A stretch of DNA of 64,000 nucleotides from contig JACRME010000009.1 in NCBI GenBank assembly GCA_016235045.1, forward strand, positions 1 to 64,000, in the 5' to 3' direction. The position numbers were made by a program, and so were the translations under genes. The notes under the pieces are model-generated. The model was not told the DNA's origin. It saw only the letters and a program-made list of their open reading frames with translations, and ran no database searches. Source of the DNA: Nitrosomonadales bacterium (GTDB lineage Bacteria; Pseudomonadota; Gammaproteobacteria; Burkholderiales; Gallionellaceae). The first letter of the stretch is position 1. Every line of letters starts with the position of its first letter. Below are positions 1 to 64,000 of this stretch, one piece after another.

Positions 1-4
1 ACGC

Positions 5-26
5 GTGGGCACAAATACGTGCCCAC
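5..26. repeat. Short inverted repeat at window edge
   Basis: GTGGGCAC and GTGCCCAC form perfect 8-bp arms (5-12 and 19-26) around a 6-nt loop. The hairpin lies 40 bp beyond the stop codon of the leftmost YceI gene. It lacks a T-run on either strand, so it may be a dispersed palindrome or a weak terminator; its left context is cut off. Confidence 0.4.
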
Positions 27-65
27 CCTGCGCCCGCTCCGCAAATTGGAGAGGGGCGATGCAAA

Positions 66-632
66 TTACTGCTTGATCGATTCGACCGGGATGGTCAGGG
101 TGACTTCGTCGCCGACGTAGGGCGCATGTTTGCCCATGTTGAAATCGGAACGTTTGACCTTGGCGGTGGCGGTGGCGCCGCAGGCATCTTTCTTCAGCAT
201 CGGATGCGGCATGCACAGGAAAGAATTTACGGTGAGCGTCACTGGTTTGCTGATGTCCTTGATGGTCAAGGTGCCGTCCACCGCAACCACTTTATCGCCG
301 TCGAACTTCAGCTTGTTCGATTTATAGGTGATCGTGGGGAACATTTCCGTGTCGAAAAAATCCGCTTCCTGGATGTGGCCGTTGAACAAGCTGGAGCCGG
401 TGTTGACCGATTTGGCGTCGATCGTCACGTCGACCGAACCCGTCTTCCTGGCACGATCCAGCGTGATCGTGCCGGAGGTCTTGTCAAAGCGGCTGAGCTG
501 AATGGAGTAGCCGAAGTGGCTGTATTCGAAGCGCGGCAACGTGTGGTTGGGGTCGAGCACATAGGTTTCCGGTGCGGCAGCAGCGGCAACGGAAAGGAAA
601 CTTGCGGTCAGGGTGGCGATGATTCTCTTCAT
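66..632 (-). CDS. YceI-family periplasmic protein
   Basis: 188-residue protein with a signal peptide (MKRIIATLTASFLSVAAAAA) and a single YceI lipocalin-like beta-barrel domain over the rest. The pattern YVLDPNHT...FxxSHFGYS near the N-terminus and SLFNGHIQEADFFD in the middle are typical. YceI proteins are periplasmic or secreted barrels that bind isoprenoid or amphiphilic ligands; the ligand here is unknown. The start at 632 has AAGGAG 8 nt upstream; a longer upstream reading would remove the signal peptide from the N-terminus and was rejected. It is the last gene of a pirin-yceI-yceI unit, 26 bp after the preceding gene. Confidence 0.88.
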   Translation of the reverse strand: MKRIIATLTASFLSVAAAAAPETYVLDPNHTLPRFEYSHFGYSIQLSRFDKTSGTITLDRARKTGSVDVTIDAKSVNTGSSLFNGHIQEADFFDTEMFPTITYKSNKLKFDGDKVVAVDGTLTIKDISKPVTLTVNSFLCMPHPMLKKDACGATATAKVKRSDFNMGKHAPYVGDEVTLTIPVESIKQ

Positions 633-658
633 GGTGTTCTCCTTGGGGGTGGTTGGGG

Positions 659-1294
659 TTACTTCTTGCCGGATGATGCGGTTACAACGAGGTGGAACCT
701 GATCTGTATCTCGTCGGCGACGGTGCCGATATCGGTCCATTCGCCTTCGCCGATGGCATAGTCGAGCCGCCTGATGGTGAAGGCGCCGTCAAACAGGCCG
801 CGATTGCCGGCGGACTGGAAGGTGACAGGCGCTTTTACATCCCGCGTTCTGCCCTTGATGCTCAGCTTGCCGCTTGCTTCATAGCGGTTGTTGCCCAGTG
901 CCTTGATGCCGGTCGAAACGAAGCTGGCAACAGGATAGGTCTTGGCGTTGAACCACAGCTTGCCGACGACCTCGTCGTTCGCTTCGACAGAGCCGGTATC
1001 TATGCTGGCCACATCAATCTCGATACGTGCCTGCGCCTGGGCCAGCCTGGCGGGATCGAAATGGACCTGGGCGGCGAATTTGTCGAACTTGCCGTCCAGC
1101 GGCACGTTCATTTGCGTGTAGCCAAAAGTAATCGCGCTTTCATTCGTCTGTACTTGCTTGAATTCGAGTGCCGGCGCATGCCCGGCAATCAGCATCAGCC
1201 CCGCCAGCAGGGTGCCGTGCAGTGCAACCATGAGCAGCCTGCTCCAGGGCAAGGCAGTTGTGGCGCCAGCGCTGTTTGTTGTCGTGATATTCAT
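659..1294 (-). CDS. YceI-family protein, membrane-anchored or secreted
   Basis: 211-residue second YceI-domain protein. The N-terminus has a hydrophobic segment (about residues 17-40, WSRLLMVALHGTLLAGLMLI) that acts as a long signal or anchor, followed by the YceI barrel (FGYTQMNVPLDGKFDKF ... GKLWFNAKTYPVASF). Two consecutive ATG codons occur; the second (1294) is chosen because it sits 5 nt from AAGGAG, the first only 2 nt. It resembles its neighbour only at family level, so the pair is probably an old duplication or two sub-families. It follows the pirin gene by 29 bp and is probably co-transcribed with it. Confidence 0.85.
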   Translation of the reverse strand: MNITTTNSAGATTALPWSRLLMVALHGTLLAGLMLIAGHAPALEFKQVQTNESAITFGYTQMNVPLDGKFDKFAAQVHFDPARLAQAQARIEIDVASIDTGSVEANDEVVGKLWFNAKTYPVASFVSTGIKALGNNRYEASGKLSIKGRTRDVKAPVTFQSAGNRGLFDGAFTIRRLDYAIGEGEWTDIGTVADEIQIRFHLVVTASSGKK

Positions 1295-1323
1295 CATTTC
1301 TCCTTGCCGGAACGGCCCTCGAT

Positions 1324-2190
1324 TCAGGCCAGCTTCCCGTTGCGATAGTCTTCCAGCGCCTGATTGATTTCTTCCTGGGTATTCATCACGAACGGCCCGT
1401 ACTGCACAATGGGTTCGTTCAGCGGTTTTCCGGCAACCAGAATCAGGCGCGCATCCGCCGTTGCTGCGAGCGATACCCCGTCGGCTTCCGCTGCGTTGCT
1501 CAATATGCCCATGCGGCGCGTTTCCACCTGGGTGTCGCCAACCTTGACCTTGCCGCGATACACGTAGACAAAGGCATTGTGCGAGGGCGGTATTGCGGTT
1601 TCAAACCGGGCGCCTGCCGGGATGTGGATATCGAGGTACAGCGGTTCGGTGATCTCGCGCGTCATGGCGCCCGCCACACCGTTGCTGCTTCCGGCGATCA
1701 CGCGCACGGTGACGCCGTCCCCGGTTGTGTAGCCGGGAATCTCCGAACTTGGAAAATCCTTGTACCAGGGGGCGGTCATCTTGTTTTGCGCCGGCAGGTT
1801 GAGCCAAAGCTGGAAGCCTTCCATCAAGCCGTTTTCCTGTTGCGGGATTTCGGAGTGGATTGCGCCGCGTCCGGCGATCATCCATTGCATGCCGCCGTTT
1901 TCCAGCAGTCCTTCATGTCCTGCGCTGTCGCGGTGGCGCATGCGCCCGGCCAGCATATAGGTGATGGTTTCGAAGCCGCGATGCGGATGGTCGGGAAAGC
2001 CAGCGATGTAATCGTCCGGGTCGTCGCTGCCGAAGGCATCCAGCATCAGGAACGGATCGAGGCGGTGTTGCAGCTTGCCGGACAGCACCCGGGTCAGGCT
2101 CACGCCTGCGCCGTCCGAAGTGGCGACGCCTTCGACGATGCGCTCGACCGTGCGCGATTGCTGCAGTGTTTCCAGGGTTGCGGTGTTCAT
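1324..2190 (-). CDS. Pirin family protein
   Basis: 288-residue bicupin. The N-terminal cupin carries the pirin metal-ligand set: PDHPHRGFET (His68, His70) and GRGAIHSE (His112, Glu114), at the same spacing as the Fe ligands of characterised pirins. Pirins act as redox-sensing regulators or, in some bacteria (YhhW), as quercetin dioxygenases; which applies here is open. The start at 2190 is preceded by TAAGGAG 7 nt upstream; upstream in-frame codons give a tail without cupin similarity. It is transcribed away from a LysR-type regulator across a 94-bp gap and heads a pirin-yceI-yceI unit, so that regulator is its likely controller. Confidence 0.9.
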   Translation of the reverse strand: MNTATLETLQQSRTVERIVEGVATSDGAGVSLTRVLSGKLQHRLDPFLMLDAFGSDDPDDYIAGFPDHPHRGFETITYMLAGRMRHRDSAGHEGLLENGGMQWMIAGRGAIHSEIPQQENGLMEGFQLWLNLPAQNKMTAPWYKDFPSSEIPGYTTGDGVTVRVIAGSSNGVAGAMTREITEPLYLDIHIPAGARFETAIPPSHNAFVYVYRGKVKVGDTQVETRRMGILSNAAEADGVSLAATADARLILVAGKPLNEPIVQYGPFVMNTQEEINQALEDYRNGKLA

Positions 2191-2284
2191 GTCAATCTCC
2201 TTACTTAGTGGAGTAAAGTGGTTGCATATTAGGCGTCTCAAAAAAATAGATAAAGCCGTAATTTCGGGATAGACTATTCCAAAT

Positions 2285-3190
2285 ATGGAACAAAAGAATA
2301 TCTCTGCCGACGATTACATCCTGTTCGCTGCCATTGCAGAACAGGAAACCCTGGTGCGCGCCGCCGAATATCTCGGCATGCCCAAGGCCACCGTCTCGCG
2401 CCGCCTGGCCAACCTGGAAACGGCGCTGGGGCAGCGTCTGCTGATGCGCACCACGCGCCGGCTGTCGCTGACCGAATTCGGGCAGGAGTTTCTCGATCAT
2501 TGCCGCCGCGTGGTCGAGGAGGTCGCGACGGCGCAGGATTTTGTGCGCAGCCAGGATGTGCAGCCGCGCGGGCAATTGCGCGTCTCGATGGCGGAAGATT
2601 ACGCCAGGCACAATTTGTCGCGCGCGCTGGCGACCTTCATCGAAACCTACCCCGAGATAGAACTCGATCTCGATTTGAGTCCGCGCCTGGTGGATCTGAT
2701 CGGCGAGCGTTTCGATCTCGCCATACGCATGGGGGTGCTGGAAAACGATTCCACCCTGGTGGCGCGCAAGATCGACGAACAACATCTCGGCCTGTATGCC
2801 AGCCCCATCTACCTCGGCCTGCATCCCGCTCCGAAACATCCCGACGATTTGCAGCGGCACGATGCGGTGCGCATGCACTCCAGACTGGGTCAGCCCATTC
2901 CGTGGAAGCTGATGCGCGGCAAGGAAGTCTGGGAAGCGGTCGCGCCCGGCAGGCTGACCCTGAATTCCATTGGCGTCATCCAGCAATTGCTGTTGGATGG
3001 TGCGGGTATCGGCGCTTTGCCCAACCGGTTCACCGAGGAAGATGTGCGACAGAAACGGCTGGTGCGCATATTGCCGGAATGGTGTTTTCCCACCGTGACG
3101 GCGTGGGCGGTGATGCCCATGCGGCGCTTTTTGCCTGCCAAGACGCGAGTTTTTCTCGCGCATATCGAGCAATACATGGTGAAAGGTTAG
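2285..3190 (+). CDS. LysR-family transcriptional regulator
   Basis: 301 residues, the normal LTTR length. The N-terminal winged helix-turn-helix (residues about 9-65) includes LVRAAEYLGMPKATVSRRLANLE and LLMRTTRRLSLTEFG; the remainder is a LysR substrate-binding domain. Members of this subgroup (AaeR/DsdC/PecT-like) commonly act on a divergent neighbour, here pirin and the two yceI genes. No Shine-Dalgarno sequence is visible before the ATG, but a TAGACT hexamer lies only 9 nt upstream (2270-2275), which would give a very short or absent leader. The effector cannot be told from the sequence. Confidence 0.9.
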   Translation: MEQKNISADDYILFAAIAEQETLVRAAEYLGMPKATVSRRLANLETALGQRLLMRTTRRLSLTEFGQEFLDHCRRVVEEVATAQDFVRSQDVQPRGQLRVSMAEDYARHNLSRALATFIETYPEIELDLDLSPRLVDLIGERFDLAIRMGVLENDSTLVARKIDEQHLGLYASPIYLGLHPAPKHPDDLQRHDAVRMHSRLGQPIPWKLMRGKEVWEAVAPGRLTLNSIGVIQQLLLDGAGIGALPNRFTEEDVRQKRLVRILPEWCFPTVTAWAVMPMRRFLPAKTRVFLAHIEQYMVKG

Positions 3191-3210
3191 TCATTTCCGG
3201 CACACGGTTA

Positions 3211-3235
3211 ATACTGGACTAATATACTAGGATAA
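3211..3235 (+). promoter_or_regulatory. IscR type-1-like operator upstream of sufB
   Basis: A 25-bp segment matches the type-1 IscR consensus (half-sites ATASYYGACT and AGTCRRSTAT around an AT-rich centre) at 20 of 25 positions: ATACTGGACT, then AATAT, then ACTAGGATAA. It lies 86-110 bp before the sufB start and is the only obvious regulatory site in the 130-bp gap. IscR represses through [2Fe-2S]-IscR at such sites. No iscR or other Rrf2 gene is in the window, so the regulator would be encoded elsewhere. Confidence 0.5.
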
Positions 3236-3320
3236 GCGTAGTATGTGCATATAAAGGGTAATAGCTTCCAAAAAAGGCTGGCTGAGCAGGGAGGTTGATT
3301 TTAAGAGGCAGGAGGTAAAT

Positions 3321-4769
3321 GTGCCTACATCAACCAAACAATTGGACGAACTGATCGGCCGCGAATATCGGCACGGTTTTGTGACCACGCTGGAAACCGA
3401 CACGGTGCCGCGCGGTTTGAACGAGGAAGTCATCCGCATGATTTCCGCGCGCAAACATGAGCCGGAATTCATGCTGGACTGGCGCCTGAAAGCCTATCGC
3501 TACTGGCTGACCAAGGCCGAGCCGGAATGGGCAAACATCCACCATCCGCCCATCGACTACCAGAACATCAGCTACTACTCCGCACCGAAATCGGGCAAGG
3601 ACGGGCCGCGCAGCTTGTCGGAGCTCGACCCGGAACTGCTGCGCACCTACGAGAAGCTGGGCATTCCGCTCAAGGAGCAGGAAATGCTGGCCGGCGTGGC
3701 GGTGGATGCGGTGTTCGACAGCGTCTCGGTGGCGACCACCTTCAAGGCGAAACTGGCCGAACTCGGCATCATTTTCTGCCCGTTCTCCGAAGCGGTACAA
3801 AAACACCCGGAACTGGTGCAGCAATATCTCGGTTCGGTGGTGCCCTATACCGACAACTTTTTCGCGACGCTCAACTCCGCCGTATTCAGCGACGGTTCCT
3901 TCTGCTACATCCCGCCGGGCGTGCGCTGCCCGATGGAGTTGTCCACTTACTTCCGCATCAACGAAAAGAACACCGGCCAGTTCGAGCGCACGCTGATTGT
4001 CGCCGACAAGGGTGCCTACGTCAGCTACCTGGAGGGTTGCACCGCGCCGATGCGCGACGAGAACCAGTTGCATGCGGCCGTGGTGGAGTTGATTGCACTT
4101 GAGGGCGCGCAGATCAAGTATGCGACGGTGCAGAACTGGTACCCGGGCGACAAGGAAGGCCGTGGCGGCATCTACAATTTCGTCACCAAGCGCGGCGAAT
4201 GCCGCGGAGACAATTCGCATATTTCCTGGACGCAGGTCGAAACCGGCTCGGCCATTACCTGGAAATATCCAAGCGTGGTGTTGCGCGGCGACAACTCGGT
4301 GGGCGAGTTCTATTCGGTCGCGCTTACCAACCACTATCAGCAGGCCGACACCGGCACCAAGATGACGCATATCGGCCGCAATACCCGCAGTACAGTGCTG
4401 TCCAAGGGCATCAGCGCCGGGCGCGGCCAGAACACCTATCGCGGCTTGATCAAGGTGTTGCCGGGAGCGGAGGACGCGCGCAACTACACGCAATGCGACT
4501 CGCTGCTGCTGGGCGATCGTTGCGGCGCACATACCGTCCCCTATATCGAAGTGAAGAACCCCAGCGCAAAAGTGGAGCACGAGGCGTCCACCTCGCGCAT
4601 CGGCGAAGACCAGTTGTTCTATTGCACGCAGCGCGGCATTGCGCCGGAAGAGGCGGTATCGATGATCGTCAGCGGCTTCTGCAAGGCGGTATTTCAGAAC
4701 CTGCCGATGGAATTTGCCGTGGAGGCGCAAAAGCTGCTCGGTGTGAGCCTGGAAGGCAGCACCGGTTGA
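3321..4769 (+). CDS. sufB: Fe-S cluster assembly scaffold SufB
   Basis: 482 residues, full length for SufB, the scaffold subunit of the SufBC2D complex that builds Fe-S clusters under iron limitation or oxidative stress. Family hallmarks are visible: [28 protein letters not shown], the C-terminal [18 protein letters not shown] with the conserved cysteine, and [17 protein letters not shown]. The start is GTG at 3321 with AGGAGG 4 nt upstream; there is no alternative ATG in frame nearby. It is the first gene of a seven-gene unit that runs to 9276. An IscR-like site lies upstream. Confidence 0.97.
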
Positions 4770-4788
4770 ATCAGCGAAGGAGAACATC

Positions 4789-5544
4789 ATGCTCAGCGTA
4801 AAAAATTTGCACGTGGCGGTCGAGGGCAAGGAGATCCTGCGCGGCATCGACCTCGATGTGCGTCCGGGCGAAGTGCACGCCATCATGGGGCCGAACGGCT
4901 CGGGCAAGAGCACGCTGGCGCAGTTGCTGGCCGGGCGCGAGGGCTACCAGGTCACGGCAGGATCGGTGCGCTATCTGGATATGGACATGCTGGCGATGCC
5001 ACCGGAAGAGCGGGCGCGCGCAGGCGTGTTCCTCGCGTTCCAGTATCCGGTGGAGATTCCCGGCGTGAGCAATGCGCTGTTCCTCAAGACCGCGCTCAAC
5101 AGCATCCGCAAGCAGCGCGGATTGCCCGAACTCGACGCGATGGATTTCCTGACCCTGGTGCGCGACAAGATGAAGCTGCTGGGCATGGACGAGAAATTGC
5201 TGCAGCGCGCCGTCAACGAAGGATTTTCCGGCGGCGAAAAGAAGCGCAACGAGATTCTGCAAATGGCCGTGCTGGAACCGAGTCTGGCGATGCTCGACGA
5301 AACCGATTCCGGCCTGGATATCGACGCGCTCAAACTGGTGGCGGACGGCGTGAACAGGATGCGCAACGCGGAGCGCGCCATCGTGCTGGTCACCCATTAC
5401 CAGCGCCTGCTGGAATTCATCGTGCCGGATGTGGTGCATGTGCTGTCGCAGGGGCGCATCGTGAAATCCGGCGGGGCGGAACTGGCCGTTGAGCTGGAGC
5501 AATACGGCTACGGCTGGCTGGAAAATGAAGTGCAGGTTTCATAG
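4789..5544 (+). CDS. sufC: Fe-S assembly ATPase SufC
   Basis: 251-residue ABC-type ATPase. Walker A is GPNGSGKST (residues 34-42), the signature is SGGEKKRNE and Walker B runs into LAMLDETDSGLD, the SufC-specific DETDSGLD form. SufC is a soluble cytoplasmic ATPase that drives the conformational change of the SufBC2D scaffold and is not a transporter. It starts 19 bp after sufB with GAAGGAG upstream and ends 10 bp before sufD. Confidence 0.97.
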   Translation: MLSVKNLHVAVEGKEILRGIDLDVRPGEVHAIMGPNGSGKSTLAQLLAGREGYQVTAGSVRYLDMDMLAMPPEERARAGVFLAFQYPVEIPGVSNALFLKTALNSIRKQRGLPELDAMDFLTLVRDKMKLLGMDEKLLQRAVNEGFSGGEKKRNEILQMAVLEPSLAMLDETDSGLDIDALKLVADGVNRMRNAERAIVLVTHYQRLLEFIVPDVVHVLSQGRIVKSGGAELAVELEQYGYGWLENEVQVS

Positions 5545-5554
5545 CGAGACTGCC

Positions 5555-6883
5555 ATGAATGCTCAAATCGAATCCTGGGAAAAGATGGCGCTGGAGCGCG
5601 TGCCGCAGTATCTGGCGGGCCACGGCTTGCCGTGGGTAACCCGGGCGCGCCAGTCCGCGTTCGAGCGCTTTGTGGCGCATGGTTTCCCCACCAGGCGCGA
5701 AGAGGAATGGAAATATACCGACGTCGCGGCGATCGCCAAACGCACTTCGCTGGCGCCGGACAATATCCCCCCCGACCCCGCGTCCGAAGCCGCATTGTTT
5801 GCCTGGACGCTGGCGCAGGAGAGCACGCATCTGCTGGTGTTCGTGAACGGGCATTTATCCACCGAACTGTCGGCCTTGGGAGAGCTGCCGACCGGGGCGC
5901 GGCTGGAAAGTCTGGCCGACTTGATGGACAGTAACGCCGATTTGCCGCAGGCGTTATTCGATCAGCAGCATGAGCACACGGTCTTTGCCGCGCTCAACAC
6001 GGCCTTGACCACCGACGGCACGGTGCTGCGGCTGGCTCCCGGGGTCGTGTTGGAGAAGCCCGTGTACCTGCTGTTCGTTGCGAGCGGGCACGGTACGGCG
6101 ATTTATCCGCGGAATATATTTGTTCTCGGCGAGGGGGCGCATGCCACCGTCATCGAACACTATTTCGGCATGCTGGAAGCGCACAATTTCACCGACGCGG
6201 TGACGCAGATCAGCCTCGCGGCCGGGGCGGGGCTGCAGCATTGCAAACTGCTGCAGGAGGGCAAGGACGCTTTCCATGTGGCCGGAATTCATGCCGAACA
6301 GGCGGCTGGAAGCCGTTTTGCGTCGCACTCGTTTGCGCTGGGCGGACGGCTGGCGCGCAACGACATCACCTCACGCTTGAACGGGGCGGAATGCCAGTGC
6401 AGCTTCGACGGCCTGTACCTGCTGGACGGCAGGCAACATGCGGATCACCACACGCGCATCGATCACCTGGCGCCGTCCTGCACCAGCCGCGAACATTACC
6501 GCGGCATCCTGGACGGCGAGTCGCACGGCGTGTTCAGCGGCAAGGTGGTGGTTCATCCCCTCGCCGCGAAGACGGATGCGCACCAATCCAACCGCAATCT
6601 GCTGCTGTCGCGTCAGGCCGAGATCGATACCAAACCGCAACTGGAAATCTTTGCCGACGACGTGAAATGCACGCATGGCGCGACGGTCGGCCAACTCGAC
6701 GACGACAGCCTGTTTTACCTGCGGTCGCGCGGGATCGATGCGGAGTCGGCGCGTTCGCTGCTGATTTACGGTTTTGCCAACGACATCATCGGCCGCGTCG
6801 AGGCGCCCGAAATGCGCGCGCGCATCGAACATCTGGTGCTGGATCGTTTGCCGCAAGGCGACCAGATCAAGGAGTTGCTATGA
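5555..6883 (+). CDS. sufD: Fe-S cluster assembly protein SufD
   Basis: 442-residue SufD, the SufB paralogue and partner in the SufBC2D scaffold. The C-terminal beta-helix shows the diagnostic KTDAHQSNRNLLLS and CTHGATVGQLDDDSLFYLRSRG stretches. The ATG at 5555 is preferred over an upstream in-frame codon because that one lies inside sufC and adds 22 non-homologous residues. The ribosome site is weak (GCGAGA), consistent with translational coupling to sufC. Its stop codon overlaps the start of sufS (ATGA). Confidence 0.95.
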   Translation: MNAQIESWEKMALERVPQYLAGHGLPWVTRARQSAFERFVAHGFPTRREEEWKYTDVAAIAKRTSLAPDNIPPDPASEAALFAWTLAQESTHLLVFVNGHLSTELSALGELPTGARLESLADLMDSNADLPQALFDQQHEHTVFAALNTALTTDGTVLRLAPGVVLEKPVYLLFVASGHGTAIYPRNIFVLGEGAHATVIEHYFGMLEAHNFTDAVTQISLAAGAGLQHCKLLQEGKDAFHVAGIHAEQAAGSRFASHSFALGGRLARNDITSRLNGAECQCSFDGLYLLDGRQHADHHTRIDHLAPSCTSREHYRGILDGESHGVFSGKVVVHPLAAKTDAHQSNRNLLLSRQAEIDTKPQLEIFADDVKCTHGATVGQLDDDSLFYLRSRGIDAESARSLLIYGFANDIIGRVEAPEMRARIEHLVLDRLPQGDQIKELL

Positions 6884-8133
6884 AACTTTTCGACAGGCTC
6901 CTCCATCACGACGACTTGCAGGCGCAGTTCTGGCGCACGGATTTCCCGATCCTGAAGACCAGAGTCCAGGGCAAGCCGCTGGTCTATCTCGATAACGCTG
7001 CTACCACGCAAAAGCCGCTGGCCGTGATTGAGGCGGAAAGCGAGTATTACGGCAATTACAACGCCAATGTGCATCGCGGTGTTCACGCCCTCAGCGCGCG
7101 GGCCACGGAGGCCTACGAGGATGCGCGCGCCAAGGTGCAGCGATTCGTCAATGCGGCCAGTTCCGACGAAATTGTTTTCGTGCGCGGCACCACCGAGGCA
7201 ATCAATTTGGTCGCGCAAAGCTACGGGCGCAGCCGTCTGCAGGCTGGCGACGAGATCATCCTGAGCCAGATGGAGCACCACTCGAATATCGTTCCCTGGC
7301 AGATGCTGTGCCAGCAGACCGGCGCCAGGCTGCGCATCATCCCGGTAAATGACCAGGGCGAGTTGCAGCTTGGGATTTACGAGGCATTGCTGAACGAGCG
7401 CACCCGACTGGTGGCAGTGACGCATGTGTCCAACGCGCTGGGCACGATCAACCCGGTCAAGTCCATCGTCGAACTGGCGCACCGGCGCGGCGTGCCGGTA
7501 CTGCTTGACGGTGCGCAAGCCATCGCGCATGTGCCGGTGGATGTGCAGGCACTGGATTGCGATTTCTATGCTTTCTCCGCGCACAAACTGTATGGGCCGA
7601 CCGGAGTCGGGGTGCTGTACGGCAAGATGGCCCTGCTCGAAGCCATGCCCGCGTATCAGGGAGGCGGCGACATGATACGTTCCGTCAGTTTCGAGGAAAC
7701 CACCTACAACACGGTGCCGTACAAGTTCGAGGCGGGCACCCCCAATATCGCCGGTGTCATCGGCCTGGGCGTCGCCGTCGACTATGTGGGCAGCATCGGT
7801 TTTGAGGCCCTGGTCTCGCATGAGCAGGCGTTGCTGTCTTACGCCACGCCCTTGCTGGCCGATGTGCCGGGGCTGCGCATTATCGGTAACGCGCGCGAAA
7901 AAACGGGCATCCTGTCATTCGTGCTGGAGGGGGTGCACCCGCACGATATCGGCACAATACTGGACGGCGAGGGCGTGGCGATTCGCGCCGGCCACCATTG
8001 CACCATGCCGCTGATGGAACGATTCGGCGTGGCGGCCACTGCGCGCGCCTCGTTTGCGTTGTACAACACGCGGCTGGAGGCGGATGCCCTGGTGGCGGCT
8101 GTTTACAAGGTGCGGGAGGTGTTCAAGCCATGA
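6880..8133 (+). CDS. sufS: Cysteine desulfurase SufS
   Basis: 417-residue group II cysteine desulfurase (PLP enzyme) that takes sulfur from L-cysteine for cluster assembly. The PLP lysine is Lys236 in SAHKLYGPTG and the persulfide cysteine is Cys374 in RAGHHCTMP, the short-loop arrangement of the SufS type. It starts with the ATGA overlap with sufD and has AAGGAG 6 nt upstream. The reading frame is open further upstream but that part is antisense-free noise inside sufD. No sufE is present; the next gene, sufU, fills the sulfur-acceptor role. Confidence 0.96.
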   Translation: MKLFDRLLHHDDLQAQFWRTDFPILKTRVQGKPLVYLDNAATTQKPLAVIEAESEYYGNYNANVHRGVHALSARATEAYEDARAKVQRFVNAASSDEIVFVRGTTEAINLVAQSYGRSRLQAGDEIILSQMEHHSNIVPWQMLCQQTGARLRIIPVNDQGELQLGIYEALLNERTRLVAVTHVSNALGTINPVKSIVELAHRRGVPVLLDGAQAIAHVPVDVQALDCDFYAFSAHKLYGPTGVGVLYGKMALLEAMPAYQGGGDMIRSVSFEETTYNTVPYKFEAGTPNIAGVIGLGVAVDYVGSIGFEALVSHEQALLSYATPLLADVPGLRIIGNAREKTGILSFVLEGVHPHDIGTILDGEGVAIRAGHHCTMPLMERFGVAATARASFALYNTRLEADALVAAVYKVREVFKP

Positions 8134-8570
8134 CCGATCTGCGCGAACTCTACCAGGAGACCATCCTCGACCACTATCGCCAGCCGCGCAACACCGGACG
8201 CCTGGACGATGCGAACCGCACCGCCGAAGGTTACAACCCGCTCTGCGGCGACAAGGTCACGTTGTACCTGAAAGTGGAAGAAGGCGTGATTCGCGACGCC
8301 CGCTTTGAAGGCTCCGGTTGCGCCATCGCAACCGCATCCGCCTCGCTGATGACGGAAAGCATCAAGGGCAAACGCGAAGACGAGGCGCTGCGGTTGCTGG
8401 AGAAAATTCACGGCATGGTGACCGGCGGCGGCCAAACCGGCGACGTGGGCAAGCTTGCAGTCCTGGCCGGAGTGCATGAGTTCCCGCAACGGGTGAAGTG
8501 CGCCACGCTGGCATGGCACACCATGAAAGCCGCACTCGAAAATGTCGGGGAGCCGGTGACGACCGAGTAG
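8130..8570 (+). CDS. sufU: SufU-type sulfur acceptor (NifU/IscU-like fold)
   Basis: 146-residue protein of the SufU group. It has the Zn-ligand set Cys39, Asp41, Cys64 and Cys124 (PLCGDK, GSGCAIA, VKCATLAW) plus the GMVTGGG insert that separates SufU from IscU scaffolds. In Bacillus, SufU is a Zn-dependent sulfurtransferase that accepts the persulfide from SufS. It overlaps sufS by 4 bp, so the two are translationally coupled. Its presence instead of SufE/SufA marks this as the SufBCDSU form, also found in some Proteobacteria. Confidence 0.94.
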   Translation: MTDLRELYQETILDHYRQPRNTGRLDDANRTAEGYNPLCGDKVTLYLKVEEGVIRDARFEGSGCAIATASASLMTESIKGKREDEALRLLEKIHGMVTGGGQTGDVGKLAVLAGVHEFPQRVKCATLAWHTMKAALENVGEPVTTE

Positions 8571-8592
8571 GGTGCATCGTGCGAGGTGAAAT

Positions 8593-8949
8593 ATGATCGA
8601 CTTCGAAAAATTGAGCCGGCATCTGCAGGAGCAGCCAACAGACCGAATTGAACTGGAGGCGCGCGTAATCGCAATGTTGCGCACGATTTACGACCCCGAG
8701 ATTCCGGTGAACATCTACGACCTCGGACTGATCTACGAACTGGCAGTGAACGATGCAGGCGAGGTGCGCGTGATAATGACCCTGACTGCGCCCAATTGCC
8801 CGGTGGCGCAGGACTTCCCGGATATAGTGCAAAACAAGCTTTGGCTGGTGGACGGCGTCAGCGACGTGACGGTGGAACTGGTGTGGGAGCCGCCCTGGGG
8901 GCGCGAGAACATGTCGGAGGCAGCGCGGCTGCAACTCGGCATGTTGTGA
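8593..8949 (+). CDS. sufT: SufT-like DUF59/MIP18-family protein
   Basis: 118-residue MIP18 (DUF59) domain protein. The motif DPEIPVNIYDLGLIYEL and MTLTAPNCPVAQDFP, with its single reactive cysteine, are typical of SufT and PaaD-like Fe-S maturation factors. SufT proteins help target or mature Fe-S enzymes when demand is high. It starts 22 bp after sufU with GAGGTG upstream. Its position in a suf operon supports SufT over the phenylacetate PaaD assignment. Confidence 0.9.
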   Translation: MIDFEKLSRHLQEQPTDRIELEARVIAMLRTIYDPEIPVNIYDLGLIYELAVNDAGEVRVIMTLTAPNCPVAQDFPDIVQNKLWLVDGVSDVTVELVWEPPWGRENMSEAARLQLGML

Positions 8950-8961
8950 AAGGGGAATGCT

Positions 8962-9276
8962 ATGGCGGGTTGGCTGGATGTCGCTGGCTTCGACGAGTTG
9001 CCTCCGGGCTCTCGCCGTGTGGTCGACGTGGATGGAGTCGCCGTGGCCGTATTCAATCTGGGCGGCGAATTCTTTGCCATTCAGGACATCTGCCCCCATG
9101 ACGGCGGCGAACTTGCCAACGGGGAACTGGAAGGCGAGGTGATCGTTTGTCCGCGCCACGGGGCGAGGTTCTCGGTCAGGACCGGAGCGGTGCTGGGCCC
9201 GCCCGCCTATGAGGACGTGCGCACCTACCCGGTAAGAGTTGCCGAGGGCAAAGTGCAGGTGATGGTGCCCGGCTAG
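8962..9276 (+). CDS. Rieske [2Fe-2S] ferredoxin-like protein
   Basis: 104-residue soluble Rieske protein. The cluster ligands are Cys44, His46, Cys63 and His66 (CPHDGG and CPRHGARF). It is the size of the dioxygenase-type ferredoxins (NirD/BphF-like), with no signal peptide or membrane segment, so it is a cytoplasmic electron carrier. It lies 12 bp after sufT and is the last gene of the suf unit. A Rieske ferredoxin at the end of suf operons recurs in Proteobacteria; its role there, possibly as an electron donor for cluster assembly, is not established. Confidence 0.92.
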   Translation: MAGWLDVAGFDELPPGSRRVVDVDGVAVAVFNLGGEFFAIQDICPHDGGELANGELEGEVIVCPRHGARFSVRTGAVLGPPAYEDVRTYPVRVAEGKVQVMVPG

Positions 9277-9391
9277 CGACGGGAAAGGATTGCGGCAGCG
9301 AAACGGTATCGACAATCCCGGCTGAGCCGGAATACCATTCTGCACTGCCCAAAAAATCTACAAGTCCAGTTCAATTCGCCGGGGATATACC

Positions 9392-10756
9392 ATGCCATTT
9401 GTCAGCCTTAACCCAGCTACCAATCAGCTGATTCACACCCATGCCAGTTGGGATTCCGGTCATTTGGATAGCGTGCTGGAAAAATCCGGACGCGCGCAGC
9501 AACTGTGGGCGCAAACCTCTTTTGCCTCCCGGGCCGGAATGTTGCGAAAGGCGGCGTCTCAATTGCTTGCGCAGCGCGACAGGTTCGCTACCCTGATCAC
9601 GCAGGAAATGGGCAAACCCATGCGCGAAGCGCGTGCCGAAGTCGAAAAATGCGCCGCTGCCTGCGAATACTATGCCCTGAACGGCGAAGAATTCTTGCGC
9701 ACCGAGACGATAGAATCGGATGCCGCCAAAAGCTATGTCGCGTATTACCCGCTCGGTGTGGTGCTTGCCGTCATGCCGTGGAATTTCCCGTTCTGGCAGG
9801 TCTTTCGTGCTGCCGCCCCGGCGTTGATGGCAGGAAATGCGGTGGTGCTGAAACATGCGCCTAATGTGCCGCAATGCGCGCTGGCCATGGAAGAAATTTT
9901 CCGCGACAGCGGTTTGCCGGAAGGGGTATTCACGAATTTGATGATCGAGGTCGAGCAGGTGGCCGGGGTCATCGCCAGTCCGCATGTCCAGGCGGTCACG
10001 CTCACCGGCTCGGAAGCGGCAGGCCGCAAAGTGGCGGCGTGCGCCGGTCAGCACTTGAAAAAATGCGTGCTGGAACTGGGTGGCTCCGATCCGTTCGTGG
10101 TGCTGCACGATGCGGATATGGACCTGGCTGTCGGTGCGGCGGTGAGCTCGCGTTTTCTGAATTGCGGGCAATCGTGCATCGCTGCGAAGCGTTTCATCCT
10201 GGTGCCGCAAATCGCCGACGAATTCCTGCGCCGGTTCAAGACTGCGGTAGACGCGTTGAAGCTGGGCGACCCCATGCTTGAAGACACGCAGATCGGCCCC
10301 ATGGCACGCGTTGACCTGCGCGACACGCTGCACCAGCAAGTCGCCGATTCGATCAAGCAGGGAGCCGTCGCCGTAACCGGCTGCAAACCGCTCGGGGGCG
10401 ATGGATTCTTCTACCAGCCATCCATTCTGGATCATGTCACCGCCCAGGCCCCTGCCTGGCATGAAGAACTGTTCGGCCCGGTGGCGATTGTTATTCGCGC
10501 TACCGACGAGGACGATGCACTGCGACTGGCCAACGAAACCCGCTTCGGGCTGGGTTCATCCATCTGGAGCAGGGATACGGCGCGTGCCGAACAACTGGCG
10601 TCGCGTATTCAGGCCGGCTGCAGCTTCGTCAACGGCATGGTCAAATCCGATCCGCGCCTGCCGTTTGGCGGCATCAAGTCTTCCGGCTACGGGCGCGAGT
10701 TGTCCAGATTGGGCATACGCGAGTTCGTGAATGCCAAGACGGTGTGGATACGCTAG
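9392..10756 (+). CDS. NAD(P)-dependent aldehyde dehydrogenase, succinate-semialdehyde type
   Basis: 454-residue aldehyde dehydrogenase. The catalytic cysteine is Cys262 in NCGQSCIAAKRF and the general base is Glu228 in LELGGSDPFVV. The sequence resembles the Sad/GabD-like branch (EMGKPMREARAEVEKCAAACEYYA), which oxidises succinate semialdehyde to succinate; substrate specificity cannot be settled by eye. It stands alone, 115 bp after the suf unit, and ends just before a strong hairpin shared with the convergent pyrophosphatase gene. Confidence 0.88.
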   Translation: MPFVSLNPATNQLIHTHASWDSGHLDSVLEKSGRAQQLWAQTSFASRAGMLRKAASQLLAQRDRFATLITQEMGKPMREARAEVEKCAAACEYYALNGEEFLRTETIESDAAKSYVAYYPLGVVLAVMPWNFPFWQVFRAAAPALMAGNAVVLKHAPNVPQCALAMEEIFRDSGLPEGVFTNLMIEVEQVAGVIASPHVQAVTLTGSEAAGRKVAACAGQHLKKCVLELGGSDPFVVLHDADMDLAVGAAVSSRFLNCGQSCIAAKRFILVPQIADEFLRRFKTAVDALKLGDPMLEDTQIGPMARVDLRDTLHQQVADSIKQGAVAVTGCKPLGGDGFFYQPSILDHVTAQAPAWHEELFGPVAIVIRATDEDDALRLANETRFGLGSSIWSRDTARAEQLASRIQAGCSFVNGMVKSDPRLPFGGIKSSGYGRELSRLGIREFVNAKTVWIR

Positions 10757-10789
10757 AAAAAAAGAAGGCCGACGATTAGTCGGCCTTCT
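10757..10789 (-). terminator. Intrinsic terminator of hppA, probably bidirectional
   Basis: AGAAGGCCGAC and GTCGGCCTTCT form a perfect 11-bp stem (10763-10773, 10779-10789) with a 5-nt loop. On the minus strand it is followed by a run of seven T, making a strong terminator for hppA. On the plus strand it directly follows the aldehyde dehydrogenase stop but has no T-run, so it may also end that transcript less efficiently. Confidence 0.85.
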
Positions 10790-10816
10790 GCATTGCAGTT
10801 GCTTAAAGAGTAATAC

Positions 10817-12862
10817 TTACAGCAGCGGCACGATCATCAGTGCAACGATGTTGATGATCTTGATCAGCGGGTTGACGGCAGGACCGGCAGTGTCCTTGTA
10901 GGGGTCGCCCACGGTGTCGCCGGTAACGGCGGCCTTATGCGCCTCCGAACCTTTGCCGCCGAAGTTGCCTTCCTCGATGTATTTCTTCGCGTTATCCCAT
11001 GCACCGCCGCCGGTGGTCATGGAGATGGCGACGAAGATGCCGGTGACGATGGTGCCGACCAGCACGCCGCCGAGGGCTTGCGCACCGAGAGTCAGGCCAA
11101 CCACGACAGGAACCGCAACCGGCAGCAGCGACGGAACGATCATTTCCTTGATCGCAGCCTTGGTCAACATGTCCACGCAAGTGCCATATTCCGGTTTGCC
11201 GGTGCCTTCCATGATGCCGGGGATCTCCTTGAACTGGCGGCGCACTTCAACCACCACGCTACCCGCTGCGCGACCGACTGCTTCCATGCCCATCGCCGCG
11301 AACAGATAGGGCACCATGCCGCCGATGAACAGGCCGATGATGATCATGTGGTTGGACAAGTCGAAGGTCAGTCCCGGATGGTTGGTGGAAAGTGCATGGG
11401 TGTAGTCGGCAAACAGCACCAGTGCGGCCAGACCGGCGGAACCGATGGCGTAGCCTTTGGTGACGGCCTTGGTGGTGTTGCCCACGGCATCGAGCGGGTC
11501 GGTGATGTTGCGGATCTTTTCATCCAGACCGGCCATTTCGGCGATACCGCCGGCGTTGTCGGTGATCGGGCCGTATGCGTCGAGCGCCACGATGATACCG
11601 GCCATCGAGAGCATGGAGGTTGCCGCAATGGCGATGGTGTACAAACCGCCGTGTTCCCCGCCAAGTGCGTAAGCACCAAAAATTGCCAGGCAAACAGCCA
11701 GTACCGGCGCTGCCGTGGATTTCATCGACACACCCAGACCGGCGATCACGTTGGTACCGTGACCGGTGGTGGACGCTTGGGCAATGTGACGTACGGGACT
11801 GAACTCGGTGGCGGTGTAGTACTCGGTGATCCACACCATCGCCGCGGTCAACGCGAGACCGATCAGGGAAGCCAAGTACAGATTCATCGATGATACCAGC
11901 GTGCCGTTGATCATCACGCCCTCGCCGAGCACCCATTTGGTTATGGGATAGAACGCAACGAGCGCCAGAATGGCGGAAACTGTCAGGCCGCGATACAGGG
12001 CGTTCATAATCTTGCCGCCTTCGCGAACATTGACGAAGAAGGTGCCCACAATCGAGGCAATGATGGAAACGCCGCCGAGGACGAGCGGATAAATCACCGC
12101 ATTGGGCGAGTCGCCCGAGATCATCAGTCCGCCCAGCACCATGGTGGCGATGATGGTTACGGCGTAGGTCTCGAACAAGTCGGCGGCCATACCGGCGCAG
12201 TCACCCACGTTGTCGCCCACGTTATCGGCGATCACAGCCGGATTGCGCGGGTCATCCTCGGGAATACCGGCTTCGACTTTACCGACCAGGTCGGCACCGA
12301 CGTCAGCGCCCTTGGTGAAGATGCCGCCGCCAAGACGTGCGAAGATGGAGATCAGCGAACCGCCGAAGCCCAGGCCAACCAGAGCGTGCGTTGCTTGTGT
12401 TGTGCTTTCGCCCATGCTGGTGAGAACCAGGTAATAACCCGCCACGCCGAGCAGCCCCAAACCGACCACCAGCATGCCGGTGATCGCGCCGCCTTTGAAT
12501 GCGACATTCAAGGCGGAGTTAAGTCCTTGCTTTGCAGCTTCTGCGGTGCGCACGTTGGCGCGCACCGAGACGTTCATGCCGATGAAGCCGGTCAGGCCCG
12601 AAAGCAATGCGCCGATGGCGAAACCGATGGCAGTTTGCCAGCCGAGTGCGACGAAGATTGCGACGAACAGGGCAGCGCCTACCCATGCGATAGCGGTGTA
12701 TTGCCTTTTCAGATAGGCGGAAGCGCCTTCCTGAACGGCAGCAGCGATTTTTTGCATCGTTTCGCTGCCGGTTGATAAACCCAATATCCACTTACTCGAA
12801 ATTACGCCATACAGTATTGCTGCAATCGCACAAAAAAGTGCAAACCCCAAGCCACCTGCCAT
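10817..12862 (-). CDS. hppA: K+-independent H+-translocating membrane pyrophosphatase
   Basis: 681-residue integral membrane protein with about 16 hydrophobic segments. It couples pyrophosphate hydrolysis to proton pumping. The PPi-binding motifs [29 protein letters not shown] and the C-terminal [18 protein letters not shown] are intact. The segment [17 protein letters not shown] has Lys and Thr where K+-dependent enzymes have Ala and Gly, marking the K+-independent subfamily. The start at 12862 follows GAGGAGAAG; an upstream in-frame codon adds 15 residues encoded by a terminator hairpin and was rejected. It lies downstream of a PPi-dependent phosphofructokinase on the same strand. Confidence 0.95.
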
Positions 12863-12878
12863 GTTCTTCTCCTCAAGT

Positions 12879-12904
12879 AAAAAAAACCGCCCCTGACGGA
12901 GCGG
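12879..12904 (-). terminator. Terminator-like hairpin between pfp and hppA
   Basis: On the minus strand CCGCTCC, loop GTCA, GGGGCGG (one G-T pair) is followed by eight T, ending 16 nt before the hppA start codon. There is no room for a separate promoter between it and the hppA ribosome site. So hppA transcripts must read through it, or it must act as a processing or attenuation site. Confidence 0.65.
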
Positions 12905-12924
12905 CATGTTTTAAAAAAACGAAA

Positions 12925-14178
12925 TCAAATCTTGAACGCCTCCAGTTTCTTTGAAACAGCTACATTTTTCAGTTGCACATATTGCGGCAAACCATCCTTG
13001 AACGGCGGATAGTCTTCACCCTTGATAAGCGGTGTGAGGTAAGCGCGGCATTTGGCAGTGATGCCGAAGCCGTCTGCTGTAATGAAGTTGCGTGGCATGA
13101 ATTTCTCCACGTTGGCCACTTTGGATAGCGGCGCAACGCCGACTTTCCATTTGTAAGGCTTGTCCGAGAGGCGCTCCACGGTAGGCATCACGGCGTTCTG
13201 GCCTTTGAGCGCCAAGTCGACGGCGGCCTTGCCGAGTGCGTAGGCTTGCTCGACATCGGTTTTGGAAGCGACGTGGCGTGCAGCGCGCTGAAGATAGTCG
13301 GCCACTGCCCAGTGGAATTTGTAGCCGAATGCTTCCTTGACCATGTTGGCGACCACGGGGGCGGCACCGCCCAGTTGGGCATGGCCGAACGCGTCGCGGG
13401 TGCCTTGTTCGGCGAGGAATTTGCCGTCCGGGTAATGGCAGCCTTCCGACACCACCACGCTGCAATAGCCGTGCTTCCTGACCATGGATTTGACCTTGGC
13501 GAGGAATTTGGCTTGGTCGAATTCGATTTCCGGGAACAGGATGATCACCGGGATACCTTGTTCTTCAACCAGTCCGCCTGCGGCGGCGATCCAGCCGGCG
13601 TGGCGTCCCATCACTTCCAGCACGAACACCTTGGTTGAGGTCTTGGCCATGGAGCGCACGTCAAAGCTGGCTTCCAGGGTGGATACGGCAATATATTTGG
13701 CGACGGAACCGAAACCGGGGCAGCAGTCGGTGATGGGCAGGTCGTTGTCCACGGTCTTCGGCACGTGGATGGCCTGTACCGGATAACCCATCTTTTCGGA
13801 TAGTTGCGAGACTTTGTAACAGGTGTCGGCAGAGTCGCCGCCGCCGTTGTAGAAGAAGTAGCCGATGTTATGCGCCTTGAACACCTCGATCAGCCGTGCG
13901 TATTCGCGTTTGTTCTCTTCCAGTGATTTTAGTTTGAAGCGGCAGGAGCCAAAAGCGCCGGAAGGCGTGTGGCGCAAAGAAGCAATGGCTTTGGCGGATT
14001 CTTTGCTAGTGTCGATCAGGTCTTCGGTGAGTGCGCCGATGATGCCGTTGCGTCCGGCATAGACTTTGCCGATCTTGTCTTTGTGTTTGCGTGCGGCCTC
14101 AATGACGCCGCAGGCTGAGGCGTTGATGACGGCAGTGACGCCGCCGGATTGTGCATAAAACGCGTTCCTTAATGCCAT
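12925..14178 (-). CDS. pfp: Pyrophosphate-dependent 6-phosphofructokinase
   Basis: 417-residue PFKA-family enzyme. The phosphoryl-donor site reads NGGGDSADTC and PKTVDND. Asp and Lys at the two positions that are Gly in ATP-dependent enzymes are diagnostic for pyrophosphate use. The active-site VMGRHAGWIA is intact. It reversibly interconverts fructose 6-phosphate and fructose 1,6-bisphosphate with PPi. It is 62 bp upstream of hppA on the same strand, so a PPi-using glycolytic enzyme and a PPi-driven proton pump are probably expressed together, as reported for some methanotrophs. Confidence 0.93.
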   Translation of the reverse strand: MALRNAFYAQSGGVTAVINASACGVIEAARKHKDKIGKVYAGRNGIIGALTEDLIDTSKESAKAIASLRHTPSGAFGSCRFKLKSLEENKREYARLIEVFKAHNIGYFFYNGGGDSADTCYKVSQLSEKMGYPVQAIHVPKTVDNDLPITDCCPGFGSVAKYIAVSTLEASFDVRSMAKTSTKVFVLEVMGRHAGWIAAAGGLVEEQGIPVIILFPEIEFDQAKFLAKVKSMVRKHGYCSVVVSEGCHYPDGKFLAEQGTRDAFGHAQLGGAAPVVANMVKEAFGYKFHWAVADYLQRAARHVASKTDVEQAYALGKAAVDLALKGQNAVMPTVERLSDKPYKWKVGVAPLSKVANVEKFMPRNFITADGFGITAKCRAYLTPLIKGEDYPPFKDGLPQYVQLKNVAVSKKLEAFKI

Positions 14179-14341
14179 AAGCTTGCTCCATCGGTTTTTT
14201 GTATAGATGCCCGAAAACGACTAAGGTTATCTTACGCTTTTCACGATGTCATGTGTTGAACATGAAAACCAGACCTTGTTTATCAAGCACTGTTCAGTAC
14301 GGCTTGTACTAAAGTAGAATGCTACCGTGGTAAGTAGCAGG

Positions 14342-14347
14342 TATAAT
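14342..14347 (+). promoter_or_regulatory. Candidate -10 box (TATAAT) before the di-iron protein gene
   Basis: A perfect TATAAT lies 26 nt before the ATG at 14374, in the 195-bp gap between the divergent pfp gene and the di-iron protein gene. No convincing -35 element stands 16-18 bp upstream. The leader holds a good ribosome site (GAGGGGAG). Confidence 0.4.
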
Positions 14348-14373
14348 ATTAAACAAATTGAGGGGAGCTACAA

Positions 14374-15147
14374 ATGGCCATAGAGTTATTCAATAACGGT
14401 ACGCACCAATGTCTGATGTTTGACGACTTGGTGGACGATTCCGTTGGGGACGCGGTACAAGCCAACCAGTTCCTGATCGTCGACAATGGCCACGGCGCGC
14501 TGATCGATCCGGGCGGCAACATGACTTACAACGGCCTGTTGATGGAGATGCACAACTATTTCCCCCCGAAGAAACTGAAATACATTCTCGCGTCCCATCC
14601 TGATCCTGACATCATTGCCTCGGTCAACAAGTGGATGATCCACTCCGATTGCAAAGTGATGATCTCCAAGCTGTGGACGCGTTTTGTGCCGCACTTCTGC
14701 AGCGGCGACAACTCGCTCGGACGCGTTCTGGGAATCCCGGACGAAGGCATGAATCTGCCGCTGGGGAATACCATCATCAAGGCGGTTCCGGCTCACTTTA
14801 TGCATTCGGAAGGTAATTTCCAGTTCTACGACCCGGTCAGCAAGATTTTGTTCTCCGGCGACATGGGCGCGTCCATCGTGGGGCACAAAGAGGCTGATAC
14901 TCCGGTGGAGGACTTCAAGGCGCACATCCAGCACATGGAAGGCTTCCACAAGCGCTACATGATTTCCAACAAAATCTGCCGTTATTGGGTCAATATGGTG
15001 CGCCAGATGGATGTCGAAGCCATCGTGCCGCAGCATGGCCGCTCCTTTGTGGGCAAGAAGATGGTGAACGAGTTCCTGAACTGGATCGAAGCGCTGCCTT
15101 GCGGCGTCGACCTGATGACGCAAGATCACTATCGCGTCCCGGCATAG
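14374..15147 (+). CDS. Oxygen-binding di-iron protein (flavodiiron-like metallo-beta-lactamase fold)
   Basis: 257 residues: only the metallo-beta-lactamase di-iron domain of flavodiiron proteins, with no flavodoxin domain. Likely metal ligands are His75, Asp77 and Asp79 (SHPDPD), His144 (HFMHSEGN), Asp163 (FSGDMGA) and His221 (PQHGRSF). An Asp replaces the Glu of the flavodiiron HxExD motif. Such stand-alone domains include ODP, an O2-binding sensor linked to chemotaxis in Treponema. It is a single-gene transcript with its own candidate promoter and terminator. No partner oxidoreductase is adjacent, so sensing is more likely than O2 reduction, but this is inference. Confidence 0.82.
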   Translation: MAIELFNNGTHQCLMFDDLVDDSVGDAVQANQFLIVDNGHGALIDPGGNMTYNGLLMEMHNYFPPKKLKYILASHPDPDIIASVNKWMIHSDCKVMISKLWTRFVPHFCSGDNSLGRVLGIPDEGMNLPLGNTIIKAVPAHFMHSEGNFQFYDPVSKILFSGDMGASIVGHKEADTPVEDFKAHIQHMEGFHKRYMISNKICRYWVNMVRQMDVEAIVPQHGRSFVGKKMVNEFLNWIEALPCGVDLMTQDHYRVPA

Positions 15148-15165
15148 TTTTTCCTGGGCAATTCT

Positions 15166-15206
15166 AACGGGCATCCTCCTTGACCGGATGATGCCCGTTT
15201 TCATTT
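15166..15206 (+). terminator. Intrinsic terminator after the di-iron protein gene
   Basis: AACGGGCATC and GATGCCCGTT (15166-15175, 15190-15199) form a 10-bp stem followed by a T-rich tail (TTCATTTCATT). The element starts 18 bp after the stop codon. Confidence 0.75.
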
Positions 15207-15310
15207 CATTCGATGTTGATCAGGCAGGCCTGATGTCTGCCCGCAATGCTTCGCCGCGAAATGGAGTGTGGCGTGCAGTTAAGAAGAAGGAGCACCGAGA
15301 CGAAGCAAAG

Positions 15311-15709
15311 TTACAGCGCGTCCGTCCCGGATTGAGCAATCTGCCCATCCTGGAATGAGCGCACGCCGCTGATGCCAAGCCCGCCGACGATGACACCCTC
15401 GACCAGCAAGGGCACACCGCCTTCAGCCGGGATCACCCCGGGCAAGGCGAGGTGTATGAGCCGTCCGCTCAAGACGGCGTCTTCCGAGGCCTTGGTCGGG
15501 CGCTGGAACGCTACGGCGGCATGGGCTTTGGCGATGGCCGTCTCGACACTGCCGAACTGCGTGTCGTGACTGCGTTGCAAGTAGAGCAGGTGACCGCCGT
15601 CATCCACTACTGCGATAACCACCTTCCACTCGTTGGTGCGCGCTTCGGCCTCGGCGGCGGCTGCAACACGCTTTGCATCTTCCAGTGTCAGGACGGGTTT
15701 GTTCGCCAT
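15311..15709 (-). CDS. GlcG/HbpS-family heme-binding-type protein
   Basis: 132-residue GlcG/HbpS (DUF336) domain protein. It has LTLEDAKRVAAAAEAEA, VVIAVVDDGGHLLYLQR and the Gly-rich GVIPAEGGVPLLVEGVIVGGLGISG. HbpS members bind heme or act with redox sensors; GlcG members sit in glycolate operons. There is no signal peptide and no glycolate gene here. The start at 15709 is chosen because the upstream in-frame extension falls in adk and shows no homology. It begins 5 bp after the adk stop codon and is likely translated from the same message. Confidence 0.85.
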   Translation of the reverse strand: MANKPVLTLEDAKRVAAAAEAEARTNEWKVVIAVVDDGGHLLYLQRSHDTQFGSVETAIAKAHAAVAFQRPTKASEDAVLSGRLIHLALPGVIPAEGGVPLLVEGVIVGGLGISGVRSFQDGQIAQSGTDAL

Positions 15710-15714
15710 GCCTG

Positions 15715-16368
<654 letters not shown>

Positions 16369-16382
16369 TCAAGTAATCCCTT

Positions 16383-17159
16383 TTAATTAAATCCATTATG
16401 CATTTTGGTGAAGAGACTCCGCGCGACCTGCAAATCCTGCTCGGTGTCCACACCGCTCGGTGGTGCCTGATCGGTCTTGGTTACGCCGATCTTGTAGCCA
16501 TAATACAACGCCCGAAGCTGTTCCAGTGATTCTATTTGCTCTAGGGGAGTAGGGGTAAGTTTGCCAAAATCGCGCAGGAAGCTGGCGCGATAGGCATAAA
16601 TGCCGACATGTCTCAGCACATTGATGTTTTGTGGCAGCGGCAGGCTGTTTGCGTAGGCATCCCGCGGCCAGGGAATGGGGGCGCGGCTGAAGTACAGCGC
16701 ATTATCGGATTTATCCAGCACCACCTTGACGATATTCGGGTTGCGCATGGATGCTTCGTCGTGAATCGCATGGCAGGCGGTGGCGATGGCGCATTCCGGA
16801 TGGTCGCGCAGATGCTGTGCCACGGCGCGGATGAGTTGCGGCGGGATCAGCGGTTCGTCACCCTGCACATTGACCACGATGGTGTCGTCCGCCCAGCCCT
16901 GTTGCGCTGCAACTTCGGCGATGCGGTCGGTGCCGCTGGTATGGTCGGGGCGCGTCATGCAGGCCTGGAAGCCGTGTTCTTGCGCGGCAACGACAATGGG
17001 CTGGTGGTCGGTGGCGATGATGATCTGCTGCGCGCCGCTTTGTGCGGCCTGTTCTGCCACCCGAATCACCATCGGTTTGCCGCAGATATCCAGCAGCGGT
17101 TTGCCGGGAAGGCGAGTGGATGCGAAGCGGGCGGGGATGACGACCTTGAAGTCGGGCAT
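16383..17159 (-). CDS. kdsB: CMP-KDO synthetase (3-deoxy-manno-octulosonate cytidylyltransferase)
   Basis: 258-residue cytidylyltransferase that activates KDO for lipid A core synthesis. [25 protein letters not shown] is the nucleotide-binding N-terminus; [15 protein letters not shown] and RAPIPWPRD are catalytic-site motifs. The ATG at 17159 overlaps the stop codon of the preceding Trm112-like gene (TGATG). It belongs to the exbB-exbD-lpxK-trm112-kdsB-adk arrangement that recurs in betaproteobacteria. Confidence 0.96.
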
Positions 17160-17344
17160 CAAAGCGCTTCAACCTCTTTCAAGGTGAGTTCGCGCGCTTC
17201 GTCTGCCAGCATCACCGGAATGTCGTCCTTGATCGCGAAAGCCAAACGGTCAGCCTTGCAGATCAATTCCTGTTCGGTTTTGCGGTAGATCAGCGGGGAT
17301 TTGCACAGCGGGCAAACCAGAATGTCGAGAAGTTTGGCGTCCAT
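17159..17344 (-). CDS. Trm112/YcaR-family small protein
   Basis: 61-residue Trm112-domain protein. The N-terminus [18 protein letters not shown] holds one CPxC pair and the C-terminus has [10 protein letters not shown], both typical of the YcaR family, always found between lpxK and kdsB in many Gram-negatives. In eukaryotes Trm112 activates methyltransferases; the bacterial role is not known. Both ends overlap neighbours (TAATG with lpxK, TGATG with kdsB), so the three are translationally coupled. Confidence 0.92.
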
Positions 17345-18324
17345 TATGGCGTGACCTTTTCCAGGATGAGTTGGGTGAGAGCCGGGCTGACTTGCGCATC
17401 CACACGCAGTACCCAGCATTTTTCGTTGGCGAATACGGCGCATTTTACCGCATCTTTTTCGGTCATGAGTATTGCATCCGCATCGTTGAAGGCGATATCG
17501 CCCGCGCCGTACTGATGATGATCGGGGAAGGCATGCGTTGCGCAGACCAGACCGAGACGCTGCAAATGCTGAAAAAATCGCTGCGGATGGCCGATGCCGG
17601 CGATGGCATGCAACTGGCCGGAAAAATCACCTGCGGAAACGACAATTTGCGGATTGAGCAGATTGTGGAAGCGCGTTCCTTCCAGTTGCATGGCTAATTC
17701 ACCATCATGCGCCCGGCCTCCATTGACGACGACTGCATCGACGCCGCTCAGGCGGGACACAGGTTCGCGCAACGGTCCGGCGGGCAGCAACAAACCGTTT
17801 CCGAAACGGCGGGCGCCATCGACCACGACGATTTCCGCATCGCGCCGCATGCGGTAGTGCTGCAGGCCGTCATCGCTCAGGATGATGTCGCACTCGGGAT
17901 GGGCTTGCAGCAAGGCCAGCGCCGCAGCCGGGCGGTCGCGTCCCGTCCAGACTGGGCACAGTGCGCGCTGTGCCATTAACAGCGGTTCGTCGCCGACCTC
18001 GCTTGCCGCATCGTCTATTGCGACTGCATGGGGCGTATTTGTTCGCTTTGTCTCTTTGGTGTAACCGCGGCTGACGATGCCGGGATGCCAGCCATTCTCG
18101 ATCAACTGCTGTGCCAGCCACAGCGTAAGCGGTGTTTTGCCCGTGCCGCCGACGCTGAGGTTGCCGATGACCACGACCGGTACGGGCAATTTGACCTTAG
18201 CCAGTATTCCGCTACGGTAAAGAAAGCGCCGCAATGCCACGAGTGCGCGAAAAACCAGGCTGAGGGGGAATAGCAACAGGTGAAGCGGCGAGAGGCGATA
18301 CCAGTGCTGTTGCAGCCGCTCCAT
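17344..18324 (-). CDS. lpxK: Tetraacyldisaccharide 4'-kinase
   Basis: 326-residue LpxK, which phosphorylates the lipid A precursor at the 4' position on the inner face of the inner membrane. It has an N-terminal hydrophobic helix ([16 protein letters not shown]) and the P-loop [13 protein letters not shown] at about residues 54-66. [20 protein letters not shown] is the second conserved block. It lies 9 bp after exbD. msbA, often next to lpxK, is absent from this locus. Confidence 0.96.
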
Positions 18325-18333
18325 GTCGGGGAA

Positions 18334-18759
18334 TTACTTGTTCTGCTGATTCTGCGTGGTGAAGGTGATGCGTCCGAAACCAGCTACGCGCGCGGCTTCC
18401 ATGATGTTGATGACGGACTGGTGGGTAGCCTTGGCATCGGCGTTGATGATGATGGTGGGATCGTCCTGCCCGCCCGCGGCCTTGTGTAAAACCTCGCCGA
18501 AGTCGGCCACATCCTTGAATGCCGTACGCACGCTGTTAACCGCGTAATGTTCCGAGGCATCCACGGCCACGTTGATGGGCTTGCCGGAAGAGGAATTGCC
18601 TTCCTCGCCGGAAGCCTGCGGCAGATTGATCTGCAATTGGGCGAAATTGGAGTAGCTGGTGGTGACCATCAAAAAAATCAGGATCACCAGCAGCACATCT
18701 ATCATCGGGATCAGGTTGATCTCCGGCTCCTCTTGAGTTTGTCCGCGCTGAAAATTCAT
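18334..18759 (-). CDS. exbD: ExbD/TolR-family proton channel subunit
   Basis: 141 residues with a short cytoplasmic N-terminus, one transmembrane helix (about 19-38) and a periplasmic domain. The helix begins IPMIDVLLVILIFLMV and contains the essential aspartate (Asp21 or so) that carries protons. Together with ExbB it energises TonB, or a Tol-like system. No tonB or tol gene adjoins this copy. A second exbBD pair with tonB lies near 44 kb, so the two systems probably serve different partners. Confidence 0.92.
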   Translation of the reverse strand: MNFQRGQTQEEPEINLIPMIDVLLVILIFLMVTTSYSNFAQLQINLPQASGEEGNSSSGKPINVAVDASEHYAVNSVRTAFKDVADFGEVLHKAAGGQDDPTIIINADAKATHQSVINIMEAARVAGFGRITFTTQNQQNK

Positions 18760-18770
18760 ATTGAGATACC

Positions 18771-19376
18771 TTACTTGCGCTCGCCGTGCACGATCTCGAC
18801 CAGTTTGATCGCCTGTTGTTCCATCTCGATGGTCAGGGTATTGACCTGGGCGCGGAAATGGCGATAGGCGATCATGCTGGGCACAGCCACGATCAGGCCG
18901 AACGCGGTGTTGTACAGCGCCACCGAGATACCATGCGCCAATTCGGTAGGTGCTGCGCCGCCCGCGTTTTGCGAGCCGAAGATTTCGATCATGCCGATCA
19001 CGGTGCCAAACAAGCCGAGCAGCGGGCTGATGGAAGCGATGGTTCCCAGCGAGGTGAGGAAGCGTTCGAGATCGTGAGCTGCGCTGCGCCCGGCTTCCTC
19101 GATGGAGTCCTTCATCACTTCAGGCGAATTCTTGATGTTTTTCAGTCCCACGGCGAATACCTTGCCCAGCGGCGAGCTTTCGCTCAATTTCGCGAGCATC
19201 TGCTGGCTGACTCCCCGCTGCTTTAGCTCCTGCACTACTTCGTCCAGCAACCCCGGCGGGGTAATCTTTTTGCTGCGCAGGAAGAGGGTTCGCTCGGTGA
19301 TGAGCGTAACCGCGATCAAGGATGCAATGATGAGTAACCAGATAGGCCAACCGGCCGCTTCGACAAGAGTGAACAC
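18771..19376 (-). CDS. exbB: ExbB/TolQ-family proton channel subunit
   Basis: 201 residues, three transmembrane helices. SLGTIASISPLLGLFGTVIGMIEIF is the conserved channel helix and GISVALYNTAFGLIVAVPSMIAY the third. The start is taken as GTG at 19376, which has TTGGAG 7 nt upstream and gives the normal family length. The longer upstream reading adds 43 residues of non-homologous sequence. It heads the exbB-exbD-lpxK-trm112-kdsB-adk-glcG gene run. Confidence 0.9.
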   Translation of the reverse strand: MFTLVEAAGWPIWLLIIASLIAVTLITERTLFLRSKKITPPGLLDEVVQELKQRGVSQQMLAKLSESSPLGKVFAVGLKNIKNSPEVMKDSIEEAGRSAAHDLERFLTSLGTIASISPLLGLFGTVIGMIEIFGSQNAGGAAPTELAHGISVALYNTAFGLIVAVPSMIAYRHFRAQVNTLTIEMEQQAIKLVEIVHGERK

Positions 19377-19761
19377 GCAGCGTCTCCAAGAAATATGCTT
19401 AAATCCGAAGGCGGCACTGTACTGGTTAGGTCGTATTTGAGCAAGGCGGAATGGAGCCCACGGTGCTAACTTGTCGCGGCATAAGCGTTTTGTTTTCTTA
19501 TGCACAAAATCTGTGGATAACTTTGTGAATGAATCTCCGGTATGGATATCGAAACCCTAGTCCTGTAGCCATTTCGGCGAAATTGCCCAAAAAACATACC
19601 GCAATAAAATCAAATAAAAACAATTGGATGCTGTAAGTCGTCATTTTTCCGCAATGCATCCTTCACGGAAAGTGGCGAATTTGCTGGGGTTGTGGATTGA
19701 AATGAATTGTCAATATGCCATTTGGCCTAGTTGAGTAGAAAAACACCGAGTAGTCGAGCGG
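19377..19761. other. Long divergent intergenic region exbB / xseA
   Basis: 385 bp without a plausible gene. It holds an inverted pair of DnaA-box-like 9-mers (19498-19520) and an AT-rich stretch at about 19585-19650, and must contain the promoters for exbB (minus) and xseA (plus). A weaker DnaA-like 9-mer (TGTGGATTG) lies at 19691-19699. Confidence 0.6.
19498..19520. promoter_or_regulatory. Inverted pair of DnaA-box-like sequences
   Basis: TTATGCACA (one mismatch to the DnaA box TTATCCACA) and TGTGGATAA (its exact reverse complement) face each other with 5 bp between. They lie 120-145 bp upstream of the exbB start. They could be a DnaA-controlled promoter site or chance. Confidence 0.35.
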
Positions 19762-21114
19762 ATGAAATGGGAATTATCGATGGATAACAATCGGGTGCTG
19801 AGCGTGCGCGAACTGAATTTCGCGGCGAAACAAATAATTGAGTCAGGACTGCCGCTACTGTGGGTACGCGGCGAGGTTTCCAATTTTGTGAGTGCGGCTT
19901 CCGGGCATTGGTATTTTTCGCTCAAGGACGAACAAGCGCAGGTGCGTTGCGTCATGTTCCGGCACAAAAGCCAGTATCTGGATTTCAAACCGGCGAACGG
20001 CATGCAAGTGGAAGTGCTGGCGCTGGCGACGTTGTACGAAGCGCGCGGGGATTTTCAGCTAACGCTGGAAAAGATGCGCCCCGCCGGACAGGGCGCCCTG
20101 TATGAAGCATTCGAGCGCCTCAAGGCCAAACTGGAAGACGAGGGTCTGTTCGATGCCGATCGCAAGCGCAACTTGCCATTGCTGCCGAAGCAGATCGGCA
20201 TTGTGACCTCGCCCCAGGCGGCGGCGCTCAGGGATGTGCTGCGGACTCTGGCGAATCGCATGCCCTCGGTGCCGGTACTGTTGTATCCGACACCGGTGCA
20301 GGGTGAGGGTGCGGCACAGAAAATTGCGCAGGCGATCAGGACGGCCAGCCAGCGCGCCGAATGCGACGTGCTCATCGTGTGCCGCGGCGGCGGCAGCATC
20401 GAAGACTTGTGGGCGTTCAACGAAGAGGTGGTGGCGCGCGCCATCGCCGCCAGCCATATCCCGGTGGTGAGCGGGGTGGGGCACGAGACCGATTTCACCA
20501 TCGCCGATTTTGTGGCAGATCAACGTGCGGCCACGCCCACTGCCGCGGCACAGGCAGTGGTGCCTGACCGGCAGGAGTTGCAGCAGCGCCTGCAGCAACA
20601 GCGCCTGCATTTGCGTCGAGTCGCCCAGCGTCAGTTTGAACAGCGCATGCAACAAGTGGATTTTTTGCAACGTCGGCTGGTGCATCCGGCGCAGCGCATC
20701 CGGCAACAAACGGAGCGACTGGCTGGATTGCAGCAGCGCATACGGCTCGCGCAAGCCTATGTTGTGCAGCATCAGCAGGGGCGCTGGAGCTCATTGTGGC
20801 AGCGCTTGCGCGGTCAGCGACCGGACCTGGCGCGGCTGCGGGAGCAGCAGTCCAACCAGACGCGGCATTTGAGTGCGGCGATGCGGCGCATGCTGGACCG
20901 GCATGAAGCGCGGCTGCACGCCTTGCAACAGCACCTGCTGCATCTCGATCCGCAACAGGTGCTGGCACGCGGCTACAGTCTGGTGCGAGATGCGCAAGGC
21001 AAGCTGGTGGTCAGCAGCGGGAGCATCGCGCTTGGCGAGAAACTGGATATCACCTTTGCGCAGGGCGGCGCCAGGGTTGTGGTGCAGGAAAAGCGCGAGC
21101 CTCAGGCGGATTAG
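19762..21114 (+). CDS. xseA: Exodeoxyribonuclease VII large subunit
   Basis: 450-residue XseA, the catalytic large subunit of the single-strand-specific nuclease ExoVII. The N-terminal OB-fold is visible (LWVRGEVSNFVSAASGHWYFSLKD), followed by the catalytic domain (IGIVTSPQAAALRDVLRTLANR, VCRGGGSIEDLWAFNEE, VSGVGHETDFTIADFVADQRAATPTAAA) and a long Gln/Arg-rich coiled coil. Two starts are possible, 19762 and 19780 (MDNNRVLSV); neither has a strong ribosome site. xseB is not in the window. Confidence 0.95.
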   Translation: MKWELSMDNNRVLSVRELNFAAKQIIESGLPLLWVRGEVSNFVSAASGHWYFSLKDEQAQVRCVMFRHKSQYLDFKPANGMQVEVLALATLYEARGDFQLTLEKMRPAGQGALYEAFERLKAKLEDEGLFDADRKRNLPLLPKQIGIVTSPQAAALRDVLRTLANRMPSVPVLLYPTPVQGEGAAQKIAQAIRTASQRAECDVLIVCRGGGSIEDLWAFNEEVVARAIAASHIPVVSGVGHETDFTIADFVADQRAATPTAAAQAVVPDRQELQQRLQQQRLHLRRVAQRQFEQRMQQVDFLQRRLVHPAQRIRQQTERLAGLQQRIRLAQAYVVQHQQGRWSSLWQRLRGQRPDLARLREQQSNQTRHLSAAMRRMLDRHEARLHALQQHLLHLDPQQVLARGYSLVRDAQGKLVVSSGSIALGEKLDITFAQGGARVVVQEKREPQAD

Positions 21115-21156
21115 GTTAAAATCCGCGCCTGCTAATCAGTCCCCCGATTTATCCAT

Positions 21157-22803
21157 ATGACGAATGACATTTCCCGACGCGGGCTCTGGCTGTTGTTGCT
21201 GGCAGTCGCGCTCATCTGGTTCGGCAACCTCGAATACCGCAAACTGGTGAAACCCGACGAAGGCCGTTACGCCGAGATCCCGCGCGAGATGGTGGTGAGC
21301 GGCGACTGGACGACGCCGCGCCTGAACGAGCTCAAATACTTCGAGAAACCGCCGCTGCAATACTGGGCGACTGCCATTGCCTACGAGGTGTTCGGCGAGC
21401 ATCAGTGGACATCGCGACTGTGGGCGGCGCTGACCGGGTTTGCCGGCGTTCTGCTGGCATGGTTTGCCGGCACCCGCTTGTTCGGACGTCAGGCGGGTAT
21501 TTACGCGGCACTGTTGTTGGGCGGCAGCATGCTGTATTCCATGATGGCGCACATCAACACGCTGGACATGGGCGTGACTTTTTTCATTTCGCTCGGCATC
21601 TTCGCGCTGCTCATCGCGCAGAAAGAACAACAGCCCGCGCGGCGGCGCCACTGGATGTGGCTGGCGTGGGCGGGGCTGGCGCTGGCGGTGTTGAGCAAAG
21701 GCCTGATGGGCCTGGTCCTGCCGGGCGCGGCGCTGTTCCTGTACTCGGTGTTCAATCGCGACATTACGGTGTGGAAACGCATGCATTGGTTCACCGGGCT
21801 GGCGGTATTCCTGCTGATCGCCGCGCCGTGGTTCGTGCTGGTGATCAAGGCCAATCCCGAATTCTTCGACCGCTTCTTCATCTACGAACATTACACGCGA
21901 TTCACCACCACGGTGCATGGGCGCTACCAGCCCTGGTATTACTTCGTGCCGGTGCTGACGCTGGGCATGTTGCCGTGGACGTTCCTGATGTTCGACACCC
22001 TGTTACGCTCATGGAGGAGCGGGGCGCGGGTCGTCAAGGTGTTCAGCCCGGAGCGCTTCCTGCTGGTGTGGGTGGTGTTCATCTATTTCTTCTTTTCCAT
22101 TTCCGGCTCCAAACTGCCGTCGTATCTGCTGCCGATGTTTCCGGCACTGGCGCTGTTGATGGGCAAGCAGGTCGCCGAGATGGAATCGCGTCGCCTGTTT
22201 TGGCTGGTCCTGCCGGTGCTGTTGATCGTCGCCATCATGCTCGGTTTGGCGCCGTTTACCGCGAAGACTGCCGATACGCCGTTGCAACTGGAGTTGTACA
22301 GCGCCTTCGCCGTGTGGCTGACGGTCGCTGCGGCAGTGTGGTTCATCGGCGTCATCGCCGGGTTGTGGTTGTTGCGCCGCGACAACAAGATGACTGCCGT
22401 CATCGTGCTGGCCTTCTCGGCGTTGATCGCCGGGCAGATCGGCACTTCCGGTCACAATACCGCCGCGCGCGACCGTTCTGCCTACCATGTGGCCGAAGCA
22501 ATCATGCCGTACGTGAAACCGGACATCCCGTTCTATTCCATCCTGTATTACGAGCAGACGTTGCCGTTCTACATCAAGCGCACCTTCACGCTGGTGCAGT
22601 ACCAGGACGAGATGGACTTCGGCATCCGGCAGGAACCGGAAAAATGGATACCCGATCTGGCCGGTTTCGCCGAACGCTGGAACAAGGACAAGGAAGCCCT
22701 GGCCATCGTGCAGACGCATCAATATTCCGAGGTGGAAGCTCTGCATCTGCCGATGAAGGAGATATTCCGTGATGAACATTTCGTTGTGGTAATGAAGCCA
22801 TGA
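21157..22803 (+). CDS. arnT: ArnT-like lipid A aminoarabinose / GT83 glycosyltransferase
   Basis: 548-residue GT-C glycosyltransferase with about 12 transmembrane helices. The first periplasmic loop carries KPDEGRYAEIPREMVVSGDW, the DE motif typical of ArnT, and FEKPPLQYW follows. ArnT moves 4-amino-4-deoxy-L-arabinose from undecaprenyl phosphate to lipid A on the periplasmic side. The adjoining arn genes support the assignment. A TAAAAT followed by CCGCGCC stands 35 bp upstream as a candidate promoter. Its last 4 bp overlap the next gene. Confidence 0.9.
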   Translation: MTNDISRRGLWLLLLAVALIWFGNLEYRKLVKPDEGRYAEIPREMVVSGDWTTPRLNELKYFEKPPLQYWATAIAYEVFGEHQWTSRLWAALTGFAGVLLAWFAGTRLFGRQAGIYAALLLGGSMLYSMMAHINTLDMGVTFFISLGIFALLIAQKEQQPARRRHWMWLAWAGLALAVLSKGLMGLVLPGAALFLYSVFNRDITVWKRMHWFTGLAVFLLIAAPWFVLVIKANPEFFDRFFIYEHYTRFTTTVHGRYQPWYYFVPVLTLGMLPWTFLMFDTLLRSWRSGARVVKVFSPERFLLVWVVFIYFFFSISGSKLPSYLLPMFPALALLMGKQVAEMESRRLFWLVLPVLLIVAIMLGLAPFTAKTADTPLQLELYSAFAVWLTVAAAVWFIGVIAGLWLLRRDNKMTAVIVLAFSALIAGQIGTSGHNTAARDRSAYHVAEAIMPYVKPDIPFYSILYYEQTLPFYIKRTFTLVQYQDEMDFGIRQEPEKWIPDLAGFAERWNKDKEALAIVQTHQYSEVEALHLPMKEIFRDEHFVVVMKP

Positions 22804-23171
22804 ACATCGTAAGTTTCGGGCTTATCTTCACCGGCGTGATGCTCAACGCCGCCGCGCAAATTTTGATGAAGGCTGGAACCAATGCCATCGGCCATTTCGA
22901 GTTCAGCGCGGTGAACGTGCTGCCCATCGGCTGGAAGCTGGCGACCGAGTGGCATATCGTCACCGCTCTGTTCTGTTACGGCATCAGCGTGGTGGTGTGG
23001 ATACTCGCGCTGTCGCGCGTGCCGGTCAGCATCGCCTTTCCCATGCTGTCCATGGCCTATGTGGTCAATGCCATTGCGGCCTGGTACCTGCTGGGCGAAG
23101 CCTTCAATCCGACCAAGCTGGTCGGCATGGGCGTGATCATTCTGGGCGTCATCATTATTTCGAGAGCTTGA
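22800..23171 (+). CDS. EamA/SMR-type flippase subunit, ArnE/ArnF-like
   Basis: 123-residue protein with four transmembrane helices of the small multidrug resistance fold (LIFTGVMLNAAAQILMKAG..., VVVWILALSRVPVSIAFPMLSMAYVVNA). In enterobacteria an ArnE-ArnF heterodimer flips undecaprenyl phosphate-aminoarabinose; here only one such gene is seen, so it may act as a homodimer. It overlaps arnT (ATGA) and ends 2 bp before arnB. Confidence 0.85.
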   Translation: MNIVSFGLIFTGVMLNAAAQILMKAGTNAIGHFEFSAVNVLPIGWKLATEWHIVTALFCYGISVVVWILALSRVPVSIAFPMLSMAYVVNAIAAWYLLGEAFNPTKLVGMGVIILGVIIISRA

Positions 23172-23173
23172 GC

Positions 23174-24307
23174 ATGTCTGAATTTCTGCCGTTCACCAAA
23201 CCCTTCATCGACGAAGCCGCCATCGCCGCCGTCGGCGACGTGCTCCGTTCCGGCTGGATCACCAGCGGCCCTAAAGTCGCGGAATTCGAGAAGCAACTCT
23301 CGGCTTATTTTGCAGGGCGTCCGGTGCGCACTTTCAACTCCGGCACCTGCACCATGGAGATCGCTTTGCGCATTGCCGGCATCGGGGCTGGCGACGAAGT
23401 CATCACCACGCCCATTTCCTGGGTGGCGACTGCCAGCGTCATCCTCGAAGTCGGCGCGACACCGGTATTCGCGGACATCGACCCGGTCACGCGCAACATC
23501 GACCTGGACAGGGTCGAAGCCGCCATCACACCGCGCACCAGGGCCATCATTCCGGTCGACCTTTCCGGTTTGCCGGTGGACCGCGACCGGTTGTACGCCA
23601 TTGCGGCCAAACACAAGCTGCGCGTGGTGGAAGACGCGGCGCAGTCTATCGGTTCCCTTTGGAAGGGAAAGCGCATCGGCAGCTTCGGCGATTTCGTCTC
23701 GTTCAGCTTCCAGGCCAACAAAAACCTCACCACTGCCGAAGGCGGCTGTCTGGTGCTGAACAACGATGACGAAGCGCGCCTCGCGGAAAAGTACCGCCTG
23801 CAAGGCGTCACGCGCACCGGCTTCGACGGCATGGAGGTGGACGTGCTGGGCGGCAAGTTCAACATGACCGACGTGGCTGCCGCGATCGGCCTGAACCAGT
23901 TGCCGCAACTGGACGCCATCACCGCGCGCCGCCATGCGCTGGCCAGACATTACTTCGCGACCTTCGGTGCGGATTTCGAGAAGCAGACCGGAGTGCAACT
24001 GCCGATTCAAAACTTCGAAAACACCAACTGGCACATGTTCCAGATCGTGCTGCCCCAGGGCGTGGTGCGCGCCGAGTTCATGGAAAAGATGAAAGCCCGC
24101 AACATCGGCTGCGGTGTGCATTACCCGCCCATCCACCTGTTCCAGATGTACCGCGCACGCGGATTCAAGGAAGGCATGTTCCCCGTGGCGGAGAGCGTGG
24201 GGCGGCGGATTGTGAGTCTGCCGATGTTCTGGAAGATGAACGAGGCGGATGTGGAGCGGGTGGTGGAAGCGGTGAGGGATGTGTTGGCTTCGTCCATGGC
24301 GCGTTAG
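23174..24307 (+). CDS. arnB: UDP-4-amino-4-deoxy-L-arabinose aminotransferase
   Basis: 377-residue DegT/DnrJ/EryC1 PLP aminotransferase. The PLP lysine is in SFQANKNLTTAEGG; EDAAQSIGS and TSGPKVAEFEKQL are family motifs. ArnB transaminates UDP-4-keto-arabinose. The ATG at 23174 is chosen; an open frame extends upstream through the flippase gene but without homology. A 68-bp palindromic repeat lies 3 bp after its stop, and the operon is then interrupted by an inverted chemoreceptor gene before arnC. Confidence 0.92.
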   Translation: MSEFLPFTKPFIDEAAIAAVGDVLRSGWITSGPKVAEFEKQLSAYFAGRPVRTFNSGTCTMEIALRIAGIGAGDEVITTPISWVATASVILEVGATPVFADIDPVTRNIDLDRVEAAITPRTRAIIPVDLSGLPVDRDRLYAIAAKHKLRVVEDAAQSIGSLWKGKRIGSFGDFVSFSFQANKNLTTAEGGCLVLNNDDEARLAEKYRLQGVTRTGFDGMEVDVLGGKFNMTDVAAAIGLNQLPQLDAITARRHALARHYFATFGADFEKQTGVQLPIQNFENTNWHMFQIVLPQGVVRAEFMEKMKARNIGCGVHYPPIHLFQMYRARGFKEGMFPVAESVGRRIVSLPMFWKMNEADVERVVEAVRDVLASSMAR

Positions 24308-24310
24308 TGC

Positions 24311-24378
24311 GTTGGGTTGGGCGCAGCGATACTCCATTGATGTCAGCCGCAACGGGGGATCGCTACGCCCAACCCAAC
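24311..24378. repeat. Dispersed palindromic repeat (GGGTTGRGCG family), intergenic
   Basis: 20-bp arms GTTGGGTTGGGCGCAGCGAT and ATCGCTACGCCCAACCCAAC (24311-24330, 24359-24378) pair with one G-T/mismatch around a 28-nt loop. The core GGGTTG(G/A)GCGCAGCGATAC is shared with the repeat inside mutL at 34560-34641. It separates arnB from the convergent chemoreceptor gene and could also end both transcripts. Confidence 0.75.
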
Positions 24379-24427
24379 CAGAAAAAATCGACCGCTTCTA
24401 AACTTGGGTAGCGCAGGGACAGGGTGT

Positions 24428-25582
24428 TCAATGCTTCGTCGCCTGCATGGATTCGTGGCAATCCTGGTAGTCTGGCGAGTTGATGCTTTCTTTGCCGCTC
24501 TCGCCAATAGTCTCCAGGGAGGCCAGAACCTTGAAACTGCATTTTTCCATTTCAGCGATCGCTTCCAATCCCTGCTTGTAGCGGCCCTCGTAATAATGGG
24601 TGACTGCTTCGACTCCAAAACGGTGGAAGCGCTGATGCGGTTCTTCCATTTCGCGGAATCCGTTCAGTTTGGAAAAACAGTGCTTGCCTTCCCCCGTGTA
24701 ATACCATTTGCCCAGGCGGCATTCCTCATGGCTGGAAAATTCTTCCGGTTTTTTCGATGAGGTTCCGAGGAATACCTTGTATATCTCGAATTTGTAGATC
24801 AGATGGTCAACCTTGGCGACTTCGATGAAGGAGCGCAAGGCGGTCGTTCCGATGGCATTCTTCATCTGGACGGTGACACCCATCAATTCCTTCATGCTGC
24901 CGACAGCTTGCTGGCCGTCCCGATGGAATTCTTCAGCCTGTTGCGGGCTGACTTCCACGAGCGCTTTGACGGCTGAGGTTTCTTGTTGTATTGCACCGAC
25001 CAATTGTCCGATCTCGCTGGTGGCAGTAGAGGTGCGTTCGGCCAATTTGCGCACTTCGTCGGCGACGACTGCGAAACCGCGCCCCTGTTCGCCCGCACGG
25101 GCGGCTTCAATGGCGGCGTTCAAGGCCAGCAGGTTGGTCTGATCGGCGATTTCCTTGATCAGTTTGACGATGCCGCCGATCTGACTGGTGCGCGCATTGA
25201 GTTGATCGACGCTGGCAGCCGTCTCGACGGTTTTCTCCGACATTTTCTGCAGGTTGCTGGAGATGCGTTCCACCGAAGTGAGGTTTGTGCTTAGAGCACC
25301 GGTTGCCAGACCGACCTGCTCGTTCTCGTGCTTCATGGTCTGCGCCAGCGTGGCCAGCGTGGACTGAACCTCTTTTGCGGATTCGCAATAGGAGTTCATA
25401 TGTTGGAACAATTCCTCATGCATGACCATTTGTTCGGTCGAACTGTTGAATTTTGCGATGACGGATTCATGCTGTTGTTGCAGGGTAAGAACGCTGTCCT
25501 CGCGTTCGCTCAGCAGTTGTTCGAAATCCATCAATTTTTCTTTCAGGGTCGCTACTTGCTGTTTGTATCCGTTATTGAACAT
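24428..25582 (-). CDS. Soluble methyl-accepting chemotaxis protein with C-terminal CZB domain
   Basis: 384 residues without transmembrane segments. The N-terminal third is coiled coil, the middle (about 110-260) is a shortened MCP signalling domain with the hairpin tip [40 protein letters not shown]. The C-terminal 115 residues are a chemoreceptor zinc-binding (CZB) domain: [25 protein letters not shown] and HQRFH supply the His-Cys-His ligands. CZB domains sense zinc or hypochlorite redox state in cytoplasmic receptors and c-di-GMP cyclases. The start is the ATG at 25582 with AAGGGAG upstream. It is inverted within the arn locus. Confidence 0.92.
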
Positions 25583-25714
25583 GTTCAACTCCCTTGTAAT
25601 TTAGTTATTCGACGAGATTTGAATCGGTCTGGCAGTCCTCTAAATTCCTGAGGAAAACAGATTGGGGATGAAAAGTATCGGCTCTATCCCGACTAATTCA
25701 ATATGCCAAACGAC

Positions 25715-25730
25715 CTAGATAACTATCTAG
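25715..25730. promoter_or_regulatory. 16-bp palindrome in the chemoreceptor / arnC gap
   Basis: CTAGATA-AC-TATCTAG is a perfect palindrome, with the otherwise rare CTAG at both ends. It lies 132 bp upstream of the chemoreceptor start (minus) and 87 bp upstream of arnC (plus), where an operator for either gene could sit. The binding protein is unknown. Confidence 0.35.
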
Positions 25731-25801
25731 ATACTCGCCCTTTCGGGTTATGCCGAGTGCCGCAGGTTTTCGCCGGATTTCGCTAACTTCATGCTCTGCG
25801 G

Positions 25802-25807
25802 TAGAAT
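25802..25807 (+). promoter_or_regulatory. Candidate -10 box (TAGAAT) for arnC, nearly leaderless
   Basis: TAGAAT lies 9 nt before the arnC ATG, followed by the GC-rich discriminator GCCGCCCCT. Initiation 6-8 nt downstream would leave a 5' leader of only 1-3 nt, in line with the lack of a Shine-Dalgarno sequence before arnC. Confidence 0.4.
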
Positions 25808-25816
25808 GCCGCCCCT

Positions 25817-26833
25817 ATGAGTGCTCCCCAACTTTCCGTCGTCATCCCCGTCTATAACGAAGAACAGGGCCTGCAATCCTTGTTCGACCGCCTGTATCCC
25901 GCTCTGGACAAGCTCGGAATCGGCTACGAGATCGTGTTCGTCAACGATGGCAGCCGCGACCGTTCCGCCGCCATCCTGCGCGAACAATTCCAGAAACGGC
26001 CCGATGTCACGCGGGTGGTGCTGTTCAATGGCAATTTCGGCCAGCACATGGCGATCATGGCCGGTTTTGAAAATTGTCGCGGGCAGCGCGTAGTGACGCT
26101 GGACGCGGATCTGCAAAACCCTCCGGAAGATACAGGTTTGTTGTTGGCGAAAATGGACGAGGGGCACGATTACGTCGGCTCCATCCGCCGCCAGCGCAAC
26201 GACAGTTGGTGGCGCCATATCGCCTCGCGCGCCATGAACGGCTTGCGCGAAAAAATCACCCGCATCAAGATGACCGACCAGGGCTGCATGTTCCGCGCCT
26301 ATGACCGCAACATCATCGACGCAATCAACAGTTGCAAGGAAGTCAGCACCTTTATCCCCGCGCTGGCCTACAGTTTCGTGCGCAACCCGGCCGAAGTGGT
26401 GGTGGGACATGAGGAACGCGCGGCGGGCGAATCCAAGTATTCGATGTACAGCCTGATCCGCCTCAACTTCGACCTGATGACCAGCTTCTCGCTGGTGCCG
26501 CTGCAGATGTTCTCCATGCTGGGGATGCTGATTTCTGTGTTCTCCGGCCTGTTTTTTGTGTTCCTGGTGATACGCCGCCTGGTGATCGGCCCGGAAGCAG
26601 AAGGCCTGTTCACCCTGTTCGCGCTGATGTTCTTCCTGATCGGCATCGCGCTGTTCGGCATCGGCCTGCTGGGCGAATACATCGGGCGCATCTATCAGCA
26701 AGTGCGCCATCGGCCGCGTTACCTGATCGAGGCGGTGCTGGAACAGCAGACTGACGCAACACCGAAACGTGCGCGCAAGCCCAAAGTTGCGACGGAGCCG
26801 GCAGCCGACATGTTCGCGGATGGTGAGGAATGA
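25817..26833 (+). CDS. arnC: Undecaprenyl-phosphate 4-deoxy-4-formamido-L-arabinose transferase
   Basis: 338-residue family 2 glycosyltransferase. The N-terminal GT-A domain has VVIPVYNEEQGL, FVNDGSRDRS and the metal-binding DADLQNPPED; SKYSMYSLIRL precedes two C-terminal transmembrane helices (about 228-300). ArnC links formamido-arabinose to undecaprenyl phosphate at the cytoplasmic face. The C-terminal tail is Lys/Ala-rich. It overlaps the next gene by 4 bp and starts the second half of the arn locus. Confidence 0.93.
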   Translation: MSAPQLSVVIPVYNEEQGLQSLFDRLYPALDKLGIGYEIVFVNDGSRDRSAAILREQFQKRPDVTRVVLFNGNFGQHMAIMAGFENCRGQRVVTLDADLQNPPEDTGLLLAKMDEGHDYVGSIRRQRNDSWWRHIASRAMNGLREKITRIKMTDQGCMFRAYDRNIIDAINSCKEVSTFIPALAYSFVRNPAEVVVGHEERAAGESKYSMYSLIRLNFDLMTSFSLVPLQMFSMLGMLISVFSGLFFVFLVIRRLVIGPEAEGLFTLFALMFFLIGIALFGIGLLGEYIGRIYQQVRHRPRYLIEAVLEQQTDATPKRARKPKVATEPAADMFADGEE

Positions 26834-27753
26834 GCCGAGCCGTTGTTTTTGCGTATCACAATGTCGGATACCGATGTCTGAATGTCCTGCTGGCGCACGG
26901 CGTGGATGTGGCCTTGGTGGTGACGCACCGCGACAATCCGAAAGAAACCATCTGGTTTGAAAGCGTACAGAAGCTGGCGGAATTGCACGGTATCCCGACC
27001 ATTACGCCCGAGAATCCGAACGTGCCGGAAGTAGTGGAGCGGATCGCGGCATTGCAGCCGGATTTTTACTTCTCTTTTTACTACCGCGAAATGCTGAAAG
27101 CGCCGCTGCTGGCCATTCCCAAGCGCGGTGCGCTGAATATGCACGGTTCGCTGTTGCCCAAATATCGCGGGCGGGTTCCGGTGAATTGGGCGATAATTCG
27201 CGGCGAAACGGAAACGGGCGCCACGCTGCACTATATGACTGAGAAGCCGGACAACGGCGACATCGTGGCACAGCAGGCCGTTCCCATCCTTCCCGACGAC
27301 ACTGCGCTTGAAGTGTTCCAGAAGGTAACGGTTGCCGCGGAAATGGCGCTGAGCCATGTATTGCCCGCGCTGTTGGCCGGCAAAGCCCCGGCAGTGAAAC
27401 AGGATTTGAGCAAAGGCGCCTATTTCGGCGGCCGCAAAGCGGAAGACGGCATCATCGACTGGTCGCAATCGGCGCTTGAGATACACAATCTGGTGCGCGC
27501 GGTGGCGCCGCCGTATCCCGGTGCGATGACGCAGCTAGTGGGCAAACCCATGCGTATCCTGCAAACGCTGGTCGCCAAAGGTCAGGCGGCAGGCAGGGAA
27601 GCACCGGCCTTTTACGCCAGGGAAGGCAAGACGTATGCGATATGCGGAAGTGGCGTGCTGCATGTGGTGCGCTTCGAACTGGATGGGGTGGAAATGAACG
27701 CGGCGGAGTTCGCGGCGAAGTACGGCACGGAAAAATTTGAATTCAATCGTTGA
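26830..27753 (+). CDS. arnA: UDP-4-amino-4-deoxy-L-arabinose formyltransferase (ArnA N-terminal domain as separate protein)
   Basis: 307-residue formyltransferase equal to the N-terminal half of E. coli ArnA. The catalytic Asn and His are in LNMHGSLLPKYRGR and the Asp in EKPDNGDIVAQ, with the C-terminal OB-like domain (PPYPGAMT...). It formylates UDP-aminoarabinose with 10-formyl-THF. In E. coli this domain is fused to the decarboxylase; here a TGA and 10 bp separate the two. It overlaps arnC (ATGA). Confidence 0.92.
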   Translation: MSRAVVFAYHNVGYRCLNVLLAHGVDVALVVTHRDNPKETIWFESVQKLAELHGIPTITPENPNVPEVVERIAALQPDFYFSFYYREMLKAPLLAIPKRGALNMHGSLLPKYRGRVPVNWAIIRGETETGATLHYMTEKPDNGDIVAQQAVPILPDDTALEVFQKVTVAAEMALSHVLPALLAGKAPAVKQDLSKGAYFGGRKAEDGIIDWSQSALEIHNLVRAVAPPYPGAMTQLVGKPMRILQTLVAKGQAAGREAPAFYAREGKTYAICGSGVLHVVRFELDGVEMNAAEFAAKYGTEKFEFNR

Positions 27754-27763
27754 GGAAAAAGAA

Positions 27764-28807
27764 ATGAAGAAAGTCCTGATTCTGGGTGTGAACGGCTTCA
27801 TCGGTCACCATCTGTCCAACCGCATTCTGGCCACCACCGACTGGGAAGTCTATGGCATGGACATGAGCAGCGACCGCATCTCCGACCTGATCGGCCAGCC
27901 GCGCTTCCATTATTTCGAAGGCGACATCACCATCAACAAGGAATGGGTCGAGTACCACGTCAAGAAATGCGACGTGATCCTGCCGCTGGTGGCGATCGCC
28001 ACACCGGCCACCTACGTCAAGGCGCCGCTGCGCGTGTTCGAGTTGGACTTCGAAGCCAACCTGCCCATCGTGCGCGCCTGCGTCAAGTACAACAAGCACC
28101 TGGTGTTCCCCTCGACTTCCGAAGTCTACGGCATGTGCCACGACGAGGAATTCGACCCGGAGAACTCCGAGTTGATCTGCGGCCCGATCAACAAGCCGCG
28201 CTGGATCTACTCCAACTCCAAGCAGCTCATGGATCGCGTGATCTGGGGCTACGGCATGCAGGACAACCTCAATTTCACCCTGTTCCGTCCGTTCAACTGG
28301 ATCGGCGCCGGGCTGGATTCGATCAATACCCCGAAGGAAGGCAGCTCGCGCGTGGTCACCCAGTTCCTCGGCCACATCATCCGCGGCGAGAACATCAGCC
28401 TGGTCGACGGCGGCCACCAGAAACGCGCCTTCACCTACATCGACGACGGCATCGACGCACTGATGAAGATCATCGACAACAAGAACGGCGTGGCCACCGG
28501 CAAGATCTACAACATCGGCAACCCCACCAATAACTTTGCCATCCGCGACCTGGCCGACATGATGATGAAGCTGGCGGGCGAGTATCCCGAGTATCGCGAC
28601 TCCGCCAAAAAGGTGAAGGTCGTCGAAACGACATCTGCTGCCTATTACGGCAAAGGCTACCAGGACGTGCAGAACCGCGTGCCGAAGATCACCAACACCT
28701 GCGAAGAGCTGGGCTGGAAACCGACCACCACCATGGCCGACACCCTGCGCAAGATATTCGACGCCTACCGCAACCAGATCGCCGAAGCTCGCGGCTTGGT
28801 GGACTGA
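27764..28807 (+). CDS. UDP-glucuronate oxidative decarboxylase (ArnA C-terminal domain as separate protein)
   Basis: 347-residue NAD-dependent SDR protein equal to the C-terminal half of ArnA. The Rossmann motif is GVNGFIGHHL; PSTSEVYGMC and YSNSKQLMDR give the Ser/Thr-Tyr-Lys catalytic set; QKRAFTYIDDG holds the arginine linked to decarboxylation in ArnA. It oxidises and decarboxylates UDP-glucuronate to UDP-4-keto-arabinose, the first committed step. TGAGG stands just upstream of the ATG. A repeat-rich 81-bp spacer separates it from arnD. Confidence 0.93.
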   Translation: MKKVLILGVNGFIGHHLSNRILATTDWEVYGMDMSSDRISDLIGQPRFHYFEGDITINKEWVEYHVKKCDVILPLVAIATPATYVKAPLRVFELDFEANLPIVRACVKYNKHLVFPSTSEVYGMCHDEEFDPENSELICGPINKPRWIYSNSKQLMDRVIWGYGMQDNLNFTLFRPFNWIGAGLDSINTPKEGSSRVVTQFLGHIIRGENISLVDGGHQKRAFTYIDDGIDALMKIIDNKNGVATGKIYNIGNPTNNFAIRDLADMMMKLAGEYPEYRDSAKKVKVVETTSAAYYGKGYQDVQNRVPKITNTCEELGWKPTTTMADTLRKIFDAYRNQIAEARGLVD

Positions 28808-28809
28808 CA

Positions 28810-28884
28810 GGATTTAGGAACTGGGATTTAGGAATTAGGAAAACCTTTTTTCTCCCTAAATCCCAAATCCAAAATCCCAAATCC
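28810..28884. repeat. GGGATTTAGG-type inverted repeat next to the arnD start
   Basis: GGATTTAG units run on one arm (GGGATTTAGG, 28823-28832) and the complementary CCTAAATCCC (28855-28864) continues as repeated AAATCC units up to the arnD start codon. The element is AT-richer than its surroundings and fills the whole spacer between the decarboxylase gene and arnD. Confidence 0.7.
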
Positions 28885-28888
28885 TCGA

Positions 28889-29785
28889 ATGAAAAAGATC
28901 GCCCTCAAAATAGATGTCGACACCTATCGCGGCACGCGCGAAGGGGTGCCGCGTCTGGTGGAAGCGCTACAGCGCTACCGCGCCCAGGCGACCTTCTATT
29001 TTTCGCTGGGGCCGGATCACACCGGAAGAGCGATCAAGCGGGTTTTTCGTCCCGGCTTCCTGAACAAGGTTTCGCGCACTTCGGTGGTGGAACACTACGG
29101 TATTAAAACCCTGTTGTACGGCACGTTATTGCCGGGGCCGGACATCGGCCGCAATTGCGCGGACATCATGCGCAGTGTGCGCGATGCGGGGTTCGAGGTC
29201 GGGATTCATTGCTACGACCACATTCGCTGGCAGGATCACGTGGCGGAGAAAAACGCCAAATGGACCAAGCGCGAGATGCAACGCGCAGTCGACCGCTTCA
29301 CCGAGATATTCGGCGAAGCGCCCAAAGGCCATGCAGCCGCGGGCTGGCAGACCAATCGCCATGGTTTGCGGCAGACGCAGCATCTGGGCTTCGACTACAG
29401 TTCGGACACGCGTGGTTCGCGCCCTTTCATTCCGACCTGGGATGCGGAAATCATTGCCTGTCCGCAATTGCCGACAACCTTGCCGACGCTGGACGAACTC
29501 ATCGGCCGCGACGACATTACGACCCGGAATGTTGCCCAGCATCTGCTGAATATCACGCGAACACCCTCGGAAACCGGGCATGTCTATACCCTGCATGCCG
29601 AACTGGAAGGGCAGAAATGGATGCCGATATTTGAGCAACTTCTGCAGGGTTGGAGCGACCAGGGTTATGAACTTGTTTCGATGCGGCAATACCTGCAGGG
29701 ATTCAAGCTTGCCGATCTGCCGTGTTTTGAAGTTAAACCGGGAACGGTAGAGGGACGCAGTGGTACGCTCGCGGTGCAAGCCTGA
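28889..29785 (+). CDS. arnD: 4-deoxy-4-formamido-L-arabinose-phosphoundecaprenol deformylase
   Basis: 298-residue polysaccharide deacetylase (NodB) fold. KIDVDTYRGTREGVP holds the first metal-binding Asp motif, VGIHCYDHIRWQDH the His pair, and AAGWQTNRHGL and YSSDTRGSRPF are ArnD-specific. ArnD removes the formyl group after transfer to undecaprenyl phosphate. No Shine-Dalgarno sequence precedes the ATG: the position is taken up by the AAATCC repeat. It ends the arn locus. Confidence 0.94.
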   Translation: MKKIALKIDVDTYRGTREGVPRLVEALQRYRAQATFYFSLGPDHTGRAIKRVFRPGFLNKVSRTSVVEHYGIKTLLYGTLLPGPDIGRNCADIMRSVRDAGFEVGIHCYDHIRWQDHVAEKNAKWTKREMQRAVDRFTEIFGEAPKGHAAAGWQTNRHGLRQTQHLGFDYSSDTRGSRPFIPTWDAEIIACPQLPTTLPTLDELIGRDDITTRNVAQHLLNITRTPSETGHVYTLHAELEGQKWMPIFEQLLQGWSDQGYELVSMRQYLQGFKLADLPCFEVKPGTVEGRSGTLAVQA

Positions 29786-29847
29786 ACTGTTAAAGATTCC
29801 CCAAAGCTTGCCGAAGTAACTCACATTGAGCGTCCAGGGAGCAAGCG

Positions 29848-30699
29848 ATGCAACAACAGAGCGTAAAGGGTTTGGAGGGTTGGGTCGAATTTCTGACCAA
29901 TGCCGAGATTCCTGTCCTTAAACAGACTGCGCGCGACCTGGCAGCATTGCATCAAGACCAGAACAAACTCAGCGCGCGCGGCGTCGCCCAGGCAATCGCG
30001 GTCGATCCGATGATGACCGTCAAATTGCTGCGTTATCTCCAGCAACACAAGCGACGCAGCCAGACCAGCGAAGTCGCACTGGTCGAACAGGCGCTCATCA
30101 TGCTGGGCGTCGAAGCGTTCTTCAACAAGATTCCGGCCCAACCCACTGTACAGGATATGCTCAAGGGGCAAATGGATGCCCTAATCCATCTGCTGCACAG
30201 GGTTCATCGCGCCCACCGCGCTTCCGAATATGCCTATGACTGGGCGGTGCGTTTGAGCGACCTGCACTATGAAGAGGTGCGTCTCGCAGCTCTGCTGCAC
30301 GACCTGGCGGAAACCCTGATGTGGTGCTTTGCTCCCAAAGACATGATGCAAATACGGGATATCCAGATTCAGGACAAATCCCTGCGCAGCCGTGCCGTGC
30401 AGGAACAGGTACTGGGCTTTGCCCTGGGCGACCTGCAAAAGGCACTGGTGCAGAAATGGGAATTGCCGGAGCTGTTATTGACCCTGATGGACGACCAAAA
30501 CGCCCAAAAGCAGCGCGTACGCAACGTTACTTTGGCAGTCAACCTGGCGCGCCATTCGGCCAATGGTTGGGACGACGCGGCATTGCCGGACGATTACAAG
30601 GATATCGGCGAGTTGCTGCGCACCCCTGCCGACCAGGTGATGGTGATGGTCGGCGCCGCTGCCGGCACCATGTGCGACCTGAGCAAACCTCACGAGTGA
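29848..30699 (+). CDS. HDOD-domain protein
   Basis: 283-residue protein with one HDOD domain covering about residues 18-220 ([13 protein letters not shown] ... [16 protein letters not shown] ... [18 protein letters not shown]). HDOD proteins are non-catalytic HD-fold relatives found in signalling and motility control; no enzymatic HD pair is seen. The ATG has GGGAGCAAG upstream. It converges with miaA, overlapping its end by 10 bp. No effector domain (GGDEF, receiver) is attached. Confidence 0.88.
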
Positions 30700-31724
30700 G
30701 ACAGCAACTCCGTCTCGATCAACTCCCTGACCTGCAGTTCGAAGCCCGCCGACAGGCAATCCACCCCGATGTTCTCCATACTGCGCAACCAGGTGAGTTG
30801 GCGTTTTGCCAGTTGCCGCGTGGCGGCGATGCCTTTGTCCAATAGCCCGGCTTCGTCGATCTCGCCTTCCATGTATTCCCAAGCCTGCCGGTAACCGACG
30901 CAGCGCATCGAAGTCATGTCGCGGTGCAGCGGATATTTCACGCGCAAGCCGCGCAACTCGTCCACCAGCCCATCCTTCAGCATCTGCTGGAAACGCGTGG
31001 CGATGCGCTGGTGCAGCACGGCGCGGTCGGAAGGGATGAGCGCGATGGAGAGAATCCGGTACGGCAAATAATCGGCATCCCTCTCCCGGCCTTCGGCTAC
31101 CCTCTCCCCCAACCCCTCTCCCGCTTGCGGGAGAGGGTGGCCGCAGGCCGGGAGAGGGTTTGAGGGTAAGGAAGGCTTTTTGAGCAATTCCGACATTGGC
31201 CTGCCCGAGACGAGGAATATCTCCATCGCGCGCTGGATGCGTTGTGTATCAGTGGCATGCAGCCGCGCGGCAGTCGCGGCATCCACCTTGGCGAGTTCGG
31301 CATGCAGATGCTCGATGCCGTGCTGCGCAATGATCGTATCCAGCTTCGCGCGCACCTCGGCATCGGCCTGCGGCAAGGGGCTCAGCCCTTCGCGCAGCGC
31401 CTTGAAGTACAGCATCGTCCCACCCACCAGCAAGGGAATCCTGCCGCGCGCGGTGATGTCCGCCATCAGGCGCAGCGCATCATGGCGGAAGGCGGCAGCA
31501 GAGTAGGCTTCAGTGGGATTGATGATGTCGATGAGATGATGCGGCGCATGGGCTTGCGTGGCGGCATCCGGCTTGGCGGTGCCGATGTCCATATCGCGGA
31601 ACACCAGTGCGGAATCCACGCTGATGAGTTCAACGGGCAGATGCTGCGCGAGTTCCACCGCTACGCCGGTCTTGCCGCTGGCGGTGGAGCCCATGAGGAA
31701 AATGGCGGGGGGGAGAGTATTCAT
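30690..31724 (-). CDS. miaA: tRNA dimethylallyltransferase with repeat-encoded insert
   Basis: 344-residue MiaA, which adds dimethylallyl to A37 of tRNAs reading UNN codons. The P-loop is [11 protein letters not shown], with [23 protein letters not shown] and [15 protein letters not shown] following. An unusual stretch at about residues 185-218, rich in Pro, Gly and Arg ([18 protein letters not shown]...), interrupts the homology between MSELLKK and DADYLPY and is encoded by a palindromic repeat. Two starts are possible: this ATG, and a GTG at 31745 with GGGAGG upstream. E. coli has mutL-miaA adjacent; here two genes intervene. Confidence 0.93.
31079..31158. repeat. Palindromic repeat inside miaA (CCCTCTCCCGG family)
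   Basis: Outer arms CCCTCTCCCGGCCT and AGGCCGGGAGAGGG (31079-31092, 31145-31158) are a perfect 14-bp match. Nested within, CCCTCTCCCGC and GCGGGAGAGGG (31114-31124, 31127-31137) form a second perfect hairpin. The whole 80 bp is translated in frame as MiaA residues 189-216. Confidence 0.85.
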
Positions 31725-31750
31725 GCGGAACGAGTTACTGCGCACAGTAC

Positions 31751-31851
31751 TCCCTCCCCCTTGCAGGGGGAGGGTTGGGGTGGGGGTAGAAGCGTGGCTG
31801 CATCAGCAAATTTTACCCCCATCCTAGCCTTCCCCCTGCAAGGGGGAAGGA
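31751..31851. repeat. Palindromic repeat (TCCCTCCCCCTTGCAGGGGG family), intergenic copy
   Basis: 38-bp arms at 31751-31788 and 31814-31851 differ at 5 positions, all of which still allow G-U pairs in RNA. It fills the space between the transporter stop and the miaA start. The same element, with near-identical arms, lies inside the transporter gene at 32515-32613. Its GGGAGGGAG edge could serve as a ribosome site for the GTG start of miaA. Confidence 0.85.
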
Positions 31852-31879
31852 ACTGATAGCGCTAATGAATTAAATTGGC

Positions 31880-33283
31880 TCATGCTAATTCGCTGTCCCG
31901 TGTTTCATGTATTGCAAACGCAGCCAGCACGCTGATCGACGCCGCCACCGAGATATACCCGCCCACCCAACCGAGTCCGCCGTGCTGCACCAGTTGCTGC
32001 GCGATGTAGGGTGCCAGCGAAGCACCCAGGATGCCGCCCAGGTTATAGGCCGCACCCGCACCGGTATAGCGCACCGCAGTCGGGAACAATTCCGGCAACA
32101 GCGCCCCCATCGGCGCAAAGGTCGCGCCCATCAGGAACAGTTCGAGCGAGAGGAATGCGGTGATCTGCAATATGGAGCCACTGTTCAACATCGGCTCCAT
32201 CAAAAAGCCGGAGAGCAATGCGGCGATGCCCGCGACGATCAGCACCGGGCGACGGCCAAAACGGTCGCCTGCGATTGCGGCAAGCGGTGTCGCCGCCGCC
32301 ATGAAAATGACCGCGATGCACAACATGCCGAGGAAATCGGGGCGCGCGATACCGAGCTTGGACACGCCGTAGCTCAGGCTGAACACCGTGGTGAGATAGA
32401 AAAGCGCATAGCACACCACCATCAGCAAAGCGCCCAGAACCAGCTGTTTGGTGTGGTAGGCGAAGAGTTGCGCCAGAGGAATCTTCTTAACATCCGTTCG
32501 TATGGAACCTGCATTCCCTCCCCCTTGCAGGGGGAGGGTTAGGGTGGGGGTAGAATCCGTGCTACTCACCGACTCTACCCCCATCCCAGCCTTCCCCCTG
32601 CAAGGGGGAAGGAGTTTTTGTTCCTGCATCGCCTTCAAAAACACCGGCGTCTCCTCCAGCTTCAGCCGCACATAAAGCCCGACCACCACCAGTACTGCGC
32701 TGGCAAGAAAAGGAATGCGCCAGCCCCAGTCGCGGAACGCAGCATCGTCGAGCGTATTCGCCAGCAACAGGAAACTGCCCACCGCAAACAGGAAACCCAC
32801 AGGGGGCCCCAACTGCGGAAACATCCCGAACCAGCCGCGCTTACCCCTGGGCGCATATTCCGCAGCCAGCAAAGCCGCGCCGCCCCATTCACCGCCAAGG
32901 CCGATGCCCTGCCCGAAGCGCAACAGGCACAACAACGCAGGCGCCACCCAGCCCACCATCTCGTAGCTCGGCAGCACGCCGATGAGCGTGGTGGAGACAC
33001 CCATCACCAGCAGCGAAGCCACCAGCGTCGTCTTGCGCCCGATGCGGTCGCCGAAATGGCCGAACAGCAGCGCGCCGAACGGGCGCGCGAGGAAGGCGAT
33101 GCCGAAAGTGAGGAAAGCGTTCAGCGCCTGCACCGCCGGGTCGCTGTTGGGAAAAAAGATCGGCCCGATCACCATCGCTACAGCGAGGCCGTAGATGTAG
33201 AAATCGTAGAACTCGATAGCGGTGCCGATGAAGGAGGCGAAGGCGATGCGGGTGGTGGAGAAAGATGGTGTAAAGGTGTTCAA
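31880..33283 (-). CDS. MHS-family MFS transporter with repeat-encoded insert
   Basis: 467-residue major facilitator of the metabolite:H+ symporter (ShiA/ProP-like) group, about 12 transmembrane helices. Family motifs: IEFYDFYIYG in helix 1, FGHFGDRIGRKTTLV in the 2-3 loop, RFGQGIGLGGEWGGA and YAPRGKRGWFGM. The central cytoplasmic loop holds an extra stretch (about residues 224-257, including PPCRGKAGMG and LTLPLQGGG) encoded by a palindromic repeat. The start is TTG; no ATG or GTG lies in frame near the first helix and no clear ribosome site is seen. The substrate is unknown. Confidence 0.87.
   Translation of the reverse strand: MNTFTPSFSTTRIAFASFIGTAIEFYDFYIYGLAVAMVIGPIFFPNSDPAVQALNAFLTFGIAFLARPFGALLFGHFGDRIGRKTTLVASLLVMGVSTTLIGVLPSYEMVGWVAPALLCLLRFGQGIGLGGEWGGAALLAAEYAPRGKRGWFGMFPQLGPPVGFLFAVGSFLLLANTLDDAAFRDWGWRIPFLASAVLVVVGLYVRLKLEETPVFLKAMQEQKLLPPCRGKAGMGVESVSSTDSTPTLTLPLQGGGNAGSIRTDVKKIPLAQLFAYHTKQLVLGALLMVVCYALFYLTTVFSLSYGVSKLGIARPDFLGMLCIAVIFMAAATPLAAIAGDRFGRRPVLIVAGIAALLSGFLMEPMLNSGSILQITAFLSLELFLMGATFAPMGALLPELFPTAVRYTGAGAAYNLGGILGASLAPYIAQQLVQHGGLGWVGGYISVAASISVLAAFAIHETRDSELA
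32515..32613. repeat. Palindromic repeat inside the transporter gene, in frame
   Basis: 40-bp arms (32515-32554, 32574-32613) start TCCCTCCCCCTTGCAGGGGG and are imperfectly complementary. The element is 99 bp, exactly 33 codons, and has no stop codon in the transporter frame. It is a close copy of the intergenic repeat at 31751-31851, 0.7 kb away. Confidence 0.87.
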
Positions 33284-33333
33284 GGTGGCTATCTGTGCTG
33301 TTATGTTTAAACGGGCATTGAGGTTTTTGTGGG

Positions 33334-33879
33334 CTACTGCCCAATGTGTCGATTCGAATCAGCATGCTCCGAATTGGAAATCTGATGAATGGCGTTTTCA
33401 TCCCTTGTTTTTACATGTGGCCCTTTTGTTGAATTTTTTTGTGAAAAGGACATAACAAATATGAATGCAAGAAATGCACAAAACATAAGCCATAGCCATC
33501 GCCACAACAAAGATTTTTTGAATCGAGTGGTTATCAGTTCATTTTTTGGTTCGTTTTGACACTGCTGAATTCCTTCGATTTGCAGTTTCTTACGTTTCCT
33601 CGCGAAGTCCCACCAAGAAATGAGACCAAGCACGACTCCACTTGGAATGCACAAAAAGAGCCAAACCCACGTTGTCGTAATTATTGGCCGACCAAATATT
33701 ATGGCTAGTGGAAAAATAAATAAGGCACCAAATGCAAGAGATGACAGCGTATACAACAACACAAACCACAACCCACGCAATCTAACCGTTTTGGATTCAT
33801 CCCATAAAGATGGAAATAGCCAGATGGGGAGTGTGTCGAAGTTATACGGTACGCCCGAAACGTTTGGATCAGGCTTCAT
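33334..33879 (-). CDS. Hypothetical membrane protein, AT-rich
   Basis: 181 residues with three hydrophobic segments (about 36-58, 66-88, 127-145). The middle is basic (ARKRKKLQ) and the C-terminal tail polar. No family is recognised. The start has AAAGGA 5 nt upstream. The gene is clearly AT-richer than its neighbours and uses AT-ending codons, which suggests acquisition from elsewhere. With the transporter it separates mutL from miaA. Its end lies 50 bp before the transporter start on the same strand. Confidence 0.65.
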   Translation of the reverse strand: MKPDPNVSGVPYNFDTLPIWLFPSLWDESKTVRLRGLWFVLLYTLSSLAFGALFIFPLAIIFGRPIITTTWVWLFLCIPSGVVLGLISWWDFARKRKKLQIEGIQQCQNEPKNELITTRFKKSLLWRWLWLMFCAFLAFIFVMSFSQKNSTKGPHVKTRDENAIHQISNSEHADSNRHIGQ

Positions 33880-33966
33880 GTCATCCTTTCTTTCCGGGTG
33901 TTTTTTTCATATTAATAGAACTCAATAGCACGGTTTGCGTCGCAGCTCCAAGTTTGAATTCTCATT

Positions 33967-35817
33967 TCATTTCCCCCGCATAAACATCGCATCCAATTCC
34001 GCCAGCGTCACCTGGAACCATGTCGGCCTTCCGTGGTTGCACTGGTCAGCGCGTTCGGTCTGTTCCATCTCGCGCAGGATGGCGTTCATTTCGGGGATGC
34101 TGAGTTGCTGGTTGGCGCGCACGGCGGAATGGCAGGCGAGGGTGGCGAGCAATTCGTTGCGGCGTTCGGTGAGGGCGCGGCTGGCGCCGAAGTCGCGCAG
34201 TTCGTGCAGCACTTCGCGCGCTGCGGTTTCGGCGTGCGATTGCTTGAGCATGGCGGGCATGGCGCGCACCGCCAAGGTGTTGGTGGAGATGGGAGCGATG
34301 TCGAAACCGAGGCGCTGCAAAGCTTCCTGTTCTTCTTCGGCGGTGGCGATGGCTAGCGCGTCGGCGGCGAAGGTGACGGGGATGAGCAGCGGTTGGGTGG
34401 GCATCTGCTGGGCGTCGAAGGCGGTCTTCAGTCTTTCGTACACGATGCGTTCGTGGGCGGCGTGCATGTCTACCACGATGAGGCCTTGCTGGTTCTGGGC
34501 GAGGATGTAGATGCCGGACAACTGACCTAATGCGAACCCGAGCGGATGTTCGGTCTGTTGTAGGATGGGTTGAGCGGAGCGATACCCATCGTTAGCTTGC
34601 GATGAAGATTGATGGGTATCGCTGCGCTCAACCCATCCTACGTTGTCGCGTACGACTGCGGCTTCTTCCCATAGTTTGTAGGCGGCCTGAGGTTGGGCGG
34701 CTCTGAAGGAAATACTTTGTTGCTGAACGGCTGAGTTCCCGTCATTCCGGCGGAGGCCGGAATCCAGCGCATTTGTTGAAGAACTGGACTCCGGCCTGCG
34801 CCGGAGTGACGAATCCGGCGTTTCGCTTTCCATCGGCACACTCAGCGCATCCTGTAGCGCATGGAACACGAACTGGTGGATGGCCTGACTCTCGCGGAAG
34901 CGCACTTCGCTCTTGGCGGGATGCACGTTCACGTCCACCTGTTCTGGCGGCATGTCGAGGAACAGCACGAAGGCGGGGTGGCGCTGGTGGTGCAGGATGT
35001 CCTGATAGGCCTGGCGCACGGCGTGCATCAGCACCTTGTCGCGCACGAAGCGGCCGTTGACGAAGAAGTATTGTTCGTCGCGGGTGGAGCGGGAATAGGC
35101 GGGCAGGGCGGCGATGCCGTAGAGGTGCAGGGGGCCGATCTGGCGTTCGACATTTACCGCATGCTGGCCGAATTCGGTGCCGAGGATGGAAGTGATGCGC
35201 TGCGGCAGGTCGTGCCTGGGCAGTTGCCAAGCGCTTTTGCCGTTGTGTTGCAACGAGAACGCCACATCCGGTCGCGACAGCGCGATGCGTTTGAAGGTCT
35301 CTTCGCACCAGGCGTATTCGGTACTTTCGCTCTTGAGGAATTTACGCCGCGCCGGGGTGTTGAAGTACAGCTCGCGCATCTCGACGCTGGTGCCGTGCGC
35401 ATGGGCAGCGGGGGCGGCGGCGCTTTGTGTGCCGTCAGCGGCCTCGATCTTCCAGGCATGCTCGGCATCGGCGTTGCGGCTGGTGAGGGTGACCTGCGCC
35501 ACGGCGGCCATGCTGGCCAGCGCTTCACCGCGGAAGCCCATGCTGGCGACGCGCTGCAGGTCGTCGAGCGAGGCGATCTTGCTGGTGGCGTGGCGCATCA
35601 GTGCCAGCGGCAGTTCGGTCTGCGCGATCCCTTTGCCGTTGTCGCGTACCACCAGGCGCTTGATGCCGCCGCCTTCAAGTTGCACGGCGATCTCGGTTGC
35701 GCCCGCATCGAGGCTGTTCTCCAGCAGTTCTTTCAGGGCGGAAGCGGGGCGTTCTATCACTTCGCCGGCGGCGATCTGGTTGATGAGGAGGTCGGGAAGC
35801 AGATGGATGGAAGGCAT
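33967..35817 (-). CDS. mutL: DNA mismatch repair protein MutL with two repeat-encoded linker inserts
   Basis: 616 residues. The GHKL ATPase N-terminus is complete: ENSLDAGAT, RDNGKGI, GFRGEALASMAAVA. The C-terminal domain carries DMHAAHERIVYE, which fits the DxHAx2Ex4E endonuclease motif (Gln replaced by Met, as in Neisseria MutL), plus ACHSAVRANQ and CNHGRPTWFQV. So this is the nicking type used where there is no MutH. The linker (residues about 336-420) contains two peptides encoded by different palindromic repeats (SSLRRRPESSSST..., GWVERSDTHQSSS...). The linker is naturally variable, so function is probably kept. Confidence 0.95.
   Translation of the reverse strand: MPSIHLLPDLLINQIAAGEVIERPASALKELLENSLDAGATEIAVQLEGGGIKRLVVRDNGKGIAQTELPLALMRHATSKIASLDDLQRVASMGFRGEALASMAAVAQVTLTSRNADAEHAWKIEAADGTQSAAAPAAHAHGTSVEMRELYFNTPARRKFLKSESTEYAWCEETFKRIALSRPDVAFSLQHNGKSAWQLPRHDLPQRITSILGTEFGQHAVNVERQIGPLHLYGIAALPAYSRSTRDEQYFFVNGRFVRDKVLMHAVRQAYQDILHHQRHPAFVLFLDMPPEQVDVNVHPAKSEVRFRESQAIHQFVFHALQDALSVPMESETPDSSLRRRPESSSSTNALDSGLRRNDGNSAVQQQSISFRAAQPQAAYKLWEEAAVVRDNVGWVERSDTHQSSSQANDGYRSAQPILQQTEHPLGFALGQLSGIYILAQNQQGLIVVDMHAAHERIVYERLKTAFDAQQMPTQPLLIPVTFAADALAIATAEEEQEALQRLGFDIAPISTNTLAVRAMPAMLKQSHAETAAREVLHELRDFGASRALTERRNELLATLACHSAVRANQQLSIPEMNAILREMEQTERADQCNHGRPTWFQVTLAELDAMFMRGK
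34560..34641. repeat. Palindromic repeat inside mutL (GGGTTGAGCG family)
   Basis: 31-bp arms at 34560-34590 and 34611-34641 (GTAGGATGGGTTGAGCG...) are complementary with one mismatch; the loop is 20 nt. It is translated in frame as MutL residues 393-420. It is related to the intergenic repeat after arnB (24311-24378). Confidence 0.88.
34740..34811. repeat. Palindromic repeat inside mutL (GTCATTCCGGCG family)
   Basis: 27-bp arms at 34741-34767 and 34784-34810 match with three mismatches. The 72-bp unit (24 codons) encodes MutL residues 336-360 without a stop. Sequences of the type GTCATTCCGGCGNAGGCCGG are a widespread dispersed repeat class in proteobacterial genomes. Confidence 0.85.
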
Positions 35818-36198
35818 GGCACGGATTATACCGGATGCCTTGTTTGGCCTTGCCGTGGGATGCCGACAATTTCAGTGCGGCAATATGACGCATTCCAATT
35901 CGTTGCCTGCGGTATTGGATTGCGTCCTGCCAAGCCGGTAACCCGGTAGTCTCCTCCCAAGACCTGCTGAATGTTCACCGCTGGCTTGGCACCATGCGCA
36001 GAATTTGCATCCGGCAAAGTTCTTGCCCTCGTCTCAACAGCAAAGCCGAAACCCGCTTGTATAGCCGCTGAAACACTCTCCTGGCATTTTGTTCGGCGCT
36101 GCGACAATTTGTCGCGCGACAATATGCCGCATTCCCGCAGTCAGCCGAGAGTTTTAGTATTCGCCCCGGTTTTTCAACTTTAAGACACAGGGGAGTGT
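35818..36198. other. Long intergenic region mutL / TonB receptor
   Basis: 381 bp between divergent genes. It has two similar 34-35-bp direct repeats (35863-35896 and 36101-36135), the downstream one containing GCGACAA half-sites, and ends with a good ribosome site (CAGGGGAG) before the receptor gene. A 98-codon minus-strand open frame (TTG start) fills much of it, but no family is recognised and it is not called as a gene. Confidence 0.6.
36101..36122. promoter_or_regulatory. Candidate operator with three GCGACAA half-sites
   Basis: GCGACAA-T-TTGTCGC (36101-36115) is a perfect 7-1-7 palindrome and is joined directly to a third half-site GCGACAA (36116-36122), so TTGTCGCGCGACAA is a second palindrome. 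It lies 77-98 bp before the TonB receptor start. The spacing GCGAC-N5-GTCGC resembles the RegA/RegR redox-regulator box; the binding protein is not known. Confidence 0.45.
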
Positions 36199-38571
36199 AT
36201 GAATAAGAAAGTCATCGCCATGAGCGCTTTGCCGCTCGTGCTGTCCATGTCGTTCGTCAACCGAGTCTATGCTGAAGATGCGCCTGTCGCACCGGCGGCG
36301 GAGCCGGCTGCAACAATCAGCACGGAACCCGCCGCGGAGCCGGTTCCACCGGCTTCAGACCAGGCAGCGTCCAGCGGCGGAGTTACCAAGAAATTGCTGG
36401 GCGAAGTGGTTGTAACTTCCACCACGATCGATGACCGTTTCGATTCCAAGCGCGGAGAGGCGAGCAACATCGCCAACATCAGCGGCAAGAAGGTGGATGA
36501 GGAACACGGCAAGAACCTCGTCGACGTGTTGGAATCAATTCCCGGCGTTACAGCTGAACTTCAGAGCGGCGATTCGGTGAAGATCATGCTGCGCGGTGTC
36601 GAAGCGCAGCGCTTCATGGGCGAGAAGCCGGGCGTAGCCATCATTATTGATGGTGTGCCAGTGCTCGAGCGCACCGGTCGCGTCAACGTCGATCTCGACA
36701 ACATCGATTCGATCAAGGTTATCAAGGGCGGTGCGTCCTACCTGTTCGGCGAAGATGCGCTTTCCGGCGCTGTGATCATCACCACCAAGCGCGGTGCCAA
36801 GATGGCCGGGTATACCGCAAGCGTCGAGGCCGGGAGTTTCAACTATCGCAAAGGGTTGGCGCGCGCCGGATTTGCCAAGAACGAGTGGGTGGGTCATATC
36901 CAGGTTAGCAAGGCGATGTCCGACGATTTCTACGATCAGGGCGCATGGTCGCGCCGCTATGTGGACGGCAAGTTGCAATACCTCATTGATGAAAGCAGCG
37001 ACATCGCGTTTGGCTTCGAGGATTCCCATCGCGAGAAAGATAGCCACGGTACGGTGACGGGGGTGACCAATGCACGGATCGACCCGCGCAGTGCGACATC
37101 CGGTGGCAAAGATTACGCCAGAAACTACGACGTGGAACTGAACAAGCTGAACCTGACCTATTCCAAGGATCTTGGGGATAGCAACAACCTGATGCTAATG
37201 GCGTATCAGTACAAGGATCACACCTTCGGTTGGCAAGGGCCGAGCGGCTATCTGCGCGACAGTGCAGGGAATCTGCTTGGTGACATGTCTCAGATGCGGG
37301 ATGTCTACGCGACGGGACAAGATACGAAGCAGATACAGCAGGGCGTCAAGTCTGAGTGGCGCAAGGGTGGGGAAGCAGTCGGCCTGATGGCGGGATTGGA
37401 CTTGCAGAAGTTCAAGGATCACGGAGTAGCGACAACCCTGGTGAACTACACAACGCGCAGCACGCCGGTCGGGCCATCCAACCCTCTGAAACTGGCCGGT
37501 ACTATTGTGGGCGATGACGTCATTACCAACGATACGCGGGCGATGTACGGTGAGGCGAAATGGCAGCTCAGCGAACCGCTGGCGCTGACTCTCAACGGTC
37601 GATATGACAGCATCAAAAATGGATATTCGAATAATCTTCCGGCAACGTCGCCAACACAGCTAACTTCGGCCAGCAAGACTTTTAATGTGTGGTCAGAACG
37701 CCTCGGGTTGAACTATGCAGTTGGGGAATCCAGCGAGATATACAGCAACATCTCCAATGGTTTCCGCACACCGACTGCCACACAGATGTATGGCGCCACC
37801 ATCTCTCCAACCAGTGTGGTAGTTGGCAATCCTGACCTGAAGCCGGAGAAATCCTGGAATAAGGAGGTTGGTGTACGCGGCAAGACTGAATTGTTCGAAA
37901 GGGAATTGGATATCGATGTCGCAGTGTTTCAGATCGAGCGCAATGACTTCATCCTGAATACCGGAGGCCAGTACACAAGTACCCCCGGGGCAACCTCGAC
38001 AAACGGAATTGAGCAATACCAGAACATTGGCGGTGTGCGCAATCGTGGATTTGAAGCGGGCATCAAGACCGATAGCCGCGAATCACTGTCTGCCGATTTT
38101 GCCTACACCTGGCTGGATGCACGTTTCACCCGTTACGACCATTACTGGCTGGGATTGGGGCAGCAATACACGCCCGCGTATCATCAGGTGGATGTCAACA
38201 ATACGGGCAATATCGTGCCGCGTACCCCCAAACACAAGGCCAATTTGAATGTGCGATATCGTCCCGCAGAGCGCTGGACAGTGACCACGGAATTGAATGC
38301 GCAGAGCGGTATCTTCGCCGACGAGATGAACGTCGTGTGGGTTGGCGGGCGAAGCGTATACAACCTGATGTTGTCCTATGAAGTTAAGCGCGAAAGCGGC
38401 ATGAAAATATCAGCCTTCGCACGGGCGGACAACCTGTTCAATCGTTATTACTACTCCACCATCCGCGGTATCCGGGATAGCAACGGCGACGGCGTCTATA
38501 ACGCCGAAGACCCATCCATCACCGTCAATGCCGGACGCGTCTGGACTGCCGGCTTTACGTTAACTTTCTAA
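36199..38571 (+). CDS. TonB-dependent outer membrane receptor (first gene of metal cluster)
   Basis: 790 residues with a signal peptide (about 1-25, cleavage after YA) and then a Pro/Ala/Glu-rich stretch (26-62). A TonB-box-like LGEVVVTST precedes the plug domain (about 90-200: SIPGVTAELQSGDSVKIMLRGVEAQR, DGVPVLERTGRVNVDLDNID, SGAVIITTKRG). A 22-strand-type barrel follows, ending in a C-terminal aromatic (TLTF). The ligand cannot be read from sequence. Eight densely spaced genes, ending with tonB-exbB-exbD, follow, and a candidate operator lies upstream. Confidence 0.9.
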   Translation: MNKKVIAMSALPLVLSMSFVNRVYAEDAPVAPAAEPAATISTEPAAEPVPPASDQAASSGGVTKKLLGEVVVTSTTIDDRFDSKRGEASNIANISGKKVDEEHGKNLVDVLESIPGVTAELQSGDSVKIMLRGVEAQRFMGEKPGVAIIIDGVPVLERTGRVNVDLDNIDSIKVIKGGASYLFGEDALSGAVIITTKRGAKMAGYTASVEAGSFNYRKGLARAGFAKNEWVGHIQVSKAMSDDFYDQGAWSRRYVDGKLQYLIDESSDIAFGFEDSHREKDSHGTVTGVTNARIDPRSATSGGKDYARNYDVELNKLNLTYSKDLGDSNNLMLMAYQYKDHTFGWQGPSGYLRDSAGNLLGDMSQMRDVYATGQDTKQIQQGVKSEWRKGGEAVGLMAGLDLQKFKDHGVATTLVNYTTRSTPVGPSNPLKLAGTIVGDDVITNDTRAMYGEAKWQLSEPLALTLNGRYDSIKNGYSNNLPATSPTQLTSASKTFNVWSERLGLNYAVGESSEIYSNISNGFRTPTATQMYGATISPTSVVVGNPDLKPEKSWNKEVGVRGKTELFERELDIDVAVFQIERNDFILNTGGQYTSTPGATSTNGIEQYQNIGGVRNRGFEAGIKTDSRESLSADFAYTWLDARFTRYDHYWLGLGQQYTPAYHQVDVNNTGNIVPRTPKHKANLNVRYRPAERWTVTTELNAQSGIFADEMNVVWVGGRSVYNLMLSYEVKRESGMKISAFARADNLFNRYYYSTIRGIRDSNGDGVYNAEDPSITVNAGRVWTAGFTLTF

Positions 38572-38582
38572 GGAGCGTGCCA

Positions 38583-39497
38583 ATGCGAACGAAAACGATA
38601 TTGATGCTGGCTTTGCTCGTGGCAGCGCCGGCATTGGCCGCCCCGGAGGGCAAGCCGCCGATGGATATGTCCGGCGCTCACGATCATGCCGCGATGATGC
38701 GGGGCATGGGCAAGTCCGCAGCCTGGACGCTCTATCCGACGCTGAAGGCCAGGATGAGCGGCGAAAGCCGCGAGAACATGATGACGGCGGTCATGCCGCA
38801 GAACATCGTGGCGGCGAACCTCGATGCCTGGTCCAACAACCTGCAGGACGACAAGGCGTTCCGGCAATTGCCCATGGACATGGGCGGCGCGATGCTGGAC
38901 AAACCGGCCAACGGCGGCTTCCACTGGCTGGCTGCGCGCGAAGAGCAGAACGACACGGTGCGCATAGCTTCAACCGTGCAGGCGTTCAACGAGCGCGGTG
39001 CCAAGGATCCGACCGCGATGTTCATGCTGTTGAAGCATGAACTGGAGATTATCCCGCAACCCTTTCCGCGCGAGCATTCGCGGTATCGCGCCAACGAGGA
39101 TTGGAAGTTCCTGGTGCGCTTCAAGGGCATGCCGCTGCCGGACCAGAAAGTCTATCTGGAAACCTCCAACGGCAGCATGTCCGAGTTCGTATCGGACGCG
39201 CAGGGCAAGTTCAGCCTGCATGTGCCGGATGACTTCAAGGCCGAAGAGGAAAACAGGGAAGCCGCGGGCCACAACCACGGCGGCCGTCGCAGTGCGGAGT
39301 TTGTGCTGGCCACCGAATATGCCGACGGCAGCAAGAACTTCCTGACCGCATTCAACAGCAGCTACGGTCCGGATGCCTATGAGAAGCGCAACCTGGCGCT
39401 GGGGCTGGGCTTCACCTTGCTCGGTATGCTGGGTGCGGTGCCGTTGTTGCGCAAGCGCAAGGCAGAACAGAAAACCGAGGAGGGCGACAATGCTTAA
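38583..39497 (+). CDS. Met/His-rich exported protein with C-terminal anchor, DUF4198-like
   Basis: 304 residues: signal peptide (1-20), a Met/His/Asp-rich mature N-terminus (MDMSGAHDHAAMMRGMG), a central domain of unknown fold and an Ig-like region (about 165-225: PDQKVYLETSNGSMSEFVSDAQGKF) resembling DUF4198, then a His cluster (AGHNHGG) and one C-terminal helix (LALGLGFTLLGMLGAVPLL) followed by positive charges. The layout suggests a periplasmic metal-binding protein held in the inner membrane. Start at 38583 with AAGGAG 7 nt upstream. It lies 11 bp after the receptor and overlaps the polyferredoxin gene by 8 bp. No exact family is recognised. Confidence 0.75.
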   Translation: MRTKTILMLALLVAAPALAAPEGKPPMDMSGAHDHAAMMRGMGKSAAWTLYPTLKARMSGESRENMMTAVMPQNIVAANLDAWSNNLQDDKAFRQLPMDMGGAMLDKPANGGFHWLAAREEQNDTVRIASTVQAFNERGAKDPTAMFMLLKHELEIIPQPFPREHSRYRANEDWKFLVRFKGMPLPDQKVYLETSNGSMSEFVSDAQGKFSLHVPDDFKAEEENREAAGHNHGGRRSAEFVLATEYADGSKNFLTAFNSSYGPDAYEKRNLALGLGFTLLGMLGAVPLLRKRKAEQKTEEGDNA

Positions 39498-40536
39498 GAC
39501 AATATTCCCGACATTGGGACGCTTCCGCTTCACCGTGCAGATTCTCATGCTGTTCCTCACCGTCTATGGTGGCGCGCTGCTCGGCAGTTACACCGTGAAT
39601 CGCATCTCGCAGGCGCTGCCGGCCCTGTCGTGTGCATTCGACAAGAGCACAGCCGATCACTGCATTCTCATCGTCAACCAGCATCTGCTGCATCACCGCG
39701 TCGGCGAGGCGTTGGTCAAGGCGCAGGAGATCACGCTCAAGGTGTTCATCCCGGTGGCGATGTCGGTGGGCGTGTTCTTCATGTTCTTCTTCTTCCTCAA
39801 CAAGGCATTCTGTGGCTGGATTTGCCCGCTGGGAACGGTGCAGGAGTTGCTGTATCGCCTCGGCCGCCGTCTCGGTCGTCCGCTCAACCGCTTTTCGCCT
39901 GCGAACGTCGGCCGGGTGCGCCCGGTGAAATGGCTGATGTTGCTGGTGCTGGTGCTGGCTTTGCCGACCATGGCCGGCATGGGCGTGGTTTCCAACGAGC
40001 TGGGCGACCCGTTCTGCCAGGTGTGCCCGTCGCGCATCGCGACCACCTTGCTGACCGCAGATACCGAGCAGATTGCCGTGCGCACTTCGAGCGGGGTCAA
40101 CTTCTTCCTCGGCGCGTTGGGCAACGCGATGTTCGGCTTCATCATCATCGCCGCATTGGCGGCGCGCCAGCCGTTCTGCCGCATCTGTCCGCTGCTGTCG
40201 TGGAATGCGTTGTTCCAGAAACTGTCGCCGATGCGCCTGGTGAAGAAGGACGTGTATGAGAAATGCGCGAAGTGCGGTGTGTGCGAAAAAGCATGCCCGA
40301 TGGATATTCACGAGATCGGCACTGCATTCGGCAAAAAGGCCTTCCACGAGGACTGCACGATGTGCGGGCGCTGCGCCGAATACTGTCCGGACGACGACGT
40401 CATCCAGCTCAGGTTCTTCGGTTTCAAACTGTTCGGTTCCTCGCGCGACTACTACAAGAATCGCGTGAAGCAGGAATCGCCGGAGGGCATGCCGAAGAAA
40501 CGCGCTGTCAACATTTCGCCCGCCAAAAATGGATGA
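39490..40536 (+). CDS. Membrane polyferredoxin, NapH/CcoG-like
   Basis: 348 residues with about five to six transmembrane helices in the N-terminal 240 residues. The loops carry CGWICPLGTVQELLY, CQVCPSRIATTLL and CRICPLLSWNALF, the Cys-Pro pairs of the NapH/NosR/CcoG family. The C-terminal cytoplasmic part has two [4Fe-4S] motifs, CAKCGVCEKACP and CTMCGRCAEYCP. Relatives pass electrons across the inner membrane; CcoG reduces Cu(II) for cbb3 oxidase assembly. No nap, nos or cco genes are adjacent, so here it probably serves the TonB cluster, maybe as a metal reductase. It overlaps both neighbours by 8 bp. Confidence 0.87.
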   Translation: MLKTIFPTLGRFRFTVQILMLFLTVYGGALLGSYTVNRISQALPALSCAFDKSTADHCILIVNQHLLHHRVGEALVKAQEITLKVFIPVAMSVGVFFMFFFFLNKAFCGWICPLGTVQELLYRLGRRLGRPLNRFSPANVGRVRPVKWLMLLVLVLALPTMAGMGVVSNELGDPFCQVCPSRIATTLLTADTEQIAVRTSSGVNFFLGALGNAMFGFIIIAALAARQPFCRICPLLSWNALFQKLSPMRLVKKDVYEKCAKCGVCEKACPMDIHEIGTAFGKKAFHEDCTMCGRCAEYCPDDDVIQLRFFGFKLFGSSRDYYKNRVKQESPEGMPKKRAVNISPAKNG

Positions 40537-41188
40537 TCTGTTGAACACCGGACTGCTGCCGCAGCAGACCACCTTGTTCACCGTGTGGCTGCTCGGCGCC
40601 TCGCTCGGGCTGACCGCCTGCACCGCCACCTGCCTGCCGTTCATGGGCACCTGGATACTCGGCCGCGGCGGTTCGCAGAGGCAGGTGTTGCTCGACACGG
40701 CCCTGTTCGTCGGCGGGCGCATTCTTGCGTACACCCTGCTCGGCGCGCTGGCCGCCGGGGCTGGGGCATGGCTGGCGCAAGTGATGCGCGGCGGCACGGG
40801 CAATTTCATCATCGGCGCCGCTTCCGTTGCCGCAGGGTTGTGGCTGCTGCGTCCGGGCAAGGCGCATGCGCCGTGCGATGCGGTGCGCAATGCGGGCGGC
40901 ACGCCGCCGCTGTTGCTCGGCTTCTCGCTCAGCCTCACCCCCTGCGCACCGTTGGCTTCGCTGCTGGCCGTGTGCGCGACGGCAGGCAGCATCAGGTTGG
41001 GCATGGCGAGCGGCGCGGCTTTCGGTGTGGGTGCTGCGTTGACGCCGTTGCTGGTACTATTGCCGCTGATCGGCCTGCTGGGCAAGAACCTGCGAGAGAA
41101 TCGCGAGTGGTTGACGCGCTGGATACGCTGGGGCGCGGCGGCGGTGCTGATCTTGTTGGGCTTGCGCCGCATTTTTTTGGTGATTTGA
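40529..41188 (+). CDS. DsbD/TauE-SafE-like membrane protein
   Basis: 219 residues, six transmembrane helices, two homologous halves. Each half starts with a Cys-Pro element (TACTATCLPFMG and LSLTPCAPLAS), the pattern of DsbD/CcdA-type electron carriers and the DsbD_2 (sulfite exporter TauE/SafE-like) family. It could move reducing equivalents to the periplasm or act as a transporter. It overlaps the polyferredoxin gene by 8 bp, so the two may form a trans-membrane electron path. No thioredoxin domain is attached. Confidence 0.8.
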   Translation: MDDLLNTGLLPQQTTLFTVWLLGASLGLTACTATCLPFMGTWILGRGGSQRQVLLDTALFVGGRILAYTLLGALAAGAGAWLAQVMRGGTGNFIIGAASVAAGLWLLRPGKAHAPCDAVRNAGGTPPLLLGFSLSLTPCAPLASLLAVCATAGSIRLGMASGAAFGVGAALTPLLVLLPLIGLLGKNLRENREWLTRWIRWGAAAVLILLGLRRIFLVI

Positions 41189-41211
41189 ATTCTTGGTTTG
41201 TGGTTCCCGAT

Positions 41212-43260
41212 ATGAAACGTTCTGCTGTATTTGTTGCTTGCTTCCTATCAACCTGTTCCGTTCTGGGCGAAGAGCAACCCTCCCTGAAGGAAATTACGGT
41301 CACCGCCACAAGTTCCGATGTGGCCGAGCGCCGCGAATCAACTTCGCAAAAGGTTATTCTGGATCGCAAGGAGATCGAGAAGATGAGTGTCATGACCATC
41401 GGCGAGGTGCTGGGTAAATTGCCGGGGGTGGAAATCGCAACGGGCGGCATGGGGCAGCGGGCGCGCGGCATGTCGCGCGATTCGGTGCAGGTTCTGGTGG
41501 ATGGTGAGCGTTCCGCGGGGGGCGGTGCGATGGTGGGCGTCATCGGGCGTTTGCCTGCCGGCGATCTGGAGCGGGTCGAGATCGTGCGCGGCTCCTCGGC
41601 GGAGTTCGGCGGGGCGGCTTCCGTTACGGTGAACCTGGTCATGAAAAAAGCCCTGCCCAAGAGTTCTACCGAGATCAGGGCCGGAGTCGGGCGGCGCGGG
41701 ACAGAACTGTATAAACAGCTAGCCCTGACCCAAAATGGCGGCGAGGGCGGCTTTTCCTGGACGCTTCCGATCGGCCTGGTCTGGAGCAATTCCCCGATCT
41801 CGCGTAGCGCCGAAAAACAGGACACGACACCCGCGCATACCGAGGAAAGCGAGCGCGGCGCCACAAGACTCGGCCATCACGCGATTACGCCGCGCATGAC
41901 CTGGAAAGAGGGCGGCGATAGCCTGACCGTTGCGCCGATGCTGTTCTTCGGTCCGCAGGATTCCAGCAGCGAGACGACCCTGAGCGGTTCCGCCATTCCG
42001 GCGGAGAACGGCGTGCGCGTGAATACCGTGAGCAGTCTGATGCGCGTGACTCGCGTTCGCGTCGAGGGCGAGAAGCACATCGACGATTCCAAGCTGACCG
42101 GCCGTGCTTCAGTCAACAGGATCAAGAACACGGCGGATACCCAGCGCAACGGCGTGACGAATTCGCTCGATCACACCGAGAACCGGGAAACCGAATCCAA
42201 TTTCGCCTTCCGGATAGACAAACCGCTTGGCGGCGAGCATCTGGTGGCGGTGGGGGTGGAGCATGTCAATCTGCGCCGCACGCAGGATCAAAGTTTCAGC
42301 GGCAGTTTTGCCAGCTACGAGGCACAGGAGCGCCAAAGCATCGCCTGGGTGCAGGACGACTGGATGGTGCTGCCCAAAACCACGCTCACCTACGGTTTGC
42401 GCGGTGAAACCATTTCTCTGAATTCCACCGGTGTTGCGCAACAACGCGGACAACTGATGCCATCTCTGGCGGTACGCTGGGAGCCGCAGGACAAATGGGT
42501 GGTGCGTTCCTCGTTGGGGGCCGGATTGAAGATGCCCAAGCTGGACGAGATCAGCAATGCGGCGAAGCCCAGCATCGTCAACTCGCCGGTGGATGCGGAC
42601 AAGCGCGGCAATCCCGATCTGCTGCCCGAACGCAGCCTGAATTTCGAAGCGGTGCTGGAACGTTACCTGGATGCCGAAGCCGGTGTGCTGGGCGCCAACC
42701 TCTACGTTCGCTCCACGCAGGACTTCACCGAGCGCCGCGTGCAGCAGGAAGGCGCGCGCTGGGTGGATCGGCCTTACAACGAGGGCAAAGCCTTGCATTG
42801 GGGGGTTGAACTGGACGGCAAGGCTCGTACCGACAGCCTTGGTTGGAACGGAGCCACCGTGAAATCGCATCTGACCTTGCCGCACGCAAAAGTGAACGAT
42901 GAGCGCCTCGGCATCACGCGCATGGCGCGCGACACGCCCAGCTATGTATTGTCTGCCGGGCTGGACGGGAGTCTGCCGGGTTTGCAGTCCAGCTATGGCA
43001 TCTCGCTGCAGCAATCCGGGCGCAGCGTGACCGATATAGCGGGCGAGCAGTCCGCCTGCACCAAGGCCAGGACAACGCTGGATGCATTCTGGCTATACAA
43101 GCTCAATGCGCAGTTCAAGCTGCGTTTCAGCGGCCAGAACCTGCTGGCAGCCGATACGGTGCGGGATACTATATATATGTCCGGCGGCTCCACCTGGCAG
43201 GTGCGCACCGTGGACGGCGGCTACCGCACAATCATGGCGACTTTAGAGGGGCGCTGGTAG
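41212..43260 (+). CDS. TonB-dependent outer membrane receptor (second of cluster)
   Basis: 682 residues: signal peptide (about 1-19, ending SVLG), TonB-box-like LKEITVTATS, plug domain (about 40-150: IGEVLGKLPGVEI, SRDSVQVLVDGERSAGG, LERVEIVRGSSAEFGGAASVTVNLV) and a barrel ending in EGRW. It is shorter than the first receptor and not an obvious recent duplicate. The ATG at 41212 begins at the signal peptide; an open frame runs upstream through the previous gene but without homology. No strong ribosome site is seen. It ends 1 bp before tonB, so this receptor and TonB are probably made together. Confidence 0.9.
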   Translation: MKRSAVFVACFLSTCSVLGEEQPSLKEITVTATSSDVAERRESTSQKVILDRKEIEKMSVMTIGEVLGKLPGVEIATGGMGQRARGMSRDSVQVLVDGERSAGGGAMVGVIGRLPAGDLERVEIVRGSSAEFGGAASVTVNLVMKKALPKSSTEIRAGVGRRGTELYKQLALTQNGGEGGFSWTLPIGLVWSNSPISRSAEKQDTTPAHTEESERGATRLGHHAITPRMTWKEGGDSLTVAPMLFFGPQDSSSETTLSGSAIPAENGVRVNTVSSLMRVTRVRVEGEKHIDDSKLTGRASVNRIKNTADTQRNGVTNSLDHTENRETESNFAFRIDKPLGGEHLVAVGVEHVNLRRTQDQSFSGSFASYEAQERQSIAWVQDDWMVLPKTTLTYGLRGETISLNSTGVAQQRGQLMPSLAVRWEPQDKWVVRSSLGAGLKMPKLDEISNAAKPSIVNSPVDADKRGNPDLLPERSLNFEAVLERYLDAEAGVLGANLYVRSTQDFTERRVQQEGARWVDRPYNEGKALHWGVELDGKARTDSLGWNGATVKSHLTLPHAKVNDERLGITRMARDTPSYVLSAGLDGSLPGLQSSYGISLQQSGRSVTDIAGEQSACTKARTTLDAFWLYKLNAQFKLRFSGQNLLAADTVRDTIYMSGGSTWQVRTVDGGYRTIMATLEGRW

Positions 43261-43261
43261 C

Positions 43262-43897
43262 ATGAGTGCCGTTATGACCATGGCGGGAACGCTGGAGATG
43301 TATACGCAATTTCCCAATGAACCGGAAAACTCGCCGTTAAGCGAGCGCTTTGCCGTGGTCGGCGTGGTTGTGCTGTTGCATCTTCTGGTGTTTGCCGCGT
43401 ATTTCCTGCAACCGGAGGCGCCTGCGGTGCTGGTCAACGAGATGTCGATCTCGTTTGCCAACCTGCAGATGCAACAGGCCGATATCGCGCCGCAGCCCAA
43501 ACCCAAACCGCGCGAACCCGATCCGGTTCCGGCAGAAGAGCCCGCCAGGCAGGAAGTGCAACCCGTGCCGCAGGATGCCACGCCGCTTTCGCCGGTGGTG
43601 CTGGATGCGGAGCCGGATTACAAGGCCGATTACCTCAACAACCCGCGTCCGCCCTATCCCATGGTGGCGCGACGCATGGGCTACCACGGCAAAGTGGTGC
43701 TGGACGTCGAGGTGCTGGCCGAGGGCAAGGCAGGCGATGTGAAACTGCACCAGAGCTGCGGCTACGACATTCTCGACAACGCGGCGTTGCAGACGGTAAA
43801 GACCTGGCGCTTTTCGCCCGCGCGCCGGTTCGGCCAGGCGGTCACGCAACGTTTTCTGGTTCCGATCAAATTTTCTCTAGAGGACAATGAAGCATGA
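43262..43897 (+). CDS. tonB: TonB energy transducer
   Basis: 211 residues: one N-terminal transmembrane helix (about 32-50, VVGVVVLLHLLVFAAYFL), a Pro-rich periplasmic spacer (PQPKPKPREPDPVPAEEP) and a C-terminal TonB domain (YLNNPRPPYPMVARRMGYHGKVVLDVEVLAEG, TVKTWRFSPARRFGQ). The YP box for receptor contact is intact. It lies between its likely client receptor and exbB, overlapping the latter by 4 bp. Confidence 0.94.
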   Translation: MSAVMTMAGTLEMYTQFPNEPENSPLSERFAVVGVVVLLHLLVFAAYFLQPEAPAVLVNEMSISFANLQMQQADIAPQPKPKPREPDPVPAEEPARQEVQPVPQDATPLSPVVLDAEPDYKADYLNNPRPPYPMVARRMGYHGKVVLDVEVLAEGKAGDVKLHQSCGYDILDNAALQTVKTWRFSPARRFGQAVTQRFLVPIKFSLEDNEA

Positions 43898-44550
43898 ACG
43901 ATTTCCTATCCGTCAATTCACCCATCGTGTTCTCCACGCTGCTGGCGCTGATCCTGCTGTCGATTGTGACCTGGTCCATCGCCTTGTTCAAATTGTGGAA
44001 GCAGTGGCAAGCCAGGAAAGACGACCGCGCGTTCAACGACAGCTTCTGGTCGGTGCGCGAGTGGAGCGATGCGGAGAAAGCGGCGCAAGGTTGCCAGGGC
44101 GATATCGCGCGTCTGGCGCAGGCGGGTTTTGCCGAACTGAAAACGCTGAACGAGGCGCAGCACGATTTGAAGCACGTGGGTGCGCCGCGCGAGGTGCTGG
44201 AGCGGCAATTGCGCCAGCAGTTGCAGAATATCCAGCGTTATCACGAGCGCGGCCTGGCGGAACTGGCCACCATCGGTTCCACCTCGCCCTTCGTCGGGCT
44301 GTTCGGCACGGTGTGGGGCATCATGCATGCCTTGCAGGACATCGGCAAAAGCGGTTCCGCTTCGCTGGACGTGGTGGCCGGCCCCATCGGCGAAGCGCTG
44401 ATTGCAACCGCCATCGGCATCGCAACCGCCTTGCCGGCCGTGCTGGCCTATAACTTTTTCCTGCGTCGGCTCAGGGTGCATGTGACCGATCTGGAGAATT
44501 TCGCCCACGACTTCATGCGTCTGGCGCAGAAGCACAATTCCAAACTGTGA
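43894..44550 (+). CDS. exbB: ExbB proton channel subunit (TonB-linked)
   Basis: 218 residues, three transmembrane helices. ELATIGSTSPFVGLFGTVWGIMHALQDI is the conserved channel helix and IATAIGIATALPAVLAYNFF the third. It overlaps tonB by 4 bp (ATGA) and is followed by exbD after 7 bp, so it serves the dedicated TonB of this cluster. It is distinct from the exbB near 19 kb. Confidence 0.94.
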   Translation: MNDFLSVNSPIVFSTLLALILLSIVTWSIALFKLWKQWQARKDDRAFNDSFWSVREWSDAEKAAQGCQGDIARLAQAGFAELKTLNEAQHDLKHVGAPREVLERQLRQQLQNIQRYHERGLAELATIGSTSPFVGLFGTVWGIMHALQDIGKSGSASLDVVAGPIGEALIATAIGIATALPAVLAYNFFLRRLRVHVTDLENFAHDFMRLAQKHNSKL

Positions 44551-44557
44551 GGCAACC

Positions 44558-44974
44558 ATGAGCTTCGGGAACCATTCCTCTTCGGAGGACAGCGGCAGCA
44601 TGATGAGCGAGATCAACGTCACGCCGCTGGTGGATGTGATGCTGGTCTTGCTGGTGGTGTTCATCATCACCGCCCCCCTGCTGGCGCCGCAGTCGCTCAA
44701 GCTCAACCTGCCGAAGACAGAATCGGTCGTTCACGAAGACAAGTTGCAAAAGGTCAGTCTGGCAATCGACGCCCAGGGCAATATTTCGCTGGATTCGGCT
44801 CGCATGAGCGATGAGGGGCTGGCCGAGATGCTGCGGAACCGGGCGGTCGATCCGCAATTCCAGTTGCAGATACAGGCGGACGAAGCCGTGAATTACGGTC
44901 GCGTGGCGCAGATCATGGCCATTGCGCAGAAAGCGGGCGTGAGCAAGCTCTCTTTTTTGACGGTGACCAAATAG
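44558..44974 (+). CDS. exbD: ExbD proton channel subunit (TonB-linked)
   Basis: 138 residues: cytoplasmic N-terminus (MSEINVTPLVDVMLVLLVVF), one transmembrane helix containing the proton-carrying aspartate, and a periplasmic domain (KLNLPKTESV...). Completes the TonB-ExbB-ExbD motor. GAGGCAACC stands before the ATG. It is the last gene of the eight-gene run; the copper storage-like gene follows after 151 bp. Confidence 0.94.
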   Translation: MSFGNHSSSEDSGSMMSEINVTPLVDVMLVLLVVFIITAPLLAPQSLKLNLPKTESVVHEDKLQKVSLAIDAQGNISLDSARMSDEGLAEMLRNRAVDPQFQLQIQADEAVNYGRVAQIMAIAQKAGVSKLSFLTVTK

Positions 44975-45125
44975 GTTTATTTTGGAGTGGTTAAGAAATT
45001 TGGTTTGAATTAAACTCCCGCGCGCCGGCTCGGGCGCCGGCCAAAATACCCAGAAGAAGCTAGATTCCAGAGCTCGATTAAGCGGATAGTAATTCCAGGC
45101 AATTATTCAGAACCGGGAGATCAAC

Positions 45126-45575
45126 ATGAATCGCAGAGACCTACTACTGAGCGCTGTCGTAATGGCAGCCACGGCGACCACAGGCAAGTCGTTCGCCGCG
45201 GAGCACGAGCATGATCATATGAGCATGGCGCACGCTCACCAGTCCACGCTTAACGAAAAATTGATTGCCGCCGCATCCGATTGCGTCCTCAAAGCCAACA
45301 TTTGCCTGCAGCATTGTCTGGTTTTGTTGGGGCAGGGCGACACGGAAATGGCTGCATGTTCCAGGTCTTCCTGCCAGGTCGCGGCGGTATGCTCCGCGTT
45401 GCAGCAACTCGCCTCGGCCGATTCCAGGCACCTGCCCAAGCTTGCCCGGGCGGCGATGGATATTTGCAGGGAATGCGAAGAAGAATGCAAAAAGACCGAA
45501 AAGCATCCCGAATGCAAGGCATGCAAGGAAGCCTGTGCGGTTTGCTATGCGGAATGCAAGAAGATCGCAGCCTGA
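45126..45575 (+). CDS. Csp1-like four-helix-bundle copper storage protein (Tat-exported)
   Basis: 149 residues. The N-terminus MNRRDLLLSAVVMAATA is a Tat-type signal (twin Arg), then a His/Met-rich EHEHDHMSMAHAH segment. The mature part has some 14 cysteines in CxxxC-type heptad positions (CVLKANICLQHC, CSRSSC, CRECEEEC, CKACKEACAVCYAEC), as in Csp1, whose four-helix bundle is lined with Cys and stores many Cu(I). Csp1 of Methylosinus is also Tat-exported. GGGAG precedes the ATG. The gene is 151 bp after exbD on the same strand; whether it shares that transcript is not clear. Confidence 0.88.
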   Translation: MNRRDLLLSAVVMAATATTGKSFAAEHEHDHMSMAHAHQSTLNEKLIAAASDCVLKANICLQHCLVLLGQGDTEMAACSRSSCQVAAVCSALQQLASADSRHLPKLARAAMDICRECEEECKKTEKHPECKACKEACAVCYAECKKIAA

Positions 45576-45631
45576 TAGGATTCTGATTCAAAATAACAAT
45601 ACTTGTCTGGCGCAGCATTATTTAAAAATGC

Positions 45632-45659
45632 TTGGCTGAGTATTGAGTTCGTATATAAT
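45632..45659 (+). promoter_or_regulatory. Candidate promoter of pntAB
   Basis: TTGGCT and TATAAT are separated by 16 bp, a good sigma-70-type match, 79 bp before the pntA start. Initiation near 45666 would give a leader of about 70 nt containing the hairpin at 45679-45696. Confidence 0.55.
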
Positions 45660-45678
45660 CTTTTCGCTAAAAATTTCT

Positions 45679-45700
45679 CGCCCGGTTATCCGGGCGTTTT
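45679..45700 (+). terminator. Terminator-like hairpin in the pntA leader
   Basis: CGCCCGG-TTAT-CCGGGCG is a perfect 7-bp stem followed by TTTT. It lies downstream of the candidate promoter and 37 nt before pntA. It is either the end of the csp1-like transcript or a leader attenuator. Confidence 0.6.
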
Positions 45701-45737
45701 GCAGTCAAACGCCAACAATTAATAACAGGAAGACTAT

Positions 45738-47327
45738 ATGGCTCTAATGATAGGAATTCCCCGTGAAACAGCAACAGGGGAGAAGCGCGTAGCCACCGTG
45801 CCCGAAGTTGTCGAGAAGCTCATCAAGCTGGGGTTCAAGGTGGCCGTTGAATCCGGCGCCGGGGATGCGGCGAATTGCAGTGACGATGCCTACCGCGCTG
45901 CGGGGGCGGAAATTATTGTTGGCGCTGCCAAACTGTGGGCAGCATCCGACATCGTGTTCAAGGTAAGCGTCCCGACGAAGGAAGAAGTCGGCATGCTGCG
46001 CGAAGGCGGTCACTTGATTGGTTTTATCTGGCCTGCACAAAATCCAGAACTGATGCAGCAACTGGCAGCGAAGAAGGCCACCGTGCTGGCCATCGACTGT
46101 CTGCCGCGCATGCTGAGCCGCGCCCAGAAGATGGACGCGCTGACCTCGCAGGCCGGCGTCGCCGGATACCGCGCCGTCATCGAGGCCGCCAACGCCTTTG
46201 GTCGCTTCTTCAACGGCCAGATCACGGCTGCGGGCAAGGTTCCGCCGGCCAAGGTTTTCATCGCCGGTGCCGGCGTGGCCGGTTTGGCTGCCATCGGTAC
46301 GGCCGCCGGTCTGGGCGCCATCGTGCGCGCCAACGACACCCGTGCCGAAGTGGCCGACCAGGTCAAGTCCCTGGGCGGCGAATTCGTCAAGGTCGAGTAT
46401 GAGGAAGAAGGTGGCGGCGGCGGCGGCTACGCCAAGGTGATGAGCGAGGGCTTCCAACAGGCCCAGCGCGAGATGTACGCCAAGCAGGCCAAGGAAGTGG
46501 ACATCATCATCACGACCGCGTTGATCCCGGGCAAGCCCGCACCCAGGCTGATTACTGCCGAGATGGTGAAGAGCATGAAGCCGGGCAGCGTCATCGTCGA
46601 CATGGCGGCCGAACGCGGTGGCAATTGCGAACTGACCGAGCCCGGTCAGGCGGTGGTGAAGCATGGCGTGACCATCGTCGGTTACACCGATCTGAACAGT
46701 CGTCTGGCCAAGCAGTCTTCCACCCTGTATGGCACCAATCTGTTCCGTCTGACCGAAGAGCTGTGCAAGACCAAGGACGGCATCATCAACGTCAATATGG
46801 AAGACGACGCCATTCGCGGCCTGACGGTCATCAAGGATGGCGCGATCACCTGGCCTGCGCCTGCGCCGAAACTGCCGGTAGCGGCGACCAAACCGGCGGC
46901 GGCGAAACCTGCACCGGCGCCCGCGCACGGTCATGGCGGCGGCGGTGCTCCGGCTTCGGCTGGCAAGACTGCGGCGATCTTCGGCGTCGCTGCGCTGATG
47001 TTCCTGTTCGTCGGCGCTTATGCTCCTGCCGCGTTCCTCGGCCACTTCACGGTGTTCGTGCTCGCCTGCTTCGTCGGCTACATGGTGGTGTGGAACGTCA
47101 CTCCCGCCCTGCATACGCCGCTGATGAGCGTCACCAATGCGATCTCCAGCATCATCGCCATCGGTGCGCTGGTGCAGATTGCGCCGCCGCTCAACCTGCT
47201 GGAAGGTTTTGATCGTCCGGACGGCTGGATACGCTGGCTGGCGGTGGTAGGCATCGCGCTCACCACGGTCAATATGTTCGGCGGCTTCGCCGTCACCCGA
47301 CGCATGCTGTCGATGTTCCGCAAATAA
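45738..47327 (+). CDS. pntA: NAD(P) transhydrogenase alpha subunit
   Basis: 529 residues, the fused form: NAD(H)-binding domain I (IGIPRETATGEKRVATVPEVV, VFIAGAGVAGLAAIGTAAGLGA, RANDTRAEVADQVKSLGGEF) and then a Pro/Ala/Gly-rich linker (about 375-415) and four C-terminal transmembrane helices (VAALMFLFVGAYAPAAF onward). With PntB it uses the proton gradient to transfer hydride from NADH to NADP+. AGGAAG stands 7 nt before the ATG. The linker with AHGHGGGG is longer than in E. coli. Confidence 0.96.
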   Translation: MALMIGIPRETATGEKRVATVPEVVEKLIKLGFKVAVESGAGDAANCSDDAYRAAGAEIIVGAAKLWAASDIVFKVSVPTKEEVGMLREGGHLIGFIWPAQNPELMQQLAAKKATVLAIDCLPRMLSRAQKMDALTSQAGVAGYRAVIEAANAFGRFFNGQITAAGKVPPAKVFIAGAGVAGLAAIGTAAGLGAIVRANDTRAEVADQVKSLGGEFVKVEYEEEGGGGGGYAKVMSEGFQQAQREMYAKQAKEVDIIITTALIPGKPAPRLITAEMVKSMKPGSVIVDMAAERGGNCELTEPGQAVVKHGVTIVGYTDLNSRLAKQSSTLYGTNLFRLTEELCKTKDGIINVNMEDDAIRGLTVIKDGAITWPAPAPKLPVAATKPAAAKPAPAPAHGHGGGGAPASAGKTAAIFGVAALMFLFVGAYAPAAFLGHFTVFVLACFVGYMVVWNVTPALHTPLMSVTNAISSIIAIGALVQIAPPLNLLEGFDRPDGWIRWLAVVGIALTTVNMFGGFAVTRRMLSMFRK

Positions 47328-47339
47328 GGATAAATCATC

Positions 47340-48758
47340 ATGATGTCTGCAAGTTTAGCTACAGTCTCTTATATCGGCGCGACCATACTCTTCATCCTGA
47401 GTCTCGGCGGCCTGTCCCATCCCGAGTCCTCGCGCCGCGGCAACCTCTACGGCATGATAGGCATGACCATCGCCGTGCTGGCGACGGTGTTCGGCCCGCG
47501 CGTCACCATGGCCGGACTGCCGTGGATTATCGGCGCAATGGCGGTGGGCGGTGCGGTCGGACTTTACGCCGCGCGCAAGGTGCAAATGACGCAAATGCCG
47601 GAACTGGTCGCGCTGATGCATAGTCTGGTCGGCCTGGCCGCCGCGCTGGTCGGCTTCGCCAACTACATCGATCCGGTTGCCGCGCATGGTTTGAGCGGCG
47701 CAGAAAAAGCCATCCACGAAATCGAAATTTACATCGGCATCCTGATCGGCGCGGTGACTTTCTCCGGTTCCATCATTGCCTTCGGCAAGCTCTCCGGCAA
47801 GATCGGCGGCAAACCGCTGCTGTTGCCTGCCCGTCACTGGCTGAACCTGCTGGGACTGCTGGTTGTCATCGTGTTCGGCTACCAGTTCCTGCATGCCGAA
47901 TCGATCGGCACAGGCATGATCGGCCTGACCGTGATGACCGTGATCGCGCTGCTGTTCGGCATCCACATGGTGATGGCCATCGGCGGCGCCGATATGCCGG
48001 TGGTGGTGTCCATGCTGAACAGCTACTCCGGCTGGGCGGCGGCGGCCACCGGTTTCATGCTGAACAACGACCTGCTGATCGTCACCGGCGCGCTGGTGGG
48101 ATCGAGCGGCGCCATCCTGTCTTATATTATGTGCCGCGCGATGAACCGCAACTTCATCAGCGTGATCGCGGGCGGCTTCGGCACCGGCGGCGGCACACCG
48201 GCCAAGGCCGGCGATGCGCAACCGGCCGGCGAAGTATCGCCGATCAGCGCAGTGGAGACGGCAGAACTGCTGCGCGAAGCCAAGAACGTGATCATCGTGC
48301 CGGGCTACGGCATGGCGGTGGCACAGGCACAGCACACGGTGTACGAGATCACCCAGCTGCTGCGCGAGAAGGGCGTCAACGTGCGCTTCGGCATCCACCC
48401 GGTCGCCGGCCGCATGCCCGGCCACATGAACGTACTGCTGGCCGAAGCCAAAGTGCCTTACGACATCGTGATGGAGATGGACGAACTGAACGCTGACTTC
48501 CCGGATACCGATGTGTCCATGGTCATCGGCGCCAACGACATCGTGAACCCGGCTGCGCAGGAAGACCCGGGCAGTCCCATCGCCGGCATGCCGGTGCTGG
48601 AAGTGTGGAAGGCCAGGACCTCCATCGTGATGAAGCGCAGCATGGCTTCCGGCTATGCGGGCGTGGACAATCCGCTGTTCTACAAAGAGAACAACCGCAT
48701 GTTGTTCGGCGATGCCAAGAAGATGCTGGAAGAAGTGTTCGTGGCGTTGAAAGCGTAA
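47340..48758 (+). CDS. pntB: NAD(P) transhydrogenase beta subunit
   Basis: 472 residues: about eight to nine transmembrane helices in the N-terminal 275 residues, then the NADP(H)-binding domain III ([64 protein letters not shown]). It lies 12 bp after pntA with AAGGATAA upstream. There are two adjacent ATG codons at the start; either is possible. A long perfect hairpin follows its stop. Confidence 0.96.
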
Positions 48759-48775
48759 GGAAATCGAGTATCGGT

Positions 48776-48812
48776 GCAGGCATGGCATGCGCAATGCGCA
48801 TGCCATGCCTGC
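48776..48812 (+). terminator. 17-bp perfect hairpin after pntB
   Basis: GCAGGCATGGCATGCGC and GCGCATGCCATGCCTGC pair fully around a 3-nt loop (AAT), 18 bp after the stop codon of pntB. There is no T-run, so it may protect the 3' end or be a mobile palindrome more than a classical terminator. Confidence 0.55.
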
Positions 48813-48968
48813 GTCAAAACACACCAATGCAGCGCGGTCTATATTGAACAATGCCGTAGTCACACCGCAATGTAACGCGTCGCATTCCAGTCAAATTCTC
48901 AACTCCAAAGTTGGCGTCCGCGCAGGCGTGCATGATACAGTAGCCAATACCTTGCTACGGGGAGGGGC

Positions 48969-51905
48969 ATGCCTCCGAACAGTTTGAAGAAGGACTTTTG
49001 GCGCGCAAGCCTGCTGGTACTGGCCTATTTTGTTTCGGCGCAACTCGGACTTGAGTTCGCGCTGGTCGGACACGCGGTTACGCTGTTCTGGCCGTCTTCC
49101 GGCATTGCACTCGCCGCGATCCTGTTATTCGGGTACCGCTTCCTTCCGGCCGTTTTCATCGGTGCATTTTTTTCCAACCTGACTTCCGGTTTGCCGCTGT
49201 TCGCTGTCGTGGGAATGGCGTTCGGCGCTACGTTGGAAGCCTGGTTGGGCGCCTATCTGCTCAAGCGCGTTACCCGCTTTAACCGCCGGCTTGCCGAAGT
49301 CCGCGATGTCTACCGGCTTGTGCTGTATGGCGGCGCGATCGGTTCGATATCCAGCGCAGTGATCGGTTCGACTTGCCTGCTGGCAGCGGGGGCGGTTCCG
49401 CTGGATCGCTATCCGCAGACCATGTTGTTCTGGTGGATGGGCGATGCGCTCGGCATCATCCTCTTTACGCCGGCGATCCTGGCTTACGCGCAGCACAAGC
49501 CGCTTTCCTGGACAGGGGCGCGGATCGGCGAGGCGGCATTGCTGCTGCTGGTATTGACGCTGCTGACCCCGCTGGTATTCGGATATTTTGACACTATCGC
49601 CAACCTGGCACATTTCGGGATGTTTGTGCTTTTCCCCGTTGTCGTGTGGGCAGCGCTCAGTTTCAACCAGCGGTTTGTCAGCGGCCTCCTGATCCTGATG
49701 TTCCTCATTGCCATGGCGGCGACGCTGCTCGGAATGGGGCCGTTCGTCTCCGGCGATCTGAGCGGTGTGATCGACCTGTGGCTGTATTCCGTTTTCATGA
49801 CGATACTCGGCGTCAGTGTCTCGGCGCTGAACTATCAGCGCAACCATGCCATGAATGCACTGCAAGCCAGCAAAGACGCGCTCAGTCGCGCCCAGCTTGT
49901 CGGCGGGGTCGGTAGCTGGCAAATCGACCTGCTCAAGAACCATCTGGAATGGTCGGACGAGACGTACCGGATATTCGGCATGAAACGTACCATGCGGCTT
50001 AACTACGAACTCTTCCTGGAGAGGGTTCATCCCGATGACCACGAGTTGCTGGACCGGGCATGGAAAAATGCGCTGCGCGGTCATCCTTACGATATCGAGC
50101 ATCGCATCCTGGTTGACGGCAAAACAAAATGGGTGCGCGAGCAGGCGACTATCGATTTAGACCCGAAAAGCGGGGAAGCCGTTTTTGCCATCGGGACGGT
50201 GCACGATATTACGGTACTCAAGGAAGAAGAGTCGGCGCTGCGCCTGGCGGCGAGGGTATTCGAAAGCAGCGGCGAGGCGATTCTGATCACCGATGCGAAC
50301 GCGCTGGTGGTGGCCGTCAACCATGCCTTCGTCGAGATGAGCGGTTTCCGTTCGGAGGAAGTCATGGGCCGGAATCCGCGCCTCCTTGCATCCGGGCGGC
50401 ACGATGCCGAATTCTATCGCGCCATGTGGGACGACATCGGCAATCACGGGTACTGGCAGGGCGAAATATGGGACAAGCACAAGAGCGGACGCGTGTATCC
50501 GAAGTGGATGTCGATTACGGCCGTGCGCGACACCCGGGGCGACGTGGTGAACTATGTCTCCATTGCACGCGACACCACCGAACAGACCGAGGCGGAAAAG
50601 AACATCCATTTCCTCGCCTACTACGATGTGCTGACGGGCTTGCCGAACCGAACGCTGCTGCGCGACCGCCTCGGGCAGATGATTGCCGTGTCGCACCGCG
50701 ACAAACAGCAGTTTGCCCTGTTGTTCATGGATCTGGACCGTTTCAAATACATCAACGATTCGATGGGCCACTCGGTTGGCGACAGGTTATTGCAGGCCGT
50801 GGCTTTGCGCATCCAGGCGCAAGTGCGCGATGAAGATACGGTGGCGCGTCTCGGTGGCGACGAATTCATCGTATTGCTGCGCGAGACCGCGGGAAGCGGC
50901 GCCGCCGCAGTGGCGAAAAAATTGCTGGAAGCGCTCGCGACACCCTACGATCTGGACGGCCATATGCTTTCGACCCAGGCCAGCATCGGCATCAGCATCT
51001 TTCCGGATTCTGCGCACGATGCGGACACGCTCATCAAGAGCGCCGATATGGCGATGTATTGTGCCAAGGAAGAAGGGCGCAACAACTACCAGTTCTTCAG
51101 GCAGGACATGAACTTCCGCGTGGAGCTACTGTTTTCCATGGAGAAGGATTTGCGCCTGGCGCTGGAACGCGGCGAGTTTGTGCTGCACTACCAGCCGCAG
51201 GCCGATTTGTCGACGGGAAAACTATGCGGTGTCGAAGCGTTGATACGCTGGCATCACCCGGAGAAGGGGCCGGTATCGCCGGCTGAATTCATCCCGGTGG
51301 CGGAAGAGACCGGGCAGATCGTCACCATCGGCGAATGGGTGCTGCGCACCGCCTGCGCGCAAATGATGGAGTGGCGCAAACAGGGGCAGACCGACCTGAC
51401 GATGGCCGTAAACCTGTCGATGCGGCAATTGCGGCAACCGATGCTGGTCGAACTGGTCAAATCCGCGCTGGCAGAATCCGGCCTGGAGCCGCGCCATCTG
51501 GAGCTTGAAATCACCGAAGGCATCATGATGGGGGATAACAAGATCGCGATGAACTTCCTCAGCGAGATGCACGAACTGGGGGTGCAACTGTCCATCGACG
51601 ATTTCGGCACTGGTTTCTCCAGCCTGAACTACCTGAAGAAGCTGCCGGTGCACAAGCTCAAGATCGACCAGTCCTTCATTCGGGATATCGAAACGGACGA
51701 GAGCGATGCCGCCATCATCCGTTCCATCATCAGCCTGGGACACCGTCTCAATTTGCGCGTGATTGCAGAAGGCGTGGAGACCCAGGAACAACTCGACTTC
51801 CTGCGCATCCGCGGTTGCGACGAAATGCAGGGCTACTTCTACGCGCGGCCGATGCCTGCCGCGGAGTGTACCGGTTTCATTTTTGCGCCGCGGAACCTGA
51901 TGTAG
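48969..51905 (+). CDS. MASE1-PAS-PAS-GGDEF-EAL c-di-GMP signalling protein
   Basis: 978 residues: MASE1 membrane sensor (about 1-290, eight helices, WPSSGIALAAILLFG), two PAS domains (about 310-420 and 425-545), diguanylate cyclase domain with an intact GGDEF at residues 629-633 and the inhibitory I-site RDED five residues before it, and a phosphodiesterase domain with intact EAL (756-758), DDFGTGFSSLNYLKKLP and LKIDQSFIRDI. Both enzyme activities may therefore be present. GGGGAGGGG precedes the ATG. Its end overlaps comEC, in the opposite orientation, by 29 bp. Confidence 0.94.
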   Translation: MPPNSLKKDFWRASLLVLAYFVSAQLGLEFALVGHAVTLFWPSSGIALAAILLFGYRFLPAVFIGAFFSNLTSGLPLFAVVGMAFGATLEAWLGAYLLKRVTRFNRRLAEVRDVYRLVLYGGAIGSISSAVIGSTCLLAAGAVPLDRYPQTMLFWWMGDALGIILFTPAILAYAQHKPLSWTGARIGEAALLLLVLTLLTPLVFGYFDTIANLAHFGMFVLFPVVVWAALSFNQRFVSGLLILMFLIAMAATLLGMGPFVSGDLSGVIDLWLYSVFMTILGVSVSALNYQRNHAMNALQASKDALSRAQLVGGVGSWQIDLLKNHLEWSDETYRIFGMKRTMRLNYELFLERVHPDDHELLDRAWKNALRGHPYDIEHRILVDGKTKWVREQATIDLDPKSGEAVFAIGTVHDITVLKEEESALRLAARVFESSGEAILITDANALVVAVNHAFVEMSGFRSEEVMGRNPRLLASGRHDAEFYRAMWDDIGNHGYWQGEIWDKHKSGRVYPKWMSITAVRDTRGDVVNYVSIARDTTEQTEAEKNIHFLAYYDVLTGLPNRTLLRDRLGQMIAVSHRDKQQFALLFMDLDRFKYINDSMGHSVGDRLLQAVALRIQAQVRDEDTVARLGGDEFIVLLRETAGSGAAAVAKKLLEALATPYDLDGHMLSTQASIGISIFPDSAHDADTLIKSADMAMYCAKEEGRNNYQFFRQDMNFRVELLFSMEKDLRLALERGEFVLHYQPQADLSTGKLCGVEALIRWHHPEKGPVSPAEFIPVAEETGQIVTIGEWVLRTACAQMMEWRKQGQTDLTMAVNLSMRQLRQPMLVELVKSALAESGLEPRHLELEITEGIMMGDNKIAMNFLSEMHELGVQLSIDDFGTGFSSLNYLKKLPVHKLKIDQSFIRDIETDESDAAIIRSIISLGHRLNLRVIAEGVETQEQLDFLRIRGCDEMQGYFYARPMPAAECTGFIFAPRNLM

Positions 51906-54261
51906 CGCCGTGCTGCCAGTAACGGGCGTGGGTGTTGCGGTAACTTTCCAGCCTGAATTCCCGCGCATCCATTGCGATGCCGACCGCGCCATCCCGGTCT
52001 GAACGCAGGATTTCGCTCCCCGTTGTGCGGTAGCGTTCCACGATTTCATTTTTTGGGTGGCCGAAACGGTTGAGATAACCCGTTGTGAACAGGGCAAAGC
52101 GCGGATGCACCGCATCCACGAAATCCTGTGCGGACGAACTCAGGCTGCCGTGATGCGGCACCACCAATAATGTGGCGGGCAGTTGGTCCGGATGGTTCTT
52201 CAGCAACCGGGATTCGGCGAGTTTCTCGATATCGCCGGTCAGCAATACGCTGTTCTTTCCGGCGCTCACACGCAACACGCAACTGCTTTCGTTGTCATGC
52301 TCTGCGGCGTTGGCGGCGAAGTCTGTTGCAGGGTGCAGCATTTCGAAACGCACACCGTCCCAGTCCCAGGACTGGCCGTCGGCACACGCTTCGTTGTGGG
52401 CGGCGAGTTGCAGTTTCGGATTCGTGGCGGCCAGCGGGGAAAGCACATTCAATACCGGCAGTCCCTGCAGCACGGACTCCGTTCCGCCGATGTGGTCGCT
52501 GTCGCCGTGCGACAGCACGAGGGTGTCCAGTTGACCGATCCCCATGCCGCGCAGGGCAGGGAGCAGGATGCGGTTGCCGCTGTCGGCCTCTCCCGAAAAA
52601 TCCGGCCCGGTGTCGTAGAGCAGGGCGTGGTCGCGTGTCTGCACCGCCACCGCCAACCCCTGGCCGACATCGAACACCAGCAATCGCGCGCTGCCTTCCG
52701 CCGGCCGCTCGGGGGCGACGAGAAACATCGGCAGTAACAGGATGGCGCCCGTCCAGCGCAGCGGAAAGCCGCGCGGTGCCAGCAGGCACAGCGCACCGCC
52801 GACACCGACTGCGATTGTCCAGGCGGGTGGCGCATGCTGCGCCCACACGATATAGGGCAGTCTGTCCAGCAACTGGAGCAGGAACATGCACAGCAGCATC
52901 GCCTCATGGGCGACATAGAGCATCCATTCGAACGGCGGCAGGGTGCCGAGCAGGGTCAGCGGCACCACGACGAAACTGACCAGCGGGATGGCGAATGCGT
53001 TGGCAATGGGCGCGACCAGCGACAGTTGCTGGAACAGCGCCAGCAACGGCGGGATCAGGCCGATCATCATCGCCCATTGCACCTTGCCGTATTCCCTTAA
53101 CCAGTGCGGCCGGTGCAGGCGGTTGGCGGTGACATAGAAAATCAGCGCGACCGCGCCGAACGACAGCCAGAATCCCGGCGACAGCACCGCCCACGGGTCG
53201 GCGAGCTGCACCACCATGAGCGCGGCGGCCAGCAATTGGGAAGGAGAGACGTTGCGCGAAAGCAGCATCATCGCGGTCATGGTCGCAACCATGTAAAGCG
53301 TGCGCTGCGCGGGGACCTCATAGCCCGATACCAGCGTGTAGAAAAGCGCGGCGAACAGTCCCGCCACTGCGGCCGCCTTGCGGGCGGGAAACAGGAGCGT
53401 GAGGCGCGTGCTGCGGCGCCATAACCAATAGACCATGGCGAAGAACAGACCGGCGAGCATGGTGATGTGCAGGCCCGAAATGCTCATCAGATGGTTGACG
53501 CCGGTGCGCGTGAACAACAGCCATTCCGATTGCGTGATGCTGGATTGGTCGCCGATTGCCAGTGCGGTCAGGATGCCGGCATAGGGCGCCTCGCCCAGCG
53601 TTTTCTGGAAATGCATGCGCACGGTTTCGCGCAGATGCTGCACCAGATAGGCGGGGCTGCCGGTCTTTTCTGACAGCAGCCGGTTGGTGCCCTTGGCATT
53701 CACATAGCCGATGGCGCGGATGTTGCGCTCCAAAGCCCATGCCTCGAAATCGAAGTTGTAAGGGTTGCTGGTGCCGTGCGGTTGTTTCAGGCGCAGGGTG
53801 AGTTGCCAGCGTTGGCCCGCTTTCAATGCCAGCGGGTTGTTGCCGTTTCCGTCATAGGTGGCAAGCTGGATATGGCGGGGGACATGCGCGCCTTGCGTCT
53901 CCACGCTTTCTATATCGAAAGCAAAGCGCAGGCCGCGTTCGTGCAAACGCGGCATCTCCGCCACGATACCGGTGACGACGATATTTTTTCCCTGCCATTC
54001 GTCTGGTAGGCTATCGGACAGGCGATGCTGGGCCATCCACGCCGAGAAGGAATAGCCGAGCACAGCGGCACAGAGCAACAATGCCATCCGGCGCGCGACC
54101 AGCAGAGTGCGGTTGTCTGCGCGGGGCAGCAGGAGCGCCAGCGCGACAAGAGGCCAGTAAACGGGGAGTGACGGCAAAACGGCCTGCTGTTGCAGATACC
54201 ACACGCCAAGGGTGAAAAAGAGGGCGAAAGAAACCATGTGCGAAGCGTAACCCAAAAACAT
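51877..54261 (-). CDS. comEC: DNA internalisation protein ComEC/Rec2
   Basis: 794 residues. The N-terminal region has hydrophobic helices and the DUF4131 domain (about 1-180), the Competence domain with many helices follows (LAIGDQSSITQSEWLLFTRTGVNHLMSISGLHITMLAG), and a C-terminal metallo-beta-lactamase domain has SHGDSDHIGG and PHHGSLSSS. ComEC is the inner-membrane channel for single-stranded DNA in natural transformation. The ATG at 54261 is chosen; the longer frame would run through the start of the divergent DUF2062 gene. Only 11 bp separate the two starts. Other com genes are not in the window. Confidence 0.93.
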   Translation of the reverse strand: MFLGYASHMVSFALFFTLGVWYLQQQAVLPSLPVYWPLVALALLLPRADNRTLLVARRMALLLCAAVLGYSFSAWMAQHRLSDSLPDEWQGKNIVVTGIVAEMPRLHERGLRFAFDIESVETQGAHVPRHIQLATYDGNGNNPLALKAGQRWQLTLRLKQPHGTSNPYNFDFEAWALERNIRAIGYVNAKGTNRLLSEKTGSPAYLVQHLRETVRMHFQKTLGEAPYAGILTALAIGDQSSITQSEWLLFTRTGVNHLMSISGLHITMLAGLFFAMVYWLWRRSTRLTLLFPARKAAAVAGLFAALFYTLVSGYEVPAQRTLYMVATMTAMMLLSRNVSPSQLLAAALMVVQLADPWAVLSPGFWLSFGAVALIFYVTANRLHRPHWLREYGKVQWAMMIGLIPPLLALFQQLSLVAPIANAFAIPLVSFVVVPLTLLGTLPPFEWMLYVAHEAMLLCMFLLQLLDRLPYIVWAQHAPPAWTIAVGVGGALCLLAPRGFPLRWTGAILLLPMFLVAPERPAEGSARLLVFDVGQGLAVAVQTRDHALLYDTGPDFSGEADSGNRILLPALRGMGIGQLDTLVLSHGDSDHIGGTESVLQGLPVLNVLSPLAATNPKLQLAAHNEACADGQSWDWDGVRFEMLHPATDFAANAAEHDNESSCVLRVSAGKNSVLLTGDIEKLAESRLLKNHPDQLPATLLVVPHHGSLSSSAQDFVDAVHPRFALFTTGYLNRFGHPKNEIVERYRTTGSEILRSDRDGAVGIAMDAREFRLESYRNTHARYWQHGATSGSAAQK

Positions 54262-54272
54262 AGAATCCAGCC

Positions 54273-54800
54273 ATGCGCAGATTTTTCCGAGACAGATTGC
54301 CCGACCACGACAGCATCCTGCGACAACGCTGGCTGCGCCCGGTTCGGCATTGGCTGCATCATCCCAACCTGTGGCATCTGCATCGGCGTTCGGTGGCGGG
54401 TGGGGTGGCAATCGGATTGTTTTGCGGTTTGATCCCGGGGCCGTTTCAAATGATCTCGGCCGCCTTGCTGGCCATCCTGTTTCGCGTCAACCTGCCGGTG
54501 GCAGCTTTCACCACGTTCTATACCAATCCGTTCACTATCGTGCCTTTGTATCTGCTGGCCTTCGAGATCGGCAACCGGGTGACGGGTTCTGCCAACAGCG
54601 CGGCAATCCCGGCTTTTCCCGAAATACACTGGCATGAGTGGTTTCATGAAGTGTGGATGTGGCTGTTCGCCCTGGGCAAACCCCTGCTGATCGGCTTACC
54701 CCTGTTGGCAACAGGGCTGGCACTGTCCGGTTATCTCGCTATCCGATTGATCTGGCGCCTGTTTGTCATCTGGAAATGGCATAGGCGCCATGCACAATAA
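54273..54800 (+). CDS. DUF2062-family membrane protein
   Basis: 175 residues with two to three hydrophobic segments. RSVAGGVAIGLFCGLIPGPFQMISAALLAILFRVNLPVAAF and YTNPFTIVPLYLLAFEIGN are the DUF2062 signature. The function is not known. It is divergent from comEC with an 11-bp gap, so both promoters must lie in the other's coding region. Its start (ATGCGCAGATTT) has no strong ribosome site. Confidence 0.87.
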   Translation: MRRFFRDRLPDHDSILRQRWLRPVRHWLHHPNLWHLHRRSVAGGVAIGLFCGLIPGPFQMISAALLAILFRVNLPVAAFTTFYTNPFTIVPLYLLAFEIGNRVTGSANSAAIPAFPEIHWHEWFHEVWMWLFALGKPLLIGLPLLATGLALSGYLAIRLIWRLFVIWKWHRRHAQ

Positions 54801-54885
54801 CAAGGAACTTTACTCAACTATTCGCATCTGACATCGCGTCCGGCAGCAACAAGCCGGATCTCGAGTTAACCAAGAGAGGTGTCAG

Positions 54886-54996
54886 ATGAAAAAAGCATAT
54901 GAAGATGTGGCCAAGCTCATTCGTTGGGCGCTGATTGGCGTGGCTGCAATTATCGTCGCATTACCGGCGCTCACATCCGTCGGCTCTTCCATCTAA
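54886..54996 (+). CDS. 36-residue single-pass membrane peptide
   Basis: MKKAYEDVAKLIRWALIGV followed by AAIIVALPALTSVGSSI, then TAA. It has a charged amphipathic start and one transmembrane helix (about 15-31). AGAGAGG stands 6 nt before the ATG and a strong terminator begins 17 bp after the stop, so the gene is a complete small transcription unit. No family is recognised; small membrane regulators or toxin-like peptides have this form. Conservation in relatives would decide. Confidence 0.6.
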   Translation: MKKAYEDVAKLIRWALIGVAAIIVALPALTSVGSSI

Positions 54997-55013
54997 AACT
55001 CTACAGATACGAC

Positions 55014-55046
55014 AAACGCCCCGGTGCGCAAGCGCCGGGGCGTTTT
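55014..55046. terminator. Strong terminator after the small membrane peptide gene
   Basis: AAACGCCCCGGTGC and GCGCCGGGGCGTTT form a 14-bp stem with a GCAA tetraloop (one G-T pair), followed by TTTT on the plus strand. It lies between convergent genes and may serve both. Confidence 0.85.
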
Positions 55047-55062
55047 ACTTTGTAACCGATCG

Positions 55063-55572
55063 TCAGGCCGCGATGCAGCGCTGTTGTTCCAGCCGCAGTT
55101 CGGCTTGCCGCAATGCATTTTCCATCGATCTGGACAGCATGCCGCGCGCTGCGATGTGGGCAGCGGAAGTCTCGCCCAGGAATATCGCTTCCAGATAAGA
55201 GATGCGGATCGCATCGTAGAGCTCGGCATCGGCCCGGTCGAACAAGTCGGCGATCAGGAGCAGATGCTTGCGCACGGTGGCGAAATCGCAGCGGGCGAAG
55301 GCATCTTTGGTGGCCAGCTTCATTGCGCCCATTTCCAGATGTACAACGCCGAAATCGCATTCCTCGATGCGTGCGGAGACCTCGGGCAGGTATAGCGTGA
55401 CCATTTTCATGAAGTCGGCGCGCTTGATCAGCGGTTTGCTTTGCTGGTGCGACACCATGCGCCGCAGCGATGCGAAGGACTTGAAATCGAGCAGGTGTTC
55501 GAAAGGTTGCAGGACGCCGTCGGCGACGGTCAGGTGGGTGTGCGGCAGTGTCTGTGATGGAAAAGGAATCAT
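55063..55572 (-). CDS. Hypothetical protein
   Basis: 169 residues, no signal peptide or membrane helix. The N-terminal 30 residues look disordered. The rest is predicted largely helical, with KRADFMKMVTLYLPEVSARIEE and HLLLIADLFDRADAELYDAIRISYLEAIFLG. It vaguely resembles small helical immunity-type families (for example DUF7674), but this was not confirmed. The start at 55572 has CGGAG 8 nt upstream; a longer frame to 55605 lacks one. It is monocistronic between terminators. Confidence 0.7.
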   Translation of the reverse strand: MIPFPSQTLPHTHLTVADGVLQPFEHLLDFKSFASLRRMVSHQQSKPLIKRADFMKMVTLYLPEVSARIEECDFGVVHLEMGAMKLATKDAFARCDFATVRKHLLLIADLFDRADAELYDAIRISYLEAIFLGETSAAHIAARGMLSRSMENALRQAELRLEQQRCIAA

Positions 55573-55658
55573 GTTCGTCGCTCCGGGGTTGGGGATGGCG
55601 AACAAACTAACTGTATGACGTTACAGGGTAATGACGGAATGGTTGCAAACTGGTTTAG

Positions 55659-55686
55659 GGAGCGCCGGCGTCCTCATCGGCGCTCC
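55659..55686 (-). terminator. Hairpin after lolD
   Basis: GGAGCGCCG and CGGCGCTCC (55659-55667, 55678-55686) form a 9-bp stem, 14 bp after the lolD stop on the minus strand. There is no T-run, so it is a weak terminator candidate. Confidence 0.45.
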
Positions 55687-55699
55687 TGTCAGGCTTGCT

Positions 55700-56372
<673 letters not shown>

Positions 56373-56380
<8 letters not shown>

Positions 56381-57614
56381 AACGCAACGCCTCCGCCGGT
56401 TGCACTTTCGATGCGCGCCAGCTCGGATAGAGCGTGGCGAACAGGCTGATCAGGAAGGACATGCCCGCGACCACGAGTACGTCGCCCTTTTGCAGGTCCG
56501 ACGGCAGTTCGGTGATGTAGTAGAACTCCTTGGCCAGGAAATGCACGCCGAACAGGTTCTCGATGAAGGGAACGATCGTGCCGATGTTGAGCGCAAGCAA
56601 CACGCCGCTGACCATGCCAAGCGCCACGCCGATCAGGCCGATCAGCATGCCCTGCACCATGAATATCTGCATGATGCTCCTGGGCGATGCGCCCAGCGTG
56701 CGCAGGATGGCGATGTCGGCCTGCTTGTCGGTCACGGCCATCACCAGCGTGGAGACGATATTGATTGCGGCGACCAGCACGATGAGCGAGAGGATGATGA
56801 ACATCATCTTCTTCTCCATCGCCACCACGGCGAAATAGCTGGCGTTCTGGCGCGTCCAGTCGGTGATGTAAGTGTTCTGCGGGACGGTTTGTCCCAGTTC
56901 GTAAGCGACTTGCGGGGCCAGATCGAGGTTGTGCAGGCTGCCGCTGATACCGCTGACGGAACTGCCCAGCCGGTAGAGTTTCTGCGCGTCATTAAGGTGG
57001 ATCAGCGCCAGCGCGTTGTCATACGGCGACATGCCGATCTCGAAGATGCCGACCACATGGAACTGTTTCAGGCGCGGCAGCATCCCGGCGGGAGTGAACT
57101 GCCCCTGCGGGGTGATCAGCAGCACGCTGTCGCCGACATGCGCCCCCATGGAGCGCGCCAGATCGACGCCGAGCACGATGCCGAATTCCCCGGCGCGCAG
57201 ATCGCCCAATGCGCCTTTCTTCATCTTGTCGCCGATGGCGATCAGCTTCTGTTCGCCATCGGGCAGGATGCCGCGCACCATCACGCCCTCCACGCTCTCG
57301 CCCAGCGACACCATGCCCTGGCCGCTGACATAAGGGGCGGCGGCGCGCATCCCGGGATGCGCCTCGACGGTCTTCAGCACCGTTTTCCAGTCGTCGAGCT
57401 GGCCGTCGCCGATGACCTGCAGATGCGGGGTGATGCCGAGCATGCGGGCGCGAATTTCCTTCTGGAAGCCGTTCATCACCGACAGCACCACGATCAGCGT
57501 CATCACCCCCAGCGCGGTGCCCACGATGGCGATGAACGAGATGAGCGAGATGAAGTTGTTGCGGCGCTTGGCGCGGGTGTAACGCAGGCCGATGAAGAGT
57601 TCGTAGGGTTGCAC
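56373..57614 (-). CDS. lolC: Lipoprotein-releasing system permease LolC/LolE
   Basis: 413 residues with four transmembrane helices: one at the N-terminus ([33 protein letters not shown]) and three at the C-terminus, around a large periplasmic domain. The [11 protein letters not shown] entry and FxKExxxLGxxP-type C-terminus fit LolC/LolE. Only one permease gene is present, so LolF-like homodimers or a second copy elsewhere are possible. It is divergent from the RpfE-type gene across 73 bp. Confidence 0.93.
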
Positions 57615-57675
57615 GGTAGGCGGTTGGTTTGGCGACGGGCGCTAGTGTGCCATAAGAGCAGTCCCTGCGGGATGG

Positions 57676-57681
57676 TAAACT
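57676..57681 (+). promoter_or_regulatory. Candidate -10 box (TAAACT), leaderless start of the RpfE-type gene
   Basis: TAAACT is followed by GCCGCC and then the ATG at 57688. Initiation 7 nt after the box falls on the A of the start codon, and no Shine-Dalgarno sequence is present. Both facts point to a leaderless mRNA. Confidence 0.4.
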
Positions 57682-57687
57682 GCCGCC

Positions 57688-58677
57688 ATGAACCATCTCC
57701 ACCTGCTCATCCCCGACCTGTTTCCCCCGCAGGACATTGCCGCCGAAGTGTGTACCGAGTTGCAGTTGCCTGCGCTGGAAAAACTGCTGGCGCGGGGAGA
57801 CGCGAGTACATCTTCCGGGATCGCTTTGGAAGATTGGCTTTGCGCCGCGTTCGGGGCGCAGGCCGTCGCGCCGGTACGTGCCGCAGCCGACGGGCTGGAT
57901 GCAGGCGGGGGCTATTGGCTGTGTGCCGACCCGGTGAACCTGCAATTGCATCACGCGCAGGCGATGCTGATCCCCGAGGTGGCGCTGAGCCGGGAGGAGG
58001 CGACTGCCATGTGCGAGGGGTTGAACGCGCACTTTGCGGGAAATGAAATGCGATTTTTTGCGCCGCACCCGCAGCGCTGGTATGTGCGGCTGCAAGTGGA
58101 GCCGCAACTGGCGACCGTTCCGTTGCGGCAGGCGGCATGGCGCGATGCCAAGTTGTATCAACCGCAGGGTGCGGACGCCTTGCATTGGCAGCGCATCGCC
58201 ACCGAGGTGCAGATGCTGTTGTATGCGCACCCGCTCAATCAGGCGCGCGAGGCACGCGGCGAGCCGATCGCCGGCAGTCTGTGGTTGTGGGGCGGCGGCC
58301 GGGCGACGCCTTTGCGCGCGGCATACGATGCGGTCGGCGGCGATAGCGATCTCGGTCTGGCGTTCGCGCGGGCGGCGGGGATTGCGCCGGTTGCAGCGCT
58401 GGAAATCCTGCTGCATACCCGGGGCGCAAGCGCCCTGTGGGTGGACGAGTCCATGGACCGTGCGCAGCGGCGCGGCGACTACCACGCGTGGCGCGAGGCG
58501 GTGCTTGGGCTCGAACAGATTTGCGCTTCCCTGCTGTCGGCGTTGCGCGCAGGGCAACTGCAGCGGCTGACGCTGGAGGTGCCGGCCGGGAGCGGTGCGC
58601 GCCGTTACGAACTGACACGCGCTTCGGCATGGAAGTTGTGGCGCCCCGTGCATGCCCTGGCGCGGTATGGGGTGTAG
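57688..58677 (+). CDS. RpfE-type / phosphoglycerate-mutase-like protein of unknown function
   Basis: 329 residues. The N-terminus NHLHLLIPDLFPP, the block GYWLCADPVNLQLHHAQAMLIP and GSLWLWGGGRATP are typical of the betaproteobacterial family annotated RpfE-type regulatory protein or cofactor-independent phosphoglycerate mutase-like. In relatives it often precedes recJ; here a mechanosensitive channel gene follows after 29 bp. No signal peptide. Its biochemical role has not been settled. Confidence 0.82.
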   Translation: MNHLHLLIPDLFPPQDIAAEVCTELQLPALEKLLARGDASTSSGIALEDWLCAAFGAQAVAPVRAAADGLDAGGGYWLCADPVNLQLHHAQAMLIPEVALSREEATAMCEGLNAHFAGNEMRFFAPHPQRWYVRLQVEPQLATVPLRQAAWRDAKLYQPQGADALHWQRIATEVQMLLYAHPLNQAREARGEPIAGSLWLWGGGRATPLRAAYDAVGGDSDLGLAFARAAGIAPVAALEILLHTRGASALWVDESMDRAQRRGDYHAWREAVLGLEQICASLLSALRAGQLQRLTLEVPAGSGARRYELTRASAWKLWRPVHALARYGV

Positions 58678-58706
58678 AATCGGGCGATCTTGAGCGGAGT
58701 TGCGCA

Positions 58707-60248
58707 ATGGAATTCTGGGACAAAGTAATCGGCTTCTTCTGGGGCGGGGAGTCGCTCCCCTTGCTCCTGATGGTGCTGTGCATCTGGGCGATGCTGTTCC
58801 ATTTCCGCCGCGACGAACGCGCCAGTCTCGCCAACACGGTCGCTTTCTTCTTCGTTTGCCTGTTCGGGCAATTCATCGCCGGTTTGCTGCATGCGCTGGA
58901 TCTTGTCCGCGCCGCCTCTGTGGCGCAGGAAGTGTTTGTCATCGGCGCCGGGGTTGCGGTGATCCGTTTGTGGGGACAACTGGTTTTCCGGGTCGTGTTG
59001 CCCGCCTTCAAACTCACGCCGCCGCGCATCACCGAAGACATCTTCGTCATCATCGCCTATATCGCCTGGTTCATGGTGCGGCTGCGCTATGCCGGGCTCG
59101 ATCTGGGCAGCATCCTGGCGACTTCGGCGATGATCACGGCGGTGGTGGCGTTCGCCATGCAGGACACGCTGGGCAACATCCTCGGCGGACTGGCGCTGCA
59201 ACTGGACAATTCGGTCGAGGTCGGCGACTGGATCAAGGTGGACGACATCTCGGGCAAGGTGGTGGACATCCGCTGGCGTTCCACGTTGGTGGAGACGCGC
59301 AACTGGGAGACGGTGGTGTTTCCCAACAGCCAGTTGATGAAGAACAAGTTCATGGTGCTGGGGCGGCGCACCGACCAGCCGGTGCAATGGCGGCGCTGGG
59401 TGTGGTTCAACGTGGGGCTGGAGGTCGCGCCGACACGGGTGGTGAGCGTGGTTGAGGATTCAATCCTGCAGACCGATATCGCCAATGTGGCCAGGAATCC
59501 CGCGCCGAACTGCCTTTTGATGGACATGGACGACAAAGGCTATGCGCGTTATGCCTTGCGTTACTGGCTGACCGACCTGGCGGCGGACGACCCCACCGAT
59601 GCCATGCTGCGCTGGCACATCATGAGTGCGTTGCACCGTGCGGGCATCAAGCCCGCGCAGCAGGGGCAGAGCCTGCACATCACCAAAGAGAACGAAAAGT
59701 ACGACGAAGCGGTGCACCAGCGCGAAGTGCAGTTGCGCATCAAGACCCTGCGTAAAGTCGAGCTGTTTTCGCAGCTTAACGATGCCGAGCTGACGGGACT
59801 GGCGCAAAGCCTGCAATATTCCCCGTTCGCCAAGGGCAATATCATCACCCGGCAGGGGGACGAACGTTCCCACTGGCTGTACATCATCATCAACGGCGAG
59901 GCGGATGTGTTTGTCGACCTTCCCAACGGCAAACGGCGTGCCGTGCGCACGCTGGGGCGCGGCAATTTTTTCGGCGAGATGGGACTGCTGACCGGTGCGC
60001 CGCGCTCGGCTTGGGTCGTCGCCAGAACCGATGTGGAATGCTACCGCATCGACAAGGAGGTAATCGAGGTGATACTGCACGCGCGCCCGGGCATCGCCGA
60101 CGAGATCTCGCACATCCTCGTCACTCGCCGGGCCGAACTGGATGTGGTGATGCAGGACCTGAATGCGACCGGGGCGCACCCGGACCTGTCGCAGCAGCGC
60201 AGCGAGATACTGGCCACCATCAAGCGCTTCTTCTCGCTCGGCAACTGA
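58707..60248 (+). CDS. MscS-family channel with C-terminal cyclic-nucleotide-binding domain
   Basis: 513 residues: about four to five transmembrane helices (1-140), an MscS pore helix and beta domain (about 125-235: TAVVAFAMQDTLGNILGGLALQLDNSVEVGDWIKV), and a C-terminal cNMP-binding domain (about 365-480) with the phosphate cassette FFGEMGLLTGAPRSAWVVA. This is the bCNG architecture, a channel of the MscS fold gated or tuned by cAMP or cGMP. The start at 58707 has GGAG 9 nt upstream; the longer open frame adds a non-homologous tail from the upstream gene. Confidence 0.91.
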   Translation: MEFWDKVIGFFWGGESLPLLLMVLCIWAMLFHFRRDERASLANTVAFFFVCLFGQFIAGLLHALDLVRAASVAQEVFVIGAGVAVIRLWGQLVFRVVLPAFKLTPPRITEDIFVIIAYIAWFMVRLRYAGLDLGSILATSAMITAVVAFAMQDTLGNILGGLALQLDNSVEVGDWIKVDDISGKVVDIRWRSTLVETRNWETVVFPNSQLMKNKFMVLGRRTDQPVQWRRWVWFNVGLEVAPTRVVSVVEDSILQTDIANVARNPAPNCLLMDMDDKGYARYALRYWLTDLAADDPTDAMLRWHIMSALHRAGIKPAQQGQSLHITKENEKYDEAVHQREVQLRIKTLRKVELFSQLNDAELTGLAQSLQYSPFAKGNIITRQGDERSHWLYIIINGEADVFVDLPNGKRRAVRTLGRGNFFGEMGLLTGAPRSAWVVARTDVECYRIDKEVIEVILHARPGIADEISHILVTRRAELDVVMQDLNATGAHPDLSQQRSEILATIKRFFSLGN

Positions 60249-60329
60249 ACAACCCGTAAAAAATTAGGGCTTAATTCGCGGGGCGGCTTCCTGTATCATG
60301 CGCCCCCAGACAACCCGGATATAGTGCAG

Positions 60330-61298
60330 ATGAAAGTTACCTTCCTGGATTTCGAGCAGTCTGTCTCCGAACTGGAGAACAAGATCGAGCAATTGCGTTA
60401 TGTGCAGGATGATTCCGCACTCGACATCTCCGACGAGATCGGCAGGCTGCAAAAGAAGAGCCAGTCGCTGACCAAGGAAATCTACGCCAAGCTGACGCCC
60501 TGGCAGATTTCGCAGGTTTCGCGCCATCCGCAACGCCCTTATACGCTGGATTACGTCCGGCACCTGTTCACCGATTTCGAAGAACTGCACGGCGACCGCA
60601 ATTATGCGGACGATCCCGCCATCGTCGGCGGTCTTGCCCGATTCAACGGGCAGAGCGTGATGGTCATCGGCCACCAGAAAGGCCGCGACACCAAGGAACG
60701 CCAGTACCGCAACTTCGGCATGCCGCGTCCGGAAGGCTACCGCAAGGCGATGCGCCTGATGCGCCTGGCCGAGAAGTTCGGCATTCCCATCATGACCTTC
60801 ATCGACACGCCCGGCGCCTATCCCGGCGTGGGCGCGGAAGAGCGCGGCCAGTCCGAGGCCATCGGCAAGAACCTGTATGTGATGGCCGAGCTGAAGGTTC
60901 CCATCATCTGCACCATCATCGGCGAAGGCGGCTCCGGCGGCGCATTGGCCATCGCGGTCGGCGACGCCATGCTGATGCTGCAATACGCGACTTACTCGGT
61001 CATTTCACCGGAAGGATGCGCATCCATCCTGTGGAAGAGCGCGGACAAGGCGCCGGATGCGGCGGAAACGCTGGGCATTACCGCGACGCGCCTGAAGACG
61101 CTGGGTCTGGTCGACAAGATCGTGAGCGAACCGCCGGGCGGCGCACACCGCGATTACGAGTCGATGATGCAGACCCTGAAGAAGGCTTTGCAGGAGACGC
61201 TCAGGCAAGTGCAGTCCCAGACTACCGGCGAGATGCTGCAAATGCGCTTCAACCGCTTGATGAGTTATGGCAAGTTCAAGGAAATCGAACTTAACTGA
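60330..61298 (+). CDS. accA: Acetyl-CoA carboxylase carboxyltransferase subunit alpha
   Basis: 322 residues. [68 protein letters not shown] and [13 protein letters not shown] are all canonical. With AccD it transfers the carboxyl group from carboxybiotin to acetyl-CoA in fatty acid synthesis. The ATG at 60330 is preferred over a GTG six nt upstream. Its last 32 bp overlap the start of tilS in another frame. Confidence 0.97.
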
Positions 61299-63105
61299 TT
61301 GCGTTGCGGCGCGCCTCGCGCCGCTTCTTCCCAAGCATAGTCACATCCTAATCGGCTTGAGCGGCGGCATCGACTCCGTCGTGCTGCTGCATCTGCTGCA
61401 CTCCATCGCGCCGCGCTTCGACTGGCGCCTTTCCGCCCTGCATGTCCATCACGGCATCAGCCCGAATGCGGATGCCTGGGCGGACTTTTGCGCCGGATTT
61501 TGCGCGGGGTATGGCATCCCGCTGCATCTGGAACGCGTCGATATTGCCCCGTTGCGCGACGAACACGGCATCGAAGCGGCTGCGCGCAAGTTGCGCCATG
61601 CGGCTTTTGCGGGGTTTCCCGGCGAGGCTGTCGCATTGGCGCACCATGCCGACGACCAGGCGGAGACGCTGCTGCTGCAGCTTTTGCGCGGTGCGGGAGT
61701 GAAGGGTGCGGCATCGATGCCTTTCTGCAAGCAAGACGACGGGCACAAAGTCGTGCGTCCGCTGCTTGACCAGTCGCGCGCCGACCTGTTTGGCTACGCG
61801 CAGCAGCATGGCCTGCGCTGGATCGAGGACGAAAGCAATGCCGACGAGCGATATCCGCGCAATTTCCTGCGCCACCGCCTGCTGCCGCTGCTGGAGGAGC
61901 GTTTTCCGGCCTGCCGCGAAACGCTGGCGCGCAGCACCCGCCATTTTGCCGAGGCGGACGAACTGCTGGACGAACTGGCGCGGCAGGATGGCGGAGAGGT
62001 GCTGCATGGCGACAGGCTGAATGTGGATGTGCTGCAAAGTCTGTCCTACCCGCGCGCGAAGAATCTGTTGCGCTATTTTCTGCATGCGCAGGGTTCGCCC
62101 ATGCCGCAGGCGGCGCAACTCGACGAAATGCTGCTCCAATTGCGCACTGCACGCGGGGATGCAATGGTGTGCGTCGATTTTGGCGGCTGGCAGGTGCGAC
62201 GGTACCAGGGCGATATCCATGTTTTTCCCGGGCCGGGCGCATACGATCCCGGGACGGTTTTGCCGTGGACAGGCGAAGCGACTCTGCATTGGGCGGCGAT
62301 GGGGTGCGACCTCGCTTTCCGCCGCGACCGGGGGCAGGGGATCAGTCTGGTCAGGCTGCAGCAGGCCCCGGTCACGCTGCGATTGCGCGGCGGCGGCGAA
62401 AAATTGCGCCCGCATCCCCATGCAGCGGCACGCAGCATGAAAAACCTGTTGCAGGAACATCGCATTCCGCCCTGGCAACGCGAACGGCTGCCCTTGTTGT
62501 ATTGCGGGGAGACGCTTGCGGCGGTCGTCGGGGTCGCCATCGCGGCGGATTTTCAGGCGGCCGATTCAGAGCCAGGAATCGTCGTTTCATTGGCTTCCGG
62601 ACAGGGACATGGCTGCCAAAGCCTGCTAGAATCGCGCCCTCAGAATTTTCTGAATTCAAATCACTACTTGGAGAGAAGCATGGCTGTCGAACGTACCCTT
62701 TCTATCATCAAACCCGATGCCGTGGCGAAGAACGTCATCGGCAAAATCTATTCCCGTTTCGAGACCAACGGCCTGAAGATCGTCGCCGCTCAGATGCGCC
62801 ACCTGTCGCGCACCGAAGCCGAAGGTTTCTATGCCGTGCACAAGGCCCGCCCGTTCTTCAAGGACCTGGTCGATTTCATGATCTCCGGCCCGGTCATGAT
62901 CCAGGTGCTGGAAGGCCCCGGCGCTGTGCAAAAGAACCGTGACCTGATGGGCGCGACCGATCCGAAGAAGGCCGACAAGGGCACCATCCGCGCCGATTTC
63001 GCCGACAGCATCGATGCCAACGCCGTGCATGGTTCCGATTCCGCCGAAAATGCCAAGATCGAGATCGATTACTTCTTTGGCCCGAAGAACATCTGCTCCC
63101 GTTGA
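61267..63105 (+). CDS. tilS: tRNA(Ile)-lysidine synthase TilS, reading frame continuous with ndk
   Basis: The first 471 codons encode TilS: PP-loop SGGIDS (residues 32-37), [31 protein letters not shown], then the TilS C-terminal domains ([48 protein letters not shown]). TilS makes lysidine at C34 of tRNA-Ile(CAU). Homology should end near residue 455, but no stop codon follows: the frame continues through a 20-codon non-homologous stretch straight into ndk, giving a 612-residue open frame. ndk also has its own ribosome site and a candidate promoter. This may be a real fusion, a lost stop codon or a frameshift in the sequence. Confidence 0.85.
62624..62632 (+). promoter_or_regulatory. Candidate extended -10 of ndk inside the tilS 3' end
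   Basis: TGC-TAGAAT followed by the GC-rich discriminator CGCGCCC lies 48 nt before the ndk ATG. It would allow ndk to be transcribed apart from accA-tilS. Confidence 0.4.
62680..63105 (+). CDS. ndk: Nucleoside diphosphate kinase
   Basis: 141 residues, full length for Ndk. [21 protein letters not shown] begins the fold and the phosphorylated histidine is His117 in NAVHGSDS. It balances NTP pools by transferring the terminal phosphate. GGAGAGAAGC precedes the ATG, so it is translated independently although tilS runs into it in the same frame. It overlaps rlmN by 1 bp (TGATG). Confidence 0.96.
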
Positions 63106-64000
63106 TGCAAAACCTCCTCGACTTCGATGCGCAACAACTGACTGCCTGGTTTGCGGAGCAGGGCGAAAAGCCCTTCCGCGCCAGGCAGGTGCTGCGCTGG
63201 ATCTACAAAGCCGGGGAGTCCGATTTCGATGCGATGAGCGATCTGGCGATCTCTCTTCGCGAAAAACTGAAACAGATCGCCTGTGTCAAGGCACCCACGG
63301 TGATGCGCGAAGAGACCGCCACCGACGGCACGCGCAAGTGGCTGCTGGATGTGGGGACGGGCAACGCGGTCGAGACCGTGTACATTCCGGAAGAAGACCG
63401 CGGCACCTTGTGCGTGTCGACCCAAGCCGGGTGCGCACTGGATTGCGCGTTCTGCTCCACCGGCAAGCAGGGCTTCAACCGCAACCTCTCCACTGCCGAG
63501 ATCATCGGTCAGGTGTGGTGGGCGAACCACGAACTGGGCAAGAACGCGGAAGGCAATTGGCCGGTCACCAATGTGGTGCTGATGGGTATGGGCGAGCCGC
63601 TGCTGAACTTTGACAGCACCGTGAGCGCCTTGCGTCTGATGCTGGACGACAATGCCTATGGCTTGTCGCGCCGCCGCGTGACGGTCTCCACTTCCGGCGT
63701 GGTTCCGGCGATGGATCGTTTGCGCGACGAGTGTCCGGTGGCACTGGCGATCTCGCTGCATGCGCCCAACGACGAACTGCGCAACGTGCTGGTGCCGATC
63801 AACCAGAAATATCCGCTGCAAGAACTGATGGCGGCCTGCCGCCGCTATCTGGAAAAAGCGCCGCGCGATTTCGTCACCTTCGAGTACGTGATGCTGGCCG
63901 GTGTGAACGACCGCGAGCAGGATGCGCGCGAGCTCATCCGGCTGGTGCGCGACGTGCCGTGCAAATTCAACCTGATCCCGTTCAACCCGTTCCCGCAGGC
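63105..64000 (+). CDS. rlmN: 23S rRNA/tRNA adenine-C2 methyltransferase RlmN, 3' end beyond window
   Basis: At least 298 residues, cut by the window end. The radical-SAM cysteines are Cys110, Cys114 and Cys117 ([11 protein letters not shown]); [14 protein letters not shown] and [15 protein letters not shown] follow. RlmN methylates A2503 of 23S rRNA and A37 of some tRNAs. The ATG shares a base with the ndk stop codon. The ndk-rlmN order is common in Gram-negatives. Confidence 0.96.

Follow-up and report, generated by a model that had tools for sequence, protein, structure and literature searches.

We found that the palindromic repeats lying in frame in miaA, an MHS-type transporter gene and mutL of a Gallionellaceae bacterium are REP-type repeats, two of their families belonging to the published GTAG and CGTC superfamilies; such inserts are missing from relatives, other families recur at the same sites, and one palindrome nests inside another. 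The reading that we prefer, with a probability of about 0.85, is that REP-type mobile repeats insert regardless of genes and that selection filters the insertions, leaving survivors in loops and linkers, where insertions recur and nest. On this reading the survivors would have been filtered rather than targeted.

Within the window (the whole 64,000-nucleotide stretch analysed, from the start of contig JACRME010000009.1), five palindromes were confirmed in the miaA–MHS–mutL region: one in miaA, one between genes, one in the transporter gene and two in mutL (Table 1). None of the genic ones contains a stop in the frame of its gene. The family patterns bore out the preliminary description in assigning the four genic elements to four families and in matching the intergenic fifth to the transporter element. 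That description also had each extra peptide encoded exactly by an inverted repeat; the in-frame, stop-free character stands, but the exactness does not, since the 80-bp palindrome of miaA goes with a net gain of about 31 amino acids (93 nt), and part of the MHS insert seems to be left over from an older palindrome of another kind. The clustering in neighbouring genes is real, as at least four genic elements fell within 3.7 kb in only 1 of 5000 random placements, but it is not unique, as an AddA/AddB-like gene pair has five elements within 4.8 kb.

Table 1 Palindromic elements and host genes in the miaA–MHS–mutL region
Feature	Position	Strand	Evidence
miaA (tRNA isopentenyltransferase), with palindrome-coded loop	30690..31745	-	Pfam IPPT, E 7e-83
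CTCT-family palindrome in frame in MiaA, CCCTCTCCC..GGGAGAGGG	31079..31158	-	34-nt arms, 91% complementary
CCTT-family palindrome, intergenic, in the miaA/MHS gap	31751..31851	.	41-nt arms, 85% complementary; CCTT pattern on both strands
MHS/MFS-type transporter gene	31880..33283	-	Pfam Sugar_tr, E 8.6e-38
CCTT-family palindrome in frame in a transporter loop	32504..32624 (core 32516-32612)	-	Inverted repeat and CCTT pattern
Probable 3' end remnant of an older ELVE-family palindrome, ACGAACGGA	32493..32509	-	Adjoins the CCTT element; by eye
mutL, with two palindrome-coded inserts in the interdomain linker	33967..35817	-	Pfam domains on either side
REP dimer of the GTAG superfamily in MutL, encoding VGWVERSDTHQSSSQANDGYRSAQPILQ	34560..34641	-	31-nt arms, 97% complementary
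REP dimer of the CGTC superfamily in MutL, encoding SSLRRRPESSSSTNALDSGLRRNDG	34740..34811	-	Detected by pattern, which matches each strand (0 and 2 mismatches)

The GTAG element of MutL has its tag at the outer end of the palindrome, both arms starting with GTAGGATGGGT, and the CGTC element carries its tag on a short palindrome with CGTCATTCCGGCG arms. The patterns of the CTCT and CCTT families (CCCTCTCCCGCNNGCGGGAGAGGG, CCTTCCCCCTTGCAGGGGGAAGG) have neither tag; these families look REP-like but belong to neither superfamily. Across the 3.15-Mb genome, a draft of 33 contigs, the arm patterns gave 32 (GTAG), 96 (CGTC), and 87 and 100 (the other two families) strand matches, against none for any of the four patterns when reversed. 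Thus, the palindromes are not products of chance. They make up 192 elements, two of which have fewer than 75 bases on one side: 23 places for GTAG (nine two-arm, with up to 3 mismatches allowed), 63 for CGTC, 43 for CTCT (22 genic, 21 not called genic) and 63 for CCTT (49 not called genic).

The comparison with orthologues that had been called for showed the inserts to be missing in many relatives: MiaA is without its insert in 20 of 22 congeners, and the transporter is without the CCTT insert in 11 of 13. When MiaA, whose native start is probably the ATG of MNTLPP, was aligned with PDB chain 2zm5_A, the alignment split exactly around the insert, with the insertion loop at about residue 188 of that chain. 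Residues 183-215 of the MiaA structure model have pLDDT below 50, and the insert is predicted to form a disordered segment with a helix on one side and a strand on the other. The transporter loop, 50 amino acids long here, is empty and measures 9 in 6 of the 13 congeners with the gene, and in 5 of the 13 it is filled by other palindrome families. The remnant beside the CCTT element resembles, by eye, the ends of elements in G018/L277, G012/L264 and L291.

The two MutL inserts lie between the Pfam domains DNA_mis_repair (208-325) and MutL_C (430-572); the structure model, with a mean pLDDT of 53.6, was not used as evidence. Both inserts are common to congeners G013 and G003, so that the recent origin first proposed does not hold for all of the elements. 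The GTAG insert is 82 bp long in our genome, G013, G003, G021 and G015; its distribution is patchy, as it is absent from G004 and G008 but present in G021 and G015 despite their less similar MutL. An insert of the CGTC type also occurs in G013, G003, G004, G007, G018 and G019. Among the congeners, site A is filled in 6 of 21, and sites B and C, whose inserts lie outside the conserved domains, are filled by several families. Between our genome and G013, synonymous differences number 4.0 at 41.3 sites in the inserts and 112.8 at 361.8 sites in the rest (p 0.003), and the comparison with G003 is weaker (insert pS 0.267 vs 0.41). Because synonymous differences in the inserts are so few, the palindromic DNA itself may be conserved or may have been replaced by something; this and the patchy distribution count against the reading that we prefer.

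The sharing of both MutL inserts with G013 and G003, together with a pN against G013 of 0.017 in the inserts and 0.177 in the rest of the linker, would suit peptides that are old, selected parts of the protein, the palindromic DNA being incidental. We consider this very improbable, since every family is found at between 23 and 63 places in the genome, mostly non-genic (CTCT being evenly split), the MiaA insert is missing from nearly all congeners, and conservation extends to the synonymous sites of the MutL inserts, an indication that it is the DNA that is kept. Assembly errors or faulty gene models, which a 33-contig draft might invite, can hardly account for the inserts: the same or other inserts occupy the same sites in other genomes, coding potential stays in one frame across each insert, and Pfam domains are present in the ORFs.

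Searching the whole genome with each arm, as had been suggested, revealed many genic copies elsewhere. Altogether 39 of the 192 elements lie in frame within 33 ORFs, every one with a Pfam match (E up to 0.001), and 26 of the 39 fall outside or between the best-stretch Pfam domain envelopes by our own tally. Six further elements have coding sequence on the same strand on both sides, but with a stop or frame change; at equal score limits, genic and broken elements number 39 to 6 (limit 4) and 38 to 5 (limit 6). The proposal that the palindromes tolerate or favour coding positions is thus upheld for in-frame genic insertion but not for favour. A preference for genes is unsupported, because only about a fifth of the elements are genic although most of a bacterial genome is coding. 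The core length is 1 mod 3 in 7 of 8 genic CTCT/CCTT dimers and in 6 of 23 others (Fisher p 0.004, the class being chosen post hoc), a contrast that fits a filter on random insertions; CGTC and GTAG dimers show no such contrast, both genic CGTC dimers being 0 mod 3, as are 13 of 31 others. On the grounds of the genic share and of the points given below against targeting, we rejected an element preference for genes. Against the filter reading, open frames alone are insufficient to explain how families differ in genic share: of six frames, 4.9 are open in single CGTC elements, none of 30 being genic, and 5.9 in single CTCT elements, 17 of 36 being genic.

On that rival reading, the elements would actively prefer coding sequence or certain genes, such as those for DNA repair or tRNA enzymes, for example to create mutators. 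Going by our reading of Pfam domains, from which host genes were named, 7 of the 33 host ORFs are DNA-repair-like (MutL, AddA-like with three elements, AddB-like with two, PolA, RecG, Mfd and DinG), and further hosts, tRNA enzymes among them, are CysS, LeuS, a GluQ-RS-like protein, MnmC, MiaA and an RlmI-like protein. The 2013 REP paper (PMC3733652) describes the same gene classes as hit in other species. We regard such targeting as unlikely. The genic share is low, the repair-gene excess (p 1e-4 against 3.5%, 0.003 against 6%) depends on backgrounds that are both assumed, these repair proteins are long and multidomain, with linkers, and in MutL the conserved domains are free of inserts B and C.

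A second, smaller element, a 54- or 60-bp bulged hairpin that follows a T, begins with GATGGAACTACTAGCCATTCGACTA, continues as stem and loop and ends with AAGTCGCTGGTTAT, is inserted inside the REPs. Of the 25 genomes of the genus, 24 have it, against 1 of 368 other genomes sampled from the class. It has entered at least four unrelated palindrome families, and all 93 copies follow pyrimidine-T (77 CT, 16 TT). The tetranucleotide CTAG, not GTAG, precedes the stem in 88 of 92 copies, and the stem covaries and has an unpaired TT/C. Since both main lengths are divisible by three and the hairpin usually leaves three of its six frames open, it can enter genic repeats without breaking genes; 20 of the 93 copies lie in frame inside genes. 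Selection for such lengths was not shown (20 of 20 genic vs 64 of 73 non-genic copies, p 0.20), as two ancestral lengths suffice. This anatomy suggests a Y1 (TnpA-REP-like) transposase. The hairpin might, at even odds in our estimate, be a REP parasite that moves single-stranded and inserts at pyrimidine-T beside unrelated REP hairpins, moved by a Y1 transposase that binds these hairpins. Rfam searches of three loci that carry the hairpin (L355, L264 and L291) gave 16 weak matches, none above the gathering score, and the hairpin was absent from the viral contigs (exact 22-mer) and plasmids searched. The incomplete copy L398 was considered as the end of a longer element and rejected, as no transposase-like ORF was seen by eye in that stretch.

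Y1 transposase matches numbered seven. By eye, the Y1 genes at L125, L126 and L127 are flanked by GTAG-type palindromes other than that of the MutL GTAG element, and a short GTAG-family string lies within L121, L122 and L124; these are candidate associations of REP and Y1 gene. No flanking pairs of CGTC elements occurred within 250 bases of six Y1 ORFs examined; short CGTC-like strings lie farther away in L122 and L127. Around CGTC, CCTT, CTCT and nested-hairpin elements, no transposase was seen in the flanks checked, which for the first three families counts against the reading that we prefer.

Intragenic copies of GTAG- and CGTC-tagged REPs, in DNA-repair genes among others, were published in 2013, in passages that also suggest the creation of mutators (Di Nocera et al. 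2013, PMC3733652); the idea of in-frame palindromes is thus right but not new. Those passages match our elements in tags, kind of palindrome, frequent head-to-head dimers, genes hit twice, repair and tRNA hosts and, for CGTC, the lack of a transposase. Here, by contrast, most genic copies come from two further G+C-rich families, CTCT and CCTT, congeners carry unrelated families at the same sites, and a smaller hairpin nests inside the repeats; the nearest parallel in those passages is different REPs at about one recB site in two Xanthomonas species. The likeness to the palindromic elements of Rickettsia drawn in the preliminary description was apt, as the same passages equate RPE-4 and RPE-6 of R. 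conorii with their intragenic repeats. Both systems place palindromic repeats in frame in conserved protein genes, but our families are also numerous outside them. For TnpA-REP/RAYT, as far as the passages of PMC8266576 go, the resemblance lies in Y1 genes flanked by GTAG-type palindromes and in the nested hairpin, whose bulged stem is preceded by a tetranucleotide ending in AG and which mostly follows CT, the dinucleotide that TnpA-REP cleaves in vitro. The nested hairpin differs in having CTAG, ending in TTAT, targeting other repeat families and having no transposase gene seen next to it. Tobes and Pareja 2006 (PMC1525189) describe mobile elements that specifically target REPs, although theirs are insertion sequences with transposases, whereas ours is a gene-less hairpin. 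The passages searched of the RepRanger paper (PMC12306157) contain no intragenic REPs. The two literal core forms of the hairpin were in no paper searched, most subscription papers lying outside the search, and none of the papers listed on REP with Gallionella, on insertions into REP or on nested palindromes describes it in its title or abstract start. Thus, we found no printed account of the nested hairpin, while the in-gene REP idea itself is already known.

Under insertion followed by selection, the four REP-type families here, and more in relatives, would spread as small non-autonomous mobile DNA, blind to genes. Gene-breaking insertions would be lost, so that genic survivors would be mostly frame-open, with the peptide in a flexible loop or interdomain linker such as the MutL linker, the MiaA loop and one transporter loop. 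Such a loop would stay permissive after accepting a first insert, so that a few places would collect insertions of different families, and palindromes could come to lie within one another. GTAG-type elements would be moved by single-strand transposition through a Y1 (TnpA-REP) enzyme, and the CGTC, CCTT and CTCT families by another mover.

With more than 90 copies and exact junctions, the nested hairpin has kept a natural record of insertions, which makes the spread of REPs and its enzyme directly testable; by entering repeats that are already genic, it would build proteins with palindromes inside palindromes. Orthologues without the inserts show how mobile palindromes can feed new peptide segments into conserved proteins, loops in miaA, mutL and similar genes being repeated landing places.

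All five palindromes that the preliminary description placed in and beside miaA, the MHS transporter gene and mutL are present, four being recovered by inverted-repeat search and the fifth by pattern. They belong to four REP-type families named by arm sequence. Among named genomes, the transporter has its best relatives in MAGs labelled Sideroxydans, Gammaproteobacteria, Gallionellaceae and Gallionella, which suggests a Gallionellaceae-type betaproteobacterium as the source.

Genes, palindromes and related loci. Plain numbers are window positions (G000:C33:1-64000); G000 is the genome under study, other G-numbers are congeners and L-numbers are fetched loci.
Feature	Location	Strand	Basis or remark
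miaA	30690-31745	minus	Pfam support
CTCT palindrome in MiaA	31079-31158		inverted-repeat search
CCTT palindrome, intergenic	31751-31851		inverted-repeat search
MHS/MFS transporter gene	31880-33283	minus	Pfam support
CCTT palindrome in transporter gene	32504-32624		inverted-repeat search
Hypothetical protein gene, between transporter and mutL	33334-33879	minus	small; weak DUF6057 match, under that family's cut-off
mutL	33967-35817	minus	Pfam support
GTAG palindrome in MutL	34560-34641		inverted-repeat search
CGTC palindrome in MutL	34740-34811		pattern search; unlisted by inverted-repeat search
Additional GTAG-like palindrome	24311-24378		GTTGGGTTGGGCGCAGCGATAC; 86% arm complementarity
A+T-richer inverted repeat, directly before ORF at 28889	28810-28877		GGATTTAGG..CCTAAATCC; different in kind from CTCT, CCTT, GTAG and CGTC
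AddA-like/AddB-like pair	G000:C12:48935-53766		L147, L098, L091
Triple nest	G000:C13, near 13821		L037
mutL 3'-end copies	G014:C15:55302; G004:C1:1173771 and 1174719; G019:C39:4416; G011:C38:67013; G012:C23:24193; G002:C102:1424

Across the genome under study (3,145,614 bases, 33 contigs), patterns allowing up to three mismatches (two for CTCT), which more divergent copies escape, gave 32 hits for GTAG, 96 for CGTC and 87 for CCTT, plus 50 CTCT palindromes (100 strand hits); the reversed patterns of all four families had no match in the same search. Matches within 150 bases were merged into one place, leaving 192 places (GTAG 23, CGTC 63, CCTT 63, CTCT 43). We fetched the surroundings of places lacking coverage, mapped about 523 kb, and used the long ORFs to train a codon model; an element was called genic when a stop-free frame ran through it with at least 25 codons of coding score above 4 on either side. 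By this test 39 of the 192 elements are genic (CTCT 22/43, CCTT 14/63, CGTC 2/63, GTAG 1/23), and the genome-wide count proposed in the preliminary description thus finds genic copies elsewhere. Six more elements at a score limit of 4, and five at 6, are flanked on either side by coding sequence of one strand but contain a stop or shift the frame; some of the six may simply lie between two genes.

The 39 genic elements are spread over 33 ORFs, and every one of these ORFs matches one or more Pfam families at E ≤0.001. Named by interpretation of these domains, hosts include Mfd, CoaBC, CysS, DNA polymerase I, LeuS, RecG, a DinG-type helicase, FadB, AcrB, MnmC, AroA-Cmk, FolC, Lnt and HrpA, and multiple elements occur in an AddA-like helicase (three), an AddB-like nuclease (two) and PurL (two). 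With best-stretch envelopes used even for multi-stretch families, 26 of the 39 elements lie outside or between domain envelopes by our tally, and the other 13 fall within a single envelope or a domain that is split. The clustering of genic elements is real, because only 1 of 5000 random placements put at least four in 3.7 kb. The window is not unique: the AddA-like/AddB-like pair is a second such cluster. That pair, with five in-frame palindromes in 4.8 kb, is denser in palindromes than the window.

Which families enter genes is not accounted for by open frames alone: among single elements, CTCT averages 5.9 of six frames open (17/36 genic), CCTT 4.4 (11/39), CGTC 4.9 (0/30) and GTAG 4.0 (0/14). 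Among CTCT and CCTT dimers, 7 of the 8 genic ones have a core length of 1 mod 3, versus 6 of the 23 others (Fisher p 0.004, to be read in the light of this class having been picked after data inspection), the pattern expected from a frame filter; CGTC dimers (genic, 72 and 126) and GTAG dimers (82) did not add to the mod-3 contrast. We read the data as a filter on insertions, which the dimer lengths fit, and not as the preference for coding positions raised earlier. By hand count, the first arm of genic CTCT elements reads PSPxxGRG in 10/22, PLPxAGEG in 10/22 and LSRxRER in 2/22, the last being rare against a one-third expectation (p 0.009); this skewed frame use suggests that Pro/Gly-rich, loop-like peptides are better tolerated as inserts.

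We compared 24 relatives within the genus, matching MiaA in 22 and aligning 21 MutL loci. As expected for insertion, alignment with orthologues found the MiaA insert missing from 20 of 22 congeners, with a same-family copy in G011 and G016; among named-genome loci, 5 of 20 other MiaA rows were longer at the insert point (L276, L283, L286, L291 and L296), the extra peptide in L276 and L291 being CTCT-type. Of the 13 congeners examined, six have a transporter loop of nine residues; in the other seven it is occupied, by eye with CCTT in G013 and apparently G014, the unrelated ELVE family (peptide VRPELVEG..STSSARTD) in G007, G012, G018 and G020, and yet another family in G010. MutL is occupied at residue 201 of our protein (site A) in 6/21 relatives (G003, G005, G014, G016, G018 and G020), from residue 331 (site B) by CGTC-type inserts in 6/20, and at about residue 392 (site C) by GTAG inserts in 4/20, G024 being excluded at B and C since it ends before them. 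The MutL linker of G011, G012, G016, G017 and G020 contains further inverted repeats, whose arms measure 14-32 nt, counted with no chance control. As judged from these alignments, unrelated families have repeatedly hit the same few loops. The MiaA alignment to chain 2zm5_A, which we take to be the E. coli protein, breaks at chain residues 187-189, and the predicted model (mean pLDDT 78.1) leaves the insert, residues 183-215, disordered (pLDDT <50) between a helix and a strand.

Between our mutL and that of G013, the two inserts together carry 4.0 synonymous differences per 41.3 sites versus 112.8 per 361.8 outside the linker (p 0.003), with a pN of 0.017 versus 0.177 in neighbouring linker; the comparison with G003 shows less of a contrast (pS 0.267 versus 0.41; pN 0.116 versus 0.18). 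The GTAG insert is patchily distributed among congeners and 82 bp long in 5/5; joint changes in both arms affect one or two positions in 5 of 10 genome pairs and none in the other five, and one-arm changes are likewise seen. Overwriting by other copies, repair of one arm from the other or several separate insertions could account for this pattern. Separately, several congeners carry, some 0.6-3.4 kb away from mutL, duplicates of its final 31-68 codons, as if the 3' end of the gene were an integration site.

In the G013 transporter, a 60-base element breaks into the CCTT element with the frame kept, and it also splits an ELVE element in G012 and L291. With up to three mismatches, all but one of the 25 genomes of the genus contain this nested hairpin, with 31 matches in the genome under study (and a further copy with a deletion in L046), none of them in the window, whereas the 16 other genomes searched in the order have none; at up to two mismatches, 1 of 368 other genomes in a class-wide sample held a single copy. 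We gathered 94 distinct copies, comprising all own-genome hits and an incomplete set from relatives. Both ends are present in 93 copies: 37 of these measure 54 bases and 45 measure 60, and 84 have a length divisible by three; a T precedes all 93 (CT 77, TT 16), and C or G follows 90. Flank templates, composed after the flanks had been read, matched CTCT (30), CGTC (19), ELVE (10), CCTT (9) and a non-palindromic CTCTGTG repeat (5); 20 copies fell below the limit, about 12 resembling variants of the same families by eye, and one was truncated. In the genome under study, 26 of 31 passed, four via CTCTGTG. The targets therefore include non-REPs. A 5-bp stem starts at the junction in 40 of 92 right flanks; among 3000 YT-S sites taken from the window, 137 have one. 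Across 38 of 39 distinct 60-base copies (L111 omitted), 8 of 15 stem pairs changed on both sides, with 32 compensating cells versus 6.6 in shuffles, a figure that is not a probability as the copies are related; the stem is conserved through compensation. The same coding test placed 20 of 93 copies in frame within genes, five from our genome, with Mfd, PurL, DinG and the MutL of G005 among the hosts.

Four own-genome copies (L394, L395, L397 and L400) sit within the CTCTGTG-type repeat. In L037, a nested hairpin within an ELVE element has a loop enlarged by some 57 bases that contain a further inverted repeat, bringing the hairpin copy to 111 bases.

According to excerpts of PMC8266576, TnpA-REP cuts single-stranded DNA at CT beside a REP hairpin, choosing the site with GTAG, and the E. 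coli enzyme requires a bulge in the hairpin. The nested hairpin has CTAG ahead of a bulged stem in 88 of 92 copies; compared with that account, both hairpins are bulged, whereas the tetranucleotide is GTAG in the TnpA-REP substrate and CTAG here. Within other repeats the nested hairpin is preceded by TT or, mostly, by CT, the dinucleotide that TnpA-REP cuts, and a stem often adjoins the site. A TnpA-REP-like (Y1) enzyme would bind a REP hairpin and open the DNA at YT, where the nested hairpin would then be inserted. The genome under study has seven Y1 matches, the ORFs of three being flanked by GTAG-type palindromes; none of the fetched Y1 loci carried the nested hairpin. By analogy, a Y1 enzyme is probably its mover.

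Excerpts of PMC3733652 (Di Nocera and colleagues) describe the GTAG and CGTC superfamilies, including intragenic copies, with replication and repair genes among the hosts and linkers as tolerant, and give RPE-4/-6 of R. conorii as identical to intragenic repeats; those of PMC1525189 describe insertion sequences with REPs as targets, and those of PMC6902014 the unstructured linker arms of MutL. The in-frame palindromes of the window genes are thus a rich fresh example of an already described phenomenon. The additional families in genes, the recurrent filling of a few loops and especially the nested hairpin go further than the portions of the published accounts compared.
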